Of a DNA stretch of 64,000 nucleotides, positions 1 through 64,000 are shown piece after piece. Origin of the DNA: Flavivirga eckloniae. Its GTDB lineage: Bacteria > Bacteroidota > Bacteroidia > Flavobacteriales > Flavobacteriaceae. The DNA lies in NCBI RefSeq assembly GCF_002886045.1, contig NZ_CP025791.1:620001-684000 (forward strand), read 5' to 3'. Both the position numbers and the translations under genes were made by a program. How positions within the stretch are numbered: position 1 is the first letter of the stretch; each line of letters starts with the position of its first letter. The notes beneath the pieces are model-generated. The model was not told the origin of the DNA and did not search any database. It saw nothing but the letters and a program-made list of their open reading frames with translations.

Positions 1-354
1 AAACTTTAAATCGTCTGTTGGGAATTGCTGTATAAGGTCTCTTCCTGTTTTATAACTATCTAAATCTGAAGTTAAAACGTTACTTGTTTTTATTATGAAG
101 TTACTTTTTTCAAATTCTATAGCAGTAATTGTTATACTGTTGTCATCTACAGACTCTCTGGTAATGTCTCCACTTGTAGAACCGAAAACTAGATGCCCAT
201 CTGGAAATATGCCTCTTATTTCTTCAAATACAGAAGCTTCTTCTAACATAAAACGGTTTCCAAAAATCAAAACTAAAGGGTTGGATAAATCTTGCTTCTC
301 GCTAAGGTATTCCCACTCCTTATTTTTGTGCTTTTTTAATTGAATTATTTTCAT
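1..354 (-). CDS. FIST-domain sensory protein, 5' part only
   Basis: The reading frame starts at an ATG (complement of 352-354) and stays open for 118 codons to the window edge, so the C-terminus is missing. Residues about 25-65 carry the FIST N-domain pattern: a hydrophobic strand ending LIFGNR, then FPDGHLVFGSTSGDI, matching the usual GCSTAGEI-type turn. FIST proteins are cytoplasmic sensors; one branch, NosP, binds haem and nitric oxide and works with histidine kinases. The gene lies downstream of an H-NOX protein and a histidine kinase on the same strand, separated from them by 496 bp with its own likely promoter. The NosP assignment is inference, because the haem-binding part lies outside the window. 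Confidence 0.8.
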   Translation of the reverse strand, partial: MKIIQLKKHKNKEWEYLSEKQDLSNPLVLIFGNRFMLEEASVFEEIRGIFPDGHLVFGSTSGDITRESVDDNSITITAIEFEKSNFIIKTSNVLTSDLDSYKTGRDLIQQFPTDDLKF

Positions 355-850
355 ACCTGGTTAATTTATTTATTGTCTTTTTATAAATAATTGGGGTTAG
401 TTTATGTCTCGATTTTAGCATTGAAACAAACAAACGTGTATTTCATCTAACTTTTCGAACACTTTAACGAATGTAGTACTTTTTTTAATATTTCAAAAAT
501 AATGTAGGAAAAAATTTCTTTAAATGAAGATTAATACTGCTTTTTTAAAATCACAAACCACAATTAAACCATTGATTTTAAGACATTTAAATACCAAAAA
601 CAGTAATCGTGCTCGGAAACGCAGAATATCTAAAAAATTTGATGCTTTTTTTAATATTTACCAGAAAAACAGAAAAATGGTTATTTTTTTAGAAGTATAG
701 CTTATTCTTCTTAAAGTTAAAAATTACGAAGTCCATTTTTAAGAAAAATAGTTGTGCAAATTCATGATCATGGAGGCTATATGCATCCATTAAAATGGTT
801 GTTGAATAAAACTGTAATTGTAAGTAAAAATATGGGAATGCTTAATGTGT
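355..850. other. Gene-free stretch between histidine kinase and FIST gene
   Basis: This 496-bp A+T-rich stretch has no convincing reading frame on either strand. Apart from the possible FIST promoter at 468-496 I see no terminator-like stem or repeat. Confidence 0.5.
468..496 (-). promoter_or_regulatory. Possible promoter for the FIST-domain gene
   Basis: On the minus strand there is a TTG (494-496) and, 18 bp further on, TACATTCG (468-475), close to the Bacteroidota pattern TTG-N19-TAnnTTTG. The predicted start of transcription lies about 100 bp before the FIST ATG. Confidence 0.35.
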
Positions 851-2935
851 TTATTTTTTGTATAAAGTAAAGTAAAAAGTTGTTCCTTTATCTGGTGCAC
901 TATCTAACCAAATATCTCCCTGATACATATCGACAATTTTTTTCACTATCGATAAACCAACTCCTGTAGATTCTTTACTTACATTAAGTGAATGGAATAT
1001 TTTGAAGATCTTCTCGTGATATTCTTTTTTAATGCCTATACCATTATCCTTAATTGAGAATTGATAAAACGATTTTCGTTCTGCCACGTCAATTTCAATA
1101 AGTCCTTTTTCTTTATCGTTAAACTTTACGGCATTACTTATTAAATTTTGAAATAATTGCTGAAGTTTTACCTTATCTCCTTGAACTTTAGGTAATGGAT
1201 TTAAAACTTTTATTTCGATGTTTTCTGGAACAAACAAAATTTGCTTCAGGTCTTTCATGAGTTCATTTAAGTCGGTAGTTTGTTTATCGTTAGAATTTAC
1301 CCCTACACTTGAATACAACAGAACGTCTGAAATGAGTTGCTCCATTTTTTCTAAAGTATCTTCTATTAACCCAAAATTTTGTAAACTGGTTTCATCTAGT
1401 TTTCCTTTAGTGTCCTCTCTAATCCAATTCACCAGTGTATTTATACTACGTAGTGGTGACTTTAAATCGTGGGATACTATATGGGCATATTCCTGAAGCT
1501 CTTCATTACTTTTGGCTAACTCATTTAGAAGATCTTTATTTTTAGATTCTGCTTTTTCGCGTTCTCTTAAATTAACAGCACTTTTAAACTGCATGGCTAC
1601 TAAACTGGCTATACTTTGTAGCGTCTGTAAGTGCTCGTTGGTATAATAGTTCTTTTTACTATGTTCTGAATCTATAACACCAATAACCTGTCCGTCGCTA
1701 ATTATTGGAACTGCAATTTTCGACAACAGTTTTTTTCCTCTAGGCACATATCTGTCATCTAAATCGGTATTTTTAATAATTTCTGCTTCTCCTGTTTTCG
1801 CCACAGAACCGGCCACACCTTCCCCAATAGCAAATGTTGCCTTTTTAACATCTGATTTTTCATTATAGGTTGCTATTTGTTCCAGGTTTTTACTCTTTTG
1901 ATTCACCAGATATATGCTACAATTATCTGTATTTAAATAGTCTGCAATGTTATCGGCGATCTCCCAGGCAATTTCATAGATATCTATTTTACCAAGAATC
2001 GCTTTGGCAACATCATTGATCATTTCTATAATCAATGAGTTTTTTCGCTCGGCTGTTATATCTTCAATAAGTGCTACCTGAAACCTCATACTACCAGACT
2101 TAAACCTAACAGCATTTACATTGGTTTTCGCCCAGAGCGCCGAACCACTTTTCTTTTTATACCGTTTGGTTATAGCAAACTCATCTATCTTTCCAGACTC
2201 CATTTTCTTTAGGTACTTCTTAGACTCCTTAAGCCCTTCTGGAAAAGAAATATCATTAATAGTAAGTTTAGAAAACTCTTTTTCTGTATAGCCTAATAGC
2301 TTTTGTATAGCTTCATTGGTTCTAATAATCTTATCGTCCTTAATTAGAATAATACCTAATGAGGAGTTTTCCACAATAACATCCAACTCTTTCTTTTGCT
2401 GCTCGATAAGATCTGCTGTATGCTTAGATTCTGTGATATCTCTTATTATACCTTGTGCGCCTACCGGAATTTTTAGGTTGTTATAAATAATACTGGCATT
2501 AACATGCACCCATTTTACTTCTTGGGTTTTGGTTATAATACGTGCCGTATAGTCTGTAAATACCCCTTCTTTTTGTAGTGTTTTAAAGGAATTAAATGCA
2601 TATTTAGCATCTGGTTTATATATAATGTCGGTTATATTGAACCGCTCTTTATTAATGTCGTATTCAAAAAGATCTATAGCAATGTCGTTCATTTTTAATA
2701 CGTTGCCAAACAAATCCATAATAACGTACGCATCGTTGATATTCTCGAAAACACCTTGAAGTTCAGATGTTTTTTCTTCAAGAAGCAGCTCCAGCTTTTC
2801 ATTAGCCCCTTTTAACTCTTCCGTAAGGTTGTATAACTGTAAAGATTTATTTTCTAAAATCCTTTCAGCTTCCTTCCTAGCGGTTTTTTCTCGCGTAAGA
2901 GCACGTTCTATGATATCAACTTTGGTATCTAACAT
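851..2935 (-). CDS. PAS-PAS-GAF sensor histidine kinase
   Basis: A 694-residue cytoplasmic histidine kinase with no membrane segment. In order it has an N-terminal coiled coil (about 1-65), a PAS domain (about 65-170), a second PAS with PAC segment (about 180-300), a GAF domain (about 315-455), a HisKA helix with phospho-acceptor H489 in VSHDLKSPLRS, and a HATPase domain with N, G1 (DNGIGI) and G2 (STGVGLS) boxes. Its ATG overlaps the stop of the upstream H-NOX gene (TAATG), so the two are translationally coupled. H-NOX proteins usually control the kinase they are encoded with, which makes this kinase the probable target of the H-NOX protein and perhaps of the FIST protein. The response regulator at the head of the run is the likely phosphate acceptor. 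Confidence 0.92.
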   Translation of the reverse strand: MLDTKVDIIERALTREKTARKEAERILENKSLQLYNLTEELKGANEKLELLLEEKTSELQGVFENINDAYVIMDLFGNVLKMNDIAIDLFEYDINKERFNITDIIYKPDAKYAFNSFKTLQKEGVFTDYTARIITKTQEVKWVHVNASIIYNNLKIPVGAQGIIRDITESKHTADLIEQQKKELDVIVENSSLGIILIKDDKIIRTNEAIQKLLGYTEKEFSKLTINDISFPEGLKESKKYLKKMESGKIDEFAITKRYKKKSGSALWAKTNVNAVRFKSGSMRFQVALIEDITAERKNSLIIEMINDVAKAILGKIDIYEIAWEIADNIADYLNTDNCSIYLVNQKSKNLEQIATYNEKSDVKKATFAIGEGVAGSVAKTGEAEIIKNTDLDDRYVPRGKKLLSKIAVPIISDGQVIGVIDSEHSKKNYYTNEHLQTLQSIASLVAMQFKSAVNLREREKAESKNKDLLNELAKSNEELQEYAHIVSHDLKSPLRSINTLVNWIREDTKGKLDETSLQNFGLIEDTLEKMEQLISDVLLYSSVGVNSNDKQTTDLNELMKDLKQILFVPENIEIKVLNPLPKVQGDKVKLQQLFQNLISNAVKFNDKEKGLIEIDVAERKSFYQFSIKDNGIGIKKEYHEKIFKIFHSLNVSKESTGVGLSIVKKIVDMYQGDIWLDSAPDKGTTFYFTLYKK

Positions 2936-3474
2936 TAGTTTTGATTAATTATGAACTTAACTTCTGTTCCATCTTCTTGTATTTTTTCGAGCTCAATTGT
3001 AGCTTTAGAATTAAAATGCTCGAACGTTTTATTCATTAATCCCAAGCCAAAATGATGCATGGCCCGACTGGATTTATATATCATTACAAGTGAGCTATCT
3101 GTTTTTTCAACAATATTGAAAGTTGGTAACTCGGCATCGGGATATATCTTTTTTACCTCAACATGTATGTGGTTTTCTATTGAAGCCAACATATCTATAG
3201 GATTATTGTACATAGCCAACAGGTCTGGATAACTTTCTTTTAAAACCCCAAAAAAATGTTCGGCATAAATTAGTAGCAGATCATCAACAGGTATATTGGT
3301 ATTTTTACTGAGGTGCTGAAGTAACTGCAACATTTCTGAAAACTCGTAAGTTCCCACAGAGGTGTAAGCTCCGCCAGACTCTAAATTGGATTTGTTAATA
3401 ATTTCATCAACCATTTCAAGTCCGAACTTATCTTCAACTAAATCTAAAAATTCTGTAAAAACAATACCTTTCAT
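2935..3474 (-). CDS. H-NOX (haem NO-binding, HNOB) domain protein
   Basis: A 179-residue stand-alone H-NOX protein, about the normal length. Seen directly: the proximal haem ligand region HIHVEVKKIYPDAELP, where H104 aligns with H105 of soluble guanylate cyclase beta-1 (six residues before the IYP), and the YxSxR haem-propionate motif at Y133, S135 and R137. Bacterial H-NOX proteins bind NO (some O2) and alter the activity of a partner kinase or cyclase. The gene sits between a response regulator and a histidine kinase, and its stop overlaps the kinase start. Confidence 0.92.
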   Translation of the reverse strand: MKGIVFTEFLDLVEDKFGLEMVDEIINKSNLESGGAYTSVGTYEFSEMLQLLQHLSKNTNIPVDDLLLIYAEHFFGVLKESYPDLLAMYNNPIDMLASIENHIHVEVKKIYPDAELPTFNIVEKTDSSLVMIYKSSRAMHHFGLGLMNKTFEHFNSKATIELEKIQEDGTEVKFIINQN

Positions 3475-3526
3475 TTATTTTAAACTTTAATACGTTGTCT
3501 ATTTTATTTTTGTTAATCTTATTCGT

Positions 3527-3937
3527 TTACGCCTTAATTAATTCGTTAACACTCCAATATTCAAGTAACTTTTCAATTTTGGCTATGTAGTCTTCATATT
3601 TTAACGGCTTTAAAACATAACCAGCTATACCTATTTTATAACACTCCAGTAAATCTTGCTGATTGCTCGACGTGGTTAAAACGATCGTCGGTATATATTT
3701 CATACGGCTATCATTTTTCAAAATAGACAAAAACTCTATGCCGTTAATTTTTGGCATATTTAAATCCAGTAGAATAATATCGGGCAATCTGTCCTTTTGT
3801 TCTAAAACCTTAAGGGCATCCTCGCCGTTATTAGCTTCTGTTATATTATGCTTTAATTCTAAAGATGAAACTACCCTGTTTAGTTTCATAACTTCTATCA
3901 TGTCGTCTTCTATAAGAAGTATATTTAAATTTTTCAT
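3527..3937 (-). CDS. Single-domain response regulator (CheY-like)
   Basis: A 136-residue receiver domain without an output domain. The acidic pair D11-D12, phospho-acceptor D58 in LLDLNMPKING, a conserved T (VLTTSS) and K in LKPLKYEDY are all present. It resembles the receivers that act as phosphate shuttles next to hybrid or PAS kinases in Bacteroidota. It is first in the leftward run with the H-NOX gene (52-bp gap) and the kinase, so it is probably phosphorylated by that kinase. Confidence 0.9.
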   Translation of the reverse strand: MKNLNILLIEDDMIEVMKLNRVVSSLELKHNITEANNGEDALKVLEQKDRLPDIILLDLNMPKINGIEFLSILKNDSRMKYIPTIVLTTSSNQQDLLECYKIGIAGYVLKPLKYEDYIAKIEKLLEYWSVNELIKA

Positions 3938-4176
3938 GTGCTATTTTGGATTTGTTGATAGTCGAAAGGTAAAGACTAAAGAACTGGAAATGAGACAAGT
4001 TTCGGTTGATCAAAACTTAGTATAGGTGAATGGTAATTAAGTGTCGACGAATGGTTTTTATCGCTTAAAAAACAATGCTAGGCTTAGGTTTAACAAGAAA
4101 TACCAATAAAACTATTTTAAAAGAATTAGGAGTATCAAGTTTTCGGTAAATCTTGAGAATACTTATTTTTGGGGTT

Positions 4177-4635
4177 ATGATAGACAACTTCGAAAACGAA
4201 TTCTTTGGGATAGGGATACAGAATGGAAAAACACCTGAAAATCTTGGTGTACTTTGGAGGTCTGCCCAAAATCTTGGTGCCAGTTTTATCTTTACCATTG
4301 GTAACAGATATGCCAAACAAGCTTGCGACACACATAATGCTGTAAAATCTATGCCTTATTTTCATTATGAAAACTTTGATGCCTTTTTTAAAAACTTACC
4401 TAAAGGTGCTAGAATAGTAGGTGTAGAATTAACCGATGAAGCAGAAGATTTAGAAACCTTTCACCATCCAAGACGTTGTGTTTATTTATTGGGTGCCGAA
4501 GATCATGGCTTATCCAATCAAGCTATAGAGAAAAGTCATTTTCTGGTTAAGTTTAAATCTCAATTGAGCTTAAATGTATCTATTGCAGGGAGCATTGTAA
4601 TGTACGACAGAGGGTTGAGTAAACCTAGGTCTTAG
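4177..4635 (+). CDS. SpoU-family RNA 2'-O-methyltransferase
   Basis: 152 residues from ATG 4177; a TTG eight codons earlier is in frame but MIDNFENEFFGIGI is the usual start in this family. The three SpoU/TrmH motifs are visible: NLGVLWRSAQNLGA, YLLGAEDHGLS and SLNVSIAGSIVMYDR. These form the trefoil-knot SAM site. The short length, with only the catalytic domain, resembles TrmL/TrmH-like tRNA 2'-O-methyltransferases; the exact target base cannot be read from the sequence. It stands alone, divergent from the signalling genes on its left. Confidence 0.85.
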   Translation: MIDNFENEFFGIGIQNGKTPENLGVLWRSAQNLGASFIFTIGNRYAKQACDTHNAVKSMPYFHYENFDAFFKNLPKGARIVGVELTDEAEDLETFHHPRRCVYLLGAEDHGLSNQAIEKSHFLVKFKSQLSLNVSIAGSIVMYDRGLSKPRS

Positions 4636-5047
4636 TTCAATAGTATTCAGTATTCAGTGGCAGTAAACAGTAATTAGCTACATGTAAAAATTATTCTCTT
4701 TGTGGCTTAGCTTCTTTGCTAGAAATCATTCAGTCGCAGTGTGCAGTCACAGTTAACAATATTGCTTTGCATCTTTACCACTAGCGACGAAATACTAGGT
4801 TGCATTAAAATTACGAATACCGTGTTTAATATAAAGTAAATACTGTTTACATTTAAGTAAATATCTTAGTTTTTAAAGTTTACAGTATTCTCTTTATGCC
4901 TTAGCGGTTTTTTGAGAGATTTAGTGATCAGTGTTCTGTCATCAGTGTTCAGTGATCAGTAAACAGTTGGGAGTACTCGTTTGTGGCTTAGTGCATAATT
5001 TCGTGTATTCGTGACTAGCTCTTTAAAACTCGCCTTAAACACCATTT
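4636..5047. repeat. Gene-free region with degenerate CAGT-type repeats
   Basis: This 412-bp stretch has no plausible gene. It carries irregular copies of CAGTATTCAGT/CAGTGTTCAGT/CAGTGATCAGT words (about 4640-4675, 4728-4760 and 4920-4970), related to the 7-bp array at 53458-53598 and the words near 53690 and 61005. It looks like spread and decay of one simple repeat family between convergent genes. Confidence 0.6.
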
Positions 5048-6478
5048 TTACTTTACCAACACTTTTTTCTTAAAATGACTTTTAGGTGCCTCACATAGTG
5101 AACATTCATAAGTTTCAGGAAGGCTTTCAAAAGGCGTATTAGCCGCTACACTTTGGGTAACATCTCCGTAAACTTCGTTATAAACGGTTAAACAATCTTT
5201 ACATTGGTATACTTCTTCCTCAAATTTCTCTTTAACGGCTTCAACTGCTTTTTCTTCTTCACGCTCTGTTCCCAACTGTTCAAAATACAACTGACTTAAT
5301 TCCATTAATAGTCCCGGTAATTCAACCTTATCTACATCTTGAACATGCATGATATATTCTAGCGTATTGGGATCGAAATTCTTAGCATATAATAAATTGT
5401 AGGTATCTCTAATTTTAAAATCACCGATAGCTTCGGGTTGTTTATTTTTTTCTATAACAATAGAAGTGAAATTATAAGTATCGCTTTCATAACTAGTAAT
5501 ACCAAAGGTTAACCCATACGTACTAATATCATTCTGATCGAAATTGGTTACCAAATACTTTTTCAAGTTTAAGGCATCTGGATCGTTTACCGGGACATGC
5601 CAATTCATCTCCAACATTGAATGGCGTACATTTATACCGAATTTACCCAAAAGCTTTTCCCATTGCAGTTTTGTTTTTAATGGAATGCCCTTTACTATAA
5701 AAGATTTCCAAGGGGTAATTGAAATTTTACCGATCTTATTTTCAAAACATAGGTCGCACATCGCTTTTAAGAAAGCTAAATCGTATCTGTTGTTTCTCCA
5801 ATACAATCCTAGCCAATATCTGTCGGTTCCTATACGATTCATTCCTTCGTAATATGGAAACGGATAAAAAGGAACCTCCAAAGGCTTATCTACGGTTCTG
5901 TTATTCGTATCGGCCGAATCGCTAACCAGCTCAAAAAGTGTTTCAATAGTTTCTGGTTCTTCCTGCAAAGCATTTTCTATAGCCAGTTCTATCTTATCCA
6001 TATCCCAACTAAAGATTAGTGCTGGATACATTTCTGTTTTTTCCCAACCGGGAAGTCTAACATATAAGTACCAATAATCTTCATGCTCTGATGCAATAAA
6101 GTTCACATTTCCTGTATACAAAGGTACCAACCGTTGTTTCGGGTCGGTAACATTAACTCTTAAGCTTAACTTATGCTTAAACTGCTCTAAAATATACAAA
6201 TACTTATCACTGGTAAGCCAAGAGGTACTGGGTAATATTTCTGCCGAAACATAAGATGACGCTATATTTTCAACAGCATCGTGTTTAGGTCTTACAAATT
6301 GTACTTTATCAAATTGATCGAACTTGCTATCATCTATTTGTTCTGGAAAAATAATATCTTGTCTAGAACCAAACGATATAGCATCTAAACCCAAACCTTC
6401 TGCTGTTTCGCAAATGTATTTTAACTCTCCGGGAGATAACACCCCACCGTTTATCCTTAATCTGTATGGTTCCTCCAT
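5048..6478 (-). CDS. Rubredoxin-tailed nitrite/sulfite-reductase-like protein of the nitrate cluster
   Basis: A 476-residue protein in two parts. The first about 400 residues resemble ferredoxin-like halves of nitrite/sulfite reductases (LRINGGVLSPGEL ... ISFGSRQDIIFPEQ, and later ISITPWKSFIVKGI), but I find no CX5C/CX3C pair that would hold a siroheme-[4Fe-4S] centre. The last about 55 residues are a rubredoxin: CKDC (C426, C429) and CSLC (C459, C462) with the usual aromatic residues. It overlaps the nasA stop (TAATG), so it is coupled to the nitrate reductase and probably passes electrons to it or to a partner. The reductase-like part may be structural or use another cofactor; its role is not known to me. 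Confidence 0.75.
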   Translation of the reverse strand: MEEPYRLRINGGVLSPGELKYICETAEGLGLDAISFGSRQDIIFPEQIDDSKFDQFDKVQFVRPKHDAVENIASSYVSAEILPSTSWLTSDKYLYILEQFKHKLSLRVNVTDPKQRLVPLYTGNVNFIASEHEDYWYLYVRLPGWEKTEMYPALIFSWDMDKIELAIENALQEEPETIETLFELVSDSADTNNRTVDKPLEVPFYPFPYYEGMNRIGTDRYWLGLYWRNNRYDLAFLKAMCDLCFENKIGKISITPWKSFIVKGIPLKTKLQWEKLLGKFGINVRHSMLEMNWHVPVNDPDALNLKKYLVTNFDQNDISTYGLTFGITSYESDTYNFTSIVIEKNKQPEAIGDFKIRDTYNLLYAKNFDPNTLEYIMHVQDVDKVELPGLLMELSQLYFEQLGTEREEEKAVEAVKEKFEEEVYQCKDCLTVYNEVYGDVTQSVAANTPFESLPETYECSLCEAPKSHFKKKVLVK

Positions 6479-9400
6479 TATGCTAATACTTTTGAATTAT
6501 GAAGTATTTCCCTAACTTCAGTTTTACAACTTCCACAGCCAATACCTGCACCTGTTTTATTACACAGTTCTGTAAAATCGGTACAACCTTTTGCGATGGC
6601 TTCTTCTATATTGCCCACACCTACCTGACTGCATGAGCATACAAGCTTTCCTATAACTGGGGTATCGTTTGAAGCACCTCGAAGTAGCGTGTCACGCTTT
6701 TCGGCCATTTCAATTTTACTTTCTATCATGGTTTTAAATTCGGCAAACTCATTTTTATCGCCCATTAAAACCGCTCCAACTAATAAATCGTCCTTAACGA
6801 TACATTTTTTATAATAACGTTTCTTAAGGTCTGTAAAAATGATTTCTTCGTAACTATCATCATTGTCCGGAACATCAATATCCCCAATACTACAAAGGTT
6901 TAAATCGTTAAACTTTAAAATATTCATTAGTACCGAACCATTGTATGAACAGCTAATATCGCCAGCTATAAAGTTTGCCAGAATGGTAGCTTGTTCTTCT
7001 GCTGCCGATGTAATGCCAAATAACTGATTGTTATACTCTGCAATCTCACCAATGGCAAATATATCTGGATGCGACGATTGTAAATGCTGATTTACCTTTA
7101 CGCCCCTTCCGCATGCAATACCATTTTCTCTGGCTATTTCTACGTTAGGAATTGTTCCTATGGCATAAACTATCGCATTGGCCGTAATGAGCTTACCACT
7201 TTTTAAATTGATATTAAGCTCACCTGTTTCCTCATCGTCAAATACCGTACTCACTTCGTTATCAAAATATATCTGAATACCACGTTCCTGCACATCTAAA
7301 GCCAAAAGTTTACTGGAAACTTTATCCAATTGACGTTCCATAAGTCTGGATGCACGTTGAACAATGGTAATTTTTACCTGTTTATGTTTTAAGGCTGCTG
7401 CTAACTCTAAGCCAAGTAACCCGCCACCAACAATAACCACATGTTGCTCTTCCGGAGGTAGGTTTGTAGCATCTAAGTACGATTTAAACTTATCTGCATC
7501 AATCTTGTTTCGCATGGTAAAACGTCCCGGTAAATCCAACTGAACACCTTTAGGTATAAAGGCACGACTTCCGGTAGCAAGAATTAGCTTATCGAACGTA
7601 TGCGATTCACCATTACTATCGGTAACTTCTTTTTTATCCCTATCTATATCTGCTATAAGCGTTTCTGGATGCAGTTTTACATTAAGCTTTTTTAACTCAA
7701 GATTCTTAATCTTTAAAAGCTGTTCCCAGGTTAGCTCTTCGGTAACGTATTCTGGCAATAACACTCGGTTATAAAACAGATTAGGTTCTTTTGAAAATAC
7801 ATGAATCTCGTCTACCTCATTATGTTCCCTGTAATTCTGAATAAACCTAAATGATGCCGCACCTGCTCCTGCAATAATAATCTTCTCTACGGGTTTTGTA
7901 TATTTTTGAACAGACACACAAGTAAACTTAAAGTCTGGTTCTTTTGAAATAGGGTCTACTTCCGTATTCGTTAAATTATTTGCCCGGTTTAAATCGTTCT
8001 GCAACTGCTTACCCCAGTGCATTGGTAAAAACACAACACCCTTTTTAATGGTTTCGGTTACTTTTGCTCGCACCCTAACTACGCCATTTTTACTCTTTAT
8101 CTCTGTAATATCGCCTTCTTTAATTTTATTTAAATAGGCATCAACAGGGTTAATTTCTAAAACCGGAGTTGGATAATGCGTTTTTAATCGCGATACTTTA
8201 CCCGTTTTAGTCATGGTGTGCCATTGATCTCTAATACGCCCGGTTGTAAGTATTAACGGGAATTCTTCGGTAGGTTTAAACGATGTGTTTTCTATACCGG
8301 TTGGGATATTAAATATGGCTTTTTTTGAAGGTGTATAAAACTGCTTGTCTTGAAATAGCCTTGGTGTTCCTGGGTGTCTATGTTCCGGAACTGGCCATTG
8401 GAATGTACCTTCGGTTTTAAGTCTGTCGTAATTTAAAAACGATACATCTATATTAGTCCCTTTGGTCATAGCACTATATTCGCTATAAATCTCCTCGGCA
8501 CTATTGTAATTAAATCCACGGAAGCCCATTTTTTGTGCAAACTCACAAAGAATTTCTACATCTGGTCTTGCTTCTCCTGGCGGATCTATTTCTTTTGGTA
8601 AATACGAAATACGGCGTTCAGAATTCGTCATGGTACCCTCTTTCTCTAACCATCCGGCCGCTGGTAACACCAAATCGGCATGGTCTACCGTATCCGATTT
8701 ATACGAAATATCCTGAACCACAACAAACTTGGCCTTTTTCATGGCACGCTCTATTTGGTGTGTATTCGGCATACTTACCAACGGATTGGTACAAACAATC
8801 CAAATGGCTTTTAGCTTGCCACTTTCCAGAGCGTCAAACATTTCGGTAGCTGTGTAACCGGGTTTGTCCGATATGCTATCAACACCCCAAAACTGTGCGA
8901 CTTCACGCCTATGCTCTTCATTCATTAAATCTTTATGAACGGCTAATAAATTAGCCATCCCTCCTACTTCTCGCCCTCCCATGGCATTTGGTTGCCCAGT
9001 AAGCGAAAATGGTCCAGAACCCGGTTTACCAACCTGTCCTGTTATTAACGATAGGTTTAAAAGCGATACATTCTTATTGGTTCCAACCACACTTTGGTTA
9101 AGTCCCATAGCCCACATACTTATAAAGCCTTTAGAACGTCCAATAATATCTGCTGCTCTTTTAATATCTTTTTCTGGAACACCACATAATTTTGAAGCTT
9201 GCTTTATAGAGGTTTTAAAAATCAGCTCTTTATAGGGGGCGATACCTTCTGTATGATTTTTAATAAAATCTTTATCGATATAACCACGTTCAAACAAACG
9301 TCTTCCTATGGCGTTATAAAGTATAACATCTGTTCCCGGAAGTAATTGAAGGTGTAAATCTGCGAAATTGGCCGAATCTGTTTTTCGGGGATCTATAACT

Positions 9401-9999
9401 ATAATTTGAACATCGGGATTTTCTTCTTTACGCTTTTCAATACGTCTAAAAAGAATAGGATGGCACCATGCGGGGTTAGCTCCTGTTATTAAAAAACTAT
9501 CTGCTAACTCGATATCTTCATAAGAAATTGGTACACTATCTTCTCCAAAAGTTTTTTTATAACCTACTACAGCAGAACTCATACACAAACGTGAGTTTGT
9601 ATCTATATTATTCGTTCCTAAAAATCCTTTGGTTAATTTATTGGCAATATAATATTCTTCGGTAAGGCTTTGTCCGGATACATAAAACCCGACGCTATCT
9701 GGACCGTGCTTTTTTATAATTGATTTAAAAACACTACTTGCTCTATCTAATGCATCATCCCAACTTACACGTTCACGTGGGTGCGATCTGCTCCATCGCA
9801 TTTCGGGATACAAAATTCTATCGGAAGTATCGTTTACTACGTAATGTAAATTCATACCCTTAGAACAGAGCATACCTTTATTTACAGGATGGTCTTTATC
9901 GCCTTCAACATAAACCTTATTGTTTATATCCTTTTTAACAATAATACCACATCCAACGCCACAATAAGAGCATGTTGTTTTTACTTCGTTCTTACTCAT
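6478..9999 (-). CDS. nasA: Assimilatory nitrate reductase fused to an FAD/NAD(P)H reductase and BFD [2Fe-2S] domain
   Basis: A 1173-residue fusion. Residues 1 to about 700 are a NasA/NarB-type molybdopterin reductase: the [4Fe-4S] ligands C10, C13, C17 and C45, the probable molybdenum ligand C139 (NSRLCMSSA), and a C-terminal molydopterin-binding domain (about 580-700). Residues about 710-1085 are an FAD-NAD(P)H oxidoreductase like the first part of NirB, with IIAGAGAAS and VVIVGGGLLGLELA dinucleotide folds. Residues about 1100-1173 are a BFD-like [2Fe-2S] domain with CSC and CGSC. Together these let NAD(P)H electrons reach the Mo centre in one chain, work done in many bacteria by separate NasB/NasC subunits. 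It lies 171 bp behind narK on the same strand. Confidence 0.93.
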   Translation of the reverse strand: MSKNEVKTTCSYCGVGCGIIVKKDINNKVYVEGDKDHPVNKGMLCSKGMNLHYVVNDTSDRILYPEMRWSRSHPRERVSWDDALDRASSVFKSIIKKHGPDSVGFYVSGQSLTEEYYIANKLTKGFLGTNNIDTNSRLCMSSAVVGYKKTFGEDSVPISYEDIELADSFLITGANPAWCHPILFRRIEKRKEENPDVQIIVIDPRKTDSANFADLHLQLLPGTDVILYNAIGRRLFERGYIDKDFIKNHTEGIAPYKELIFKTSIKQASKLCGVPEKDIKRAADIIGRSKGFISMWAMGLNQSVVGTNKNVSLLNLSLITGQVGKPGSGPFSLTGQPNAMGGREVGGMANLLAVHKDLMNEEHRREVAQFWGVDSISDKPGYTATEMFDALESGKLKAIWIVCTNPLVSMPNTHQIERAMKKAKFVVVQDISYKSDTVDHADLVLPAAGWLEKEGTMTNSERRISYLPKEIDPPGEARPDVEILCEFAQKMGFRGFNYNSAEEIYSEYSAMTKGTNIDVSFLNYDRLKTEGTFQWPVPEHRHPGTPRLFQDKQFYTPSKKAIFNIPTGIENTSFKPTEEFPLILTTGRIRDQWHTMTKTGKVSRLKTHYPTPVLEINPVDAYLNKIKEGDITEIKSKNGVVRVRAKVTETIKKGVVFLPMHWGKQLQNDLNRANNLTNTEVDPISKEPDFKFTCVSVQKYTKPVEKIIIAGAGAASFRFIQNYREHNEVDEIHVFSKEPNLFYNRVLLPEYVTEELTWEQLLKIKNLELKKLNVKLHPETLIADIDRDKKEVTDSNGESHTFDKLILATGSRAFIPKGVQLDLPGRFTMRNKIDADKFKSYLDATNLPPEEQHVVIVGGGLLGLELAAALKHKQVKITIVQRASRLMERQLDKVSSKLLALDVQERGIQIYFDNEVSTVFDDEETGELNINLKSGKLITANAIVYAIGTIPNVEIARENGIACGRGVKVNQHLQSSHPDIFAIGEIAEYNNQLFGITSAAEEQATILANFIAGDISCSYNGSVLMNILKFNDLNLCSIGDIDVPDNDDSYEEIIFTDLKKRYYKKCIVKDDLLVGAVLMGDKNEFAEFKTMIESKIEMAEKRDTLLRGASNDTPVIGKLVCSCSQVGVGNIEEAIAKGCTDFTELCNKTGAGIGCGSCKTEVREILHNSKVLA

Positions 10000-10170
10000 G
10001 CATCATAACATTTTATACTAATTAATAAAATAAAACAACAGAATACAACTTGTGTTTTAATTATTCTGAATACCATAAAAATCAATACCGATATTCGTAA
10101 AATGATAATTTTACATTCCCGTTTTAATGGGAATGATAATATTAAAAACCCCTATCGGGAGCACTTGGCA
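10000..10170. other. narK-nasA intergenic region with two small stems
   Basis: There is a stem ATTCCC/GGGAAT with an 8-nt loop at about 10116-10135 and a CCCTATCGGGAG word near 10150. I see no strong promoter, so nasA may be read through from narK. These stems may pause or protect the transcript. Confidence 0.35.
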
Positions 10171-11592
10171 TTAGCTATTCGCTGGTGCCAATTTTCCTAG
10201 AGATTGTTCCAACTCTTTGTTTGCTGTTTTTTCATCTTCATTTGAAAACTTAATAGAAAGCGCTACAACTCCAGTTACTACAACTACAAAACCAATTAAT
10301 AAATATCCTTGGGATACTGCTGCAGATGATGCCGCTGCTTGCGCACTGTTTATAACATCTTCACCCATGCCTCGATTTGCAGCAATGGCTGCTTTTTCTG
10401 CTACAGCAGATTTAGATTTAAGTAACAATGCTGCTAAAAACGCTCCTACATTTCCACCAGCACCTACGATACCGGAAACAGAACCAATGGCTTTTTTATT
10501 TATAAAGGGGACTACCGAAAAGGTTGCACCTTCTGCCATTTGAACTGATAAGCTAAATAGAATTAAAAACACAAAGCCGATAACTATACTAGTTGTTAAT
10601 GAAAATGTAACAAGCATAATGCCCTGAAGCGTTAATATAAACGATAGAAATAACACACGACCTCGTAATCCTTTTAGTTTCCCGAATTTGTCACCAAAGA
10701 ATCCACCTAGTGTACGTGCAAAAATGTTCATTAATGCAAATGACAAAACAATATTACCTGCTGTAAGTCTTTCTAATTGAAACGTGTTTTGAAGGTAATC
10801 GTCCATTGTACCATAAACCGTTAGTTCAATACCAAAACTAGCTGCATAAACTATAAAAAGTATCCAAACTCTGTAATCTTTAAGTACTTGTAAAAAGCTT
10901 ATTTTATCTTTTTTAGTTTCAACAGTTTTACCTACTGCTCTTAAATCTTTTAAATTTCCTTCTGGAGTATCTTGGGTAAAGAAATAATACACAGCCCCCA
11001 TAATAAAACAAATAACGCCGGCTACGACCATAGAGTATCTCCATGCATCTGCCTCGGCTACTCCAAAGCTTACTACAGCAGCTGCAATTAATGGCATACC
11101 TAATCGGTTAGCACCTCCTCCTAAATTACCCCATCCTGCAGATGTTGCATTTGCTGTTCCTACAATATTGGGAGCAAACATTAAAGATGTATGTACTTGG
11201 GTAATTACAAACGACGCCCCAATAAAACCAATAAATAATCTACAGATTAAAAATTGAAGTGGTGTTTGTACCAATCCGCATAATACAACTGGTATAGCTC
11301 CTAAAATCAATAACCAGGTATAACACATTCTCGGACCATACTTATCGCATAGTTTACCAATAAGTAAACGAGCAAATACGGTTCCTGAAACTGCTAAAAT
11401 GATAGAATTCCATTTCTGATCTGGCGTTAACCCTAAATCCTTAACAACGTCTGGCATAAAAGGTACAATACCAAACCATGAAAAAAAGCACATGAAAAAG
11501 GATATAGCTGTAATCCAAAATGTACGTATTGATACATTTTTTAAATTCAATAAATTTAAATTTGTAGACTTAGTTTGCGTTGGAGTGTTCAT
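10171..11592 (-). CDS. narK: NarK/NasA-type nitrate/nitrite MFS transporter
   Basis: A 473-residue major facilitator with about 12 hydrophobic segments. The nitrate-porter signatures are present: an Arg in the second helix region (GTVFARLLIGKLCDKYGPR) and the glycine-rich nitrate signature GWGNLGGG at about 157, with a second glycine-rich run GIVGAGGNVGA near 380. It imports nitrate across the inner membrane for the NasA-NirBD pathway encoded around it. It is the first gene of the leftward narK-nasA-rubredoxin unit and shares its promoter sequence with nirB. Confidence 0.93.
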   Translation of the reverse strand: MNTPTQTKSTNLNLLNLKNVSIRTFWITAISFFMCFFSWFGIVPFMPDVVKDLGLTPDQKWNSIILAVSGTVFARLLIGKLCDKYGPRMCYTWLLILGAIPVVLCGLVQTPLQFLICRLFIGFIGASFVITQVHTSLMFAPNIVGTANATSAGWGNLGGGANRLGMPLIAAAVVSFGVAEADAWRYSMVVAGVICFIMGAVYYFFTQDTPEGNLKDLRAVGKTVETKKDKISFLQVLKDYRVWILFIVYAASFGIELTVYGTMDDYLQNTFQLERLTAGNIVLSFALMNIFARTLGGFFGDKFGKLKGLRGRVLFLSFILTLQGIMLVTFSLTTSIVIGFVFLILFSLSVQMAEGATFSVVPFINKKAIGSVSGIVGAGGNVGAFLAALLLKSKSAVAEKAAIAANRGMGEDVINSAQAAASSAAVSQGYLLIGFVVVVTGVVALSIKFSNEDEKTANKELEQSLGKLAPANS

Positions 11593-11607
11593 AATTAAGT
11601 ATTTTTA

Positions 11608-11658
11608 TACGTACAAAATTAAGTATTTATACGTAATTTTAAAATATTCAAATACGTA
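11608..11658. promoter_or_regulatory. Three regularly spaced TACGTA palindromes upstream of narK
   Basis: TACGTA occurs at 11608-11613, 11630-11635 and 11653-11658, that is at 22 and 23-bp steps, about two DNA turns. The third is followed by ATTTTAAATA, and the same 16-mer TACGTAATTTTAAATA lies at 36752-36767 in front of nirB. This suggests cooperative binding of one regulator. Confidence 0.45.
11612..11635 (-). promoter_or_regulatory. narK promoter segment shared with nirB
   Basis: On the minus strand this 24-bp segment contains the perfect -7 box TAATTTTG (complement of 11614-11621), about 20 bp before the narK ATG. Immediately upstream is an inverted pair TACGTA-TAAA-TACTTA. The segment matches 36766-36789 upstream of nirB at 21 of 24 positions. 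The two genes belong to one pathway, so a common activator or repressor site is likely. Confidence 0.6.
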
Positions 11659-11820
11659 ATTTTAAATAAATATCAGATTGATAATTATTGAAAGTGGATT
11701 TTGTGGATTTGATAAAAAAGGAAAAATATTAGCGATGAATTTGTTGAAATTAATAATTATAGAAATTCAAATATGGCTAATGGATATTAACATAAAAGAT
11801 TCGTTATATTCGTTGATATA

Positions 11821-11854
11821 AAAGATATATAGTTAATATTAACTATATATCTTT
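11821..11854. repeat. Perfect 34-bp palindrome
   Basis: The sequence is fully self-complementary with no loop: left half AAAGATATATAGTTAAT (11821-11837), right half its exact complement (11838-11854). It is followed directly by GTTACCAG, which resembles the GTT end of the attC-like sites in this array. It may be the left border of the cassette block, an operator for the next gene, or both. Confidence 0.7.
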
Positions 11855-11879
11855 GTTACCAGTAATTCAAAAAAGTGAA

Positions 11880-12329
11880 ATGAATAACGAAATAATTGAG
11901 AGAAAAAGTTGGTGGAAACGGAATTGGAAGTGGTTTTTGCCGCTTATGAGTTTTACTTTGATTTCTATAGTTTTATTTTTCTCTTCTGGAATGGGAGGAC
12001 ATATGACTGATTTTGCTCAAGCATACGCGGATACGGAACTTTATGAAAATGCACTTGAAAAAGCTCAACGGAATAAAAGAGTGACTGATCTGTTGGGTGA
12101 ATTAGAACCTATAGATAATTTAGCTATTTTGGAAGGTGAAGTTTGTTATTCTGAAGATAATAAGTCGGTTGATTTATCTATTCGTGTTAAAGGAAGTAAA
12201 AGAAAAGCTTCTATGGATATTTCTGCTAACAGAATAAACGGAGAATGGAATTATAACAAAATCAATATCCGAATTAAAAAACCCATTGAGGAAAAGCAGA
12301 CAATTGAAATAATTAGTCAATCGGAATAA
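11880..12329 (+). CDS. Coa1-family (cytochrome oxidase assembly factor 1-like) membrane protein
   Basis: 149 residues from ATG 11880; an in-frame codon nine positions upstream seems less likely. A basic Trp-rich N-terminus (SWWKRNWKW) leads into one membrane helix (about 19-38), then a periplasmic domain with ALEKAQRNKRV and the beta-strand rich end typical of Bacteroidota proteins annotated as Coa1 family. The cellular role in bacteria is not established. It is the first gene of the cassette-like block, lying between the palindrome at 11821 and the attC-like site at 12336. Confidence 0.65.
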   Translation: MNNEIIERKSWWKRNWKWFLPLMSFTLISIVLFFSSGMGGHMTDFAQAYADTELYENALEKAQRNKRVTDLLGELEPIDNLAILEGEVCYSEDNKSVDLSIRVKGSKRKASMDISANRINGEWNYNKINIRIKKPIEEKQTIEIISQSE

Positions 12330-12335
12330 AAAAAC

Positions 12336-12508
12336 TGGTAACATCATATATGAAATCAGAGCAAAGTTTAGTGCTAGATCATAAGGTCATTTCCTTTTTG
12401 CTACGGCGCTAGATTTTTATGAATTAAACCAAGAAATAAAAATGCGCAGATAGATCAATTGGTTCAGGCTTGCTTGCCTTGCTCCGATTCATATATTTGG
12501 CGTTATGC
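12336..12508 (+). repeat. attC-like imperfect palindrome 1
   Basis: A 173-bp element. The left end TGGTAAC is followed by an arm (12343-12364) whose complement TTGCTCTGATTTCATATAT pairs with TTGCTCCGATTCATATAT near the right end (12479-12496). The right end is GTTATGC (12502-12508), a common attC core variant. Size and symmetry resemble the long attC sites of chromosomal integrons. It starts just after the stop of the Coa1-like gene, as attC sites do. Confidence 0.6.
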
Positions 12509-12527
12509 TCAATTAAATCAAGAAACT

Positions 12528-12860
12528 ATGGGATTAGGAATTTTTAAAAACAACATAGCAAAAAAGATTGCAACAGTTGGTAAGGAAGCCCAATCGTTGA
12601 TTGATTTAGAATTTCAAAAAATCAATTACGCACCTGATAGTAATAGTCCTTTGAACCAAGAAGGAATGAAAAATGGATTTGAAATAATTAGCGAATATAA
12701 CTCTGTTGGAGAATTTGGATTAGCATTTGAACATATTCTATATATGGTAAATGAAACGGAAATTGAAATGACTAAATCCTCATCAGAATTAATGATGGAA
12801 CTAAGCAAAAAAATGAATATTTCGATTGACCATATTCAGAACAAATTGAAAAAAGTGTAG
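12528..12860 (+). CDS. Small protein of unknown function
   Basis: 110 residues from ATG 12528 (MGLGIFKNN); the 23 in-frame codons upstream fall inside the preceding attC-like element and look non-coding. The protein is soluble and largely helical, with a two-helix pattern around FGLAFEHILYMVNE. I do not recognise its family. It is the first gene after attC-like site 1 and has the size of a typical cassette gene. Confidence 0.55.
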   Translation: MGLGIFKNNIAKKIATVGKEAQSLIDLEFQKINYAPDSNSPLNQEGMKNGFEIISEYNSVGEFGLAFEHILYMVNETEIEMTKSSSELMMELSKKMNISIDHIQNKLKKV

Positions 12861-12866
12861 AACTGA

Positions 12867-13097
12867 TTAAAAATCAACCAATTTCTTCAAAGGAACTTCC
12901 AAAGCCTTTGCGATTTCTAAAAGCGAATAAATAGTCGGATTGACTTTTCCATTCTCCAACTTTTCAAGCGCTTGTCTGTCCTTATCACAAGCTCTAGCCA
13001 AATCGGACTGACTCCAACCCTTCTGACTTCTCAGCTCAACAATGCGCTGACCAACTTTCTTTTTTAGTTGTTCTTTATTCACAATAACAAATGTCAA
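12867..13097 (-). CDS. XRE-family helix-turn-helix regulator
   Basis: 76 residues, nearly all one HTH_3/XRE domain: GQRIVELRSQKGWSQSDLARACDKDRQALEKLENGKVNPT, followed by the two closing helices. It is divergent from the SymE-like gene, with two identical-architecture operators (TGTCA-N10-TGACA) in the 81 bp between them. By analogy it should repress both genes, like an antitoxin/autoregulator. It is one of the few minus-strand genes in the cassette block. Confidence 0.85.
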   Translation of the reverse strand: MTFVIVNKEQLKKKVGQRIVELRSQKGWSQSDLARACDKDRQALEKLENGKVNPTIYSLLEIAKALEVPLKKLVDF

Positions 13098-13115
13098 TTA
13101 ATTATACGACAATTT

Positions 13116-13135
13116 TGTCATACAAAAATTTGACA
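13116..13135. promoter_or_regulatory. Operator-like inverted repeat TGTCA-N10-TGACA (first)
   Basis: TGTCA (13116-13120), ten bases, TGACA (13131-13135). The 20-bp architecture is identical to the site at 13158 and lies between the divergent XRE and SymE-like genes, where an XRE repressor would bind. Confidence 0.5.
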
Positions 13136-13157
13136 AATCGATTTAAATTCTTATGTT

Positions 13158-13177
13158 TGTCATATAAATAGTTGACA
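13158..13177. promoter_or_regulatory. Operator-like inverted repeat TGTCA-N10-TGACA (second)
   Basis: TGTCA (13158-13162), ten bases, TGACA (13173-13177), ending one base before the SymE-like start codon. A bound repressor would block transcription or the ribosome site of that gene. Confidence 0.5.
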
Positions 13178-13178
13178 G

Positions 13179-13391
13179 TTGAGTAAGTTCAGGATTTTAA
13201 AAATATACAGTAAGTTTCGTTATCGTAGATGGAGCAATAATTACACTGTACCTGAAATTAGACTCGAAGGGAGATGGCTCGAACAATTAGGATTTGAAAA
13301 AGGAAAAGAAGTATTAATCGAACAGAAAAAGAACAAATTGATAATAACAATGAGAAAAGAAAAAGAGCATAACAAAGTATATAAAAAATAG
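13179..13391 (+). CDS. SymE-family type I toxin-like protein
   Basis: About 70 residues starting at TTG 13179; no ATG fits the conserved start. The central part LKIYSKF ... VPEIRLEGRWLEQLGFEKGKEVLIEQKKNKLIITM is the SymE/AbrB-like fold found in the SymE toxin family (in E. coli an SOS-induced RNA-cleaving toxin kept low by an antisense RNA). Here the neighbouring control is an XRE protein with operators reaching the start codon; no antisense RNA is evident. The stop codon lies inside attC-like site 2, as is usual for cassette genes. Confidence 0.7.
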   Translation: MSKFRILKIYSKFRYRRWSNNYTVPEIRLEGRWLEQLGFEKGKEVLIEQKKNKLIITMRKEKEHNKVYKK

Positions 13392-13498
13392 TGGTTTAAG
13401 TGCTTAAACGAAATTGAATTTCATAAATTTATGGTCAATGTAAACTTGAAAAGTTAGTGTTCAAAAATCCACTACTTTTCATATACAAAACGTTAGGC
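13367..13498 (+). repeat. attC-like imperfect palindrome 2
   Basis: A 132-bp element with ends GCATAAC (13367-13373) and GTTAGGC (13492-13498), the latter fitting the attC consensus GTTRRRY. The outer arms pair at 16 of 18 positions: the complement of 13377-13394 is CCACTATTTTTTATATAC, against CCACTACTTTTCATATAC at 13469-13486. Both mismatches become G-T wobbles on the bottom strand, the strand integrases use. It overlaps the end of the SymE-like gene, and an IS element follows after 7 bp. Confidence 0.65.
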
Positions 13499-13505
13499 AC
13501 AATTA

Positions 13506-14818
13506 GGGTATGGTAAAGGCACATAGTTTACAAAGTTAAAGGGACATAGTTTACACTTTTTTAGGTTGTAATTTGAGATAAAAATCAAATTATCATGCCT
13601 TGGAAAGCAACTACAACTATGGAACAAAAAATTGAATTTATCTGTGAATGGAGAACTGGGAAATATACCATCACAGAATTATGCAAAAACTTTGGAATCT
13701 CAAGACCAACAGCCTACAAGCTGATTTCCAGATTCGAAAATCAAGGTTATGACGGTCTAAAAGAGCAGTCAAGAGCACCCAGAGAACATCCTAACGCTAC
13801 GGGTGAGAATATTGTTAAAGCTATTATTAAATTAAAGGCTAAATATCCACGTTGGGGAGCTAAAAAAATCAGAATACTTTTGTTTAACGATTTCAATAAA
13901 GAAATAGTTCCTTCTGTGGTTACTGTCCACAACATACTCAAGAAAAATGGTCTGGTCTGTCCTCAAAAACGAATGAGAAGGGTCAAACCTGTGTTCCCTA
14001 TTTTCGACCCCAAATCATGTAATGAAGTATGGAGTGCAGATTATAAAGGAAAGTTTTTAATGGGCAATAAGATCTATTGTCACCCGCTAACCATTGCAGA
14101 TTCCAAAAGTCGTTTTTTGTTTACGGCTAAAGGGCATTATAAGGAAAACTTAAAGTCTGCTAAAACTGAGTTTACAAAGGTCTTTAGAAAGTATGGTATG
14201 CCTAAACAAATCCATACAGATAACGGTAGCCCCTTTGGTTCTGTAAGAGCCATCCAACGCTATACCCAACTCTCTTATTGGTTTATTGAACTTGGGATTA
14301 CCCCTGTGTTTTCTGACCCTGCCCACCCTGAGCAAAACGGAAGGCACGAACGCATGCACCGTGACTTAAAGGCGGCATGTGCCAGACCTTCTGCTTATGA
14401 TCTAAAAGCCCAACAACGCAGATTAAACCATTTTGTAAAGGAATATAATCACATAAGACCCCATGAGGCTTTAGGCATGAAAACACCCGCTTCTGTCCAT
14501 AATTTTGAGACCAGACCTTTTCCCGAAAAAACACCTCTCTTTGATTATGATTTAGACCATAAAGTTCTTAAAGTAACTCAAAACGGAGCTATCAGATGGA
14601 GGTCCTATTATTGGGTATATTTAACAAGTGCTCTAAAAGGTAAATATGTAGGAATCCAAAATCTTGGTAACGGTATTTGGAAAGTGTTTTACAGAAACGT
14701 ATTTTTAGGTTTCTTTAATGAAAATGAATTAAGAAATAAAAAAACTAACATAAGGTTAGAAACTAATTTAGTGTAAAGTCTAATCTTTAACTTGTGTAAA
14801 CCATGTCTCTTAACGAAC
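13506..14818 (+). mobile_element. IS481-family insertion sequence, copy 1
   Basis: 1313 bp, with one transposase gene. The inner ends match as inverted repeats: GTAAAGGCACATAGTTTACA on the left against GTTAAGAGACATGGTTTACA (complement of the right end). A third copy of this motif lies just inside the left end (about 13530-13552). A 4-bp direct repeat ATTA flanks it (13502-13505 and 14819-14822; 5 bp if the next G is counted). No base difference from copy 2 was noticed, so it moved recently. It sits 14 bp downstream of the GTT of attC-like site 2. Confidence 0.9.
13595..14776 (+). CDS. IS481-family transposase, copy 1
   Basis: 393 residues. An N-terminal HTH (about 8-60, ITELCKNFGISRPTAYKLISRF) binds DNA; the RNase H-type DDE core has D149 (WSADYKG), D209 (HTDNGSPF) and probably E252 (NGRHERMHRDL). 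The integrase core ends with HIRPHEALGMKTP, common to IS481. It is intact and identical to the protein at 17068-18249. It should cut and paste or copy this element. Confidence 0.93.
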   Translation: MPWKATTTMEQKIEFICEWRTGKYTITELCKNFGISRPTAYKLISRFENQGYDGLKEQSRAPREHPNATGENIVKAIIKLKAKYPRWGAKKIRILLFNDFNKEIVPSVVTVHNILKKNGLVCPQKRMRRVKPVFPIFDPKSCNEVWSADYKGKFLMGNKIYCHPLTIADSKSRFLFTAKGHYKENLKSAKTEFTKVFRKYGMPKQIHTDNGSPFGSVRAIQRYTQLSYWFIELGITPVFSDPAHPEQNGRHERMHRDLKAACARPSAYDLKAQQRRLNHFVKEYNHIRPHEALGMKTPASVHNFETRPFPEKTPLFDYDLDHKVLKVTQNGAIRWRSYYWVYLTSALKGKYVGIQNLGNGIWKVFYRNVFLGFFNENELRNKKTNIRLETNLV

Positions 14819-14884
14819 ATTAGGAAAAACTGTAACAAAATACATTTAAAGTAATTTTTAAACTACCAATCAATAAAATTTTCA

Positions 14885-15964
14885 ATGCGATTAATAATCT
14901 TTTTAGTTTTAGCACTACTTTCTATATCATTGTTTGCCCAAAGAAAACCAATCATAAACCTTCCTTCTATTAATCCAGAAAAAGTTGGCTTCAATCAAGA
15001 TTCATTAAATGTTCTCGATGATTTCATTGATAACTTTAAACAAAGAGATTATCGAGCACTAATAGTTATTAAAGACAATAAATTAGGAATAGAATATTAC
15101 TATAATTCGTTTTGGAGAAAGCATATTCACGATATACGTTCTGCGGGAAAGAGCATTACATCTTTACTGTTAGGAGTCGCAATCCAAGAGGGTTACATTG
15201 AAGATTTAAACCAAAATGTTTATTCTTTTTTTCCAAAAAATAAATACCCATCAATTAACGAAGACTATAAGAAAGTGAAGCTTATTCATTTGTTAAATAT
15301 GGTTTCGGGTTTAGATGCAGATTCCGATAGTTCTAATACACCTGGAAATGCGGGCCATTGGATAGATAAAGACGAATGGGTGAATTATTTGTTAAGTATT
15401 CCATTAGTCAGAAAACCTGAATCGAAATGGGTTTATGCGGATATAAACGCAGTTCTAATTGGAGCAATTATCGAAGAAAGAACAGGAATGAGTTTAAGGG
15501 ATTTTGCCAAAAAACACGTCTTTGACCTATTGGAAATAGAAGAATTCTATTGGTATACAAATGCTTCAAACCAAACAGGAGCGGCAGGCAATCTTTACAT
15601 TTCTGCGCTCGATTTTGCTAAACTTGGTTATTTAATTTCAAATAAAGGAAAATGGGGCAGCAAACAAATTGTGAATTCTGATTATATAAATAGTTTAATC
15701 AATGAAAATTCAAATGCAATTGGAGATTACAATCCGCTGGCAGATGGATATGGAATGTTGTGGTATAAATCTAAACGAAAGTTCGGAACAAAAGAAATAG
15801 AATACCTATGGGCATCAGGAAATGGCGGAAATCATTTAGTTATTGTACCTGAAGAAAATATGGTCATAGCAATGACTTCTGGTGCATATGGAAATTGGTT
15901 TCCTCATCAGAGAGCTTATTTAATTTTAGGAAAAGTAATTCAAGCTTTAGAAAAAAATGAATAA
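14885..15964 (+). CDS. Secreted serine hydrolase, class C beta-lactamase-like
   Basis: 359 residues with a cleavable signal peptide (to about residue 19, ending LFAQ). The catalytic SxxK is SAGK (S86-K89), the second motif is YAD at Y184, and a glycine-rich ASGNGGNHL replaces the KTG box near 315. This combination is that of the beta-lactamase-related/6-aminohexanoate-dimer-hydrolase group; most members are esterases or amidases of unknown substrate and not antibiotic-resistance enzymes. It is a single gene between IS copy 1 and attC-like site 3. Confidence 0.85.
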   Translation: MRLIIFLVLALLSISLFAQRKPIINLPSINPEKVGFNQDSLNVLDDFIDNFKQRDYRALIVIKDNKLGIEYYYNSFWRKHIHDIRSAGKSITSLLLGVAIQEGYIEDLNQNVYSFFPKNKYPSINEDYKKVKLIHLLNMVSGLDADSDSSNTPGNAGHWIDKDEWVNYLLSIPLVRKPESKWVYADINAVLIGAIIEERTGMSLRDFAKKHVFDLLEIEEFYWYTNASNQTGAAGNLYISALDFAKLGYLISNKGKWGSKQIVNSDYINSLINENSNAIGDYNPLADGYGMLWYKSKRKFGTKEIEYLWASGNGGNHLVIVPEENMVIAMTSGAYGNWFPHQRAYLILGKVIQALEKNE

Positions 15965-16030
15965 TAACTGTAAGCAAGTGGTGTATAGTACATACCCTTT
16001 GGGATACGTACCATACACAGAACGTTGTGC
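15965..16030 (+). repeat. attC-like imperfect palindrome 3
   Basis: A 66-bp element right behind the hydrolase stop. The stem is GTGTATAGTACATACCC against GGGATACGTACCATACAC with a 3-nt loop, and the right end is GTTGTGC (16024-16030). The left core (GTAAGCA) is degenerate. Confidence 0.5.
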
Positions 16031-16118
16031 TTCATTTTAGAACACGGATGAATTTTATCTCTTGTAACAAGTTTTCTGAAAAATCGTCTCATTGAAAAGA
16101 ATATAAACTATAGAATCA

Positions 16119-16829
16119 ATGGCTAATTATAATGGAAAAGAGTTGTCACTTTCAAATTCAGCCTTAATTGCTGGAATCAGTTTACTTATAATGGTTTTGA
16201 CTACTCCATTTGCGGAATTTTCAATATTCCCAAAACTTATCGATTATGAAAATCCTACAATTACCGCTGAAAATATTATAAATAATAAGTACCTGTTTAG
16301 TACCGCGATATTTCTAATTCTATTGACTCTGATTGCTGATATTACAGCATCTTGGGCATTATATTTTTTATTGAAGCCCGTAAACAAAAGCTTATCCTTA
16401 TTAACCGCGTGGTTTAGGTTAATTTATACAGCTATGTATTTCAGTGCTATGTATAACCTTTTAAGCATATTAAGTGTAATTAATTCTCTTGAGAATATAA
16501 AGCATACAAGAATAGAGCAAATAAATGACAGTATTTTGCTGTATTTTAAAGCCTTTAGAGTTGAGGGTTCTTTTGGACTAATATTTTTTGGAATCTATCT
16601 TATTTTACTTGGTTATTTGGTGTATAAAGCGACATACATTCCAAAAGCATTTGGAATAATTTTAATAGTTGCAGGATTGAGCTGGGTAGTAGACAATCTG
16701 AGCATATTCTTTTTTCCGAATTTAAACACTCAATTTTTGTTCTTTCTTACAATGGGGGAATTAGCATTTATGCTGTGGCTTTTAATAAAAGGGTCGAGAC
16801 TAAAAAACTTAGAATTATATAATAAATAA
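16119..16829 (+). CDS. DUF4386-type integral membrane protein
   Basis: 236 residues with about six hydrophobic segments (near 13-33, 58-82, 90-118, 145-168, 178-198, 205-225). The pattern AWFRLIYTAMY and the closing YIPKAFGIILIVAGLSWVVD is that of DUF4386 membrane proteins. Function is unknown. It sits alone between attC-like sites 3 and 4. Confidence 0.7.
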   Translation: MANYNGKELSLSNSALIAGISLLIMVLTTPFAEFSIFPKLIDYENPTITAENIINNKYLFSTAIFLILLTLIADITASWALYFLLKPVNKSLSLLTAWFRLIYTAMYFSAMYNLLSILSVINSLENIKHTRIEQINDSILLYFKAFRVEGSFGLIFFGIYLILLGYLVYKATYIPKAFGIILIVAGLSWVVDNLSIFFFPNLNTQFLFFLTMGELAFMLWLLIKGSRLKNLELYNK

Positions 16830-16841
16830 TAAAAAACGAAA

Positions 16842-16971
16842 GCTCAACAATGGTTATAAGTAATTGCTTGCTCTCGCCTACTTTGGAAATTCCTATGGTA
16901 TTCCCAACTTGGTGGGTACTTGCAAAGTTAAGTGCTAACCCTCGCAACTACTCATAGCCGAACCGTTAATC
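16842..16971 (+). repeat. attC-like imperfect palindrome 4
   Basis: A 130-bp element. The left end GCTCAAC fits the attC consensus RYYYAAC; the right end is GTTAATC (16965-16971). The outer arms pair (complement of the left arm TACTTATAACC against TACTCATAGCC). It aligns along most of its length with element 5: both have TTGCTnGnnCTCGCCTACTT, an internal stem starting GAAA, then TAAGTGCTAA/TAAATTAGTTA and CGCAAC before the right end. IS copy 2 begins 14 bp after the G of GTT. Confidence 0.65.
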
Positions 16972-16978
16972 ATAAAAA

Positions 16979-18291
16979 GGGTATGGTAAAGGCACATAGT
17001 TTACAAAGTTAAAGGGACATAGTTTACACTTTTTTAGGTTGTAATTTGAGATAAAAATCAAATTATCATGCCTTGGAAAGCAACTACAACTATGGAACAA
17101 AAAATTGAATTTATCTGTGAATGGAGAACTGGGAAATATACCATCACAGAATTATGCAAAAACTTTGGAATCTCAAGACCAACAGCCTACAAGCTGATTT
17201 CCAGATTCGAAAATCAAGGTTATGACGGTCTAAAAGAGCAGTCAAGAGCACCCAGAGAACATCCTAACGCTACGGGTGAGAATATTGTTAAAGCTATTAT
17301 TAAATTAAAGGCTAAATATCCACGTTGGGGAGCTAAAAAAATCAGAATACTTTTGTTTAACGATTTCAATAAAGAAATAGTTCCTTCTGTGGTTACTGTC
17401 CACAACATACTCAAGAAAAATGGTCTGGTCTGTCCTCAAAAACGAATGAGAAGGGTCAAACCTGTGTTCCCTATTTTCGACCCCAAATCATGTAATGAAG
17501 TATGGAGTGCAGATTATAAAGGAAAGTTTTTAATGGGCAATAAGATCTATTGTCACCCGCTAACCATTGCAGATTCCAAAAGTCGTTTTTTGTTTACGGC
17601 TAAAGGGCATTATAAGGAAAACTTAAAGTCTGCTAAAACTGAGTTTACAAAGGTCTTTAGAAAGTATGGTATGCCTAAACAAATCCATACAGATAACGGT
17701 AGCCCCTTTGGTTCTGTAAGAGCCATCCAACGCTATACCCAACTCTCTTATTGGTTTATTGAACTTGGGATTACCCCTGTGTTTTCTGACCCTGCCCACC
17801 CTGAGCAAAACGGAAGGCACGAACGCATGCACCGTGACTTAAAGGCGGCATGTGCCAGACCTTCTGCTTATGATCTAAAAGCCCAACAACGCAGATTAAA
17901 CCATTTTGTAAAGGAATATAATCACATAAGACCCCATGAGGCTTTAGGCATGAAAACACCCGCTTCTGTCCATAATTTTGAGACCAGACCTTTTCCCGAA
18001 AAAACACCTCTCTTTGATTATGATTTAGACCATAAAGTTCTTAAAGTAACTCAAAACGGAGCTATCAGATGGAGGTCCTATTATTGGGTATATTTAACAA
18101 GTGCTCTAAAAGGTAAATATGTAGGAATCCAAAATCTTGGTAACGGTATTTGGAAAGTGTTTTACAGAAACGTATTTTTAGGTTTCTTTAATGAAAATGA
18201 ATTAAGAAATAAAAAAACTAACATAAGGTTAGAAACTAATTTAGTGTAAAGTCTAATCTTTAACTTGTGTAAACCATGTCTCTTAACGAAC
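16979..18291 (+). mobile_element. IS481-family insertion sequence, copy 2
   Basis: 1313 bp, same ends, same length, apparently the same sequence and the same orientation as copy 1. It is flanked by AAAA (16975-16978 and 18292-18295), a target duplication that differs from the ATTA of copy 1, so the two copies are independent insertions and not a duplicated segment. Confidence 0.9.
17068..18249 (+). CDS. IS481-family transposase, copy 2
   Basis: 393 residues, identical to the copy at 13595-14776, with HTH, D149, D209 and E252 intact. The 2.2 kb of cassette DNA between the two copies, flanked by elements in direct orientation, could be lost by homologous recombination. Confidence 0.93.
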   Translation: MPWKATTTMEQKIEFICEWRTGKYTITELCKNFGISRPTAYKLISRFENQGYDGLKEQSRAPREHPNATGENIVKAIIKLKAKYPRWGAKKIRILLFNDFNKEIVPSVVTVHNILKKNGLVCPQKRMRRVKPVFPIFDPKSCNEVWSADYKGKFLMGNKIYCHPLTIADSKSRFLFTAKGHYKENLKSAKTEFTKVFRKYGMPKQIHTDNGSPFGSVRAIQRYTQLSYWFIELGITPVFSDPAHPEQNGRHERMHRDLKAACARPSAYDLKAQQRRLNHFVKEYNHIRPHEALGMKTPASVHNFETRPFPEKTPLFDYDLDHKVLKVTQNGAIRWRSYYWVYLTSALKGKYVGIQNLGNGIWKVFYRNVFLGFFNENELRNKKTNIRLETNLV

Positions 18292-18321
18292 AAAAGAACT
18301 CAAAAGAACAATTTCGGAAAA

Positions 18322-18600
18322 ATGAAAAAATGGATTTTTAAAATATTAGGTGTAATAATCGGAATTGTTTTGATTTTAGGATTTTACAGTAATTCTTCGT
18401 CTTTTATTGAAAAACAAGACTGGAAATACGCTGAAGGAACTCATATTGGAGATTGGTTAGCAAAAAACTCTTTTGAAATTAACAATAGAATAATTGAAAC
18501 AAATCAAGGAAAAGCGAAGGTGATTTTCTGTTATGGCAAAGAATTAATAATAGAAAATCTTGAAACTAAAGAAAAAGGATTTTATATTAACAAAAGCTGA
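18322..18600 (+). CDS. Small membrane-anchored protein of unknown function
   Basis: 92 residues from ATG 18322. An upstream in-frame ATG at 18265 lies in the IS right end and is not the natural start. One N-terminal membrane helix (about 4-24, IFKILGVIIGIVLILGF) is followed by a soluble domain of about 65 residues with strand-like segments. I do not recognise the family. The next gene begins 6 bp after its stop, so the two form one cassette. Confidence 0.6.
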   Translation: MKKWIFKILGVIIGIVLILGFYSNSSSFIEKQDWKYAEGTHIGDWLAKNSFEINNRIIETNQGKAKVIFCYGKELIIENLETKEKGFYINKS

Positions 18601-18605
18601 ATTAA

Positions 18606-18908
18606 ATGATTTTACTTTTTATCATCGGAATTTCATTAATTCAATTTGGATTGTATTATTTGAACGATAAATACAAAACTAAACTTCCGAATTTTTTAAT
18701 TCTATTGATTTTACTAATCTGTTATTTTTTTGTTTTTCCAAAATTCTTTTACCCAGAACCAAGAACAGACAGAATTAATTGCGGAATGCCAATACTCGGA
18801 ATAACACTCGGATTTTGGATTTTCGGAACAATCACAGGAATTACGACACATATAATTTGGAAAATAAAAAAACGAAAAAGCACTAAAGCACAACAAAAAC
18901 GTGTATAA
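18606..18908 (+). CDS. Small integral membrane protein of unknown function
   Basis: 100 residues with three hydrophobic helices (about 1-19, 27-47, 60-86) and a very basic C-terminus (KIKKRKSTKAQQKR). Its 3' end overlaps the left end of attC-like site 5, a usual cassette arrangement. It lies 6 bp behind the previous gene and is probably co-transcribed with it. Confidence 0.6.
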   Translation: MILLFIIGISLIQFGLYYLNDKYKTKLPNFLILLILLICYFFVFPKFFYPEPRTDRINCGMPILGITLGFWIFGTITGITTHIIWKIKKRKSTKAQQKRV

Positions 18909-19022
18909 TTCATTGCTAGTACTCGCCTACTTACGAAAATCCTCGCGGATTTTCTATTCGGTTTGTATTTGCTAAATTAGTTACTGAAACACGCAACGAA
19001 ATCATAAAGAAAACCGTTGTAG
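18888..19022 (+). repeat. attC-like imperfect palindrome 5
   Basis: A 135-bp element with ends GCACAAC (18888-18894) and GTTGTAG (19016-19022), which are near-complements of each other. The outer arms pair (complement GCAATGAATTATA against GCAACGAAATCATA) and an internal perfect 8-bp stem GAAAATCC-TCGC-GGATTTTC is present. It is the clearest sister of element 4. Confidence 0.65.
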
Positions 19023-19038
19023 CCAATAAGAAATAAAT

Positions 19039-19725
19039 ATGGGATTAGATTTAACACCTCTTCCAAAACCTAAGCTTGGTTATGAAGATAGATTTAAAGA
19101 AATATTTAATATTCTAAAGGATATGCAAGATGAGGATTATTCAAAATCTCCATCCATTATTGAATTATTCATTAAAAAGAAATATCGATTGCAAAGAAAG
19201 TTATTGAGAGAATGGCATCAAAACTCTATTAGCTCTTTCGATACTATCAAAGCGCCTAGGGTTGGTTATGATGATGAAGCTGACAATTGGTTTTTAAAAT
19301 CCAACAAAACTGATAATGAAAAATTATCAGATAAAACTTTAATTAAAAAAAATAAAGGCTTTTATGTTATAGAACTTGCAAAGGAAATAGAAGGTGTTCC
19401 CATTGGTAAATATTGTGCTAGAGCAGGATATAGAAATGGATTTAGAGGGGAATACCTGCGGAATTGTGAAGACTTAATAGGTGATCTTGTATATGGCATT
19501 TACGGATCAAGTTTAGCTGAAGGAACATTAGAATATGGATATAAATTGATCAATAAAGCTGATGAAATTGCTAAAAAACATGATTTGATTTATCTAAAAA
19601 AGCAACGAGAAGCTCCAGATGAATGGTCTGGACACATAAAAAGTAGACTACACCTAATATATTCACTTGCAAATTGGTTGATTTTTTATGGAAAAAACGG
19701 ACATGGATATGAAGCTGATTTCTAA
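19039..19725 (+). CDS. Cytoplasmic protein of unknown function
   Basis: 228 residues beginning MGLDLTPLPKPKLGYEDRF. There is no signal or membrane helix. The N-terminal half is charged and helical; the C-terminal half has a conserved-looking core CARAGYRNGFRGEYLRNCEDLIG. I recognise no family with confidence. It is a single-gene cassette between attC-like sites 5 and 6. Confidence 0.6.
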   Translation: MGLDLTPLPKPKLGYEDRFKEIFNILKDMQDEDYSKSPSIIELFIKKKYRLQRKLLREWHQNSISSFDTIKAPRVGYDDEADNWFLKSNKTDNEKLSDKTLIKKNKGFYVIELAKEIEGVPIGKYCARAGYRNGFRGEYLRNCEDLIGDLVYGIYGSSLAEGTLEYGYKLINKADEIAKKHDLIYLKKQREAPDEWSGHIKSRLHLIYSLANWLIFYGKNGHGYEADF

Positions 19726-19736
19726 AAAGCAACTGG

Positions 19737-19788
19737 ATACAACAAGGTATAAATGGCATTAAAACGACCATTTATACTAACCATTAGC
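19737..19788 (+). repeat. attC-like palindrome 6 (short)
   Basis: A 52-bp element directly after the previous stop. Left end ATACAAC (19737-19743), then a perfect 10-bp stem GTATAAATGG/CCATTTATAC with an 11-nt loop, and the right end CATTAGC in place of GTTAGC. It resembles the short attC class with a damaged right core. Confidence 0.4.
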
Positions 19789-19798
19789 AAACATTTTA

Positions 19799-20590
19799 AT
19801 GCGTGAACATATACTATATGAAGGGCAATACTTAGGACAAACTATAAAATCCTATGAGACCGATATGATTTCGGTAAAAAGTACGCTTCATAAAAAGTCC
19901 AAATCAAAATTCCATGCACATAGCAATGCTTATTTGAGTATTCTACTCTCTGGACGATATTCCGAGACAACCCTAGATTCTCAAAAAATTGTTTTTCCCA
20001 GCAATGTTCTATATAGACCAGCGCATCACGAACATAAAAACCAATTTATAACAGAAGAAACCAAATGCTTGAACATCGAGTTTGATCCTAGATGGTTTGA
20101 TAAACACCAAATAGATTCAAAAAAGATCAAGCCCCAAATCAAAAACATACAAAACCATCCATCGGCACTACACTTGCTTATAGACTTTTTAAAGTATCAG
20201 AAAATTGATTTTTTTGAGGAGCTACTGATGCAATTGATAACCAGTGGAGAAAAGGCAATTAGTCCTTTAAGAAAACCTTGGTTAGGTAAATTAGTTCGGA
20301 TTCTGGACAACGAAATTGAGAAAAACCATTCTTTACTAACTTTATCTGAGCGCGTGTTTGTTCATCCTAATTACATGTCCAGAGTCTTTAAGGAGCATTT
20401 TGGCATTACCATAGGGCAATACCAAATGGAGTGTAAAATTAAGAGTGCTACAAAAAAACTATTTGTTGAGAGGAGCTCTATTGCACAAATTGCCTCGGAA
20501 TGCGGTTTTTTTGATGAATCACACTTTATAAAGACTTTCAAAGCTTCTAATAGGATTACGCCACATCAATTTAGAATGCTCTTAAAATAG
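19799..20590 (+). CDS. AraC-family transcriptional regulator
   Basis: 263 residues. Residues about 20-110 form a cupin-like sensory domain (HAHSNAYLSILLSGRYSE, RPAHHEHKN); the last about 100 residues hold the two AraC helix-turn-helix motifs (LSERVFVHPNYMSRVFKEHFGITIGQYQ and IAQIASECGFFDESHFIKTFKASNRITPHQF). The effector is unknown. It lies 95 bp upstream of the secreted HEGRH protein on the same strand and may control it. Confidence 0.9.
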   Translation: MREHILYEGQYLGQTIKSYETDMISVKSTLHKKSKSKFHAHSNAYLSILLSGRYSETTLDSQKIVFPSNVLYRPAHHEHKNQFITEETKCLNIEFDPRWFDKHQIDSKKIKPQIKNIQNHPSALHLLIDFLKYQKIDFFEELLMQLITSGEKAISPLRKPWLGKLVRILDNEIEKNHSLLTLSERVFVHPNYMSRVFKEHFGITIGQYQMECKIKSATKKLFVERSSIAQIASECGFFDESHFIKTFKASNRITPHQFRMLLK

Positions 20591-20685
20591 TTAACCTGAT
20601 ACAATTTTAGATTATTCAATTAGAGTTACTTTGTCAACTATTCATCCATAATGGATGTTCAAAAAAAAATATTAATAATGCCAAG

Positions 20686-22545
20686 ATGAAGCAATTACTC
20701 TTTTTCCTCTTTTTATTTTCAACCAGTTGCGTACTAAAGGCGCAGGAAAGCACAATAGCATCTTCAGATGCAGCTTACGACCATTTCAACTTAATAGAGT
20801 CCTATTCAATATTAGAATCGATCCTTACTGTAGATACGATTCAGGATGAACAAAAGTGTAAAGCATTAAGAAGATTGGCACATCAGGACTGGAAATATTA
20901 TCAAAATTATGATTTAGCAAAAGAAAGATTACAAAAAGCGGATACCATTGGCAGTAAAAAATACGAAACTTGGATGCTCCTTAGCAGAATTGAAAGAGCA
21001 TCCCAACATTTTAATGATGCGTTATATGCTGCAATTAATGCCAAAGAATTTGCACAATCAGAAAATGAAGTAAATAAGGCAAATACCGAATATGCCAATG
21101 CCGTATACACTTCTTCTATGCACCAACTAACTAAAAGTGGCTCAGTTGATACAAGTTTGCTAATGAAAACCACTACACTACTTTCCAAAGTTTTAGAAAC
21201 TGATGCCGGTTTGCCCCTACCTTCTAAACTCTTACTGGGTATAGCTTTATTGAATAATGATGGTGATAATGTTATAAAGGCTTGGCAGTCTTACTTTCAA
21301 ATTCAGGATATTCAACAGGTTAGTCCATATTTAAAGGATCCGGCCAAAAAGCTAAATCAGATTTGTAAAAATTGGAATGGAAATACGTTATCTGTTTCAA
21401 ATCAAGAAGTGTTAATCGATGCGCTTTCCTCATCGAGGTTTTATGAATTTATACCAGTTTATGTCAAAAAAAATTGTGATGAATCGTGCTATACTCCAAA
21501 AACAAGAGATGCCATTACATACTCACAATATCTGAATGAAGTCGAAAAAGAAACCAATGAATACTATCGCCTAATTGCCATTGCGCAAGAAAATGAAACC
21601 GCCTATATAGAATGGTTAAACAATAAAAGAAAAGAACTTTGGAACAAACTCTCCTTTACTGCTCAGAACGAATATAGCGAAGAAGATTTTTTAAAAGAAA
21701 CAGAAGAACATTTTGGTGCCAGAGGATTTACCGGCGGTACTGGCAATTATAGTGGCTACGTTTTAGCGCTTGGTCACATCGTAAATCAGGAAAAAGCAAA
21801 AGTGGAGCAATATGGTTATCAACCCGAATTTACCTATACTCAAATAGATATGATGGTTTCAAATGGTTTTTCAAGCTGGTTTTGGGAACATAAAGCCATC
21901 GGTGGGTGGGCCACAGATAATGAAATAATACGGGTAAGGGAAGTCTATTTGAGTGGCCCCATCAATGCTTGGAAAACGGCCACGGATTCTGTTGAACGGC
22001 GTAAGACAGAAAAGATAATCAATGAGTTCTTGGATAATTCGACTGAAAATCAGTTAGAAACCGCAAAAGGTTTAGCTGCAAAATTAAGATTCGATGCCAT
22101 AAATGATCTCTATAACGGCCTTGTCTCAAAAGACTTATCAGGGAAAGCTTTAAAGTTGGCATTCTTGTCGAAATACGAGCAATATAGAATGGAAGCTTCC
22201 ATGCTTGCACATGAAGGTAGGCACAGCATTGACCAAAAGTATATGCCAGAAGAGTTTGAAGGTTGGAGCAATGAAATACGAGAATTCCGAGGAAAACTTT
22301 CGCAAATTATTTTTGCACCGGAACCTAGATTAGAGTTATCTGGAATGGTAACCAGTATTATTGGCGATTATGGGCATATCAAAGCAAATAAAAGGATTGT
22401 AGATGTGGCCATTGAATGGATAAAGGAGAACAAAGAACACATTTCAGGATACTCAGATAACAAATCAGCGTTTTCTCAACTTTATCTATTGACCAACAAT
22501 CAAATAAAGGAATGTTATAAACAAGTAGACCCTTTGAATAAATAA
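20686..22545 (+). CDS. Secreted protein with HEXXH motif, probable zinc peptidase-like
   Basis: 619 residues with a signal peptide or lipoprotein-like start (MKQLLFFLFLFSTSCVLKAQ). The N-terminal about 200 residues are helical and TPR-like (YAAINAKEFAQSENEVNKAN). H509-E510-G-R-H513 is an HEXXH motif, followed about 25 residues later by acidic residues (EIREFRGK, EPRLELSG) that could give a third zinc ligand. I do not recognise a named peptidase family, so catalysis is inference. A possible partner is the AraC regulator just upstream. Confidence 0.6.
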   Translation: MKQLLFFLFLFSTSCVLKAQESTIASSDAAYDHFNLIESYSILESILTVDTIQDEQKCKALRRLAHQDWKYYQNYDLAKERLQKADTIGSKKYETWMLLSRIERASQHFNDALYAAINAKEFAQSENEVNKANTEYANAVYTSSMHQLTKSGSVDTSLLMKTTTLLSKVLETDAGLPLPSKLLLGIALLNNDGDNVIKAWQSYFQIQDIQQVSPYLKDPAKKLNQICKNWNGNTLSVSNQEVLIDALSSSRFYEFIPVYVKKNCDESCYTPKTRDAITYSQYLNEVEKETNEYYRLIAIAQENETAYIEWLNNKRKELWNKLSFTAQNEYSEEDFLKETEEHFGARGFTGGTGNYSGYVLALGHIVNQEKAKVEQYGYQPEFTYTQIDMMVSNGFSSWFWEHKAIGGWATDNEIIRVREVYLSGPINAWKTATDSVERRKTEKIINEFLDNSTENQLETAKGLAAKLRFDAINDLYNGLVSKDLSGKALKLAFLSKYEQYRMEASMLAHEGRHSIDQKYMPEEFEGWSNEIREFRGKLSQIIFAPEPRLELSGMVTSIIGDYGHIKANKRIVDVAIEWIKENKEHISGYSDNKSAFSQLYLLTNNQIKECYKQVDPLNK

Positions 22546-22692
22546 AAACGTTTGTTAATTGCACAAGCTCTATAAAAATTCTCCTTGGGAATACGTTCGC
22601 TTAGTTGGAACTGAGCGAATAATTTTTCTTGGTATTCTTTCTTGCCTTGCACAACACAAAATACGTAATTTCTTTATATTTACATAGTGCTT

Positions 22693-22892
22693 GTGCAACA
22701 GGCGCAATGGCTATGATTAATACGAATTTTGGTGTTTAATCCAAAGTTTAGAGCTTTAAATGAAGTCCGCCGAATCTTTTGGTATGGATATATAAAGAAA
22801 AAGATAAAACAAAATAATAAGTTTTGGCTAAGTGCTTAATCGAAAGTTTACTACTTTTAATTTCCGTACTACCCATAACCTAGACATTGACA
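22693..22892 (+). repeat. attC-like imperfect palindrome 7 (long)
   Basis: A 200-bp element inside the 367-bp stretch between the HEGRH gene and the Crp-like gene. The left end is GTGCAAC, and the arm 22704-22724 has the complement CGTATTAATCATAGCCATTG, against CGTACTACCCATAACC...ATTG at 22865-22889. It contains GGCTAAGTGCTTAA, as other elements do (TTTAAGTGCTTAA in element 2, GTTAAGTGCTAA in element 4). The right core is ATTGACA, so degenerate. The rest of the gap (22546-22692) holds an imperfect stem GTTCGCTTAGTT/AACTGAGCGAAT near 22608. Confidence 0.45.
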
Positions 22893-22912
22893 AGAGTCAA
22901 AAACATAAATCG

Positions 22913-23488
22913 ATGAGTATATACAAAGGAATATTGGATAACATAGCCAGATATGTTCAACTATCTGATGATGAAATAAAGCAATTTACTTCCATATTAA
23001 AGACCACTAGAATAAAGAAAAGACAATTTGTTGTACAACCAGGGTTTGTATCCGAATATCGAAACTATATTGTAAAAGGTGCGGTTAGAGTTTTTTATTT
23101 AGATGATTTAGGAAAAGAACATACTGTAATTATTGCAGTCGAAGATTGGTTTTTTACAGACTTTTACAGTTATATACACAGAACTCCTGCAGAATATTAT
23201 GCTGAAGCACTTGAGGATTCTTTAATTTTACAAATGAAATATGAAGATGTTGAAGAATTATGTAGTAGAATACATTCTTTATGTCAATATTTTAGATTAT
23301 TTACAGAAAGATCTATGTCCTATTCTTACAAAAGAACCATTTCTAATATTAGCAAAACCTCTGAAGAGAGATATTGGGAATACGTTAATAAATATCCTCA
23401 AATAGCAAACAGAGTACCGCAGTACGTCTTAGCATCATACTTAGGCATTTCTCCAGAATCAATAAGTAGAATTCGCTCACGGTCATAA
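22913..23488 (+). CDS. Crp/Fnr-family transcriptional regulator
   Basis: 191 residues from ATG 22913 (MSIYKGILDNIARYVQL, the usual start); the 27 upstream in-frame codons lie in the attC-like element. A cyclic-nucleotide-binding-like beta roll spans about 15-120, and a shortened HTH at the end contains VLASYLGISPESISRIRSR. There are no Fnr-type cysteines near the N-terminus. Bacteroidota members of this group often control adjacent detoxification genes; here an alcohol dehydrogenase follows 200 bp downstream on the same strand. Confidence 0.85.
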   Translation: MSIYKGILDNIARYVQLSDDEIKQFTSILKTTRIKKRQFVVQPGFVSEYRNYIVKGAVRVFYLDDLGKEHTVIIAVEDWFFTDFYSYIHRTPAEYYAEALEDSLILQMKYEDVEELCSRIHSLCQYFRLFTERSMSYSYKRTISNISKTSEERYWEYVNKYPQIANRVPQYVLASYLGISPESISRIRSRS

Positions 23489-23583
23489 ATAAAAATTGAT
23501 TTATATCAATTTTATTCCTTGATAAAGGTCAAGCTTTTTTCTTAACACATATCATATTTGCTTATTCAATTATGACGCAACTT

Positions 23584-23603
23584 TGTCATGTCAATAATTG
23601 ACA
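23584..23603. promoter_or_regulatory. TGTCA-N10-TGACA site upstream of the alcohol dehydrogenase
   Basis: The architecture is the same as the two sites in front of the SymE-like gene (13116 and 13158). It lies about 85 bp before the dehydrogenase ATG and about 95 bp after the Crp-like gene. It may be bound by the XRE protein, by the Crp-like protein, or be a chance match. Confidence 0.35.
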
Positions 23604-23689
23604 GATACTGGTTTACATTTTATTCAACCATTAGTTCTATAAAACCAAACCGTATTCTTTTAAAAAATAAAAAAAGTAAATAATTTATT

Positions 23690-24769
23690 ATGAAAGCAGT
23701 TGTTTATAAAGAACGAGCAAAAATTGAGGTTGTAGACATACCAAAACCCCAACTATTAAAAGATGATGATGTTATTGTACGTATTACACTTGCAGGTGTT
23801 TGCGGTGCAGATTTAGAATTTACCCAAAACGGACCAGAAATGGGGTTATATGAAGGGATGCGGATAGGTCACGAATTTGTTGGCGTCGTAGACCAAGTAG
23901 GTAAAGATATTCATTCGTTAAAAGTTGGAGACCGTGTCATAGCTTCAGCAATGTTTGTTGACGGAGATTGTTACTATTGCAAGCGCGATTTACCTTCAGC
24001 ATGTGATCATGGAGGTTTATTTGGAACTCCCCTATTTGCTCAACATGGAGGTGATGATATTCAGGGAGGCCAAGCCGAATTTATACGTGTTCCTTACGGT
24101 AATTCTTCACTATTTAAGCTTCCAGAAGGTTTAACTGGAGATGAGCATGACACAAAAGTGCTTCCATTAGGAGATAATTTTGCTACCGGTTATCATGGTG
24201 CATTAAATGCGAATATCAAGACAGGAGAAACCGTAGTAGTTATTGGTGATGGCGCAGTAGGTTTAAGCGCTATAATGGCTGCTACATTATTCGGCCCATC
24301 TACTATTATTTTAGTAGGACGACATAATAGTCGATTAGAATTAGCAAAAACTATAGGAGCAACCCATGTAGTGAATTCAAAAAATGAAGACCCTGTAGAA
24401 TTTGTAAAATCACTTACAAATGGACGAGGTGCAAATTCTGTGATCGATTCTGTAGGTAATAAAACAGCAATTACACAAGGTATGGAAATGACTCAAGCTG
24501 GTGCATCGATAAGTGTTCTAGGATTTGGACATCTTTATGAACCAGTTGAACAACCCTATTCATCAGCTTTGTTTAGAAATATAACCATTCATACTGGTGT
24601 TGTAAATGTAGCAGCATATATGGAAAAATTACTTCCAATAGTAGAAAGAGGTGTTATTGACCCAAGCAAGATTTTTACTGATATTTTACCTCTATCAGAG
24701 GCAGAAAAAGGGTATGATTTGATGCGTGATCGTTCTTCTGGAACGCTTAAAGTTGCATTACGTCCTTAA
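23690..24769 (+). CDS. Zinc-dependent alcohol dehydrogenase (MDR family)
   Basis: 359 residues. The catalytic zinc ligand C38 and the GHE signature (H61-E62) are present, then a structural-zinc loop DGDCYYCKRDLPSAC in which the first of the usual four cysteines appears to be replaced, and a Rossmann fold VVVIGDGAVGLSA at about 180. It should oxidise an alcohol or polyol with NAD(P); the substrate is not evident. It heads a unit with a lumazine-binding-like protein and a ZIP transporter. Confidence 0.88.
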   Translation: MKAVVYKERAKIEVVDIPKPQLLKDDDVIVRITLAGVCGADLEFTQNGPEMGLYEGMRIGHEFVGVVDQVGKDIHSLKVGDRVIASAMFVDGDCYYCKRDLPSACDHGGLFGTPLFAQHGGDDIQGGQAEFIRVPYGNSSLFKLPEGLTGDEHDTKVLPLGDNFATGYHGALNANIKTGETVVVIGDGAVGLSAIMAATLFGPSTIILVGRHNSRLELAKTIGATHVVNSKNEDPVEFVKSLTNGRGANSVIDSVGNKTAITQGMEMTQAGASISVLGFGHLYEPVEQPYSSALFRNITIHTGVVNVAAYMEKLLPIVERGVIDPSKIFTDILPLSEAEKGYDLMRDRSSGTLKVALRP

Positions 24770-24802
24770 CATTTTAGCATCAGAAATTTAAAATAATTTA
24801 TC

Positions 24803-25228
24803 ATGAAAAAAATATTTTTCGTATTCATCTTAATCACAATTTTTATGACTCAAGTACAAGCACAAAATAACGATATACAATTGATTGAAAAAACGATCAA
24901 TTATTACCTCGATGGAATGACTAAGCACAATGCAAAGTCTTTTGAAAAAGCATTTCATCCAAATGCCACCATGAAGTGGATAGACAAAAAATATGAAGAA
25001 GTAAATGCTATTGAAGCGTTAAGCGCGTATGTCAACGCAAATGATCCTGTAAAAACAAAAACCAGTATTATGGCTATAAATACAGCAGGAGATGCTGCCA
25101 ACGCTCAGTTAGAACTGGAATATGACACCTTTTCTTATATTGACTTTATGCATCTATTAAAAATTGACGGGAAGTGGAAAATTGTTAGTAAAACTTATTC
25201 TACAAAAACGAAGAGTAATAAAGAATAG
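24803..25228 (+). CDS. Exported SnoaL/NTF2-like protein (putative lumazine-binding type)
   Basis: 141 residues with a signal peptide (to about 20, QVQAQN). The rest is an NTF2-like cone: IEKTINYYLDGMTKHNAKSF, FHPNATMKW, then strands ending DGKWKIVSKTYS. This matches the Bacteroidota 'putative lumazine-binding' group, whose ligand is unproven. It lies 33 bp after the dehydrogenase and 43 bp before the ZIP gene. Confidence 0.78.
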   Translation: MKKIFFVFILITIFMTQVQAQNNDIQLIEKTINYYLDGMTKHNAKSFEKAFHPNATMKWIDKKYEEVNAIEALSAYVNANDPVKTKTSIMAINTAGDAANAQLELEYDTFSYIDFMHLLKIDGKWKIVSKTYSTKTKSNKE

Positions 25229-25271
25229 AAAAATAAGAATAGACCCAGGTATAATTTTTACAGATATAATT

Positions 25272-25946
25272 ATGAATAAGTATTTACTTCCAGTTTTTGC
25301 CATTGTTATCGGTGTAATTATTGCTTTTGTAACCAAAAAACAAAAATCAATAGGCACTAAACTCTTATTATCATTTAGTGGCGCATTTCTGCTAGCATTA
25401 ACACTCTTGGATTTATTGCCAGAAGTATATCATCATTTAGGTGCCAAGCAAACCGGACTTTTTATAATGTGCGGTATCTTATTGCAAATTATTTTAGAAT
25501 TTTTATCTAAAGGCATAGAACATGGCCATGTAAATACACATAAAGAAGATAAAGAATTTCCCTGGGTACTATTTATAAGCCTTTGTATTCATAGTTTTTT
25601 AGAAGGGTTTCCTATTCATCATCACAACGATATGGTGTATGGAGTATTAATTCATAAAATCCCTATAGCGACATTAATAACTACCTTTTTATTACAATCT
25701 AGCTATAGTAAAGTACAAATTATTGGTTTCTTGGTAGTATTTATGGCAATGACACCTTTAGGTACCTACATATCTAATAATACTGTCTTAGCTACTGAAT
25801 ATGTAGATATAGTTAATGCTATAGTGATCGGTATCTTTTTACATATTGCTACAACTATTTTATTTGAAACTGGTGAAGGTCATAAGTTTAATTTACCAAA
25901 GCTGGTAATGATATGTTTCGGTGTCTTAATTGCTAATTTGATATAA
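25272..25946 (+). CDS. ZIP-family divalent metal transporter
   Basis: 224 residues from ATG 25272; the longer in-frame extension overlaps the previous gene. There are about seven or eight membrane helices, with the ZIP metal-site helices HSFLEGFP (in place of HNxxDG) and HKIPIATL (HEIP-type), and a His-rich loop (EHGHVNTHKED, HHHNDM). It probably takes up zinc or another divalent metal. It could feed zinc to the dehydrogenase two genes upstream. Confidence 0.85.
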   Translation: MNKYLLPVFAIVIGVIIAFVTKKQKSIGTKLLLSFSGAFLLALTLLDLLPEVYHHLGAKQTGLFIMCGILLQIILEFLSKGIEHGHVNTHKEDKEFPWVLFISLCIHSFLEGFPIHHHNDMVYGVLIHKIPIATLITTFLLQSSYSKVQIIGFLVVFMAMTPLGTYISNNTVLATEYVDIVNAIVIGIFLHIATTILFETGEGHKFNLPKLVMICFGVLIANLI

Positions 25947-26091
25947 AAGTTCTCAAAGAAGGGTGAAGGTAATTACGGTAATAGTTGCAAAAAAGACCAA
26001 AATCAATCAACAACTGCAGTAAGTAAATAAGATAAAAGAATCACTTTTCGAAATAATCAAATAAATATAATGCTAATTCATATAAAACGTG

Positions 26092-26222
26092 CTACAACAA
26101 AGTATCTTATAGTTCGTAGTATTTAAAAGATAGTTTAGGAAATTCTGTAGAATTTTCGAGCTCTTGTTATTTTTTGCTAACTTACCTCCTAACACTACAA
26201 ACCATATACGAACACGTTAGTT
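26092..26222 (+). repeat. attC-like imperfect palindrome 8
   Basis: A 131-bp element in the 314-bp gene-free stretch 25947-26260. The left end is CTACAAC and the right end GTTAGTT (26216-26222). The outer arms pair (complement ACTACGAACTATA against ACTACAAACCATA), and an internal stem GGAAATTC-TGTA-GAATTTTC lies in the same place as the internal stem of element 5. No other feature is seen in the stretch. Confidence 0.6.
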
Positions 26223-26260
26223 AGAAGTAAATTTAAAAAAATCCTTAAGAAAGAATAAAC

Positions 26261-27268
26261 ATGAAATTCATACTAATAAATTCAGTATTAGTAATATTCT
26301 GTCATTTAAATGTAATGGGACAAATCTATAATTATCAAGAAGATGTGAAAACCAAAAGTATTTGGGAATCAACAATTGTGAAAGCTAATTCAAGTAAGGT
26401 TTTTACTGAAATCGAAGGACCAGGAATTATTAAAAAACTTTGGTTAACTACTTTTCCTTCAAATGATAAAGAAAATATTGAACTGGCCAAAAACGTAATC
26501 ATCAACATATATTGGGAAAACAGTGAAAGCGCAGCTGTTTCAGTTCCTCTTGCAGATTTTTTCTGTCAACCTTTAAAACTTCAAGCCATAGAAAATCATT
26601 TTTTTCACTCTACAAACAATCAATTATTATTTGCTTCTACCATCCCAATGCCTTTTAGAAAAACGGCAAGGTTGGAGGTAAAGAATAGTTTAGATAAGGA
26701 GTTCGAGTTATTTTTCGGAATTGATATTGAATCCAAAGTAATTGAAAAAGATGCAATGTACTTACATACTTATTGGCAAAACTCAATTGATTTATCAGCA
26801 GATGAACCATTCTTAATACTGCCTGAGTTAAATGGCAAAGGAAGGTATTTGGGCACACATCTTTCACTATACCAGAGAAACCCCTTTAAAAATTGGCCTT
26901 GGTACACAAGACCTGTTACCATCTTTTTAGATTCTAAATCAAACAATCAAAAACCCAGTTTATATATTAAAACACTTGATGATTTTTTTGGTTCGGCTTG
27001 GTGGGACAGAGAAGATGAACATAATACATATACTTATCAATATATTGGCAGACCTTTAGTTGAAACTGATAAGCATAATAATTTGAAGATAGTTCTATAC
27101 AGATACCACATTCAAGAACCTCTATGGTTTAAAGAAAGTATCAAAATTGAAATAGGGAAAAACTGGAATTGGGGTAACCAAAAGATAGAAAGTGGTAATT
27201 GGACGACTACTTCTTTCTTATATCTTAATGAACCCTCAAATGAATTCAATCTAAAAGGAAAATATTGA
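26261..27268 (+). CDS. Secreted DUF2961 protein
   Basis: 335 residues with a signal peptide (to about 20). The DUF2961 signatures are clear: GPGIIKKLWLT near 50, IYWENSESAAVSVPLADFFCQ, and later EDEHNTYTYQYIGRPL. Some DUF2961 proteins are glycoside hydrolases acting on fructans or alpha-linked glycans, so a carbohydrate role is possible. The end looks altered: a +1 frame from about 27255 stays open for some 40 codons (ending GIAIEAIELVE), so the C-terminus may be frame-shifted or joined to a relic. Confidence 0.8.
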   Translation: MKFILINSVLVIFCHLNVMGQIYNYQEDVKTKSIWESTIVKANSSKVFTEIEGPGIIKKLWLTTFPSNDKENIELAKNVIINIYWENSESAAVSVPLADFFCQPLKLQAIENHFFHSTNNQLLFASTIPMPFRKTARLEVKNSLDKEFELFFGIDIESKVIEKDAMYLHTYWQNSIDLSADEPFLILPELNGKGRYLGTHLSLYQRNPFKNWPWYTRPVTIFLDSKSNNQKPSLYIKTLDDFFGSAWWDREDEHNTYTYQYIGRPLVETDKHNNLKIVLYRYHIQEPLWFKESIKIEIGKNWNWGNQKIESGNWTTTSFLYLNEPSNEFNLKGKY

Positions 27269-27432
27269 TTTACAAAACTCAACATTTCCTTTATCTGTTC
27301 AACTGAATTGGTCTGATGAATCTGAATATTGTGGTAAAGGAATTGCTATTGAAGCAATTGAATTGGTTGAATAAAAAACAACTACTGCCAATATCGTGTC
27401 CTATAATTAATACGGACCTTAAACAAAGTCTA

Positions 27433-27523
27433 CCAAATTTACAATTTGACATTTAAAAGAAAAATAACCGTAAAATTGTAAATTTGGCTAAATGCTAAAC
27501 CATGCCCCTTAACGAACATTTGA
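27433..27523. repeat. Inverted repeat and solo IS-end-like sequence
   Basis: CCAAATTTACAATTT (27433-27447) and its exact complement (27473-27487) form a 15-bp stem. Directly after, 27497-27519 resembles the right end of the two IS copies (TAAACCATG(C/T)C(C/T)CTTAACGAAC, about 20 of 22 bases). There is no matching left end, so it may be the remnant of a related element or a shared cassette-border sequence. Confidence 0.45.
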
Positions 27524-27534
27524 GTAATACGAAA

Positions 27535-27873
27535 ATGAATATCAACCTAAATAATAAAAAATTCAAATCTGAATTCAATTCTAAAAATGGGGAGGTTTCA
27601 GACCAAACCATATTTTCTTATAATCAAAAAGATAATATCATTTGGGCAGAATATAGTGGTGGGCAAATTGTAAAAGGTAATATTATTGGAAAAGTTATTG
27701 ATAACCATATAGAATTTGTATACCAGCATATAAACAAAGAAAATGAACTAATGACTGGAAACTGCAAATCATACCCTGAAAAAACTGAAAATGGAAAAAT
27801 CAGATTAAAAGAAATATGGCAATGGACCTGCAAAGACAATAGTTCTGGTAACTCAACATTAATTGAGATTTAA
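27535..27873 (+). CDS. Small 'N-acetylglutamate synthase'-labelled protein family member
   Basis: 112 residues from ATG 27535. The pattern ENGEVSDQTIFSYNQKDNIIWAEYSGGQIVKGNIIGKV ... NGKIRLKEIWQWT belongs to a small Bacteroidota family often labelled n-acetylglutamate synthase. It has no acetyltransferase fold and the label is unsupported. It is a small beta-rich, probably cytoplasmic protein of unknown role, next to the solo IS-like end. Confidence 0.7.
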   Translation: MNINLNNKKFKSEFNSKNGEVSDQTIFSYNQKDNIIWAEYSGGQIVKGNIIGKVIDNHIEFVYQHINKENELMTGNCKSYPEKTENGKIRLKEIWQWTCKDNSSGNSTLIEI

Positions 27874-27995
27874 GATGAATGTCCTAATTATTTATTGTCA
27901 CCCAACTTATGAATTATTGATAGTAAACTTTGGATTTGATTCATTAAATTAGCGTAGCTTTTTACTTATTTTTATTTAAACCCAAATCCATAGCA

Positions 27996-29504
27996 ATGAA
28001 ATACTTTTGTCATACATTTTTTCTACTAATTATCTTAGGGTTTATAAGTTGCAAAAATCCATCTCAAAAAAAAACTGAAATAACAGAGAACGCTACTCCA
28101 GAATCCCTTGGTATCTCTTCTCAGGCAATTCTTGATTTTATTAACGCTGCCGAAAAAGAACTTCCTAATAGCCTGCATAGTTTTTACATGCTACGTCATG
28201 GCAAGGAAGTAGCGAGCGGATGGTGGGATCCGTATGAACAAGAAGCCCCCCATTCTTTATATTCCTTAAGCAAGAGCTTTACTTCTACCGCCATTGGAAT
28301 AGCACAAGAAGAAGGATTACTTTCTATTAACGATTCTGTTATTAGCTTTTTTCCAGAAGAAACTCCCGATAGTATTTCGCCAAATTTAAAAGCCATGCGC
28401 ATTCGGGATTTACTAAAAATGAACAGTGGTCATAACCTAGAACCTTGGGCTGCCACTACACAAAATAAAGAAAGCTGGGTAAAAGGATTCCTTTCTGCCA
28501 AAGTAGAACACAAACCAGGTACTCACTTTGTTTACAACAGCATGGCTACATTTATGCTATCTGCAATCATCACGAAAGTAACTGGAGAGCGACTAAGAGA
28601 TTATTTAATGCCAAGACTCTTTGATCCATTGAAGATCGAAAACCCAACGTGGGATCAAAATGTAAACGGTATCGACTTTGGTGGATGGGGATTACATCTA
28701 CGTACAGAAGATATTGCTAAGTTCGGGCAACTATACCTTCAAAAAGGCAAATGGAATGATGTACAACTTGTTCCAGAAGCCTGGGTAGAAGAAGCCACGT
28801 CCTTTCAAACCTCTAATGGTAGCGATCCTAACAGTGACTGGGAACAAGGCTACGGCTATCAGTTCTGGATGTGTCGCCACGGATTTTATCGCGGAGATGG
28901 TGCTTTTGGGCAATTCTGCATTGTTATGCCAGAGCAGGACGCCGTTTTAGCAATGACTTCTGGCACCCAAAATATGAAGAAGATTATGAACCTCGCTTGG
29001 GACCATCTTTTACCTGCTTTTAAGAATGAACCTTTAAAACAGAACGACTCTTTATTGCAAATTTTACGGGAGAAAACAGCTAATCTGAAACTCTCTCCTG
29101 TAGAAGGAGAAAAAACCTCGTCCAAAGCGGAAGAGATTTCCGGAGAAACTTACACTTTAGATAACAATAACTGGGGCTTACAAAACATTACGTTTAATAT
29201 GACCGGTGACGAAAAATCTATAGTATTTAAAAGTGCAGATAGTACATATACCCTACCCATAGGTTTTGGTGAATATCAAGAAGGTTATTACAAATTCTCC
29301 GAGATAGGTAAACAGTCAGTAGCTACCTCGGCAGCATGGATAACTAAAGACACGCTGCAACTCATGATGTATATTGATGAAACACCGCACGCCTATACTG
29401 CTAAGGTTTCATTTGGTGAAAATAAAATGACCATGGAACGGGAACTAAATGTGTTTTTTGGGGAGACCAAACAGAAGCCACTCGAGGGAAAAACTATGAA
29501 ATAA
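27996..29504 (+). CDS. Lipoprotein serine hydrolase, class C beta-lactamase-like
   Basis: 502 residues. The signal ends LGFISCK, a lipobox with Cys19. The catalytic SxxK is SLSK (S90-K93), YNS at Y180-S182 is the second motif, and DGAFGQFCIV replaces the third. The last about 140 residues form an extra beta domain (from about 365). It belongs to the penicillin-binding-protein-like esterase group, and is longer than and not closely similar to the hydrolase at 14885. No antibiotic role can be inferred. Confidence 0.87.
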   Translation: MKYFCHTFFLLIILGFISCKNPSQKKTEITENATPESLGISSQAILDFINAAEKELPNSLHSFYMLRHGKEVASGWWDPYEQEAPHSLYSLSKSFTSTAIGIAQEEGLLSINDSVISFFPEETPDSISPNLKAMRIRDLLKMNSGHNLEPWAATTQNKESWVKGFLSAKVEHKPGTHFVYNSMATFMLSAIITKVTGERLRDYLMPRLFDPLKIENPTWDQNVNGIDFGGWGLHLRTEDIAKFGQLYLQKGKWNDVQLVPEAWVEEATSFQTSNGSDPNSDWEQGYGYQFWMCRHGFYRGDGAFGQFCIVMPEQDAVLAMTSGTQNMKKIMNLAWDHLLPAFKNEPLKQNDSLLQILREKTANLKLSPVEGEKTSSKAEEISGETYTLDNNNWGLQNITFNMTGDEKSIVFKSADSTYTLPIGFGEYQEGYYKFSEIGKQSVATSAAWITKDTLQLMMYIDETPHAYTAKVSFGENKMTMERELNVFFGETKQKPLEGKTMK

Positions 29505-29550
29505 AGTATTTTGACAAAAATGAAAACTATATAATAAGAACTTTTTATTT

Positions 29551-29931
29551 ATGATAAAAAAAATTGAACACGTAAACATTACCGTATCTAATATTGAGGA
29601 AAGTTGTGATTTCTATTTTAAACTGTTTGGTTTTGAGAAAAAATGGGAAGGAACTGCAGTTGCAGAAATAGGTAAAGTTAGAGCTTGCCATGTTGGCCTT
29701 GGTGATATTTATCTATCATTTTTCGAAGCTGAAAAAACTGGAAAATACAAGCCAAATTATGGTATAAATGGAGTTAATCATTTTGCATTTGTAGTCGACA
29801 ACTTATCCGAATATAGAAAAAAGCTTAATAAGCTAAATATAAACATTCATATAGATGAAGATTATGATCCAGGTCTTCGAATTTATTTTTACGATCCAAA
29901 TGGTGTAGAAATAGAATTAGTAGAATACTAA
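29551..29931 (+). CDS. VOC-family (glyoxalase/dioxygenase-like) protein
   Basis: 126 residues, one VOC domain of two beta-alpha-beta-beta-beta halves: IEHVNITVSNIEESCDFYFKLFGF and GVNHFAFVVDNLSEYRKKL ... IYFYDPNGVEIELVEY. Metal ligands likely include H8, H73 or its neighbour, and the glutamate near the end. The substrate is not evident. It lies 46 bp behind the lipoprotein hydrolase and may be expressed with it; it is the last gene of the accessory block. Confidence 0.85.
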   Translation: MIKKIEHVNITVSNIEESCDFYFKLFGFEKKWEGTAVAEIGKVRACHVGLGDIYLSFFEAEKTGKYKPNYGINGVNHFAFVVDNLSEYRKKLNKLNINIHIDEDYDPGLRIYFYDPNGVEIELVEY

Positions 29932-30043
29932 CAAATAAATAGATTAAAACGAAACTTGTTATATAAAGTTTTTCACCCCTGAATTGTACCAAGAAATTTA
30001 TCAGGCTAGCTATACAAAACTCAAATTAAAACAGTACTTTAAC

Positions 30044-30697
30044 TTAAACCAACTGATATTCCTTAGCTTTATTACTAAGTTCCATAATATTCTTAACCTC
30101 TAGTTTTTTCATTAAGTTAAAACGATGTACTTCGGCTGTTCTTCGACTAATCTGAAGCTCGTCGGCTATATCTTTATTGTTTTTAAGCTGTAAAACTAAA
30201 CTCAGTATTTGCTTTTCTCTTTTGGTAAGATTAAATGGATCTTTTGCAGATTCTTTCTTTGACTTGGTGCTGGCATTTCCATTCACAAAATTGTTCATGA
30301 TAATAGCAGACACATCCCCTGTAAAATATTTACCCCCAGAAGCTACTTTTGTAATCGCTTTTAAAAACTCTTCTTTACTGGCTCCTTTTAGCAAATAACC
30401 ATCAGCTCCAGCCTGAATCGCTTTAACTACGTATTCTTCCGAATCGTGCATGGATAAGACCAACGTTTTTACATTTTTATGTTTTTTCGCTACCTCTGTA
30501 ACCACTTCAATGCCATTAAGTTCTGGCATTCTTATATCCACAATTAACAAATCCGGATTGGTTCGTGTTAAAACTTCCAATGCCTCCTTACCATCTGATG
30601 CTTCATCTATAACCTCAACGCCTTGCTCATCTTCTAAAAGCGCTTTAATACCATTCCTCACCAATTCATGGTCATCTGCCAAAACTACATTAATCAT
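30044..30697 (-). CDS. narL: NarL/FixJ-family response regulator
   Basis: 217 residues. Receiver domain with D8-D9, D54 (LIVDIRMPELNGI), T/S and K positions; C-terminal LuxR HTH (LTKREKQILSLVLQLKNNKDIADELQISRRTAEVHRFNLMKKL). It is the last gene of the nirB-nirD-DUF4202-narX-ridA-narL run. With the NarX-like kinase two genes upstream it is very likely a nitrate/nitrite-responsive pair, and it is the best candidate to bind the promoter sequence shared by narK and nirB. The symbol is by analogy. Confidence 0.88.
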   Translation of the reverse strand: MINVVLADDHELVRNGIKALLEDEQGVEVIDEASDGKEALEVLTRTNPDLLIVDIRMPELNGIEVVTEVAKKHKNVKTLVLSMHDSEEYVVKAIQAGADGYLLKGASKEEFLKAITKVASGGKYFTGDVSAIIMNNFVNGNASTKSKKESAKDPFNLTKREKQILSLVLQLKNNKDIADELQISRRTAEVHRFNLMKKLEVKNIMELSNKAKEYQLV

Positions 30698-30745
30698 ATC
30701 TGTAAACTTGATTTATAACTACAAAAATAACAATTTTAAGTAATA

Positions 30746-31135
30746 CTACGTATTTTTAGATTTTAAAGCCGTCACTTGAATTTCTATTTTCATTTTGTCA
30801 TCGGCAAGTGCTGCCGAAAACATAGTGGCAGCCGGTCTAATCTCACCAAAATATTTCTTTAATACCGGCCAACAATTTTCAAACTCATTAGCGTCTGGTA
30901 AAATGTAAGTTACACGTACCACATCCGATAAACTGGCGCCTGCTTGTTCTAAAGTATGCTTTATATTAATTAGACATTGCTCTGTTTGCTCTGTAATTGC
31001 GTCGCTTATTGTCATGGTACTATAATCGTAACCTGTAGTTCCAGAAACGAATACCCAATTATCTTGCACAACTGCTCTGGAATATCCTATGTTGGCTTCG
31101 AAAGTAGATCCTGAACTTATTAGTTTTCTTTTCAT
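30746..31135 (-). CDS. RidA-family deaminase
   Basis: 129 residues matching RidA/YjgF: SRAVVQDNWVFVSGTTGYD near the N-terminus, the central NIKHTLEQAGASLSDVVRVTYILPD, and the active-site region FGEIRPAATMFSAALADDKMKIEIQVTALK with the conserved Arg. RidA hydrolyses reactive enamine/imine intermediates. It sits between narX (157 bp) and narL (48 bp), an unusual place, perhaps linked to amino-group chemistry under nitrate growth. Confidence 0.9.
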   Translation of the reverse strand: MKRKLISSGSTFEANIGYSRAVVQDNWVFVSGTTGYDYSTMTISDAITEQTEQCLINIKHTLEQAGASLSDVVRVTYILPDANEFENCWPVLKKYFGEIRPAATMFSAALADDKMKIEIQVTALKSKNT

Positions 31136-31171
31136 ATTTAAAATTTAGTTCTTAGTCCTTAAAGGTTTTCC

Positions 31172-31204
31172 AGACCTGTCAGGTTTTTATAACCTGACAG
31201 GTCT
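31172..31204. terminator. Perfect 14-bp stem between narX and ridA
   Basis: AGACCTGTCAGGTT (31172-31185) and AACCTGACAGGTCT (31191-31204) are exact complements with a 5-nt loop. No long T-run follows on the minus strand, so it may be a partial terminator, an RNA-stability stem or a dispersed repeat (the AACCTGACAGGT word is frequent in related genomes, from general knowledge). Confidence 0.5.
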
Positions 31205-31292
31205 CATAATCATAATGTAATACCGATCGTAGTCGATATCTTCTTTATAATAAATAATGATAACTTCACGCAAGCTCTACTTTTACCAACAC

Positions 31293-33098
31293 TTACACTA
31301 GAGGAATATTCAAAGTAACCCGAGTTCCTTTACCTTTTTCTGAATTAAGGAACAATCGACCGTTAATATACTTTATACGTTCTCTCATAAAGGTCATTCC
31401 CATACCGCCTTCTCCATTTTTTACATTTTTAACCTTGCTCGGTTCGAATCCCTTACCATCATCGTCAACAACAATGCTAAGCATATCTTTACTATGCGAG
31501 AGCGACACTACAATATGTGTGGACTCTGCATACTTTATAGCATTGTTAATGGCTTCCTGCACGATTCTATAGACATTAATTTCTGCTAGCGAATCCAATC
31601 TATCCACAAAATCCGTTTTATTATAAAATACAATATCTTTCCCTGTGAGTTTAGAGAGCTCTTGTGTAAGTTTAGTAATCGCAGGCACAATACCATAATC
31701 AGCCAATTCGGGAGGTGTTAAATTAAATGTTGCCGTTCTTACTCCTTTTATAATATTAGATGTTAGTTCTTTTAAATGTTCAATTTTTACGGCAGTTTTA
31801 TCAATATCCTTAATATCAATACTTTCAAGATTATATTTTAGCCCGGTAAGCATTTGTCCGATACCGTCATGCACATCTTTAGCTATCCTGTTTTGTTCCT
31901 TTTCCTGATTTTCTATAATCTTACTGGAAATGGTTTTTTGCTGGTTCATTTTCTCCTCAAAACTAGCTTTTGTTAACCGTTCTATTTCTATTTGTCCAGC
32001 TTTTTTAGAACTGATGTCTGATGCTATAATTAATAATTCCGATTTTTCATCAATCGGACTAAAAGGAATGATAGACATTTCCAACCAAACCTCTACATGC
32101 TCTTTTGTTGTTGCTTTTACCTCACCTTGCCAACCCGTTTTTTTATGATTAGAAACAATATCGTCTATAATGGTTTGCTCATTTTCATGTATGGATAGCA
32201 CTCTAGAGAAAAGCGCATTGGTATTAAACTTACTAAACTTAAACAAACGAGAAAACTTGTTTCCCATGTGCTTAACAACCCCATTGGGGGCAATTCGAGC
32301 AAACAATAATGTTTCGTCAATGGCATGACTTAGAGCTCGCAACTCCTTAATCGATTTTTCTTTTGCTTCACTTAAAACATCAGCATCAAAAGCCATTTTT
32401 TTAGCTTTTTTCTCAGCTTCTAATAATTCAGAAAGACTATTCTTAACGGTTTTTGCTGTTGGCCAGAATATAAAAAGGAATTCTGCCAATAAAAGTAGTA
32501 AGGTAATGGTCATTAAAACCATTTCTAATTTACGTAACCAACCTACTCTTTCCTCGGCTTCTAGATCAAACTGATTTACTATTTGATCCATTTGCTGTAA
32601 AAACACGCCTTCGTTTTGCCGAATCGTTTTTATCTCTTCTGTAAATTCTGAAATCGAATCTGCTTCAATGCTATCTATAATTGAAGAGGATGCCCCTTTC
32701 ATAGCATTGAAAGACAAATCAATGTCTTTAAACATCATAGAGATAGCATCACTATTGTTTCCTGGCAACCCAAGGCTATCATTTCCTTCTTGAAGTGCAT
32801 GATGGGACAGGTCCCAAAGGTTGAGCGTTTTTTTCAGTTCATTTTTTAACTCAACACGCTTATCTTTACCGGTTTCTATAGAAATTGAAAAAACTTCTTT
32901 TGTCAATTTCTGACTCAACATACGTTGTCTCCCGGCAATATTTATAACCGTAGAATCGCTTTGTTGAACGTTTAAATGTTTCCTAATAAGAATTTGGCTA
33001 ATAATAACCGAAAGCGCAATAGCACTTAATGCAATGATGTACAAACGGCTTAGCTTATCAAACGTACGTTGATCTAATGAATTACCGTTTTTAGTCAT
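31293..33098 (-). CDS. narX: NarX-like membrane sensor histidine kinase
   Basis: 601 residues. A membrane helix at about 19-38 is followed by a periplasmic PilJ/NIT-type four-helix domain with the signature INIAGRQRMLSQKLTKEVF (about 52-70), which is the nitrate-binding P-box region in NarX relatives. A second helix lies at about 192-212, then a coiled coil, a PAS-like domain (about 255-370), the HisKA_3 box with H410 (KDVHDGIGQML) and a HATPase domain (NAIKYA, DDGKGF, GGMGMTFMRERI). It should phosphorylate the NarL-like regulator two genes downstream. Confidence 0.88.
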   Translation of the reverse strand: MTKNGNSLDQRTFDKLSRLYIIALSAIALSVIISQILIRKHLNVQQSDSTVINIAGRQRMLSQKLTKEVFSISIETGKDKRVELKNELKKTLNLWDLSHHALQEGNDSLGLPGNNSDAISMMFKDIDLSFNAMKGASSSIIDSIEADSISEFTEEIKTIRQNEGVFLQQMDQIVNQFDLEAEERVGWLRKLEMVLMTITLLLLLAEFLFIFWPTAKTVKNSLSELLEAEKKAKKMAFDADVLSEAKEKSIKELRALSHAIDETLLFARIAPNGVVKHMGNKFSRLFKFSKFNTNALFSRVLSIHENEQTIIDDIVSNHKKTGWQGEVKATTKEHVEVWLEMSIIPFSPIDEKSELLIIASDISSKKAGQIEIERLTKASFEEKMNQQKTISSKIIENQEKEQNRIAKDVHDGIGQMLTGLKYNLESIDIKDIDKTAVKIEHLKELTSNIIKGVRTATFNLTPPELADYGIVPAITKLTQELSKLTGKDIVFYNKTDFVDRLDSLAEINVYRIVQEAINNAIKYAESTHIVVSLSHSKDMLSIVVDDDGKGFEPSKVKNVKNGEGGMGMTFMRERIKYINGRLFLNSEKGKGTRVTLNIPLV

Positions 33099-33109
33099 GT
33101 CATTTCGTT

Positions 33110-33694
33110 TTAAGCAATCGCCTGCTTTATCAAAGACAAGCTTTTATCTGAAAAATTGAGCTTTAAAGCAGCTTCATGCCCTCTATCGGACATTTTTGCC
33201 CAGGTTTTTTTAAGAATATCGATCACTTTTTCGTCATCATGTTTTGCTGCAAATTCCTCGAAGTAATAGTCTAAAAACACCAGACAAACTGTATCTTCTA
33301 AAGCTTGGGATTCTTCATTTTTCTTAATGCCTTTTTTACTTATTAACAGCGTAATCCTATCGGTAAACTGTTTATCGTAACCTACTAAATTTAAAATTTC
33401 TGTAGTTAATTCGGCATGCATCTTTTTTAAGGTTTCCCGCCATTTTAAATAGCCCACACGATCCATCGGATATTCATCTCTGGCTATTTTCCATCTGCAT
33501 ATGTGTTGCGCTCTGGCAGCAATTTGTAGTGCCTTTGAAGCATTTGGCTCAAACTGTAATAACTTGCGCGTCATACGCTGCGAATACAGTAACTCCTTTG
33601 GGTAATCTACCCCACTAACACTGTAAGTATTAACATCTTCGGAGTTGGCTTTATCTATTAATGCTATGGCAGTTTCAAATCGGGTCGGTTTCAT
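33110..33694 (-). CDS. DUF4202 protein
   Basis: 194 residues. It matches DUF4202 (FETAIALIDKANSEDVN ... LLYSQRMTRKLLQFEP, ARAQHICRWKIARDEYPMDRVGYLKWRE, LEDTVCLVFLDYYFEEFA). Several His, Cys and Asp residues suggest an HD-like metal site, which is inference. It lies 12 bp after nirD and 11 bp before narX; DUF4202 genes are frequently found with nitrite reductase genes, which suggests a role in nitrate/nitrite assimilation. Confidence 0.82.
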   Translation of the reverse strand: MKPTRFETAIALIDKANSEDVNTYSVSGVDYPKELLYSQRMTRKLLQFEPNASKALQIAARAQHICRWKIARDEYPMDRVGYLKWRETLKKMHAELTTEILNLVGYDKQFTDRITLLISKKGIKKNEESQALEDTVCLVFLDYYFEEFAAKHDDEKVIDILKKTWAKMSDRGHEAALKLNFSDKSLSLIKQAIA

Positions 33695-33706
33695 AAAATG
33701 TATATA

Positions 33707-34084
33707 TTAATCTGAAAAGCCAATATACACATTTCCGGCTTCAATTTTAACGGGATAGGTCGCAATTTTTAAATCTTCTCCGGCTAGATTTGAACCATCT
33801 TCTAAAGAAAAGTTCTTTTTATGCATCGGGCAAGCTACTTTAGGAATATCGTCCTTATCACCTATCATTCCTAAGGACAATACCATTTCCATTTTATGCG
33901 GACATAAATTCTGTGTAGCATACCATTTGGAGGTTCTTGTAAAATTATAAACCGCTATCTGTTTCGTTTTATATTTAATACAAGCGCCACTATTTTCTGG
34001 AAAATCGGAAACTTCTCCAACATGAAACCATTCTTTTACATTAGCTTCTGTTACTGTTTCGTACTGATCAAGTATATTTTGCAT
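33707..34084 (-). CDS. nirD: Assimilatory nitrite reductase small subunit (Rieske-type)
   Basis: 125 residues, one Rieske-like domain. Ligand-type residues are visible (CPH and CPMHKKNF), so unlike many NirD proteins it keeps at least CxH and CxxH-like motifs and may hold a [2Fe-2S] cluster. It partners NirB in NADH-dependent reduction of nitrite to ammonium. It is separated from nirB by 144 bp that contain a large inverted repeat. Confidence 0.9.
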   Translation of the reverse strand: MQNILDQYETVTEANVKEWFHVGEVSDFPENSGACIKYKTKQIAVYNFTRTSKWYATQNLCPHKMEMVLSLGMIGDKDDIPKVACPMHKKNFSLEDGSNLAGEDLKIATYPVKIEAGNVYIGFSD

Positions 34085-34139
34085 CTTTATAGTATGTTAT
34101 ATTATTTTTTGATTTCACCTACAAACTTGTATATGTTTA

Positions 34140-34229
34140 ATTGTTTAGGATTTAATGCGTTTAATCGTTAGTTTCTTCATTGACACAATTCAACAATTCA
34201 ACATTTAAACGCATTAAATCCTAAACAAT
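34140..34229. repeat. 25-bp perfect inverted repeat between nirB and nirD
   Basis: 34140-34164 and 34205-34229 are exact complements (core AGGATTTAATGCGTTTAA) separated by 40 nt. The right arm touches the nirB stop codon. In the nirBD transcript it would fold to a very stable stem, suited to setting the NirB:NirD ratio or protecting the nirB message. It may also be an inserted repeat unit. Confidence 0.7.
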
Positions 34230-36748
34230 CAAAACCAAGCTTTCGGCATTTTTTGATCACGCATTGGTACAAATACCAAGTTATCATCGGTATCATCAGA
34301 ATTAACAAAATGTTTAAAACGCTTCATCATTTCTGGATTTTCAATGGCTTGCTTCCATTCACATTCGTACTTGTTTACCAAACCTTGCATTTCCAATTCT
34401 AATTCTTCAGCAATCCCCAGAGAATCTTCAATAACAACTTGTTTTAAATATTCTATACCACCTTCCAACTTATCTAACCATGGTGCTGTTCTTACCAATG
34501 GTCCTGCGGTACGGATATAAAACATTAAGAATCTGTCTAAGTATTTTATAGCTGTTTCGTCATCCAATTGTTCGGCAAACAATACGGCATGCTTAGGAGT
34601 CGCACCTCCGTTTCCGCATACGTATAAGTTCCATCCACCTTCAACGGCAATTAATCCGAAATCTTTTCCTCTGGCTTCTGCACATTCGCGAATACAACCC
34701 GACACACCTCCTTTTAATTTATGCGGTGAACGTAATCCTCTATAACGGTTTTCAATTTCTATAGCAAACGTTACACTTTCGTGCATACCATAACGACACC
34801 AAGTAGATCCTACACAACTTTTTACTGTACGTAGTGATTTACCATAGGCATGTCCACTTTCGAAACCAGCATCGATAAGTTCTTTCCAAATAAGCGGTAA
34901 TTGGTGCAACTCTGCACCAAATAAATCGATACGCTGACCTCCTGTTATTTTTGTATATAAATCGTATTTTTTAGCGACTTCTCCTATAACGATTAATTTG
35001 TCTGGAGTAATCTCTCCTCCTGCTATTCTTGGCACAACAGAATACGTTCCGTTACGCTGGATGTTGGCCAAAAACCGATCGTTTGTATCTTGAATACCCA
35101 CTTGGCGGTTAGGCGTTTCCATATGGATACTTGCAAATATTGAAGCTATCAACGGTTTACAAATCTCACAGCCATGCCCTTCTCCAAACAGATTTAAGGT
35201 TTCTTGATAATCTTTTACTTGATTTACTTTTATTAAGTCGTAAAGCTCTTGTCTGTTAAAATCGAAATGCTCACAAATCGTTTCCTTAACCTCTTTACCT
35301 AACGATTTTAGAGTTTCGTTAACCAAATCTACAACCATAGGTTTACAACCACCACAGCCTGTTGTAGCTTTTGTTTTGGTTATAACGTCCCCTAAATCAT
35401 TACAATCGCCTTCGGTTATAGAGCAGCAAATATCGCCTTTGGTAACACTCTCACAAGAGCATACTTGTGCAGCGTCTGGAATATCCATAACGCTACCAAA
35501 TCCGCCTTCACCTTCGCCTCTGGCTCCTACAATAAGCTCTTCTGCATCCTCGGGAATAGGTAAGCCATTCAGGTAAATTTGATGTAGCATATTGTAATCG
35601 GATGCATCACCAACCAAAATACCTCCTAGTAATTTTTTACCGTCATGACTAACATTAATACGCTTATACATGTTCTTTGTTTTATTCTCAAAAACAATGG
35701 AATATCCTTTTTCAACCGGCATAAACGGTTCGCCATAACTCGCTACATCTACACCTATTAATTTTAGTTTGGTAGACATGTCTATATCTTCCGCCATAAC
35801 AACATCTGCATTCCCTATAATTTGGTTTACTGCAACATCTGCCATATCGTAACCAGGGGCTACCAAACCGTAAATCATGTTGTTATAAAGTGCTACTTCT
35901 CCAATAGCATATATTTCAGGATCTGAAGTTTGCATTTTGTTATTTACCACAATACCTCCTCGTGTTCCCATTTCCAGATCACACGTTTTCCCTAATTCAT
36001 CGCGAGGTCTTATTCCTGCCGAAATGACCAGCATTTCTACATCAATCTTATCGTACTCCCCAAACTCCATACCTGTAATGACATCATCTCCTAAAATCTT
36101 ATTGGTTGCTTTAGAAAGGTGTACATTAATACCTATAGATTCTATTTTTTCTTGCAATACCTTACTGGATCTTATATCCAATTGTCTAGGCATCAATTTT
36201 GGTGCAAACTCTACCACATGAGGTTCTAAGCCCATATCCATGACAGCTTTTGCCGCTTCCAAACCTAAAAGCCCTCCACCTAGCACAGCCGCTTTTACTG
36301 TCTCTTCTTTACCTTTTTGAATGGTTTCGGCATAAGCAAGCATAGCCTCTAAATCTTCAATAGTCCGATAAACAAAAACGCCTTTTTTCTCAATGCCTTT
36401 AATGTTGGGGACGAAAGGAACGGAACCGGTCGCTAAGATCAAATAATCATATTTATAGTGTAAATCTTTTGTTGTAGTTATCTTTTTCGACGATCTATGA
36501 ATATCTGTAATGCGCTCGTTGGTAATCAATTCAATCCCATGTTCTTCATACCACTCCCTCGGAGCCATTTCCAATGCCTTAGCATCTTGATTATCAAAAA
36601 ATTCACTTAGGTGTACACGATCGTATGCCGGTCTGGGTTCTTCTCCAAAAATGGTAATCTTAAATTGGTTCTCTGGTGCTTGAGCTACGAATTTCTCACA
36701 AAACTTATAGCCAACCATACCGTTACCTACTACAACAATGTTTTTCAT
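34229..36748 (-). CDS. nirB: Assimilatory nitrite reductase large subunit
   Basis: 839 residues, the normal length. An FAD/NAD(P)H oxidoreductase (about 1-400, VVGNGMVGYKFCEKF and AAVLGGGLLGLEAA) is followed by one or two BFD-like [2Fe-2S] regions (CSCESVTKGDIC, CGGCK; later CEICKP), a ferredoxin-like half domain, and the siroheme-[4Fe-4S] motifs CVGSTWC (CX5C) and CIREC (CX3C). It reduces nitrite to ammonium with NAD(P)H. It is the first gene of the leftward nirB-to-narL run. Confidence 0.95.
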   Translation of the reverse strand: MKNIVVVGNGMVGYKFCEKFVAQAPENQFKITIFGEEPRPAYDRVHLSEFFDNQDAKALEMAPREWYEEHGIELITNERITDIHRSSKKITTTKDLHYKYDYLILATGSVPFVPNIKGIEKKGVFVYRTIEDLEAMLAYAETIQKGKEETVKAAVLGGGLLGLEAAKAVMDMGLEPHVVEFAPKLMPRQLDIRSSKVLQEKIESIGINVHLSKATNKILGDDVITGMEFGEYDKIDVEMLVISAGIRPRDELGKTCDLEMGTRGGIVVNNKMQTSDPEIYAIGEVALYNNMIYGLVAPGYDMADVAVNQIIGNADVVMAEDIDMSTKLKLIGVDVASYGEPFMPVEKGYSIVFENKTKNMYKRINVSHDGKKLLGGILVGDASDYNMLHQIYLNGLPIPEDAEELIVGARGEGEGGFGSVMDIPDAAQVCSCESVTKGDICCSITEGDCNDLGDVITKTKATTGCGGCKPMVVDLVNETLKSLGKEVKETICEHFDFNRQELYDLIKVNQVKDYQETLNLFGEGHGCEICKPLIASIFASIHMETPNRQVGIQDTNDRFLANIQRNGTYSVVPRIAGGEITPDKLIVIGEVAKKYDLYTKITGGQRIDLFGAELHQLPLIWKELIDAGFESGHAYGKSLRTVKSCVGSTWCRYGMHESVTFAIEIENRYRGLRSPHKLKGGVSGCIRECAEARGKDFGLIAVEGGWNLYVCGNGGATPKHAVLFAEQLDDETAIKYLDRFLMFYIRTAGPLVRTAPWLDKLEGGIEYLKQVVIEDSLGIAEELELEMQGLVNKYECEWKQAIENPEMMKRFKHFVNSDDTDDNLVFVPMRDQKMPKAWF

Positions 36749-36765
36749 ATCTACGTAATTTTAAA

Positions 36766-36789
36766 TACAAAACTAAGTAATTATACTTA
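36766..36789 (-). promoter_or_regulatory. nirB promoter segment shared with narK
   Basis: On the minus strand it has the perfect -7 box TAGTTTTG (complement of 36768-36775), 19 bp before the nirB ATG, preceded by an exact inverted pair TAAGTA-TAAT-TACTTA. It matches the narK segment 11612-11635 at 21 of 24 positions. A TACGTAATTTTAAATA word lies between it and the ATG (36752-36767). Confidence 0.6.
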
Positions 36790-36969
36790 AATATATAACA
36801 TGAATTTTACATTAGTATGAATTATTAAAGATTTCTCAAATTGATACTATATAAATTGATTAATACCTAAAATATGGGGTATGAATCAATCAACTTAATG
36901 GCGTCATTCCAATTCATTTCATGTAATTTTTGGGTATTTTTCTTATATTTGTATGTATACTTGGTCGTT

Positions 36970-37212
36970 ATGGATTTAGAAGCAAGGAAATATAAAATAG
37001 TTGAAAAGTTGATGAAAGTTTCAGATGTAGAAACCCTATATAAACTTGAACAAGTTATAAATGAAGATCTAGGTCAACAGATTTCGGTTTCTGAATTACC
37101 TGAGCCTATCCAAAGACTTATATCTCAAAGCATAGAAGATTCTGAGCAAGGTAGAGTTAGCCCTCACAAAAAAGTGATGGCTAATATCAAAACTAAATAC
37201 AATCTTTTCTAA
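36970..37212 (+). CDS. Antitoxin of a RelE/ParE-type toxin-antitoxin pair
   Basis: 80 residues from ATG 36970 (MDLEARKYKIVEKLMKVSDVETLYKLEQVI). The 32 in-frame codons upstream look non-coding. The helical, acidic protein ends with SEQGRVSPHKKVMANIKTKYNLF, the usual tail of Bacteroidota antitoxins encoded just before ParE/RelE toxins. The toxin gene follows after 5 bp. Confidence 0.8.
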   Translation: MDLEARKYKIVEKLMKVSDVETLYKLEQVINEDLGQQISVSELPEPIQRLISQSIEDSEQGRVSPHKKVMANIKTKYNLF

Positions 37213-37217
37213 ACTTT

Positions 37218-37547
37218 ATGAGAATTGTTTGGACCCAAACAGCTGAATTATCTTTTGAAGCTGAAATAGACTTTATTCTTAAAAAATGGACAAACAAAGA
37301 AGCTACATCCTTTATTAATCTAGTTGAAGAAGTTTTAGAACAACTCAAAAAATTTCCTTTATTAGGTAGGCTCTTTGAAAATGATAATATGTATTTGGTT
37401 ATTTCAAAACAAACCACATTAATTTATAGGGTTTTAAATGAAAAAACACTAGAATTATTACTCCTCTGGAACAACAAGCAAAATCCTGAAAACTTGGAAA
37501 AGGCTATTAAAAACTTAAAAGTAAAATCTAACCTGCTTCTACAGTAA
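37218..37547 (+). CDS. RelE/ParE-family toxin
   Basis: 109 residues. The compact beta-sheet pattern is visible: IVWTQTAELSFEAEIDFIL, FINLVEEVLEQLKKFPLLGRLFENDN, then TTLIYRVLNEKTLELLLLWNNKQNPE. It would act on ribosome-bound mRNA (RelE) or gyrase (ParE); which one cannot be told. Its 3' end overlaps the converging fdhF-like gene by 20 bp. Confidence 0.85.
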   Translation: MRIVWTQTAELSFEAEIDFILKKWTNKEATSFINLVEEVLEQLKKFPLLGRLFENDNMYLVISKQTTLIYRVLNEKTLELLLLWNNKQNPENLEKAIKNLKVKSNLLLQ

Positions 37548-39852
37548 TAATAATACTCTTAGAAGCCGGTGTTTTTGCAGTATGCGCATAACTATCTATA
37601 GGCACCAACACGTTAGTTTCCGGGAAATAGGTGGCACAGCAGTTCTTAGGGATATCATAACCAACCACTTTAAAATTATTAGCTTTTCTAACTTTACCAT
37701 TAAATTCAGAAGTCAGGTTTACAATCTGATGTTCTTCCAGATTCCTAGCCTTCATATCTTCCCTGTTCATGAAAATAATACGCCTTTCATTAAAAACACC
37801 ACGGTAGCGATCGTTTAAACCATAAATCGTAGTATTGAATTGGTCATGACTACGTATCGTCATCATGATTAATTCTGAATCTTTTAGCTTCCACTCAGGC
37901 AATTTATTTAAAGAAAAATTAGCCTTTCCTGTTTTTGTTTTAAATGTTCTTTCTCTGGCTCCGTTAGGTAAATAAAAACCTGATGGTTTTTTAATTCTTT
38001 TGTTGTAATCCTGGAATCCATCAACAACTTCCTGAATATCATCACGAACCAGGTTATAATCATCTTTATATTGCAACCAATCAATCTTGGAACGTTCTTT
38101 TAAAGTGGCATGTGCTATATTACAAACTACTGCTACTTCACTTAATAATTTATCTGAGCAAGGCTCTAAAATACCTTTAGTAGAGGATACTACACCCATG
38201 GAATTTTCGACACTTTGCAATTGCACGCCTGTTTTTTGATAATCTTTTTCTGCACGCCCTAAACAAGGTAGTATTAAAGCTTCTTTACCGGTAACCAGAT
38301 GCGAACGATTTAACTTCGTACTTACATGAACGGTTAGGTTACAATTAGCTAATCCTTCTGCCGAGTAATTAGTATCTGGAACTGCAGAGATAAAATTACC
38401 TCCCAACCCGAAAAACACTTTGGCTTTTTTCTCGTTCATGGCTTTAATAGCATCTATTACCGAGTATCCATGTTTGGTCGTAGGTTTGAAACCGTATTTA
38501 TTTTCAATTTTATCTAAAAAGGCTTGGGGTGCTGCTTCCCATATACCAACGGTTCTGTCTCCTTGCACATTAGAATGTCCTCTTACCGGACACGTTCCTG
38601 CGCCTTCTTTTCCTATGCTCCCTTTTAGCAATAATAGATTTACCAATTCACGTATGTTATCTACCGCGTTTTCATGTTGTGTAAGTCCCATTGCCCAGCA
38701 AATGATGATCTTTTTCTTATTTAAAACCAGATCGAAAACAGCATCGAAAGTAGGTGTATCTATGCCTGTTAATGCCAAACAATCACTAAAATCATACTGT
38801 TTTAAATCTGAAATAAAAGCGTCATAGCTATGAGTATGCTCATTAATAAAATCTTTATCGAACACATTGCCCTCTAATTCCTCTTTTTCTAATAATTTAA
38901 GTAATAAGGCCTTTATAAGCGCAACATCTCCATTAATGGTAATAGGTACAAATATATCTGCCAGCCTAGTACCTCCCGTTAATAATTTAACTGGGTTTTG
39001 TGGGTTGGTAAATTTAATAAGGCCTGCTTCCGGTAAAGGATTAATGGCTATAATTTTTCCACCATTTCTTTTACATTTTTCCAGGGCTGTTAACATTCTT
39101 GGATGGTTGGTTCCGGGATTCTGACCAATAACCATAACTAATTCTGCTTTATATAAATCATCTAGAGTTACCGAGCCCTTGCCTATACCCAATGTTTCGG
39201 ATAGCGCACTACCACTTGCTTCATGACACATATTAGAACAATCTGGAAGATTGGCTGTTCCAAATTCACGAACAAACAACTGGTATAAAAAAGCGGCTTC
39301 GTTAGTTGTTCTTCCTGATGTATAAAACACGGCTTCATCCGGATCGTTTAAAGCATTTAAATGCTTCCCCACTTTTTTAAAGGCACTTTCCCAGGATATG
39401 GGCTGATAATGCGTAGCGCCTTCTGCCAAAAACACAGGTTCTGAAAGACGCCCAGATTTACCAATTTCGAAATCGGATAATTTAGCCAGTTCTTCTACAG
39501 AATGGTCTGCAAAAAACTTGAAGCCTATGGTTGTTTTTTGCATTTCTTCCGACATGGCTTTCATACCATTTTCGCAGTATTCGCCTAATGATGAGCGTTC
39601 ATCGTCTGGATCTGGCCATGCGCAACCCGGACAATCAAATCCTCCTTTTTGGTTTATTTTGGTAGAAATTTTAATGGCGTCTGATGGTTTCAGATATTTT
39701 GAAGCATGATTGACCGCGGATTTTAACGCTTTAAAACCACCGCTATTCTTTGCTGGTTTGGTTACTTTTAGATTTGTAAATTCTTCTGGCGTGTTTGCCT
39801 TATCTATGGGGGATTTACTCATAAAACCTTTGCTATATTTAATACCTGACAT
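37528..39852 (-). CDS. FdhF/YdeP-family molybdopterin oxidoreductase
   Basis: 774 residues. It has the YdeP start with GGFDCPGCAWPDPDDE (a CxxC at about 74-77) and EYCENGMKAM, the molybdopterin domain (YTSGRTTNEAAFLYQLFVREFG, PDCSNMCHEASG, VIGQNPGTNHPRML) and the C-terminal molydopterin-binding domain (IRSHDQFNTTIYGLNDRYRGVF). YdeP homologues are linked to acid resistance in E. coli, but the reaction is unknown; this is not a proven formate dehydrogenase. It stands alone on the minus strand. Confidence 0.88.
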   Translation of the reverse strand: MSGIKYSKGFMSKSPIDKANTPEEFTNLKVTKPAKNSGGFKALKSAVNHASKYLKPSDAIKISTKINQKGGFDCPGCAWPDPDDERSSLGEYCENGMKAMSEEMQKTTIGFKFFADHSVEELAKLSDFEIGKSGRLSEPVFLAEGATHYQPISWESAFKKVGKHLNALNDPDEAVFYTSGRTTNEAAFLYQLFVREFGTANLPDCSNMCHEASGSALSETLGIGKGSVTLDDLYKAELVMVIGQNPGTNHPRMLTALEKCKRNGGKIIAINPLPEAGLIKFTNPQNPVKLLTGGTRLADIFVPITINGDVALIKALLLKLLEKEELEGNVFDKDFINEHTHSYDAFISDLKQYDFSDCLALTGIDTPTFDAVFDLVLNKKKIIICWAMGLTQHENAVDNIRELVNLLLLKGSIGKEGAGTCPVRGHSNVQGDRTVGIWEAAPQAFLDKIENKYGFKPTTKHGYSVIDAIKAMNEKKAKVFFGLGGNFISAVPDTNYSAEGLANCNLTVHVSTKLNRSHLVTGKEALILPCLGRAEKDYQKTGVQLQSVENSMGVVSSTKGILEPCSDKLLSEVAVVCNIAHATLKERSKIDWLQYKDDYNLVRDDIQEVVDGFQDYNKRIKKPSGFYLPNGARERTFKTKTGKANFSLNKLPEWKLKDSELIMMTIRSHDQFNTTIYGLNDRYRGVFNERRIIFMNREDMKARNLEEHQIVNLTSEFNGKVRKANNFKVVGYDIPKNCCATYFPETNVLVPIDSYAHTAKTPASKSIIITVEAG

Positions 39853-40033
39853 CGGTAAAAATAATTTTTTTTTAAATAGTAGCTCTAAGTTACTATAAGA
39901 TTATCATATTTATAACTAATTAAATAGATTCTTAAAACCTTATACATTAAAACTGTACAGATATTCTATTTAAAATTGGCTTTTATAAAGATTTTCGCAA
40001 TCCTTCATATAGTACAAATTGACATTATTTAAT

Positions 40034-40654
40034 TTAGAAATCATCAAATGCACGTTTATAAAAAGCGTCATAATCTGCCTTTGAGTCCAAATCTATATTC
40101 TGAAAAGAGGGTACAACAGTTTTTACAAAAGATGCATAGGCATGAATAATTTGTTTTGCCCCTTTATCATCTCCTAATTTTGATAGTTCTGATAAGTATG
40201 TTTTATCAAAAATTACTGGCACTCCTAAAACACCACTTTTATACGAAGTAGCTATAATTTGATTTTCCCCAGGACTGAAATTATCAATTAAAGTGTTTAA
40301 ATAATTGGCATCTATAAATGGCTGGTCTGCTAAGCATATAAGTACGGCATCAATCTCTGGTTTTAAATTTATAATGTGATCGGCAGCACAGGCTATAGAT
40401 TTTCCTAAACCCAATCTCCAATCTTTATTTTTAATAATACTAACTGGAAATTTATTTATGTCATTTTTAATTGCGGTATAATGAGCTCCTAACACTACAA
40501 AAACATCATTGGTGTTGGCTTTTAATGCGGTTTGAATGGTATGCCCTAAAAGCGTAGTATTCCCCCAAACAAGTAACTGCTTTACGGTTCCCATACGCTT
40601 TGATGCGCCGGCAGCCAATATAACTATAGGAATATTTAAGGAGTGGTTAGCCAC
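40034..40654 (-). CDS. Molybdenum cofactor nucleotidyltransferase (MocA/MobA-like)
   Basis: 206 residues. The nucleotidyltransferase signature VILAAGASKRMGTVKQLL is at about 11-28, with DAVLICLADQPFID as the metal-binding region. MocA adds CMP to molybdopterin to make the cofactor of xanthine-oxidase-type enzymes. It is the last gene of the run iorA-iorB-xdhC-mocA, just where such a maturase is expected. Confidence 0.85.
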   Translation of the reverse strand: MANHSLNIPIVILAAGASKRMGTVKQLLVWGNTTLLGHTIQTALKANTNDVFVVLGAHYTAIKNDINKFPVSIIKNKDWRLGLGKSIACAADHIINLKPEIDAVLICLADQPFIDANYLNTLIDNFSPGENQIIATSYKSGVLGVPVIFDKTYLSELSKLGDDKGAKQIIHAYASFVKTVVPSFQNIDLDSKADYDAFYKRAFDDF

Positions 40655-40665
40655 TATGAATATGT

Positions 40666-41685
40666 TTAAGAATGAATTTTCCCTGCTTTTTTGCTCAACG
40701 ATATGGATTCTCGTTTTCTGGTGATTGCTAATATTTCAGACACAATGGAAACCGCTATTTCCTGCGGTGTTTCAGAACCTATATCTATCCCTGCAGGTCC
40801 ATGAACGGTCTCTAAAAAAGCATCATCTATATCTGGACAGTATTCTATAAACTGAGATAGTAAATCTTCGCGTCGTTTTGTTGGTCCCAATAAACCAATG
40901 TACACAGGGTTTGTATCTTTTAGTTGGACTAAATACCTTAAATCGTTTGCAAAATTATGCGTCATTAACACTATAGCCGTTTGGTTATCGATAGATGATA
41001 CTTCCATATGCTCTGGCGAAACAGCCTGAAAACTAACAGCTCCCGGAAAATTTACTATCGATTTAGAGTCAGATGGTCCAGAAACAATAGTAACCTCCCA
41101 CCCTGTTAAGGCTGCATACTTACATAGCTGTACGGCATCATGTTCTGCTCCAATAATAACTAGTTTAAAGCAAGGGGGCATCTGTTGTTTAAATAAGGCT
41201 AGCGAAGTGTTTACTTCTGGCTCTTCCCTATTATTTTGCAGTGAAAAAAGCTTGTCGTTAATTTTAATCCAAGAGCCTATTTGAGGAAAAACACCTTCTT
41301 TTTTATTATAGTATGAATGTATACTGAATGTATCTCTTTTCTTTAAACAGTTATAAAATGCTGCTTTAAAAGCTGTTTCTGGTTCAAATAATTCTATTAA
41401 AATATACAAAACACCTTCGCACCCCAATCTATATCTGCCATCATAGGTCATTATTTTAGATGCTCCTGTTTTAAACACAGTTTCCGACTGCAGTAAAATC
41501 TCTTTTTCTACACAGCCTCCACTAACTGCACCTATCATTTTGCCATCTTCAAGAATAAGCATGCGTACTCCGGGTTTTCTATAGGAAGAACCATCAAGCG
41601 CTACAACAGAGGCCAAAACAGATCTAATTCCTGATTTATTAGCTATTTCAGCCTGATTGACTATATCTTTAAACTCATGTGTCAT
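40666..41685 (-). CDS. XdhC/CoxI-family molybdenum enzyme maturation factor
   Basis: 339 residues. The N-terminal XdhC_CoxI segment holds SVVALDGSSYRKPGVRMLI and GAVSGGCVEKEIL; the C-terminal Rossmann segment has LVIIGAEHDAVQL and ends ETVHGPAGIDIGSETPQEIAVSI. XdhC proteins bind the Mo cofactor, promote its sulfuration and insert it into xanthine-oxidase-type enzymes. It lies 9 bp behind iorB and 11 bp before mocA. Confidence 0.9.
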   Translation of the reverse strand: MTHEFKDIVNQAEIANKSGIRSVLASVVALDGSSYRKPGVRMLILEDGKMIGAVSGGCVEKEILLQSETVFKTGASKIMTYDGRYRLGCEGVLYILIELFEPETAFKAAFYNCLKKRDTFSIHSYYNKKEGVFPQIGSWIKINDKLFSLQNNREEPEVNTSLALFKQQMPPCFKLVIIGAEHDAVQLCKYAALTGWEVTIVSGPSDSKSIVNFPGAVSFQAVSPEHMEVSSIDNQTAIVLMTHNFANDLRYLVQLKDTNPVYIGLLGPTKRREDLLSQFIEYCPDIDDAFLETVHGPAGIDIGSETPQEIAVSIVSEILAITRKRESISLSKKAGKIHS

Positions 41686-41694
41686 ATACAGAAA

Positions 41695-43911
41695 TTACCC
41701 TATCACTTTTTCTAAATCCATATTATTCATATAGGGCTGTTTAGTTAACCTTTTTCCAGTAGCTTTATAAATCGCATTGGCTACAGCAGCTCCTACCGGA
41801 GGTAATGTAGGTTCTCCTAATCCTGTTGGCGCTATATCACTTTCAACAAAATGCACATCTACATGTGGCGTCTGCCCCATTCTTATTAATTGATAGCTGT
41901 TGAAATTATTAGATTGAGGCACACCATCACTGAATGTTAATTCGCCATACATAGCATGACCTATACCATCAATAACACCTCCTTTTATTTGGTTTAATGC
42001 GCCCAAAGGGTTTACTACGATACCACAATCTACCGCACAGGTTACTTTTTTAACTATCGGGTTACCATTTTCCATAACAATATCTGCTACTTCTGCAACA
42101 TGGGTGTTATGGCAATAATACACCGAGAATCCTTGATAAACATCCGCTTTGGTTTTCCCCCAATTGGACTTATCTACCACTAATTTTATCACCCCTTGTA
42201 AACGTTCTGGGCTGTACTCTATGTTAGGTTCTGGATTCTTTTTAACATTTTCCAGTAAATCCATATGCAACTGAATACGATCCACTTCCATAACCTCAGC
42301 CAATTCATCAAAAAAGCTTTGCTCAGCACTTGCCAGGAAATTCGTGTAAGGCGCTCTCCAAGCTCCTGTGGTTATATTACTTTTATAATTAGCGGTATCT
42401 ACCTGATAGTTTTCTATCGCTGCAGCCGGAAAGAAATTAGGGATCAATCCGTACATATTCCCATTAACACAAGCTTCTTTTAAATGGTATCCTGTTAATT
42501 TGCCATCTTTAATCGATGCCGCTATTCTGTATTTTGTTGTTGGACGATACACACCTGTTGCCATATCATGCTCTCTAGTAGACACCATTTTAACTGGCTT
42601 TTTAATCATACTGGCAATTTCAACGACCTCATAAACAAAATCGCTGTAAAGTCGTCGGCCAAAGCCGCCTCCCATTCTTGTCATTTCTATCTCGATATCT
42701 TCTATATCCCTTTCCAAAAAGACCGCTATCCCATTAGCTGTTGCTTCTGGAGTTTGTGTAGGTCCTACTAAATGAACTTTTTCTTCTGTAATGTTTGCGA
42801 AAAAATTCATGGGTTCCATACAATTATGTGGTAAAAAGGATGATTCATAAGTACGTTCTAGAACTTTATCTGCTTCTGCAAATGCCTTCTTTACGTCACC
42901 GTCAGAACGTCTGGTATTAAACTCATTGCCATCCAATAAATCGAATAATGCTTTATCGTGCGTTTCTGTACTCTCTAGTGGCGAGCTGTTTTTCCAGGTT
43001 GCTTTAATCGCTTTTACACCTTTTATAGCATCCCAAGTCGTTTTTGCTACGACCACAACTTTATCGCTGGCACTTAGTTTCGCTGTCCAACTTCGTTTTT
43101 CCTGTTTATTATATGCTCTAACTTTTTCTCCAATTGTTACAACGTCAATAACACCAGGTAAAGCTTTAGCTGCACTGGCATCAAAAGATTCTAATTCTTG
43201 TCCAAAAGCGGGCGGTCTTAAAATTGAAGCATAAACCATACCTTCTTCTTTATAATCCAGCCCAAAAAGTGGCTTTCCGGTTACGATTTTATCAAGATCG
43301 ACATTAGTTGTTCCTTTGCCAATAATCGTAAAGTCTTTTGGGTCTTTAAGTTTAACGTCTTCTGGCACTTCCAACAAAGCGGCTTCTTTTACAACATCTC
43401 CATAACCAAATGTATCACCGTTAGCATTTGTAATAATTCCCTGAGAAGCCTTACAATCAGAAGCCGAAACACCCCATTTTGCTGCTGCGGCATTTACTAA
43501 CATTTGCTTTGCCGTGGCACCCGTTTGTCTTAACGGTTCCCAACTGTATCGGATTGACTGACTACCTCCCGCCACTTGTCTTGCGTAGTTTTTGGTATCG
43601 AGCTTACCTTGCTCAACATAAACATCTTCCCAAGGCACATCCAATTCTTCTGCAATAATCATAGGCATCGAAGTCTTTACACCTTGGCCAATTTCCGGAT
43701 TTGGTGAAAATATAGTGACCTTACCTTCATCTGAAATTTTTATGAAGGCATTAAAATCGTTAAAGTTTAACTGACTAAGATCTATTGGCGGCTTTACATT
43801 TTCTTTACATGCTGTAAATAAATTAAAGCTAATAAGCATCCCTCCACTCGCTAATGCTGAAGTTTTTAAGAACGATCTTCTATTAAATGTTTGCTGTTTT
43901 GAAAGATTCAT
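41695..43911 (-). CDS. Xanthine-oxidase-family molybdopterin-binding subunit (IorB-like aldehyde/isoquinoline dehydrogenase)
   Basis: 738 residues with a Tat signal (RRSFLKTSALASGG). The two Ald_Xan_dh domains are visible: GPTQTPEATANGIAVFLE, MTRMGGGFGRRLYSDFVYE, and the C-terminal glycine-rich GLGEPTLPPVGAAVANAIYKATG with the catalytic Glu. Members oxidise N-heterocycles or aldehydes in the periplasm; the substrate here is not known. The partner [2Fe-2S] subunit lies 21 bp upstream. No cytochrome subunit is encoded nearby. Confidence 0.9.
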   Translation of the reverse strand: MNLSKQQTFNRRSFLKTSALASGGMLISFNLFTACKENVKPPIDLSQLNFNDFNAFIKISDEGKVTIFSPNPEIGQGVKTSMPMIIAEELDVPWEDVYVEQGKLDTKNYARQVAGGSQSIRYSWEPLRQTGATAKQMLVNAAAAKWGVSASDCKASQGIITNANGDTFGYGDVVKEAALLEVPEDVKLKDPKDFTIIGKGTTNVDLDKIVTGKPLFGLDYKEEGMVYASILRPPAFGQELESFDASAAKALPGVIDVVTIGEKVRAYNKQEKRSWTAKLSASDKVVVVAKTTWDAIKGVKAIKATWKNSSPLESTETHDKALFDLLDGNEFNTRRSDGDVKKAFAEADKVLERTYESSFLPHNCMEPMNFFANITEEKVHLVGPTQTPEATANGIAVFLERDIEDIEIEMTRMGGGFGRRLYSDFVYEVVEIASMIKKPVKMVSTREHDMATGVYRPTTKYRIAASIKDGKLTGYHLKEACVNGNMYGLIPNFFPAAAIENYQVDTANYKSNITTGAWRAPYTNFLASAEQSFFDELAEVMEVDRIQLHMDLLENVKKNPEPNIEYSPERLQGVIKLVVDKSNWGKTKADVYQGFSVYYCHNTHVAEVADIVMENGNPIVKKVTCAVDCGIVVNPLGALNQIKGGVIDGIGHAMYGELTFSDGVPQSNNFNSYQLIRMGQTPHVDVHFVESDIAPTGLGEPTLPPVGAAVANAIYKATGKRLTKQPYMNNMDLEKVIG

Positions 43912-43932
43912 TTTGTTTCTTATTTATTGGGG

Positions 43933-44394
43933 TTACTTTATTTTCTCTGCTGCTACTTTAACTGCTTTCTCTATACTGTTATACGACGCACAACGGCATA
44001 TATTTCCATGCATAGCGCTTCTTATTTCTGAACTACTTGGGTTTGAATTTTGGCTCAAAAAAGCTGAAGCTGTCATAATTTGTCCAGATTGACAATAACC
44101 ACATTGAGGTACATCAATCTCCTTCCATGCTTGCTGCACAGGATGACCTCCATGCTCTGAAAGTCCTTCGATAGTTGTTATTTTCATTCCTACTGCCTGA
44201 GATACAGGAAGCAAACAACTTCGCATAGCGTTACCATCTACGTGTACCGTACAGGCACCACATTGACCAATTCCGCAACCATACTTAGTTCCTACTAAAT
44301 TTATATGGTCTCTTAAGACCCAAAGTAGCGGTGTATCTGCATCTGCCTGAACAGTATGTTTTTCGTTATTAACATTTAAATTGTAAGTAGCCAT
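43933..44394 (-). CDS. [2Fe-2S] subunit of the IorAB-type dehydrogenase
   Basis: 153 residues of the usual two-cluster type. A plant-ferredoxin-like cluster is held by CGIGQCGACTVHVDG and a following Cys (MRSC); the second is held by CGYCQSGQIM and CRC. It passes electrons from the Mo centre of the next gene's product. It has no Tat signal of its own and is probably exported bound to the large subunit. Confidence 0.92.
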   Translation of the reverse strand: MATYNLNVNNEKHTVQADADTPLLWVLRDHINLVGTKYGCGIGQCGACTVHVDGNAMRSCLLPVSQAVGMKITTIEGLSEHGGHPVQQAWKEIDVPQCGYCQSGQIMTASAFLSQNSNPSSSEIRSAMHGNICRCASYNSIEKAVKVAAEKIK

Positions 44395-44580
44395 AAATGA
44401 AGTATTTATATTAAAATGGGTGTGATATTTTTAAAAGTACAAAAAAATAAAAGCGACCTTAAGCTATTCGCATCGTTTTAACATTGTTTTAATATACCAT
44501 AAGAAAAGCACTAATAATCTTTTAATCTCAAACCAGTTTTATTTTTAAATCTTTAGATTTGCCAAATACAATAACTACTT

Positions 44581-45714
44581 ATGATAATAATTTCTTCCCT
44601 AGGTCTTATTTTAATTACTTGTATTATTATATGGAAAGCTTGTGATGGTTTTGAAATGGCTTCGAACTATTTAGGCAGAAATATGAAAGAAGGTGTTAAA
44701 GGGGCCACCATTAACGCTATTGGGAGTAGTTTGCCTGAATTGTTTACCACGCTTTTTTTCTTGTTTGTGTTGAAAGATAGGGATGGTTTTTCGGGTGGCA
44801 TTGGCACTACTGCAGGAAGTGCGGTTTTTAATGCTATGATTATTCCTGCTGTTGTTATTTTAGTGGTTATTGGTAAAGGTATTTCTTCTAAAATTGAAAT
44901 CTCCAGAAAAGTCATTCTTCGTGATGGTATATCATTAATTATTGCTGAACTGGCATTGATTTTTGTAATTACCGGCACGTCTTTAAACTGGACTCACGGA
45001 CTCATTTTAATGGTGTTATACTTTGTGTATGTCGCTTACATGCTAATGAGTCAAGGCGCTGGAGATATTGAAAACGATTATGATGACGCTGCTGATGGCG
45101 GTAACAGAACTGTAGCTTTATTTAAAGGTGATTTGGCTACTGTTGTTTTGGGTGATTCTAAGATCAATAAGACTAAAGCCATTGCTTTATTAGTTGTTTC
45201 GGTTCTTTTTATTGGTTTAGCTTGTTTTTGGCTGGTTGAAGCTTGCGAGCAATTTGGTAATGCCATTGGAATGCCTATTTACTTTGTTTCTGTAATTCTA
45301 GCCTCTGCCGCTACTAGTGTACCAGATACCATTATCTCGTACAAAGATGCCATGAAAGGTAATTACGATGATGCAGTTGCTAATGCTTTAGGAAGTAATA
45401 TTTTTGATGTGTGTTTTGCTCTTGGTTTTCCGTTGTTCTTATTCACGCTTATTTATGGACCTATTGAAATGAGCGCCCATACCATTGAAAATGTGAGTCA
45501 GTTACGTGTTTTACTGCTTATTTTTACTGTACTCGTTTTTTTTATTTTTGTCTTTGCAAAAAATGGAGTCAGACGTTTACATGCCAAACTACTATTACTA
45601 TTGTATGCGCTGTTTGTTGCCTATTCTATAGGAAAAGGCATAAGTGATGATATTCCTGTTATTAGCGAAATATCTGATTTTCTGCTTAAAATATCCGGTT
45701 GGGTTAAAATTTAA
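44581..45714 (+). CDS. Ca2+/Na+ exchanger (CaCA family)
   Basis: 377 residues with about ten or eleven membrane helices. Both alpha repeats are seen: NAIGSSLPELFTTLFFL in the first half and SAATSVPDTIISYKDA plus NALGSNIFDV in the second, with the acidic residues that bind cations. It exports calcium (or another cation) in exchange for sodium or protons. It stands alone and is divergent from the iorA gene. Confidence 0.9.
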   Translation: MIIISSLGLILITCIIIWKACDGFEMASNYLGRNMKEGVKGATINAIGSSLPELFTTLFFLFVLKDRDGFSGGIGTTAGSAVFNAMIIPAVVILVVIGKGISSKIEISRKVILRDGISLIIAELALIFVITGTSLNWTHGLILMVLYFVYVAYMLMSQGAGDIENDYDDAADGGNRTVALFKGDLATVVLGDSKINKTKAIALLVVSVLFIGLACFWLVEACEQFGNAIGMPIYFVSVILASAATSVPDTIISYKDAMKGNYDDAVANALGSNIFDVCFALGFPLFLFTLIYGPIEMSAHTIENVSQLRVLLLIFTVLVFFIFVFAKNGVRRLHAKLLLLLYALFVAYSIGKGISDDIPVISEISDFLLKISGWVKI

Positions 45715-45846
45715 GTAACATTTTTTCTACTAAAGGCAGACTCAACTATCTTACAACTAAGAGGTGGAGGTAACTATCAATAGTTATAATTCTATTAAAA
45801 TCGTACTTTATTTGATAGGAGTTATATGTATATTTATCCTAAATAA

Positions 45847-46452
45847 ATGTATTTCTATATGGGATTAGATTCTGTAGAATTAATAATGTCTGTAGAAGAT
45901 AAATTTGGAATTAGAATCCCGGATGCTGAATGTGAACAGATTTATACTGTCCAAGATTTTGCAGATACGGTTTATAAAATAATTTCAGTTAATCCTACTG
46001 ACAAATGTTTAACTCAAATCATTTTTTACCGAATTAGAAGAGCATTCCAGAATTTGAATTTTACCAACAAGGAAATAATGTCCAATACCAAGATATCGGA
46101 CTTGTTGTCTCAATTGGAATTAAAAGAAAGTTGGAATCTATTAGAAACTGAACTTAGACTTAAATTACCTGAATTAGTTACTCTTGACTTTAATCCGAAT
46201 TTAGATTCTCATTTAAAATTTTTAGGCTTTCGGACTATTAAAAGAACACTACCTGTAACAAAAGGAACAATAAGACAATTAATTGATTGGACAATATCTC
46301 TGAATTTCGAAAATACAATTGACATTCAAAAGATTACTAACAAATATGAGGTTGAAAGAATTATTTCTGGAATAATAAGTGAGAATATGGGAATTCCGAT
46401 AAGTGAAATTGAATTAAGACACTCAATTACAAACGATTTAGGAATTGACTAA
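45847..46452 (+). CDS. Acyl-carrier-protein-like protein with permuted halves
   Basis: 201 residues (or 197 from ATG 45859, MGLDSVEL). The N-terminus begins at the phosphopantetheine site: GLDSVELIMSVEDKFGIRIPDAE ... TVQDFADTVYKII, i.e. helix II to IV of an ACP, with S9 as the attachment serine. The C-terminus VERIISGIISENMG ... SITNDLGID is helix I and the loop that normally precedes that serine, and the gene stops there. The middle (about 65-165) contains IIFYRIRRAFQNLNF and is not an ACP. No helix I is encoded upstream (stop codons in frame). Similar orphan proteins occur in Bacteroidota; function is unknown. It stands alone. Confidence 0.75.
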   Translation: MYFYMGLDSVELIMSVEDKFGIRIPDAECEQIYTVQDFADTVYKIISVNPTDKCLTQIIFYRIRRAFQNLNFTNKEIMSNTKISDLLSQLELKESWNLLETELRLKLPELVTLDFNPNLDSHLKFLGFRTIKRTLPVTKGTIRQLIDWTISLNFENTIDIQKITNKYEVERIISGIISENMGIPISEIELRHSITNDLGID

Positions 46453-46556
46453 ATAAAACATTACAACACAAGTAATTGTTGATCAAAACCCTAAAAAAAT
46501 CTTAACTCAAAAGATCACTTTTAAGGAGTTTTGAAATCTAATAGTACAACAAAAAG

Positions 46557-46600
46557 AAAATCGTCTATAAATTATTATACAGACGACTTCATTTTTTTCA
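46557..46600. terminator. Probable terminator downstream of the ion channel gene
   Basis: The complementary arms TCGTCTATAA (46561-46570) and TTATACAGACGA sit around a 4-nt loop, with T-rich sequence on both sides when read either way. It lies at the 3' side of the minus-strand channel gene and of the + strand ACP-like gene, so it may serve both. Confidence 0.6.
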
Positions 46601-46624
46601 AAGTTCAACCCGATAAACTATCAT

Positions 46625-48562
46625 CTATAACTCATCTTCGCTCAAAACAATTAAGAAATCATTTTCAGTAAGTTCTATAGTCATGTTTTTATCCGGGTTA
46701 AGTTTAATACCAAAGTTATCGTCCAAGGATTTGCTTAAGTCTCCTTTTCTAATTCCCAGGCAAATTTCGTCACGCTGGTGCGCACAGAAAATAGCATCTG
46801 CAAATGTTATTTTTTGCGGGAACGTGTCAAAGTACAAGGTTGCTGGTTTCACATATATTTCGCTGCCATCTTCTGAGAAAATATCGTCGTAAAAGGTTTT
46901 CATTAAAGTCTCTTCACTTAACTGGGCTAAAATCATAGTGATGAGCTTATTACTAATAATGAAATCGTCTACGTTCGTTTGAGTAATAATCTCTTGGTTT
47001 TCAGAATTTAAAACCTGTGTGATAATGTGTAATCCATTATCTTTACTTACTACTTTTCTTAACAGTAAAAGAATAATAAGTGTATCTGAATCAATTTTAT
47101 CTGCAGATTGTTCTTCCATACTCTGCGATAGAATAACCACGGTATCATAACTTTCCGGATTCTTAGCTTGTAATTTTTCTAAATCCAACGGATTGGAATC
47201 GTGAAGGTTAATATTAAAACCTTCATATTTAGGTTTTATACCATCAATGATAGCCTGTAATTCTTCTGTAGGTGCATCGAACATAATATCAAAATCCGAG
47301 CCTTCTAATAAATAATCTGAAGCTTCTTCTATAAAGACCTCAGCAACTTTGTGCCATCCTAAAATAAGGATGCGCTTCTTTTTTTGTTCTAATCGTTTAT
47401 CTATAATGGTTTTAGAGGTGTCTGGAAAGAAGTATTGCTTATTATCAAAAGCTATTGTAGAATCGTCTTCTGCTAAAACAACAATGGTATCGCCATCTTT
47501 AAGTACAGTATCGTTAGGTGGTCGTAGTACCAGTCCTGCTTCATCGGAATAGACTCCTAAGGGAATACCATCTTCCATGTGATAACTTAACTCATAAAAA
47601 TTCGTGTTATTCCAATCGTCTTCATAAAAATAAATCTCACATCCGTCAAAGGATAAAATTTCTTTATAAACAGTATCTAACCCACTTGTTAAGGAGGTTT
47701 GAATAAGCAGTTTACCCATAATGTCCCAACTGTCTATGGCGATAATATTATCATCTTCGAAAAAGCTGACGATATCTCTTTTCTCCTTAGTGAAAATTTC
47801 TGCTATTATTGGCAGCTGGTTTTTCCCATCCTGACATGCAGTAATAGCCAATATAGACTTAACAGATTGCACATCGCTAGCTATTTTTTTATCTGCCGTA
47901 GCACTTTCCGAACAATTTGCCAATATAATTATAGACCGTGCAGATTCTAAATTTACACGCTTTAATTCATTGATATTTGCATAATCCCCCTGAGTGGTAA
48001 TAACTTCTGTTGTTAATGTTTCGGGAAGCCGTTTGGTAATGAGATTATCCATTACCTCTTTATCTTCTCTAGACAGAATAACCACAGAGGCTTTAGATTC
48101 GCTTTCGTTTGCTAAAATAAGCTCTCTAATAACATCCACTACACGCTCGTTCCAACCTAAAATAATAGTATGGTTACTTTCTATAACCTTACCTCTACCC
48201 TTTCTAAAGTCGTAAAGCATCGTATCTAATGCTGTAGTTATAAAACCAATTAGCATCGATAATAAAATGACGCCTGTTAAACCGGAGAGTATTGTTAAAA
48301 TCTTAAGGTAAGTTGGAGCTTCATTATCTTGGTTCATATTTCCAGGATCTGTCATTTCTAAAAACGTGATCCAAATATCCCTGAAAATATTGCCTGTATA
48401 ATCCAGACTTGGGAACATGTTTATAAGTATTAATCGTAGTCCTGTAAGTACTACAAATACAACTATAAAGAGAATTAAAAGACTTTTAAATATAGAAGTA
48501 CCTCCTTTGCTTAAAAAACGTTCTGCTTTATAGTTTAAACGTTCCCTGAAAGAATTTTTCAT
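46625..48562 (-). CDS. CASTOR/POLLUX-type ion channel with two RCK-like domains
   Basis: 645 residues. Two membrane helices (about 25-48 and 88-112) flank a pore segment (WITFLEMTDPG), followed by TrkA-N/RCK-like NAD-binding domains: HTIILGWNERVVDVIREL near 130 and RILILGWHKVAEVFIEEA near 395, each with an associated C-terminal subdomain. Such proteins gate cation flux in response to ligands. The pore lacks the K-channel GYG sequence, as in other CASTOR/POLLUX relatives. The TerB gene lies 49 bp upstream on the same strand. Confidence 0.85.
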   Translation of the reverse strand: MKNSFRERLNYKAERFLSKGGTSIFKSLLILFIVVFVVLTGLRLILINMFPSLDYTGNIFRDIWITFLEMTDPGNMNQDNEAPTYLKILTILSGLTGVILLSMLIGFITTALDTMLYDFRKGRGKVIESNHTIILGWNERVVDVIRELILANESESKASVVILSREDKEVMDNLITKRLPETLTTEVITTQGDYANINELKRVNLESARSIIILANCSESATADKKIASDVQSVKSILAITACQDGKNQLPIIAEIFTKEKRDIVSFFEDDNIIAIDSWDIMGKLLIQTSLTSGLDTVYKEILSFDGCEIYFYEDDWNNTNFYELSYHMEDGIPLGVYSDEAGLVLRPPNDTVLKDGDTIVVLAEDDSTIAFDNKQYFFPDTSKTIIDKRLEQKKKRILILGWHKVAEVFIEEASDYLLEGSDFDIMFDAPTEELQAIIDGIKPKYEGFNINLHDSNPLDLEKLQAKNPESYDTVVILSQSMEEQSADKIDSDTLIILLLLRKVVSKDNGLHIITQVLNSENQEIITQTNVDDFIISNKLITMILAQLSEETLMKTFYDDIFSEDGSEIYVKPATLYFDTFPQKITFADAIFCAHQRDEICLGIRKGDLSKSLDDNFGIKLNPDKNMTIELTENDFLIVLSEDEL

Positions 48563-48611
48563 AAGGTGAGTAGGTTGTTAGAGTGTTAATATATATTGGG
48601 GAATAATTAAG

Positions 48612-49238
48612 TTAATTAAGCCGTTCTAAAAACTCTGCCATAATACCTTTAATATGAGCCGAAGACATTTCCATGATGGCTCCCATTTCCATAATCATTT
48701 TTCTTTCCGAATCGTCAAAATGACCATCTGCATAGGCAACATCTAACGCACATATAATTAAAAGTTCTTTACCATGTTCGTTTAACGAGGGTCCGATATT
48801 TTTTAAATAGGTAGAAATATCGCTAGAATCTGCTTGTACTTCTTTTATATAATCATCTAACTCGAATGAAGACATATCATTGTGTCCATATTTATTGATG
48901 ATATTTTGCACCATGGCCCTTTCATTATTATCTATAACACCATCTGCTAACATGATTTTCACCATAACGTGTCGTATAGCCTGCTCATACATAGCCATAA
49001 ATGCTTCTTTATCACTAGAAGTTGTATTATTTATAACTTTTGTGATAAAAGTCCCCTTGCAATAGTCGCATTCTACATATTCGCCTTTACTTCCTAGCGG
49101 AATTAATGGAATGAAATATAAAGTAAAAAACTGAGTGACTTTTCGGTGTCTGTAGCCTCTATTATCTTCACATTGCGGACAATTAAATGTTCCTGTTGCT
49201 TTAGTAGAGCGCACCCCCCTAGTTCCAAAAATAATCAT
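48612..49238 (-). CDS. Zinc-ribbon plus TerB-domain protein
   Basis: 208 residues. An N-terminal zinc ribbon (CPQC at about 20 and CDYC at about 58, with the segment FFTLYFIPLIPLGSKGEY between them) is joined to a TerB-like helical domain (about 85-205: IRHVMVKIMLADGVIDNNERAMV, ALDVAYADGHFDDSERKMI). TerB domains sense metals or envelope stress and occur in tellurite-resistance modules, but no other ter gene is here. It is the first gene of a two-gene unit with the ion channel. Confidence 0.85.
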   Translation of the reverse strand: MIIFGTRGVRSTKATGTFNCPQCEDNRGYRHRKVTQFFTLYFIPLIPLGSKGEYVECDYCKGTFITKVINNTTSSDKEAFMAMYEQAIRHVMVKIMLADGVIDNNERAMVQNIINKYGHNDMSSFELDDYIKEVQADSSDISTYLKNIGPSLNEHGKELLIICALDVAYADGHFDDSERKMIMEMGAIMEMSSAHIKGIMAEFLERLN

Positions 49239-49581
49239 AGTAGTAGTAGTTTGGGTTAAATTAAATTTGGTTTAAATATAGTAATCTTAACTTAAAAAAC
49301 TAAAATATAGACACTTAACTAATAAACATCAACGTATTTTTTTTATTTCGACGACTGTATTTCCTCTTTACACATCCCATATTCATTAGCTTTTTGGTAA
49401 AGCGAATAAGTCATCTGGTTAATTAATCGACAAAATGCCATAAACTAAAAAACCTTATTGATTTTAGTCAATAAGGTTATACCTTTCACTTCCCTATACT
49501 TAGCTTATTTGGCAAGAACATCTATAATAAATGGTCAATAAACCAAAATAGAAGGCTAAACTATATTTTTAATTCGGTAAA
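49239..49581. other. Gene-free stretch between the TerB gene and kbl
   Basis: Apart from the terminator at 49447-49482 this 343-bp A+T-rich stretch shows no gene or repeat. It should contain the promoter of the leftward TerB/channel unit, but no clear TAnnTTTG box was found. Confidence 0.5.
49447..49482 (-). terminator. Terminator of the tdh-kbl unit
   Basis: AACCTTATTGA (49451-49461) and TCAATAAGGTT (49468-49478) form an exact 11-bp stem with a 6-nt loop; read on the minus strand it is followed by a run of T. It lies about 100 bp beyond the kbl stop. Confidence 0.75.
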
Positions 49582-50769
49582 TCAAATTACATTAAGCTCC
49601 TTACCTATTTTGGTAAAGGCCTTAATGGCTTTATCTAAATGATGGCGTTCATGCCCCGCGGATAATTGCACACGTATTCTTGCTTTTCCTTTTGGCACTA
49701 CTGGATAGAAAAAACCTATCACATAAATACCTTCTTCTAATAATTTTGAAGCAAACTCCTGTGCTAACGTAGCTTCATATAACATAACCGGCACTATAGG
49801 ATGATCTCCCGGAACTATATCGAATCCAGCAGTAGTCATTTCTTGTCTAAAGTATTTCGTGTTTTCTTCTAATTTATCGCGAAGTTCTGTAGAATCACTT
49901 AAAATATCTAATACCCTAATGGAAGCTCCCACTATTGATGGTGCCACTGTATTTGAAAACAAATAAGGTCTGGAACGCTGTCTAAGTAAATCAACGATTT
50001 CCTTTCTTGCAGCCGTGAATCCTCCTGACGCACCTCCTAAAGCTTTACCATACGTTCCGGTTATTATATCTACACGCCCCATAACATTCTTGTATTCATG
50101 CGTACCACGACCTGTTTTGCCCATAAAACCTGTAGAATGACATTCATCAACCATGACCAAGGCATTATACTTATCGGCTAAATCGCAAATTTTATCAAGC
50201 TGTGCAATGGTACCATCCATCGAAAAAGAACCGTCTGTAACGATTAATTTTCTACGAGAATCCTGAGCCTGAATTAGCTGTGTTTCTAAATCCGCCATAT
50301 CGTTATGGGCATATCGAAAACGTTTTGCTTTACACAAACGAATCCCATCGATAATAGAGGCATGATTTAAAGCATCTGAAATAATAGCATCTTCTGCTGT
50401 TAGAATAGGTTCGAAAACCCCACCATTAGCATCAAAGGCTGCTGCATATAAAATACAATCTTCCATGCCAAGAAAGTCTGCTGTTTTTTGCTCTAGTGTT
50501 TTGTGAATATCTTGTGTACCACAAATAAAACGTACAGAAGACAAACCATACCCATGAGAGTCAATGGCATTTTTACCTGCTTCAATAACCTCTGAATGAG
50601 ACGATAGCCCCAAATAGTTATTAGCACAAAAATTAAGCACTTCTGATGATGTTGTTGTACTTATTTCCGAGCCTTGAGGCGTCGTTATTACACGTTCTGT
50701 CTTATACAGTCCGGCAGCTTTTATCTCTTCTATTTCGTTTTGTAAATCCTGTTTTATATTTGAGTACAT
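49582..50769 (-). CDS. kbl: Glycine C-acetyltransferase (2-amino-3-ketobutyrate CoA ligase)
   Basis: 395 residues, the normal length for this PLP enzyme of the alpha-oxoamine synthase family. Seen: [48 protein letters not shown] and the PLP lysine in [14 protein letters not shown]. It splits 2-amino-3-oxobutanoate with CoA to glycine and acetyl-CoA. Its start overlaps the upstream dehydrogenase gene by 16 bp, so the two steps of threonine breakdown are coupled. Confidence 0.95.
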
Positions 50770-51758
50770 GATTCAAGTTTTTTTTTTGATTCTTCGGTTA
50801 AATTTAAATGGTCTTTATATTGTTCTTTCAGCTTACTAATCATAGTTTCTGTAATAGAACATAAATTATAATCGGGTTTCCAGTTCCAATCCATGCGTGC
50901 CTCAGAGTCATCTATAGATTTTGGCCAGTTATCTGCTATATCTTGTCTGAAATCTGGTTTATAATCAATTTTAAAGCCAGGGCATAGCTCACTAATTTCT
51001 AATGCAACATCTTTTGGCGAAAAACTGATGCCTGCCACATTATACGATGTCCTTATTTTTATGTGTTCTGCTGGCGCTTCCATAATCTCTATGGTTGCTC
51101 TTATAGCATCATCTATAAAAATCATAGGCAATGCTGTATCCTCATTTAAAAAGCAGGTAAATGTTTCATTTAAAACTGCTTTATGATAAATATCTACGGC
51201 ATAATCGGTAGTTCCTCCACCTGGTAATGACTGATATCCTATAATTCCCGGATAACGAATTGACCTAACATCTAAACCATATTTAACATGATAATATTGT
51301 GCCCAGTTCTCTCCATCTACTTTACTAATACCATACACAGTTGTTGGATCTAAATAAGCATCATTAGGCGTATTATTTCTTGGTGCGCTATTTCCAAAGA
51401 CAGCTATCGAACTTGGATAAAACACCTTTTCAATATTACAAATTCTAGCGACTTCTAAAACGTTTAAAAGCGTTTTTACATTAATATCCCAGGTTCTCAA
51501 TGGATTTTCCTCGCCTTTGGCAGATAGAATAGCTGCTAAATGATAAATCTGTGTTACCTTATACTCTGTAACGACTTCTTTAATTCTATCGAAGTTAGTA
51601 GCATCTATGACTTCAAATATACCATCAAAGTCTTCTCTTTTTCTTAAATCTGAAGCAATGATGTTTTCTTTTCCATATTTGTCCTGTAGTGCTTCGGTAA
51701 GTACACTTCCTACCTGTCCGTTAGCTCCAATAACTAAAACTGTTTTCCCCATATTCAA
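50754..51758 (-). CDS. L-threonine 3-dehydrogenase, epimerase (SDR) type
   Basis: 334 residues (or 332 from the second Met). Extended SDR: NAD-binding [15 protein letters not shown] and the YxxxK catalytic motif in [15 protein letters not shown]. This is the epimerase-like threonine dehydrogenase found in Bacteroidota and animals, not the zinc MDR type of E. coli. It oxidises L-threonine to 2-amino-3-oxobutanoate for the overlapping kbl gene. An Lrp-type regulator is divergent 157 bp away and may control the pair. Confidence 0.92.
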
Positions 51759-51915
51759 AAGCTTTATTTGCTTTCAAAATTAAAGAATACCATTTTTAAA
51801 ACACAAAATTTAAACAAACTAAGTAATTAACACTTTAATATAACATAAAAACAGTTATATTTACTTTTAAATAATTAAATAATTGTCTTTTGCAATAATT
51901 TTTATTTAACACTTT

Positions 51916-52377
51916 ATGGAAAATTTGGATCAAACCGATATTACGATACTTAGGATTTTACAAAAAGACTCTAAAAAAACAGCTAAAGAGATTGCTAAAA
52001 TTTTGAACTTAACACCTTCTCCTGTTTACGAGCGTATACGTAGACTTGAAAATCAAGGATTTATTAAAAAATATGTTGCTATACTTGACAAGAATTTACT
52101 TGAACGCTCGGTTACTACGATATGTCAGGTATCTATGCGCTATCACAGTGAAGCCTTTATCGAAAAGTTTGAAGAACAGATTCAGAACTTAGATGAAGTG
52201 CAGGAATGCTATCATATGGCTGGCCAAGTAGATTTTATATTAAAAATAAACACCAAAGGGCTGGAAGATTATCATAACTTCGTAAAGTATAAACTTTCAA
52301 AAATTGAAAATATCGGAGTATTGAACAGTACTTTCGTTTTAAAGGACATTAAGAATTCTTCGGAGTTTTATATTTAA
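51916..52377 (+). CDS. Lrp/AsnC-family regulator
   Basis: 153 residues. N-terminal winged HTH (QTDITILRILQKDSKKTAKEIAKILNLTPSPVYERIRRLENQGFI) and C-terminal RAM ligand domain (VQECYHMAGQVDFILKINTKGLEDYHNFV). It is divergent from the threonine-catabolic tdh-kbl unit, so it is a likely amino-acid-responsive regulator of these genes and of itself. Confidence 0.93.
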   Translation: MENLDQTDITILRILQKDSKKTAKEIAKILNLTPSPVYERIRRLENQGFIKKYVAILDKNLLERSVTTICQVSMRYHSEAFIEKFEEQIQNLDEVQECYHMAGQVDFILKINTKGLEDYHNFVKYKLSKIENIGVLNSTFVLKDIKNSSEFYI

Positions 52378-52414
52378 ACAACTTAAACCACGTCATTTAT
52401 CTGCTTAAAACCAA

Positions 52415-52450
52415 TACGTTTTCAGGTCTCGACTGCGCTCGACCAGATAT
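52415..52450. repeat. Single copy of the CTCGACTGCGCTCGACC repeat
   Basis: It contains TCTCGACTGCGCTCGACC, related to the 19-bp units at 55396-55503 and to the word inside pabB at 58147. It is one of several dispersed copies of a partly palindromic element. Confidence 0.55.
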
Positions 52451-52495
52451 AAAAACTATTAGCATAGTTTTTGAATCAAGGTAATCAAACTTAAA

Positions 52496-53458
52496 CTACC
52501 AAGTATTCTTAACAAACTCCAAAGCTCGTTTCTCATTGTAGTAAATATTCTTTTTATCTACAAACCCGACATGTCCACCGTATTTAGGCATTTCTAAATA
52601 AATATTTGGGTTTTCTTTGGCTTCTTTAACTGGGTAACATTCGGGAGACAAAAATGAATCGTTTAAAGCGTTTATAATTAAAGCGGGTATCTTAATGTTG
52701 GATAGAAACTGTAAGCTACTACATGTTTCATAATAATCTAAAGCATCTTTAAATCCATGCGCTTTGGCTGTATAGACATTATCGAAATCGTACAAAGTTT
52801 TTATAGAAGCAATGTCTTCAATACTCATACTTTCTTTAAACTGTTGTTGTTTTATTTTTAAGCGGTTTACCAAGTATTTTAAAAACCGATCGTGATACAG
52901 TTTATTTTTAAACGTATGCAATGCTTTAGCCGAACCACCCAAATAGCATGGTACGGAAACTGCAATGGCTGCCTTTATTTGACTGGGAATACTTTCTCTT
53001 TCTCCCAAATACTTTAAAATCATATTTGCACCTAAACTAATGCCTTTTAGATAGATTTCTGAATATTCTTTTTCTAAAATAATGTGTTTAATAACAGCTT
53101 CTAAATCTTCGGTAGCTCCAGAATGGTAACTTCGAAACTTTAAATTGTCTTCTCCGCTACACCCTCTAAAGTTTACGCAAACCGCATCTACGTTATTATT
53201 GTTAAAAAGCCTGGATGCGCCTGTCATATAAGGTCTTTGTCCGTTTCCTTCCAGTCCGTGTAATAAAACGATAAGCTTGTTTGTTTGTTCTTCTGAAAAA
53301 CTCCAATCCAAATCGATAAAATCACCATCAAATAAAGTAATGCGTTCACGCTTTTGCTTAATATCTTTTACGCGTCTAACCAAACCGGAGTATACCGTTG
53401 AAACGAAACCATTTTTAAAAAAGAAAGCGGGGTTGTATTTTGATTCTATTATGGGCAT
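52496..53458 (-). CDS. YheT-type alpha/beta hydrolase
   Basis: 320 residues. Seen: oxyanion region LIVLLHGLEGNGQRPYMTGA, the nucleophile elbow GISLGANMILKYLG and the final His in KYGGHVGFVD, all typical of YheT/EMB8-like hydrolases. The substrate is not known. The family start MPIIESKYNPAFFFKNG supports this ATG. The ATG directly borders the 7-bp tandem array, so the region before the start codon is entirely repeat. Confidence 0.9.
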   Translation of the reverse strand: MPIIESKYNPAFFFKNGFVSTVYSGLVRRVKDIKQKRERITLFDGDFIDLDWSFSEEQTNKLIVLLHGLEGNGQRPYMTGASRLFNNNNVDAVCVNFRGCSGEDNLKFRSYHSGATEDLEAVIKHIILEKEYSEIYLKGISLGANMILKYLGERESIPSQIKAAIAVSVPCYLGGSAKALHTFKNKLYHDRFLKYLVNRLKIKQQQFKESMSIEDIASIKTLYDFDNVYTAKAHGFKDALDYYETCSSLQFLSNIKIPALIINALNDSFLSPECYPVKEAKENPNIYLEMPKYGGHVGFVDKKNIYYNEKRALEFVKNTW

Positions 53459-53598
53459 GTTCAGTGTTCAGTGTTCAGTGTTCAGTGTTCAGTGTTCAGT
53501 GTTCAGTGTTCAGTGTTCAGTGTTCAGTGTTCAGTGTTCAGTGTTCAGTGTTCAGTGTTCAGTGTTCAGTGTTCAGTGTTCAGTGTTCAGTGTTCAGT
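53458..53598. repeat. 7-bp tandem repeat, about 20 copies (TCAGTGT)
   Basis: The unit TCAGTGT runs without interruption from 53458-53460 (partial) and 53461 to 53598. Its left edge is the start codon of the hydrolase gene. Because 7 is not a multiple of 3 all + strand frames read as VFSVQCS-like peptides, which are not genes. Slippage could alter the leader of the hydrolase transcript. Related decayed words (TGCATACTGCTTACTGCATACTGC) lie at about 53685-53730. Confidence 0.95.
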
Positions 53599-53734
53599 AA
53601 TAAAGGTATTTTTCTTGAGCTACGATTTAAATTCTATTGCAATTCTTTATTAAAAACTTAATAACATGAATTGAATATAGGAACTGCAAACTGCCACTGC
53701 ATACTGCTTACTGCATACTGCTCACTTCATATTT

Positions 53735-55393
53735 TCAAACTTCTAAAGGTGTAAATTTAAAATCGCTACCATTAAACAATCCTTTATCACTTAATTTTAA
53801 CGAAGGAATTACCAATAAAGCCATAAACGACAATGTCATATACGGCGCGTAAAGACTACTTCCCAAACGCTTTGCCATAGCATCTAATTCGGCATATTGT
53901 TTCCCAATGGTTTCACCATCTTTATCGCTCATAATACCAGCTACAGGAAGCGGCACTGTTTTTTCTTCTGAATTTGAAACAGCGCAAATACCTCCTTTGT
54001 GTTCAATTAATAAATTAACTGCTTCGCAAATCGCTTCATCACTAACTCCAACGGCTATGATATTGTGCGAATCGTGACCAACCGAAGATGCAATTGCCCC
54101 TTCTTTTAGTCCAAAATTCTTAATAAAAGCAATCGCCGGTTTTTGATTTTGATATCTATTTACAACAGTCATTTTTAGGATATCATGTTCTGTATTTGAA
54201 ACCAAGTTTCCTTCTTGAATAGTAGCTTCTTCCATAAGTTCGTTTGTTACTAATTGCCCTTCCAGAGCTTCTATAACACGGATTTGTTTTGCTGTTGATT
54301 CAAATTTAAAATCTGAAACTTCTTTTTTATTACAATTGAAATTATTCAGATTCTTAAAACCAACTGGTTTTATTAAAGAAGTTTCGTTATTGAAAACCAA
54401 CTCGCCATTTATATACGTTTGAATGGTTTTAAAATCGATTAAATCTTCTACAACTATAAAATCTGCAAAATCGCCTTCTTGTAGTAAACCTACATCTAAA
54501 TTATAATGCTTTACAGGATTAATACATGCTGCTTTTAATACTTTAAAAACATCTATGCCTTTTGCGACAGCTCTAGCACATAAATTATTAATATGGTGCA
54601 ATAGTAAATCGTCGGGATGCTTATCGTCGCTACAAAACATCATCTTCTCAAAATGTTCTGGTAATAAATCTATCAAAGCTTCAAAGTTTTTTGCGGCACT
54701 CCCTTCCCTAATTAGTATTTTCATACCTTTTTCGAGCTTTTCCAATGCTTCATCGTAAGTAAAACATTCGTGATCTGTGGAAATACCAGCACTAATATAT
54801 TTTGTAACATCTTCGCCTTTTAAACCGGGTGCATGCCCGTCAATGGGTTTGTTATAATGTTTTGCCCAGGCTATTTTTTTCATCACCTCTTCATCATCAA
54901 ACAATACTCCGGGGTAATTCATCATTTCTGCCAAATACTTGATATCCGAATTTTCAAGAAGTGTTTTAATAGCTTCTGAATTTATAACAGCTCCTGCCGA
55001 TTCAAAAGTAGTTGCCGGCACACAGGATGGTGCTCCAAAATTGAATTTAAAGGGTACTTCTTTTCCGTTTTCAATCATGAACTCAACACCTTCAACGCCC
55101 AAAACGTTAGCTATTTCATGAGGATCGGAAACCGTTGCCACAGTACCATGCTTAACAGCTAATCTTGCAAACTCACTAGGCACCAGCATAGAACTTTCTA
55201 TGTGAATATGAGCATCTACAAACCCTGGAAGGATGTATTGGTTTACGTTGTGTTCTTTTTCTTGAATAGAAAGAATCTTTCCATCTTGAAAAGTGATTTC
55301 ACCTTTATAAATACGACTATTTTGAATGTCGACTATGTTTCCTTGTAGTTTCAAATTGTGTGTGTTGTATTGTTTTTTTATATCTGTCTTCAC
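53735..55393 (-). CDS. ade: Adenine deaminase
   Basis: 552 residues. Amidohydrolase metal site [11 protein letters not shown] near the N-terminus, NAGAPSC-like [10 protein letters not shown], the catalytic [11 protein letters not shown], and the C-terminal [26 protein letters not shown] of Ade. It converts adenine to hypoxanthine and ammonia. No ATG lies in the right place; the frame starts at GTG 55393, which touches the 19-bp repeat array, though a later TTG is possible. Confidence 0.92.
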
Positions 55394-55395
55394 TT

Positions 55396-55503
55396 CGACT
55401 ACGCTCAGTGACCACGACTACGCTCAGTGACCACGACTACGCTCAGTGACCAAGACTACGCTCTGTGACCAAGACTACGCTCAGTGACTATGACTACACT
55501 CAG
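55396..55503. repeat. 19-bp tandem repeat, 5.7 copies
   Basis: The unit CGACTACGCTCAGTGACCA is repeated five times (55396-55490) with a few substitutions, then a partial copy to 55503. It fills almost all of the 119 bp between tilS and ade and borders the ade start. A partly palindromic form of the unit recurs at 52420 and inside pabB. Confidence 0.92.
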
Positions 55504-55512
55504 CATGGCTGA

Positions 55513-56841
55513 TTACTTTAATTGTATTTTTAGAATGCTTTTTGTGTTTTCTTTTACTTTAAAACGGTTATCTGCTCGTTTTCCTATTACCCACACGATA
55601 TCATCTCCAGAGCATAATAACCTGATATTTTCTTTATCTAGCAACGATAATTTCTCATCTTTAAAATACTTGCTTAGCTTCTTTTTACCAGACATTCCCA
55701 AAGGGTAAAACATGTCGCCAGCTTCCCATTTTCTTACGGTTAACGGGTAGTCTATTCGTTCCTTGTCTATATAAATTGTATGGTTGTTCTTTTCTAAAAT
55801 AGTATCAACGTCATCGAGATACAGCATACCGAAGTTAGTTTGTACCTTTTTATCTGTTTTTAAGATGGTAACCAAATCTTCGGTCGATTCCAATTCAATT
55901 TCACTCAATAAAAGATACTCCCTGTCTTTTATTAAACGGTGTGTTGAGGATAATACCTGTTTTCCAGATTGTGCATCTAATAACCCAACAATATCATTCC
56001 ATTCTGTAAAACCATAATTATTAAATACTTCAAATAAATAGGCTTTGGGGTTATTCCGTTTTTTAAATTCTGAAATCTTAAACTTAGTTTGATGTTGTTC
56101 GTTTATCTGGGTTTTGCTTAATAACTGTTCAACACTTTCATCTACTATACTTTTAGTGTCATTTAGATTATTGAGTGTGCTTTGGAAATTTTGTAATAAC
56201 TGCGGATTGATTTCTTTTAATACTGGAATTACATCATGCCGTAGTTTATTCCTTAAATACTTGGTTGATGCGTTACTACTGTCCTCTCGCCACTTTAAAT
56301 CATTTTCTTTGGCATAGGTTTCAATCGCCTCTCTTGAGAATGGCAACAGTGGTCTGATAATATTATCATTTTCTTCTGGAATTCCCGTTAAACCATCCAA
56401 TCCTGTACCTCTTGATAAATTGATTAAAATGGTTTCCAAGTTATCGTCTGCATGGTGAGCTGTTAAAATATAATCGAATTGTAGTTGTTCGGTTAACTCT
56501 TGAAACCAATTATAACGAAGTTCTCGAGCTGCCATTTGGGTAGACAGTTTATTTTCCTTGGAATAATTTTCGGTATCGAAACTTTCAATAAAAACTTCTA
56601 AACCTAAATCTTCTCCTAATTGTAACACAAAATTTTCATCGGCATCACTTTCTTTTCCCCTTAAGTTAAAATTGCAATGTGCCAGGGTTATGTTTAAATT
56701 TGATTGATGACATAAATGGGTTAATACGACACTATCTAATCCTCCGGAAATTGCTATAAGAAGCTTGCTCCTGTTTAGGAAAGGAAATTCACTATTTATA
56801 TGTTTGTGGTAGTTACTTAACAAAATAAAGTTAATAGGCAC
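55513..56841 (-). CDS. tilS: tRNA(Ile)-lysidine synthetase
   Basis: 442 residues. N-type ATP pyrophosphatase with the P-loop ISGGLDSVVLTHL, HCNFNLRGKESDADE and TAHHADDNLETILINLSRGTGLDGL; C-terminal TilS domains follow (about 220-442, with MFYPLGMSGKKKLSKYFKDEK). It makes lysidine in the anticodon of tRNA-Ile2 and is normally essential. The four-helix gene lies 13 bp upstream. Confidence 0.95.
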   Translation of the reverse strand: MPINFILLSNYHKHINSEFPFLNRSKLLIAISGGLDSVVLTHLCHQSNLNITLAHCNFNLRGKESDADENFVLQLGEDLGLEVFIESFDTENYSKENKLSTQMAARELRYNWFQELTEQLQFDYILTAHHADDNLETILINLSRGTGLDGLTGIPEENDNIIRPLLPFSREAIETYAKENDLKWREDSSNASTKYLRNKLRHDVIPVLKEINPQLLQNFQSTLNNLNDTKSIVDESVEQLLSKTQINEQHQTKFKISEFKKRNNPKAYLFEVFNNYGFTEWNDIVGLLDAQSGKQVLSSTHRLIKDREYLLLSEIELESTEDLVTILKTDKKVQTNFGMLYLDDVDTILEKNNHTIYIDKERIDYPLTVRKWEAGDMFYPLGMSGKKKLSKYFKDEKLSLLDKENIRLLCSGDDIVWVIGKRADNRFKVKENTKSILKIQLK

Positions 56842-56854
56842 TAGGCATTAGAAA

Positions 56855-57208
56855 TTAGTCTTTGAGTTTGTTTATTAAAGAGTTTAGCATTTTTTCAATC
56901 TCAACAGATAATACTTTTATTTCTTTTAATTCATTTTCATTTATGAATTTTAGATTCATACCAATCTGAAACTGTGTTTGCATTTCATATAGAGATCCTC
57001 TGGAAATATTTAAAAATCTAACGTAATCTTTCCTATAATTTCTCCCATAGCCTTCAGCTATATTTGAAGGAACTGAAACTGAACTCCTTTTGATTTGAGA
57101 AGTTAATCCAAATTTTTCATCTTCTGGAAATTGTTTTAAAAGTTTATATGTTAAAGTCACTACCTCCATTGATTTTTGCCAAACAATTAAATCACGATAA
57201 CTCTTCAT
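56855..57208 (-). CDS. Four-helix-bundle protein (S23/23S rRNA IVP-like)
   Basis: 117 residues with the usual motifs: YRDLIVWQKSMEVVTLTYKLLKQFP, FGLTSQIKRSSVSVPSNIAEGYGR, FLNISRGSLYEMQTQ. Such proteins are common stand-alone genes in Bacteroidota. Function is unknown; the name comes from relatives encoded within rRNA intervening sequences, but no rRNA is near here. Confidence 0.88.
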   Translation of the reverse strand: MKSYRDLIVWQKSMEVVTLTYKLLKQFPEDEKFGLTSQIKRSSVSVPSNIAEGYGRNYRKDYVRFLNISRGSLYEMQTQFQIGMNLKFINENELKEIKVLSVEIEKMLNSLINKLKD

Positions 57209-57272
57209 AATACAAACTTACAACATTAAACTTTTGTAAAACTTTTTTCACTTATCCCTTTTTGCTTGTGAC

Positions 57273-58609
<1,337 letters not shown>

Positions 58610-58704
58610 TAATAAAATTTAATGTGTAAAGTTAGTTAGAATCCTTAAAAAATTATAAGTTTTGCAAAACTAAACATTTTGATTACTTATAACATGTCAC
58701 TTTT

Positions 58705-59592
58705 ATGTACACTTTAGAAAATGAAAAATTAAAAATAGCTGTTAAAAAAACCGGTGCTGAATTATGTAAAATCGCTGCGGTTAAAAAGGACATAGATTTT
58801 ATGTGGGATGCCAATCCAGAGGTTTGGGGGAGTTATGCACCTAATTTATTCCCTATAATTGGAGCTTTAAAGGACGGTAGTTATCATTTTGAAAATCAGA
58901 CCCATAAACTACCAAAACATGGTCTTATAAGAAACAATGATAAAATTACATTACAAAAACAAAATCAAGATTCATTAACTTTTAAATTGGCTTACGATGA
59001 AGATTCATTAAAGGCATATCCTTTTAAGTTTGAGTTTCTTATTACCTACCAACTTACTGGCAATGTTATCACCATAACGCACACTATTAAAAATCTGGAT
59101 GATAAAATCATGTATTTCTCTTTAGGGGGTCATCCTGCTTTTAAATGTCCTGTTTACAACAATGAGGATTACAGTGATTATTTCTTAGAATTCGAACAAA
59201 CCGAAAACTCTAAAACACACTTAATAAATATGGAAAATGGTCTTATTTCGAATAAGACTAAAGCTATTTTTAACAATACCAATATTTTAGAGTTAGAACA
59301 TGATCTTTTCAATGAAGATGCGCTTGTTTTTAAAGATTTAAAATCTAAGAAGGTGGTTTTAAAAAGTAAATCCCACGGTGCTATACTTACAGTCAGGCAT
59401 AAAGATTTTCCATATTTAGGTATTTGGGCGAAACCTGATGGTGATTATGTTTGCATTGAACCTTGGCTTGGTATTGCCGACAGTGAAAACACGAACCAAA
59501 ACTTAAAAGAAAAGGAAGGTATTTTAACTTTAAAACCTCAACAAACATTTACGGCATCTTATAGTATTGAAATTGATAACAATCATTTATAA
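58705..59592 (+). CDS. Aldose 1-epimerase-family protein
   Basis: 295 residues of a galactose-mutarotase-like beta sandwich: YAPNLFPIIGALKDG, KHGLIRN, SLGGHPAFKCP with the catalytic-type His, and CIEPWLGIAD with the Glu. It belongs to the YeaD/LacX-like branch, so it may act on a hexose or hexose phosphate. It is followed by the helicase gene after 39 bp on the same strand. Confidence 0.88.
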   Translation: MYTLENEKLKIAVKKTGAELCKIAAVKKDIDFMWDANPEVWGSYAPNLFPIIGALKDGSYHFENQTHKLPKHGLIRNNDKITLQKQNQDSLTFKLAYDEDSLKAYPFKFEFLITYQLTGNVITITHTIKNLDDKIMYFSLGGHPAFKCPVYNNEDYSDYFLEFEQTENSKTHLINMENGLISNKTKAIFNNTNILELEHDLFNEDALVFKDLKSKKVVLKSKSHGAILTVRHKDFPYLGIWAKPDGDYVCIEPWLGIADSENTNQNLKEKEGILTLKPQQTFTASYSIEIDNNHL

Positions 59593-59631
59593 ATTTATTA
59601 GACTTAACTTTGCCAACTAAATAGTACTATT

Positions 59632-60984
59632 TTGAGTTTCGAAGATTTAAATTTAAACACCCCACTTTATAACGCATTAGACGATTTGGGTTTTACAACC
59701 CCAACACCAATACAGGAACAGGCCTTTAATGTAGTAAGTTCCGGTAAAGATATGGTGGGTATTGCACAAACAGGTACTGGTAAGACCTTTGCCTATATGC
59801 TTCCTATTCTTAAAAATTTAAAGTATTCCACTCAAGAAAACCCACGGGTTTTGGTTTTGGTTCCTACACGGGAATTAGTGGTACAGGTGGTAGAAGAAAT
59901 TGAAAAGCTTTCTAAATACATTAACAATCGTGTTTTAGGGGTTTATGGTGGTACTAATATTAATACCCAAAAACAAGCAGTTGCAGAGGGTTTAGATATT
60001 TTAGTAGCTACTCCGGGAAGGTTATACGACCTGGCTTTAAGCAGGGTTTTACAGCTTAAATCGATTCAGAAATTGGTTATTGATGAAGTGGATGTGATGC
60101 TCGATTTAGGGTTTAGGCATCAATTAATCAATATTTTTGATATTCTACCAGAACGTAGACAAAACATCATGTTTTCGGCTACCATGACGGAAGATGTGGA
60201 TGCTTTAATTAGCGATTTCTTTAAAAGCCCCAAGCGTGTTTCTATTGCCGTTTCGGGTACGCCTCTAGAAAACATATTACAAACACGTTATAATGTTCCT
60301 AATTTTTATACTAAGGTTAATTTATTAGCCAACCTTCTAAATGATATTGAAACCTTTAATAAGGTTTTAATTTTTGTTGCTTATAAACGTATGGCAGATC
60401 GTTTATTTGAAAAACTAGATGAAATATTCCATGATGAACTCTGTGTGATTCATTCTAATAAGACCCAAAATTACAGGTTACGTAGTATTGAACAGTTTCG
60501 AAATGGTGACAATCGTATTTTAATTGCCACAGATGTAATGGCACGTGGTTTGGATATTGATAATGTATCGCATGTTATCAATTTTGATACGCCTATATAC
60601 CCCGAAAACTACATGCATCGTATTGGTAGAACAGGTCGCGCAGAACGTGAAGGGAAATCGATAGCTTTTTCTACTGAAGCTGAGCAAGAATCGATTGAAA
60701 ACATTGAAGCTTTAATGAACATGGAGATTCCTTTATTGGAAATTCCTGAGGTTGTTGAAATTTCTACTGAACTAATTGAAGAGGAACGTCCGCAAATAAA
60801 AGAACGTAACAATCCAACAAAACGAAGGGATGAAGATGCCCCGGGACCAGCGTTTCATGAAAAGAAGGCCAAAAACCAAAAGGAAAATTTAGGTGGTTCT
60901 TATAAGTTTAAGATTGCTAGTAAGTATAAAAAACCTAAAACAAAAGGTGATAAGAATTATAATAAACGGAATAAGCGGAAGTAG
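59632..60984 (+). CDS. DEAD-box RNA helicase (RhlE/DbpA-like)
   Basis: 450 residues starting at TTG 59632 (MSFEDLNLN). Motifs in order: Q motif TPTPIQEQAF, I AQTGTGKT, Ia PTRELVVQ, Ib TPGRL, II DEVD (instead of DEAD), III SAT, V ARGLDI and VI HRIGRTGR. The basic tail (about 395-450, ending KNYNKRNKRK) resembles RNA-binding tails of cold-shock and ribosome-assembly helicases. A damaged copy of this tail lies downstream at about 61127-61190. Confidence 0.92.
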   Translation: MSFEDLNLNTPLYNALDDLGFTTPTPIQEQAFNVVSSGKDMVGIAQTGTGKTFAYMLPILKNLKYSTQENPRVLVLVPTRELVVQVVEEIEKLSKYINNRVLGVYGGTNINTQKQAVAEGLDILVATPGRLYDLALSRVLQLKSIQKLVIDEVDVMLDLGFRHQLINIFDILPERRQNIMFSATMTEDVDALISDFFKSPKRVSIAVSGTPLENILQTRYNVPNFYTKVNLLANLLNDIETFNKVLIFVAYKRMADRLFEKLDEIFHDELCVIHSNKTQNYRLRSIEQFRNGDNRILIATDVMARGLDIDNVSHVINFDTPIYPENYMHRIGRTGRAEREGKSIAFSTEAEQESIENIEALMNMEIPLLEIPEVVEISTELIEEERPQIKERNNPTKRRDEDAPGPAFHEKKAKNQKENLGGSYKFKIASKYKKPKTKGDKNYNKRNKRK

Positions 60985-60999
60985 TTTTTAGTTTTAGTG

Positions 61000-61042
61000 T
61001 TCAGTCTCGGTATTCAGTATTCAGTATTCAGTGGCCGTTTGC
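61000..61042. repeat. Decayed CAGT-type repeat words
   Basis: TTCAGTCTCGGTATTCAGTATTCAGTATTCAGTG-like words, broken copies of the family at 53458, lie just after the helicase stop. Confidence 0.6.
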
Positions 61043-61126
61043 AGTTATTATCGTTTTCAAAATTTAGATTTTTAGATTGGTTTTTAAGTATTAGATTCGA
61101 AGTGCATTCCTGCTTTCTCAGTAAGG

Positions 61127-61190
61127 GCAAAAAAGCCTAAAGACCAAAAGGTGATAAGAATTACAATAAATGGAATAATCAACAATAAAT
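61127..61190 (+). pseudogene. Duplicated 3' end of the helicase gene
   Basis: AAAAGGTGATAAGAATTACA and the following bases repeat the last about 50 bp of the helicase gene (60935-60984) with a few changes; in frame they read KGDKNYNKWNNQQ and a stop, against KGDKNYNKRNKRK and a stop. No upstream helicase part is present, so it is a relic of a partial duplication. Confidence 0.7.
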
Positions 61191-61215
61191 TATTTAATCG
61201 TAAACAAAAAGGAGT

Positions 61216-61656
61216 TTAAAATACGTTTATAATACAAGCTTTATTAGATTTTTGTAATGCTCTTAAAACAAGAATACCAATTCTGGATATTATAAAAGTA
61301 AAAAGACCAAATGTTGTTGTTATTAATGATACTTTTAGTCCACTAGCCAAAAAAACAAAATCTAAAGCCCCTTTATCTTCAATAGAACCAAAAGCCATAA
61401 TAATTCCTATCACAGAACCTAAAAAACCTAAAACCAATCCCAGAAGGCTACTATCCATAGTTAATTTAAGCATTTTTTCAGAAAGAGAACTACTTTTTTT
61501 GATACTCAAAAAGCCAGTTATTATAAAGGAAACTGATAGTAAAAAACAAATAAGAATTAATGACATAAATAGTGACCCTCCTTCATAAAACTTATCTACG
61601 AAAAAATTAGTTACAACTAACAATTTTGGTGCAAGTAGTATTGAGAATAAATACAT
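61216..61656 (-). CDS. MotA/TolQ/ExbB-like small membrane protein, copy A
   Basis: 146 residues with three membrane helices (about 28-48, 72-90, 100-128). The pattern SLLGLVLGFLGSVIGIIMAF and LKVSLITTTFGLFTFIISRIGI is that of the MotA/TolQ/ExbB proton-channel core, without the cytoplasmic domain of true MotA. It is a paralogue of the gene at 62261 and is preceded by a similar upstream region. No TolR/ExbD/MotB partner lies next to it. Confidence 0.75.
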   Translation of the reverse strand: MYLFSILLAPKLLVVTNFFVDKFYEGGSLFMSLILICFLLSVSFIITGFLSIKKSSSLSEKMLKLTMDSSLLGLVLGFLGSVIGIIMAFGSIEDKGALDFVFLASGLKVSLITTTFGLFTFIISRIGILVLRALQKSNKACIINVF

Positions 61657-62260
61657 AGCTGATCATTTCTTTTAATTAATACAACCCAAACCTAGTCAAG
61701 ATTTTCATTAAAAAATTCTAAAAACGACGAATAACAAAGTTAGAATCGGATTTAGCATTATGTATAAACCCTTACTAAACTTGCTACTCATCTATAAAGG
61801 GTTGATTTCCTTTTTTCTGCATTTTTAATATCTGTAACCTATGTTCTGCATACGAATTGATACCAGACTATCTTTTTACCAAACGCTACTTTCGCTTTGT
61901 TATTTAACGCGAATCTTGGATAAGAGAATTTATGTCGGTGTGTGTCCCAGACTTGTTTCAGAACTATTTTTTTACTGTCACAGTGCTCTCCTCTTTAAAT
62001 TAAAGCCGAGAAATGAATTTCGATTTTGATAAAAATTGGAAGAAAGAGGAGTTTTATTAAAAATAACAAACATATATAACCCTCCGAATCCCGATCTCAT
62101 CGGGATCCTCCTCCCTTTTTAATAGGGAGGAACACCTTGAATTCTTAAGCAAGATTCACGTTATTTAATACTGAAGTTATATTGCAAATCTTAGAAAAGT
62201 ATAAAAAAATGTCCCTTCTTATTAAAAAAAAAGGGACGCAATCTATGTTATGATAATGCA
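61657..62260. other. Gene-free stretch between the two MotA-like genes
   Basis: 604 bp. It holds an upstream segment (about 61729-61806) similar to 63303-63382, a small stem TCCCGAT-CTC-ATCGGGA at about 62089-62105, and the terminator at 62202-62240. A 62-codon frame at 61841-62029 shows no protein-like features. Confidence 0.55.
62202..62240 (-). terminator. Terminator after MotA-like copy B
   Basis: GTCCCTT (62211-62217) and AAGGGAC (62231-62237) form a stem around an A-rich loop; on the minus strand a T-run follows. It closes the unit starting at 63237. Confidence 0.7.
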
Positions 62261-62677
62261 TTAAGGCTTTTGAAGTGTTTTTAATAAGATGATACCTATT
62301 CGTGGCAAGATAAAAGTAATGGAACCGAATACAGTTGTTAAAAATGATACTTTTAGGCCTCCTGCCAGCCTCGCTGAAGATACACCTTCTGTAGTACCTG
62401 ACATATACTCAAAAGTATCAAAAGCAGTTATTAAACCTATTATTGAGCCTAAAAACCCTATAACCAACCCTAACAAACTGGCATCGGAAACTAAAGCTAT
62501 CATTTTTTTAGATTTATTTACATCTTTTTTCACATTTAAAAATGCTAATACTAAAAATACCAACGCGAGTATGAGACATATTAAAATGAGTGACATAAAA
62601 AATGGACCACCTTCATTAAAACGCTTTCCTAATTCTGAAAATATACTTGAATTCTGTAATAATATTATTGCTTTCAT
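62261..62677 (-). CDS. MotA/TolQ/ExbB-like small membrane protein, copy B
   Basis: 138 residues with the same layout as copy A: EGGPFFMSLILICLILALVF, SLLGLVIGFLGSIIGLITAF, LAGGLKVSFLTTVFGSITFILPRIGI. Roughly half of the aligned residues are identical, so the two come from a tandem duplication. It lies 11 bp behind the serine-hydrolase remnant and is co-transcribed with it. Confidence 0.75.
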   Translation of the reverse strand: MKAIILLQNSSIFSELGKRFNEGGPFFMSLILICLILALVFLVLAFLNVKKDVNKSKKMIALVSDASLLGLVIGFLGSIIGLITAFDTFEYMSGTTEGVSSARLAGGLKVSFLTTVFGSITFILPRIGIILLKTLQKP

Positions 62678-62688
62678 AATCTTTAAAT

Positions 62689-63237
62689 TTATTGTTTTTT
62701 AGTGAATAATAATGGTAAGTGCCCGGTATTCTTAAATACCACTGTTTTATTTTTGAGATCAAAATCTAAAACAACTCCTAAATTCTGTAGTGTAGTAAAT
62801 TCTAATTTTTGTCTAGCCGATAACTCTAGTAATTCATTGCCTCCTGGTCCGCCTTTTAATGTTTTACCATGAGCCTCAAATACCAAATTAAAAGGTATTC
62901 CTTTACACTCATAAACGCCTGAGTATTGTTTTATCTCTTCTTCCGTTAATTCTATAGTTTTAAAATTAGGCATCATAACGTACTTGCCCTTTACAGCCTC
63001 TACAGCATTAAACAAAATCGACATCATGTCGTAATCAAGGCCGTTAACATTTAAGGCTATAGCGGTTTCTAATTTTGGTATATATATTAACTCTCCTTCT
63101 TTTAAAACAGACACACTACCCATCATTTTATGATTTGAATAAAGTGTGTCAAAAAAAGAATCTAATAATTTAATATTATTGATCTGTGCCCCAGAAAAGC
63201 CCACTATGAGGTAAAGAAATAAAAGTGCATGTTTCAT
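62689..63237 (-). pseudogene. Internally deleted serine hydrolase (N-terminus joined to C-terminal domain)
   Basis: 182 residues with a signal peptide. Residues about 20-53 (LLDSFFDTLYSNHKMMGSVSVLKEGELIY) match the start of beta-lactamase-type serine hydrolases; then the sequence jumps to the region after the catalytic domain (ETAIALNVNGLDYDMMSILFNAVEAVKGKY) and the closing DUF3471-type domain (EEEIKQYSGVYE ... GHLPLLFTKK). The SxxK and YxN motifs are absent. The frame is intact, so it may have gained a non-catalytic role, or be decaying. Confidence 0.65.
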
Positions 63238-63302
63238 AAATTGTACGTTTAATGATTAATACCTCAAATTTATACGGGCTTATGTTTCAAAAATTCCAAA
63301 TG

Positions 63303-63382
63303 CGACAGATAACCAAATTAGGATTGAATATAGCATATTGCAGAACCCCTTACTAAATCCGTTATTCGTCTACAAAACACAA
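63303..63382. repeat. Duplicated upstream segment (second copy at about 61729-61806)
   Basis: About 78 bp align at roughly 75% with the region upstream of MotA-like copy A; shared words include ATAAC, TTAG, TAGCAT and CCCTTACTAAA, then GT(C/T)TA. Both copies lie upstream of a leftward unit, so a promoter or binding site was duplicated with the gene. The copy at 63303 also lies next to the divergent sensor kinase gene. Confidence 0.55.
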
Positions 63383-63427
63383 ACTCCTCATGAAAAATAT
63401 ACTAATATTGTATAGTTACTTAGGTTA

Positions 63428-64000
63428 ATGCTAAAAAAACGTTTCATATTAAAAAAAATAAGCCAATTACTGTTACACATATTGTTTTGGTGTGGTGTTC
63501 TCTTGTTTTACACTTATTTCTTTGGTTTCGACAGCATAGATTTTAATTACATATTGTCATTCTCTTTGTTTTTAATGCCTATCACTATTGCTACAACTTA
63601 CGTTTTTATCTATAAGATAATACCCGATTACCTTATAAAAAAGCGATACTTTCTATTTGGGTTATACAGCTTATATACGCTCATAATTTCTGCATACCTC
63701 ATAGTTGTTTCTGTGTTTTACGGACTAATTTACCTCTCAAATTTTAAGTATGCAGATATGGCTCCCATTAGTAGAAATTTACTATTGGTTGCTATAGCAG
63801 TATACTTAGTAGTTATTGTTGTAAGCGGATTTAAACTGTTAAAGCTTAATTTAAAACACGTTGAACAAACCAATAAACTTGAAAACAAAATTTTAGAAAC
63901 ACAGCTTAAACTAAAAGAACAGCAGCTTGATTATTTAAAGATGCAAATACATCCCCATTTTTTGTTTAACACATTAAATACCATGTATGGCTTTGCTCTA
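63428..64000 (+). CDS. LytS/YpdA-type sensor histidine kinase, 5' part only
   Basis: 191 codons to the window edge. Four membrane helices (about 14-34, 40-60, 78-100, 118-140) are followed by a coiled coil and the His_kinase box KMQIHPHFLFNTLNTMYGFAL with the phospho-acceptor His. Such kinases pair with LytTR response regulators, expected just beyond the window. It is divergent from the hydrolase-remnant/MotA-like unit, whose duplicated upstream segments could be its regulator's target. Confidence 0.88.
   Translation, partial: MLKKRFILKKISQLLLHILFWCGVLLFYTYFFGFDSIDFNYILSFSLFLMPITIATTYVFIYKIIPDYLIKKRYFLFGLYSLYTLIISAYLIVVSVFYGLIYLSNFKYADMAPISRNLLLVAIAVYLVVIVVSGFKLLKLNLKHVEQTNKLENKILETQLKLKEQQLDYLKMQIHPHFLFNTLNTMYGFAL

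Follow-up and report, generated by a model that had tools for sequence, protein, structure and literature searches.

Type II acyl carrier protein (ACP), represented by AcpP and by the families PF00550, TIGR00517, and NF002148, is the closest described counterpart of the protein reported here. In the canonical order, helix I, loop I, and helices II-IV are found in one chain, and the phosphopantetheine serine (Ser36) lies in a DSL motif at the start of helix II. Glu41 and Glu47 of ACP are contacts for partner proteins. We know of no natural circular permutant of ACP, and a search of the open-access literature returned, among the matches listed, none on circularly permuted ACPs or carrier proteins or on serine-less ACPs.

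In this work, we describe a gene for an ACP-like protein in a window of the Flavivirga eckloniae genome (the whole stretch of 64,000 nucleotides that was analyzed). This protein and its close homologs resemble type II ACP in carrying DLGxD, LDxVEL, E41, E47, F50 (replaced by Y in one of 17 permuted proteins), I54, and T64 at matching columns, and in the four helices predicted for a short form of the protein. They are unlike type II ACP in that the chain order is rotated, with the chain ends at the Asp35-Ser36 bond and a Gly in the place of the serine. Furthermore, the long form has an additional domain, predicted to be a degenerate ACP, and scores fall below the cut-offs of the NCBIfam ACP models matched.

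Gene structure and translation start

The open reading frame called initially occupies positions 45847-46452 of the window on the forward strand (201 aa) and starts from an additional in-frame ATG. Homologs place the conserved start at the second ATG (45859), such that the gene spans 45859..46452 (+) and encodes 197 aa followed by TAA. An ATG at MGLD is found in all 17 intact copies (15 long and two mini, see below), and in 15 of these no other in-frame start codon (ATG, GTG, or TTG) lies between it and the upstream stop. A possible earlier start is found in the window copy (ATG four codons upstream) and in L008 (TTG two codons upstream).

From 45859, the F. eckloniae protein reads MGLDSVEL to DLGID and is immediately followed by the stop. 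The DLGID codons (46435..46449, +), which correspond to ACP residues 31-35, have the TAA (46450..46452, +) directly 3′, and this stop codon occupies the place of the Ser36 codon in ACP genes. All 17 intact MGLD-type proteins end in DLG-x-D with zero residues beyond, and the stop codon is TAA in 16 copies and TGA in L012. A search of the host genome (5.67 Mb, one contig) found the window copy and two short matches (E = 0.008 and 0.056), whose reading frames (79 and 83 aa) resemble ordinary ACP-like genes. No obvious ACP partners were identified among the neighbors of the gene in the window.

Permuted order of the ACP segments

A profile of ordinary ACPs was built from 36 sequences and run against 25 permuted proteins. 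In the window protein, the N-terminal part (residues 1-47; 45859..45999, +) aligns with ACP helices II, III, and IV (profile columns 39-74; E. coli ACP residues 37-72 onward), and the C-terminal tail (residues 158-197; 46330..46449, +) aligns with helix I, loop I, and DLGID (profile columns 4-37; 21.8 bits). The same was found in all 16 MGLD-type proteins profiled: the N-part is aligned starting at column 39 and the tail over columns 4-37 up to the last residue, which leaves column 38, the serine of DSL, as the sole column between the two matches. L072 is likewise in permuted order, and the count of 17 of 17 includes it by extrapolation. The profile alignments of both ends to ordinary ACPs are gap-free as printed. 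Thus, instead of the canonical order, these chains have helices II-IV and then helix I, and no segment is lost or doubled, as expected of a circular permutation: the tail runs to column 37, Met-Gly stands in between, and the N-part continues from column 39.

Shuffled sequences were used to gauge the tail scores. None of 400 shuffles of the window protein's tail reached its score, and the maximum among 10,000 shuffled tails of the 25 proteins (9,346 of which gave any alignment) was 11.2 bits, compared with 14-25 bits for the real tails of 17 of the 25 permuted proteins. Three distant relatives have weak tails, with scores reached by 2/400 (L070), 36/400 (L031), and 65/400 (L069) of their own shuffles. 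In a comparison with PDB sequences, positions 3-38 of a profile of the permuted proteins align with residues 37-72 of 1acp_A (E. coli ACP). By sequence, the protein would belong to the ACP fold, as the ACP profile matches both halves. PF00550 is matched above its gathering score of 20.8 by P0001 (28.8 bits) and P0002 (34.0 bits), with the N-part as the best stretch. The NCBIfam ACP equivalog models are matched below their curated cut-offs by P0001 (44.8 against 70.45 bits, and 53.2 against 71 bits) and likewise by the mini protein L072 (60.3 and 61.7 bits).

A previous sequence-only reading of this DNA had proposed that the protein begins with helices II-IV and ends with helix I and DLGID. The open reading frame and the ordinary-ACP profile bear this out, and joint conservation of the two ends, which had been named as a check, holds in all 17 intact copies of the MGLD type. 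On these alignments, the permuted order is real and conserved.

Replacement of the carrier serine

The residues around the carrier site were compared in a column table of 17 permuted proteins and 34 of the 36 ordinary ACPs; L024 and L025 were omitted because of a one-residue deletion. At position 36, all 17 permuted proteins have Gly (window codon 45862..45864, +), whereas all 34 ordinary ACPs have Ser. D31, L32, G33, D35, L37, D38, V40, E41, and E47 are identical in 17/17 permuted and 34/34 ordinary proteins, and L42 is found in 17/17 and 33/34, respectively. The register is also given by the PDB comparison, in which residues 37-72 of 1acp_A align with positions 3-38, such that residue 2, the Gly, falls at Ser36. 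The alignment thus points to a loss of the phosphopantetheine serine that characterizes a carrier at the start of helix II.

The serine of GLDS (45871..45873, +) had been read earlier as the carrier serine. As a candidate carrier site it was rejected, since it is three residues out of register and equivalent to Thr39 of E. coli ACP. The phosphopantetheine serine that the sequence-only reading had placed at S9 (201-aa numbering; residue 5 when counted from 45859) is therefore misassigned, and the intact phosphopantetheine site that it had seen at the N-terminus has Gly in place of the serine. With the carrier serine replaced, a test for 4′-phosphopantetheine attachment to S9 would be expected to be negative.

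Middle domain and predicted structure

Residues 48-157 (46000..46329, +) are predicted to form a second, degenerate ACP-like fold, according to a model alignment and a weak profile match. In the structural alignment, model residues 46-158 align with ACPs or presumed ACP subunits in the first 16 rows, with Z scores of 4.5-6.6 that are middling by the aligner's own note. The small chains among these rows, from respiratory complex I and one mitoribosome entry, are taken by us to be ACP subunits; one of them, 8e73_AB, is named as ACP in the PDB sequence search. The profile comparison between the middle domain and ACP is weak (P = 42%, E = 2.6e-4), and no serine is evident by eye at the carrier position of this domain. 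These roughly 100 residues had been described as "other residues" and a possible inserted linker; the prediction favors a degenerate ACP-like domain instead.

Both the long and the mini form are predicted to be compact monomers. For the window protein, the best AlphaFold2 (AF2) monomer model has a pLDDT of 87.9 and a pTM of 0.86 (22 sequences), and the five models range from 87.9 down to 76.9 in pLDDT. The best monomer model of the mini form has a pLDDT of 87.4 and a pTM of 0.78 (17 sequences) and contains four helices. In the long model, helices are found at residues 3-16, 22-25, and 31-41 of the N-part and at residues 162-177 of the tail. In the long model, DSSP assigns isolated bridges to residues 30, 78, 137, and 189, and in the mini model to residues 3, 30, 80, and 87. 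Since mini residue 80 corresponds to long residue 189, the simplest pairing appears to be 30 with 189 in the long form and 30 with 80 and 3 with 87 in the mini form, which would join both ends. Packing of the tail on the N-terminal helices had been named as a check of the permutation, and in the predicted monomers the DSSP strings appear to bridge the two.

Foldseek gave no match at E <= 0.001 for either the long or the mini model; the top local match of the mini model is 3ejb_A, an ACP chain (38 columns, 50% identity, E = 0.71). A sequential aligner matched almost all of the mini model to ACPs (about 68 residues) with Z scores up to 5.7, mostly at 6-9% identity and at most at 16% among the ACP rows. 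This alignment is apparently in a non-homologous register and is thus no proof of permutation. Furthermore, AF2 may impose a learned ACP fold on these models.

Homologs and mini forms

Relatives were searched for in Bacteroidota genomes, plasmids, phages, and viral contigs, and close relatives in one genome-contig scan. Among 397 genomes of the same family, 13 matches were found at E <= 1e-5, namely, 10 long permuted proteins (including that of the window), the mini protein L014, a 235-aa relative (L013), and an ordinary ACP (L015). The pattern-seeded scan of genome contigs gave 10 loci, seven of which are long permuted proteins (two taken as already counted) and three ordinary ACPs. In total, there are 15 distinct long proteins, all from Flavobacteriaceae; each starts with MGLDS and ends with DLG[IV]D, and identity to the window protein is 46-81% among the other 14. 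A Persicobacter plasmid has one more copy (L026, 5998-6577), which runs from MGLDTVAL to DLGID and has a frameshift within its middle domain.

The mini forms L014 (1363-1629) and L072 (1498-1764) are 88 aa in length and lack the middle domain, such that the two ACP ends are joined by a short linker alone. L072 is 53% identical to L014 and is from another species of the same genus with similar neighboring genes, presumably RNase R-like and YbjQ-like. Of the 23 genomes of this genus, two have the mini gene and the other 21 gave no match. The mini proteins fall among the MGLD proteins of an unrooted tree and group with L010, L011, and L012 (support 0.940). Given this placement inside the MGLD group, a loss of the middle domain most likely gave rise to the mini form.

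The pattern ATGGGNYTNGAYWSNGTNGMNYTN has one match in each of the 12 genomes known to carry the gene and three matches in 395 genomes of the order, one of which (G1038) codes for MGFDWVA. In another search, 101 of 395 genomes matched. Thirty of these were read as loci: two gave MGLD-type proteins, six gave relatives of 235 aa, and 21 of the other 22 gave an ordinary ACP. For the remaining 71 genomes, G552 proved on reading to have a 235-aa relative and the other 70 were judged to be ordinary ACPs by coverage alone. No unpermuted relative with the middle domain was found among the proteins read, and the eight 235-aa reading frames read from one search are all in permuted order. The phages searched had no match to the permuted protein, none of the 38 pattern stretches in viral contigs is a relative, and the two proteins compared with a defense-system library had no match there.

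Distant relatives of about 235 amino acids

Longer relatives of about 235 aa are found in other Bacteroidota (L013, L029, L030, L031, L033, L035, L036, L096, and L108) and, among Alphaproteobacteria, on plasmids of Sphingobium (L069) and Phaeobacter (L070, two records). WP_123618753.1, annotated as "hypothetical protein" in Phaeobacter, is one of them. The Phaeobacter protein is colinear with L029 (97% of the query, 24% identity, E = 5e-8), and for the Sphingobium protein BLAST matched the N-part and the middle alone. These relatives are similar to the MGLD type in their permuted order and related middle domain: in all 11 aligned, the chain opens with helix II-IV sequence and closes with sequence resembling helix I, the C-terminal match being weak in L031, L069, and L070. 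By eye, 10 of the 11 have FYxLR in the middle domain, and L070 has YYRLN. They differ from the MGLD type in a hydrophobic, probably membrane-spanning stretch of the middle domain (judged by eye) and in a tail that mostly stops before DLG. An unrooted tree splits the 235-aa group from the rest with a support of 0.997.

In most of these relatives, the tail is shorter by about six columns and the N-terminus takes in earlier positions of the same loop, such that the DLG-side residues are carried on the opposite chain end. At the serine column, the 11 relatives have P (5), S (1), R (1), E (1), D (1), G (1), and nothing (1), as read by gap-free extrapolation. In L031 (1456-2124), the carrier column still has a Ser (VDSEDIEDLL). 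L029 (1120-1809) ends with DDLHID with the serine deleted and, as in the window protein, is cut at the serine. Two cut points in one loop with nothing lost or doubled are predicted by closure of the ends into one domain.

No neighboring genes were seen by eye to be common to the 235-aa relatives across families. In G757 and G598, which are from one genus, the 235-aa gene adjoins the same large, presumably carbamoyl-phosphate-synthase-like gene and the same small secreted-looking gene. In two genomes of one genus (L091 and L095), a 235-aa relative directly adjoins a 938-aa gene that is presumably carbamoyl-phosphate-synthase-like.

Selection and mobility

Among the 13 gap-free long copies (78 pairs), pN/pS is 0.23 for the tail, 0.34 for the N-part, and 0.37 for the middle domain. 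Among the 19 close pairs listed, dN/dS is 0.07-0.17 in 18, and L016/L017 have no amino-acid change. Judged from these substitution ratios, the gene is under purifying selection.

In eight of the 17 copies, all from Flavobacteriaceae (L004, L006, L007, L016, L017, L019, L021, and L022), the gene is a single gene between inverted arms of 9-10 bases, GTTGTAAAAC and GTTTTACAAC or close variants. One copy has a matching change in both arms (GTTGGCAAAC and GTTTGCCAAC). Two copies have the upstream arm alone, one the downstream arm alone, and six, including the window copy, neither. The inverted arms sit, by eye, within longer attC-like repeats. In the window, ataaaacattacaacacaagtaattgttgatc (46453-46484), 3′ of the stop, resembles a degenerate attC-like arm by eye, and the pattern test did not count it.

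With a single gene between attC-like arms in eight of 17 copies, these loci may be akin to integron gene cassettes, and in part of its distribution the gene has the appearance of a mobile cassette holding a single gene. Unlike what is expected of integron cassettes, none of the 13 genomes searched has an integron integrase that scores above the TIGR02249 cut-off, and the window copy has neither arm. Sub-threshold tyrosine recombinases were found in all 13 searched genomes and also in 13 of 14 controls. The best recombinase matches (e.g., L097, L098, and L099) have both ends of the IntI profile and lack the stretch of about residues 180-238.

Discussion

Our observations are probably best explained by a naturally circularly permuted, serine-less pseudo-ACP with a closed fold, which may dock on an ACP-recognizing partner. 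Helices II-IV and the C-terminal helix I with DLGxD would fold together as a single ACP domain in which the two termini come together at the Asp35-Ser36 bond. The second, degenerate ACP domain would be looped in between the two halves and could be lost to give the mini form. As the Gly that follows the initiator Met stands in for Ser36, the protein most likely carries no phosphopantetheine arm. The pseudo-ACP would dock on a protein that recognizes the helix II surface of ACP and may act as a decoy, adaptor, or regulator; the retention of DLGxD, LDxVEL, and Glu47 makes docking the most plausible role. Taken alone, docking and regulation are a tentative if serious possibility, with residue conservation as the evidence for them. 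The natural circular permutation put forward in the sequence-only reading is supported by the co-conserved ends, by monomer models that appear to bridge the ends, and by the mini form, which joins just these two ends.

The same sequence evidence would fit chain ends that complement each other between molecules, as domain-swapped head-to-tail dimers or filaments rather than a closed monomer, and the middle domain could hold apart the ends of one long chain. However, a loop of about ten residues is all that separates the halves of the mini form (between helices 31-43 and 53-68), this form is predicted to be a compact monomer, and the best model of the long form reaches the pTM of 0.86 given above (monomers alone were predicted), such that we consider an intermolecular closure unlikely. 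A different role for the ends is a little less likely still: the α-amine of the Gly, exposed when Met is removed and placed at the site of the Ser36 hydroxyl next to the carboxylate of the C-terminal Asp, could be acylated, ligated, or joined head-to-tail. Met-Gly is a usual substrate of methionine aminopeptidase, all 17 proteins have the same terminal residues and the same end positions (with a possible earlier start in two copies), and the other residues of the carrier-site loop are kept. In this case, the α-amine framed by the DLGxD/LDxVEL loop would itself accept an acyl group or another group, or would be joined to the C-terminal Asp; permutation would then let the chain ends replace the prosthetic-group site, and Gly-Asp joining would make a circular protein. 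Most 235-aa relatives argue against it, as their ends are elsewhere in the loop and mostly they also have no serine, and we hold the proposal to be improbable.

Two other explanations have still less in their favor. A working carrier modified on the conserved Ser/Thr of GLD[S/T]VEL is very unlikely: this position is indeed always S (15 long copies) or T (both mini forms), but it is the equivalent of Thr39, which is itself T in 33 of 34 ordinary ACPs, and profile positions 3-38 are in register with E. coli ACP residues 37-72. A functionless remnant, with the leftover halves of a tandem ACP array, might be suggested by the frameshifted plasmid copy and by the sporadic occurrence (10 long copies and one mini among 397 family genomes). 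It is hardly compatible with the dN/dS of 0.07-0.17 in close pairs that differ in protein sequence or with the exact ends and intact frames of 17 of 17 copies, and we consider it extremely unlikely.

The circularly permuted pseudo-ACP would represent a variant of the ACP fold that, to our knowledge, was not previously described: it lacks the serine required of a carrier, and its place in the fold is indicated by sequence and by structure prediction. ACP is among the most studied small folds. The cut lies at the one bond that is crucial to the carrier chemistry, while the flanking residues stay invariant. With the mini form, the role of ACP-like proteins without a prosthetic group would become directly testable in a protein of 88 residues.
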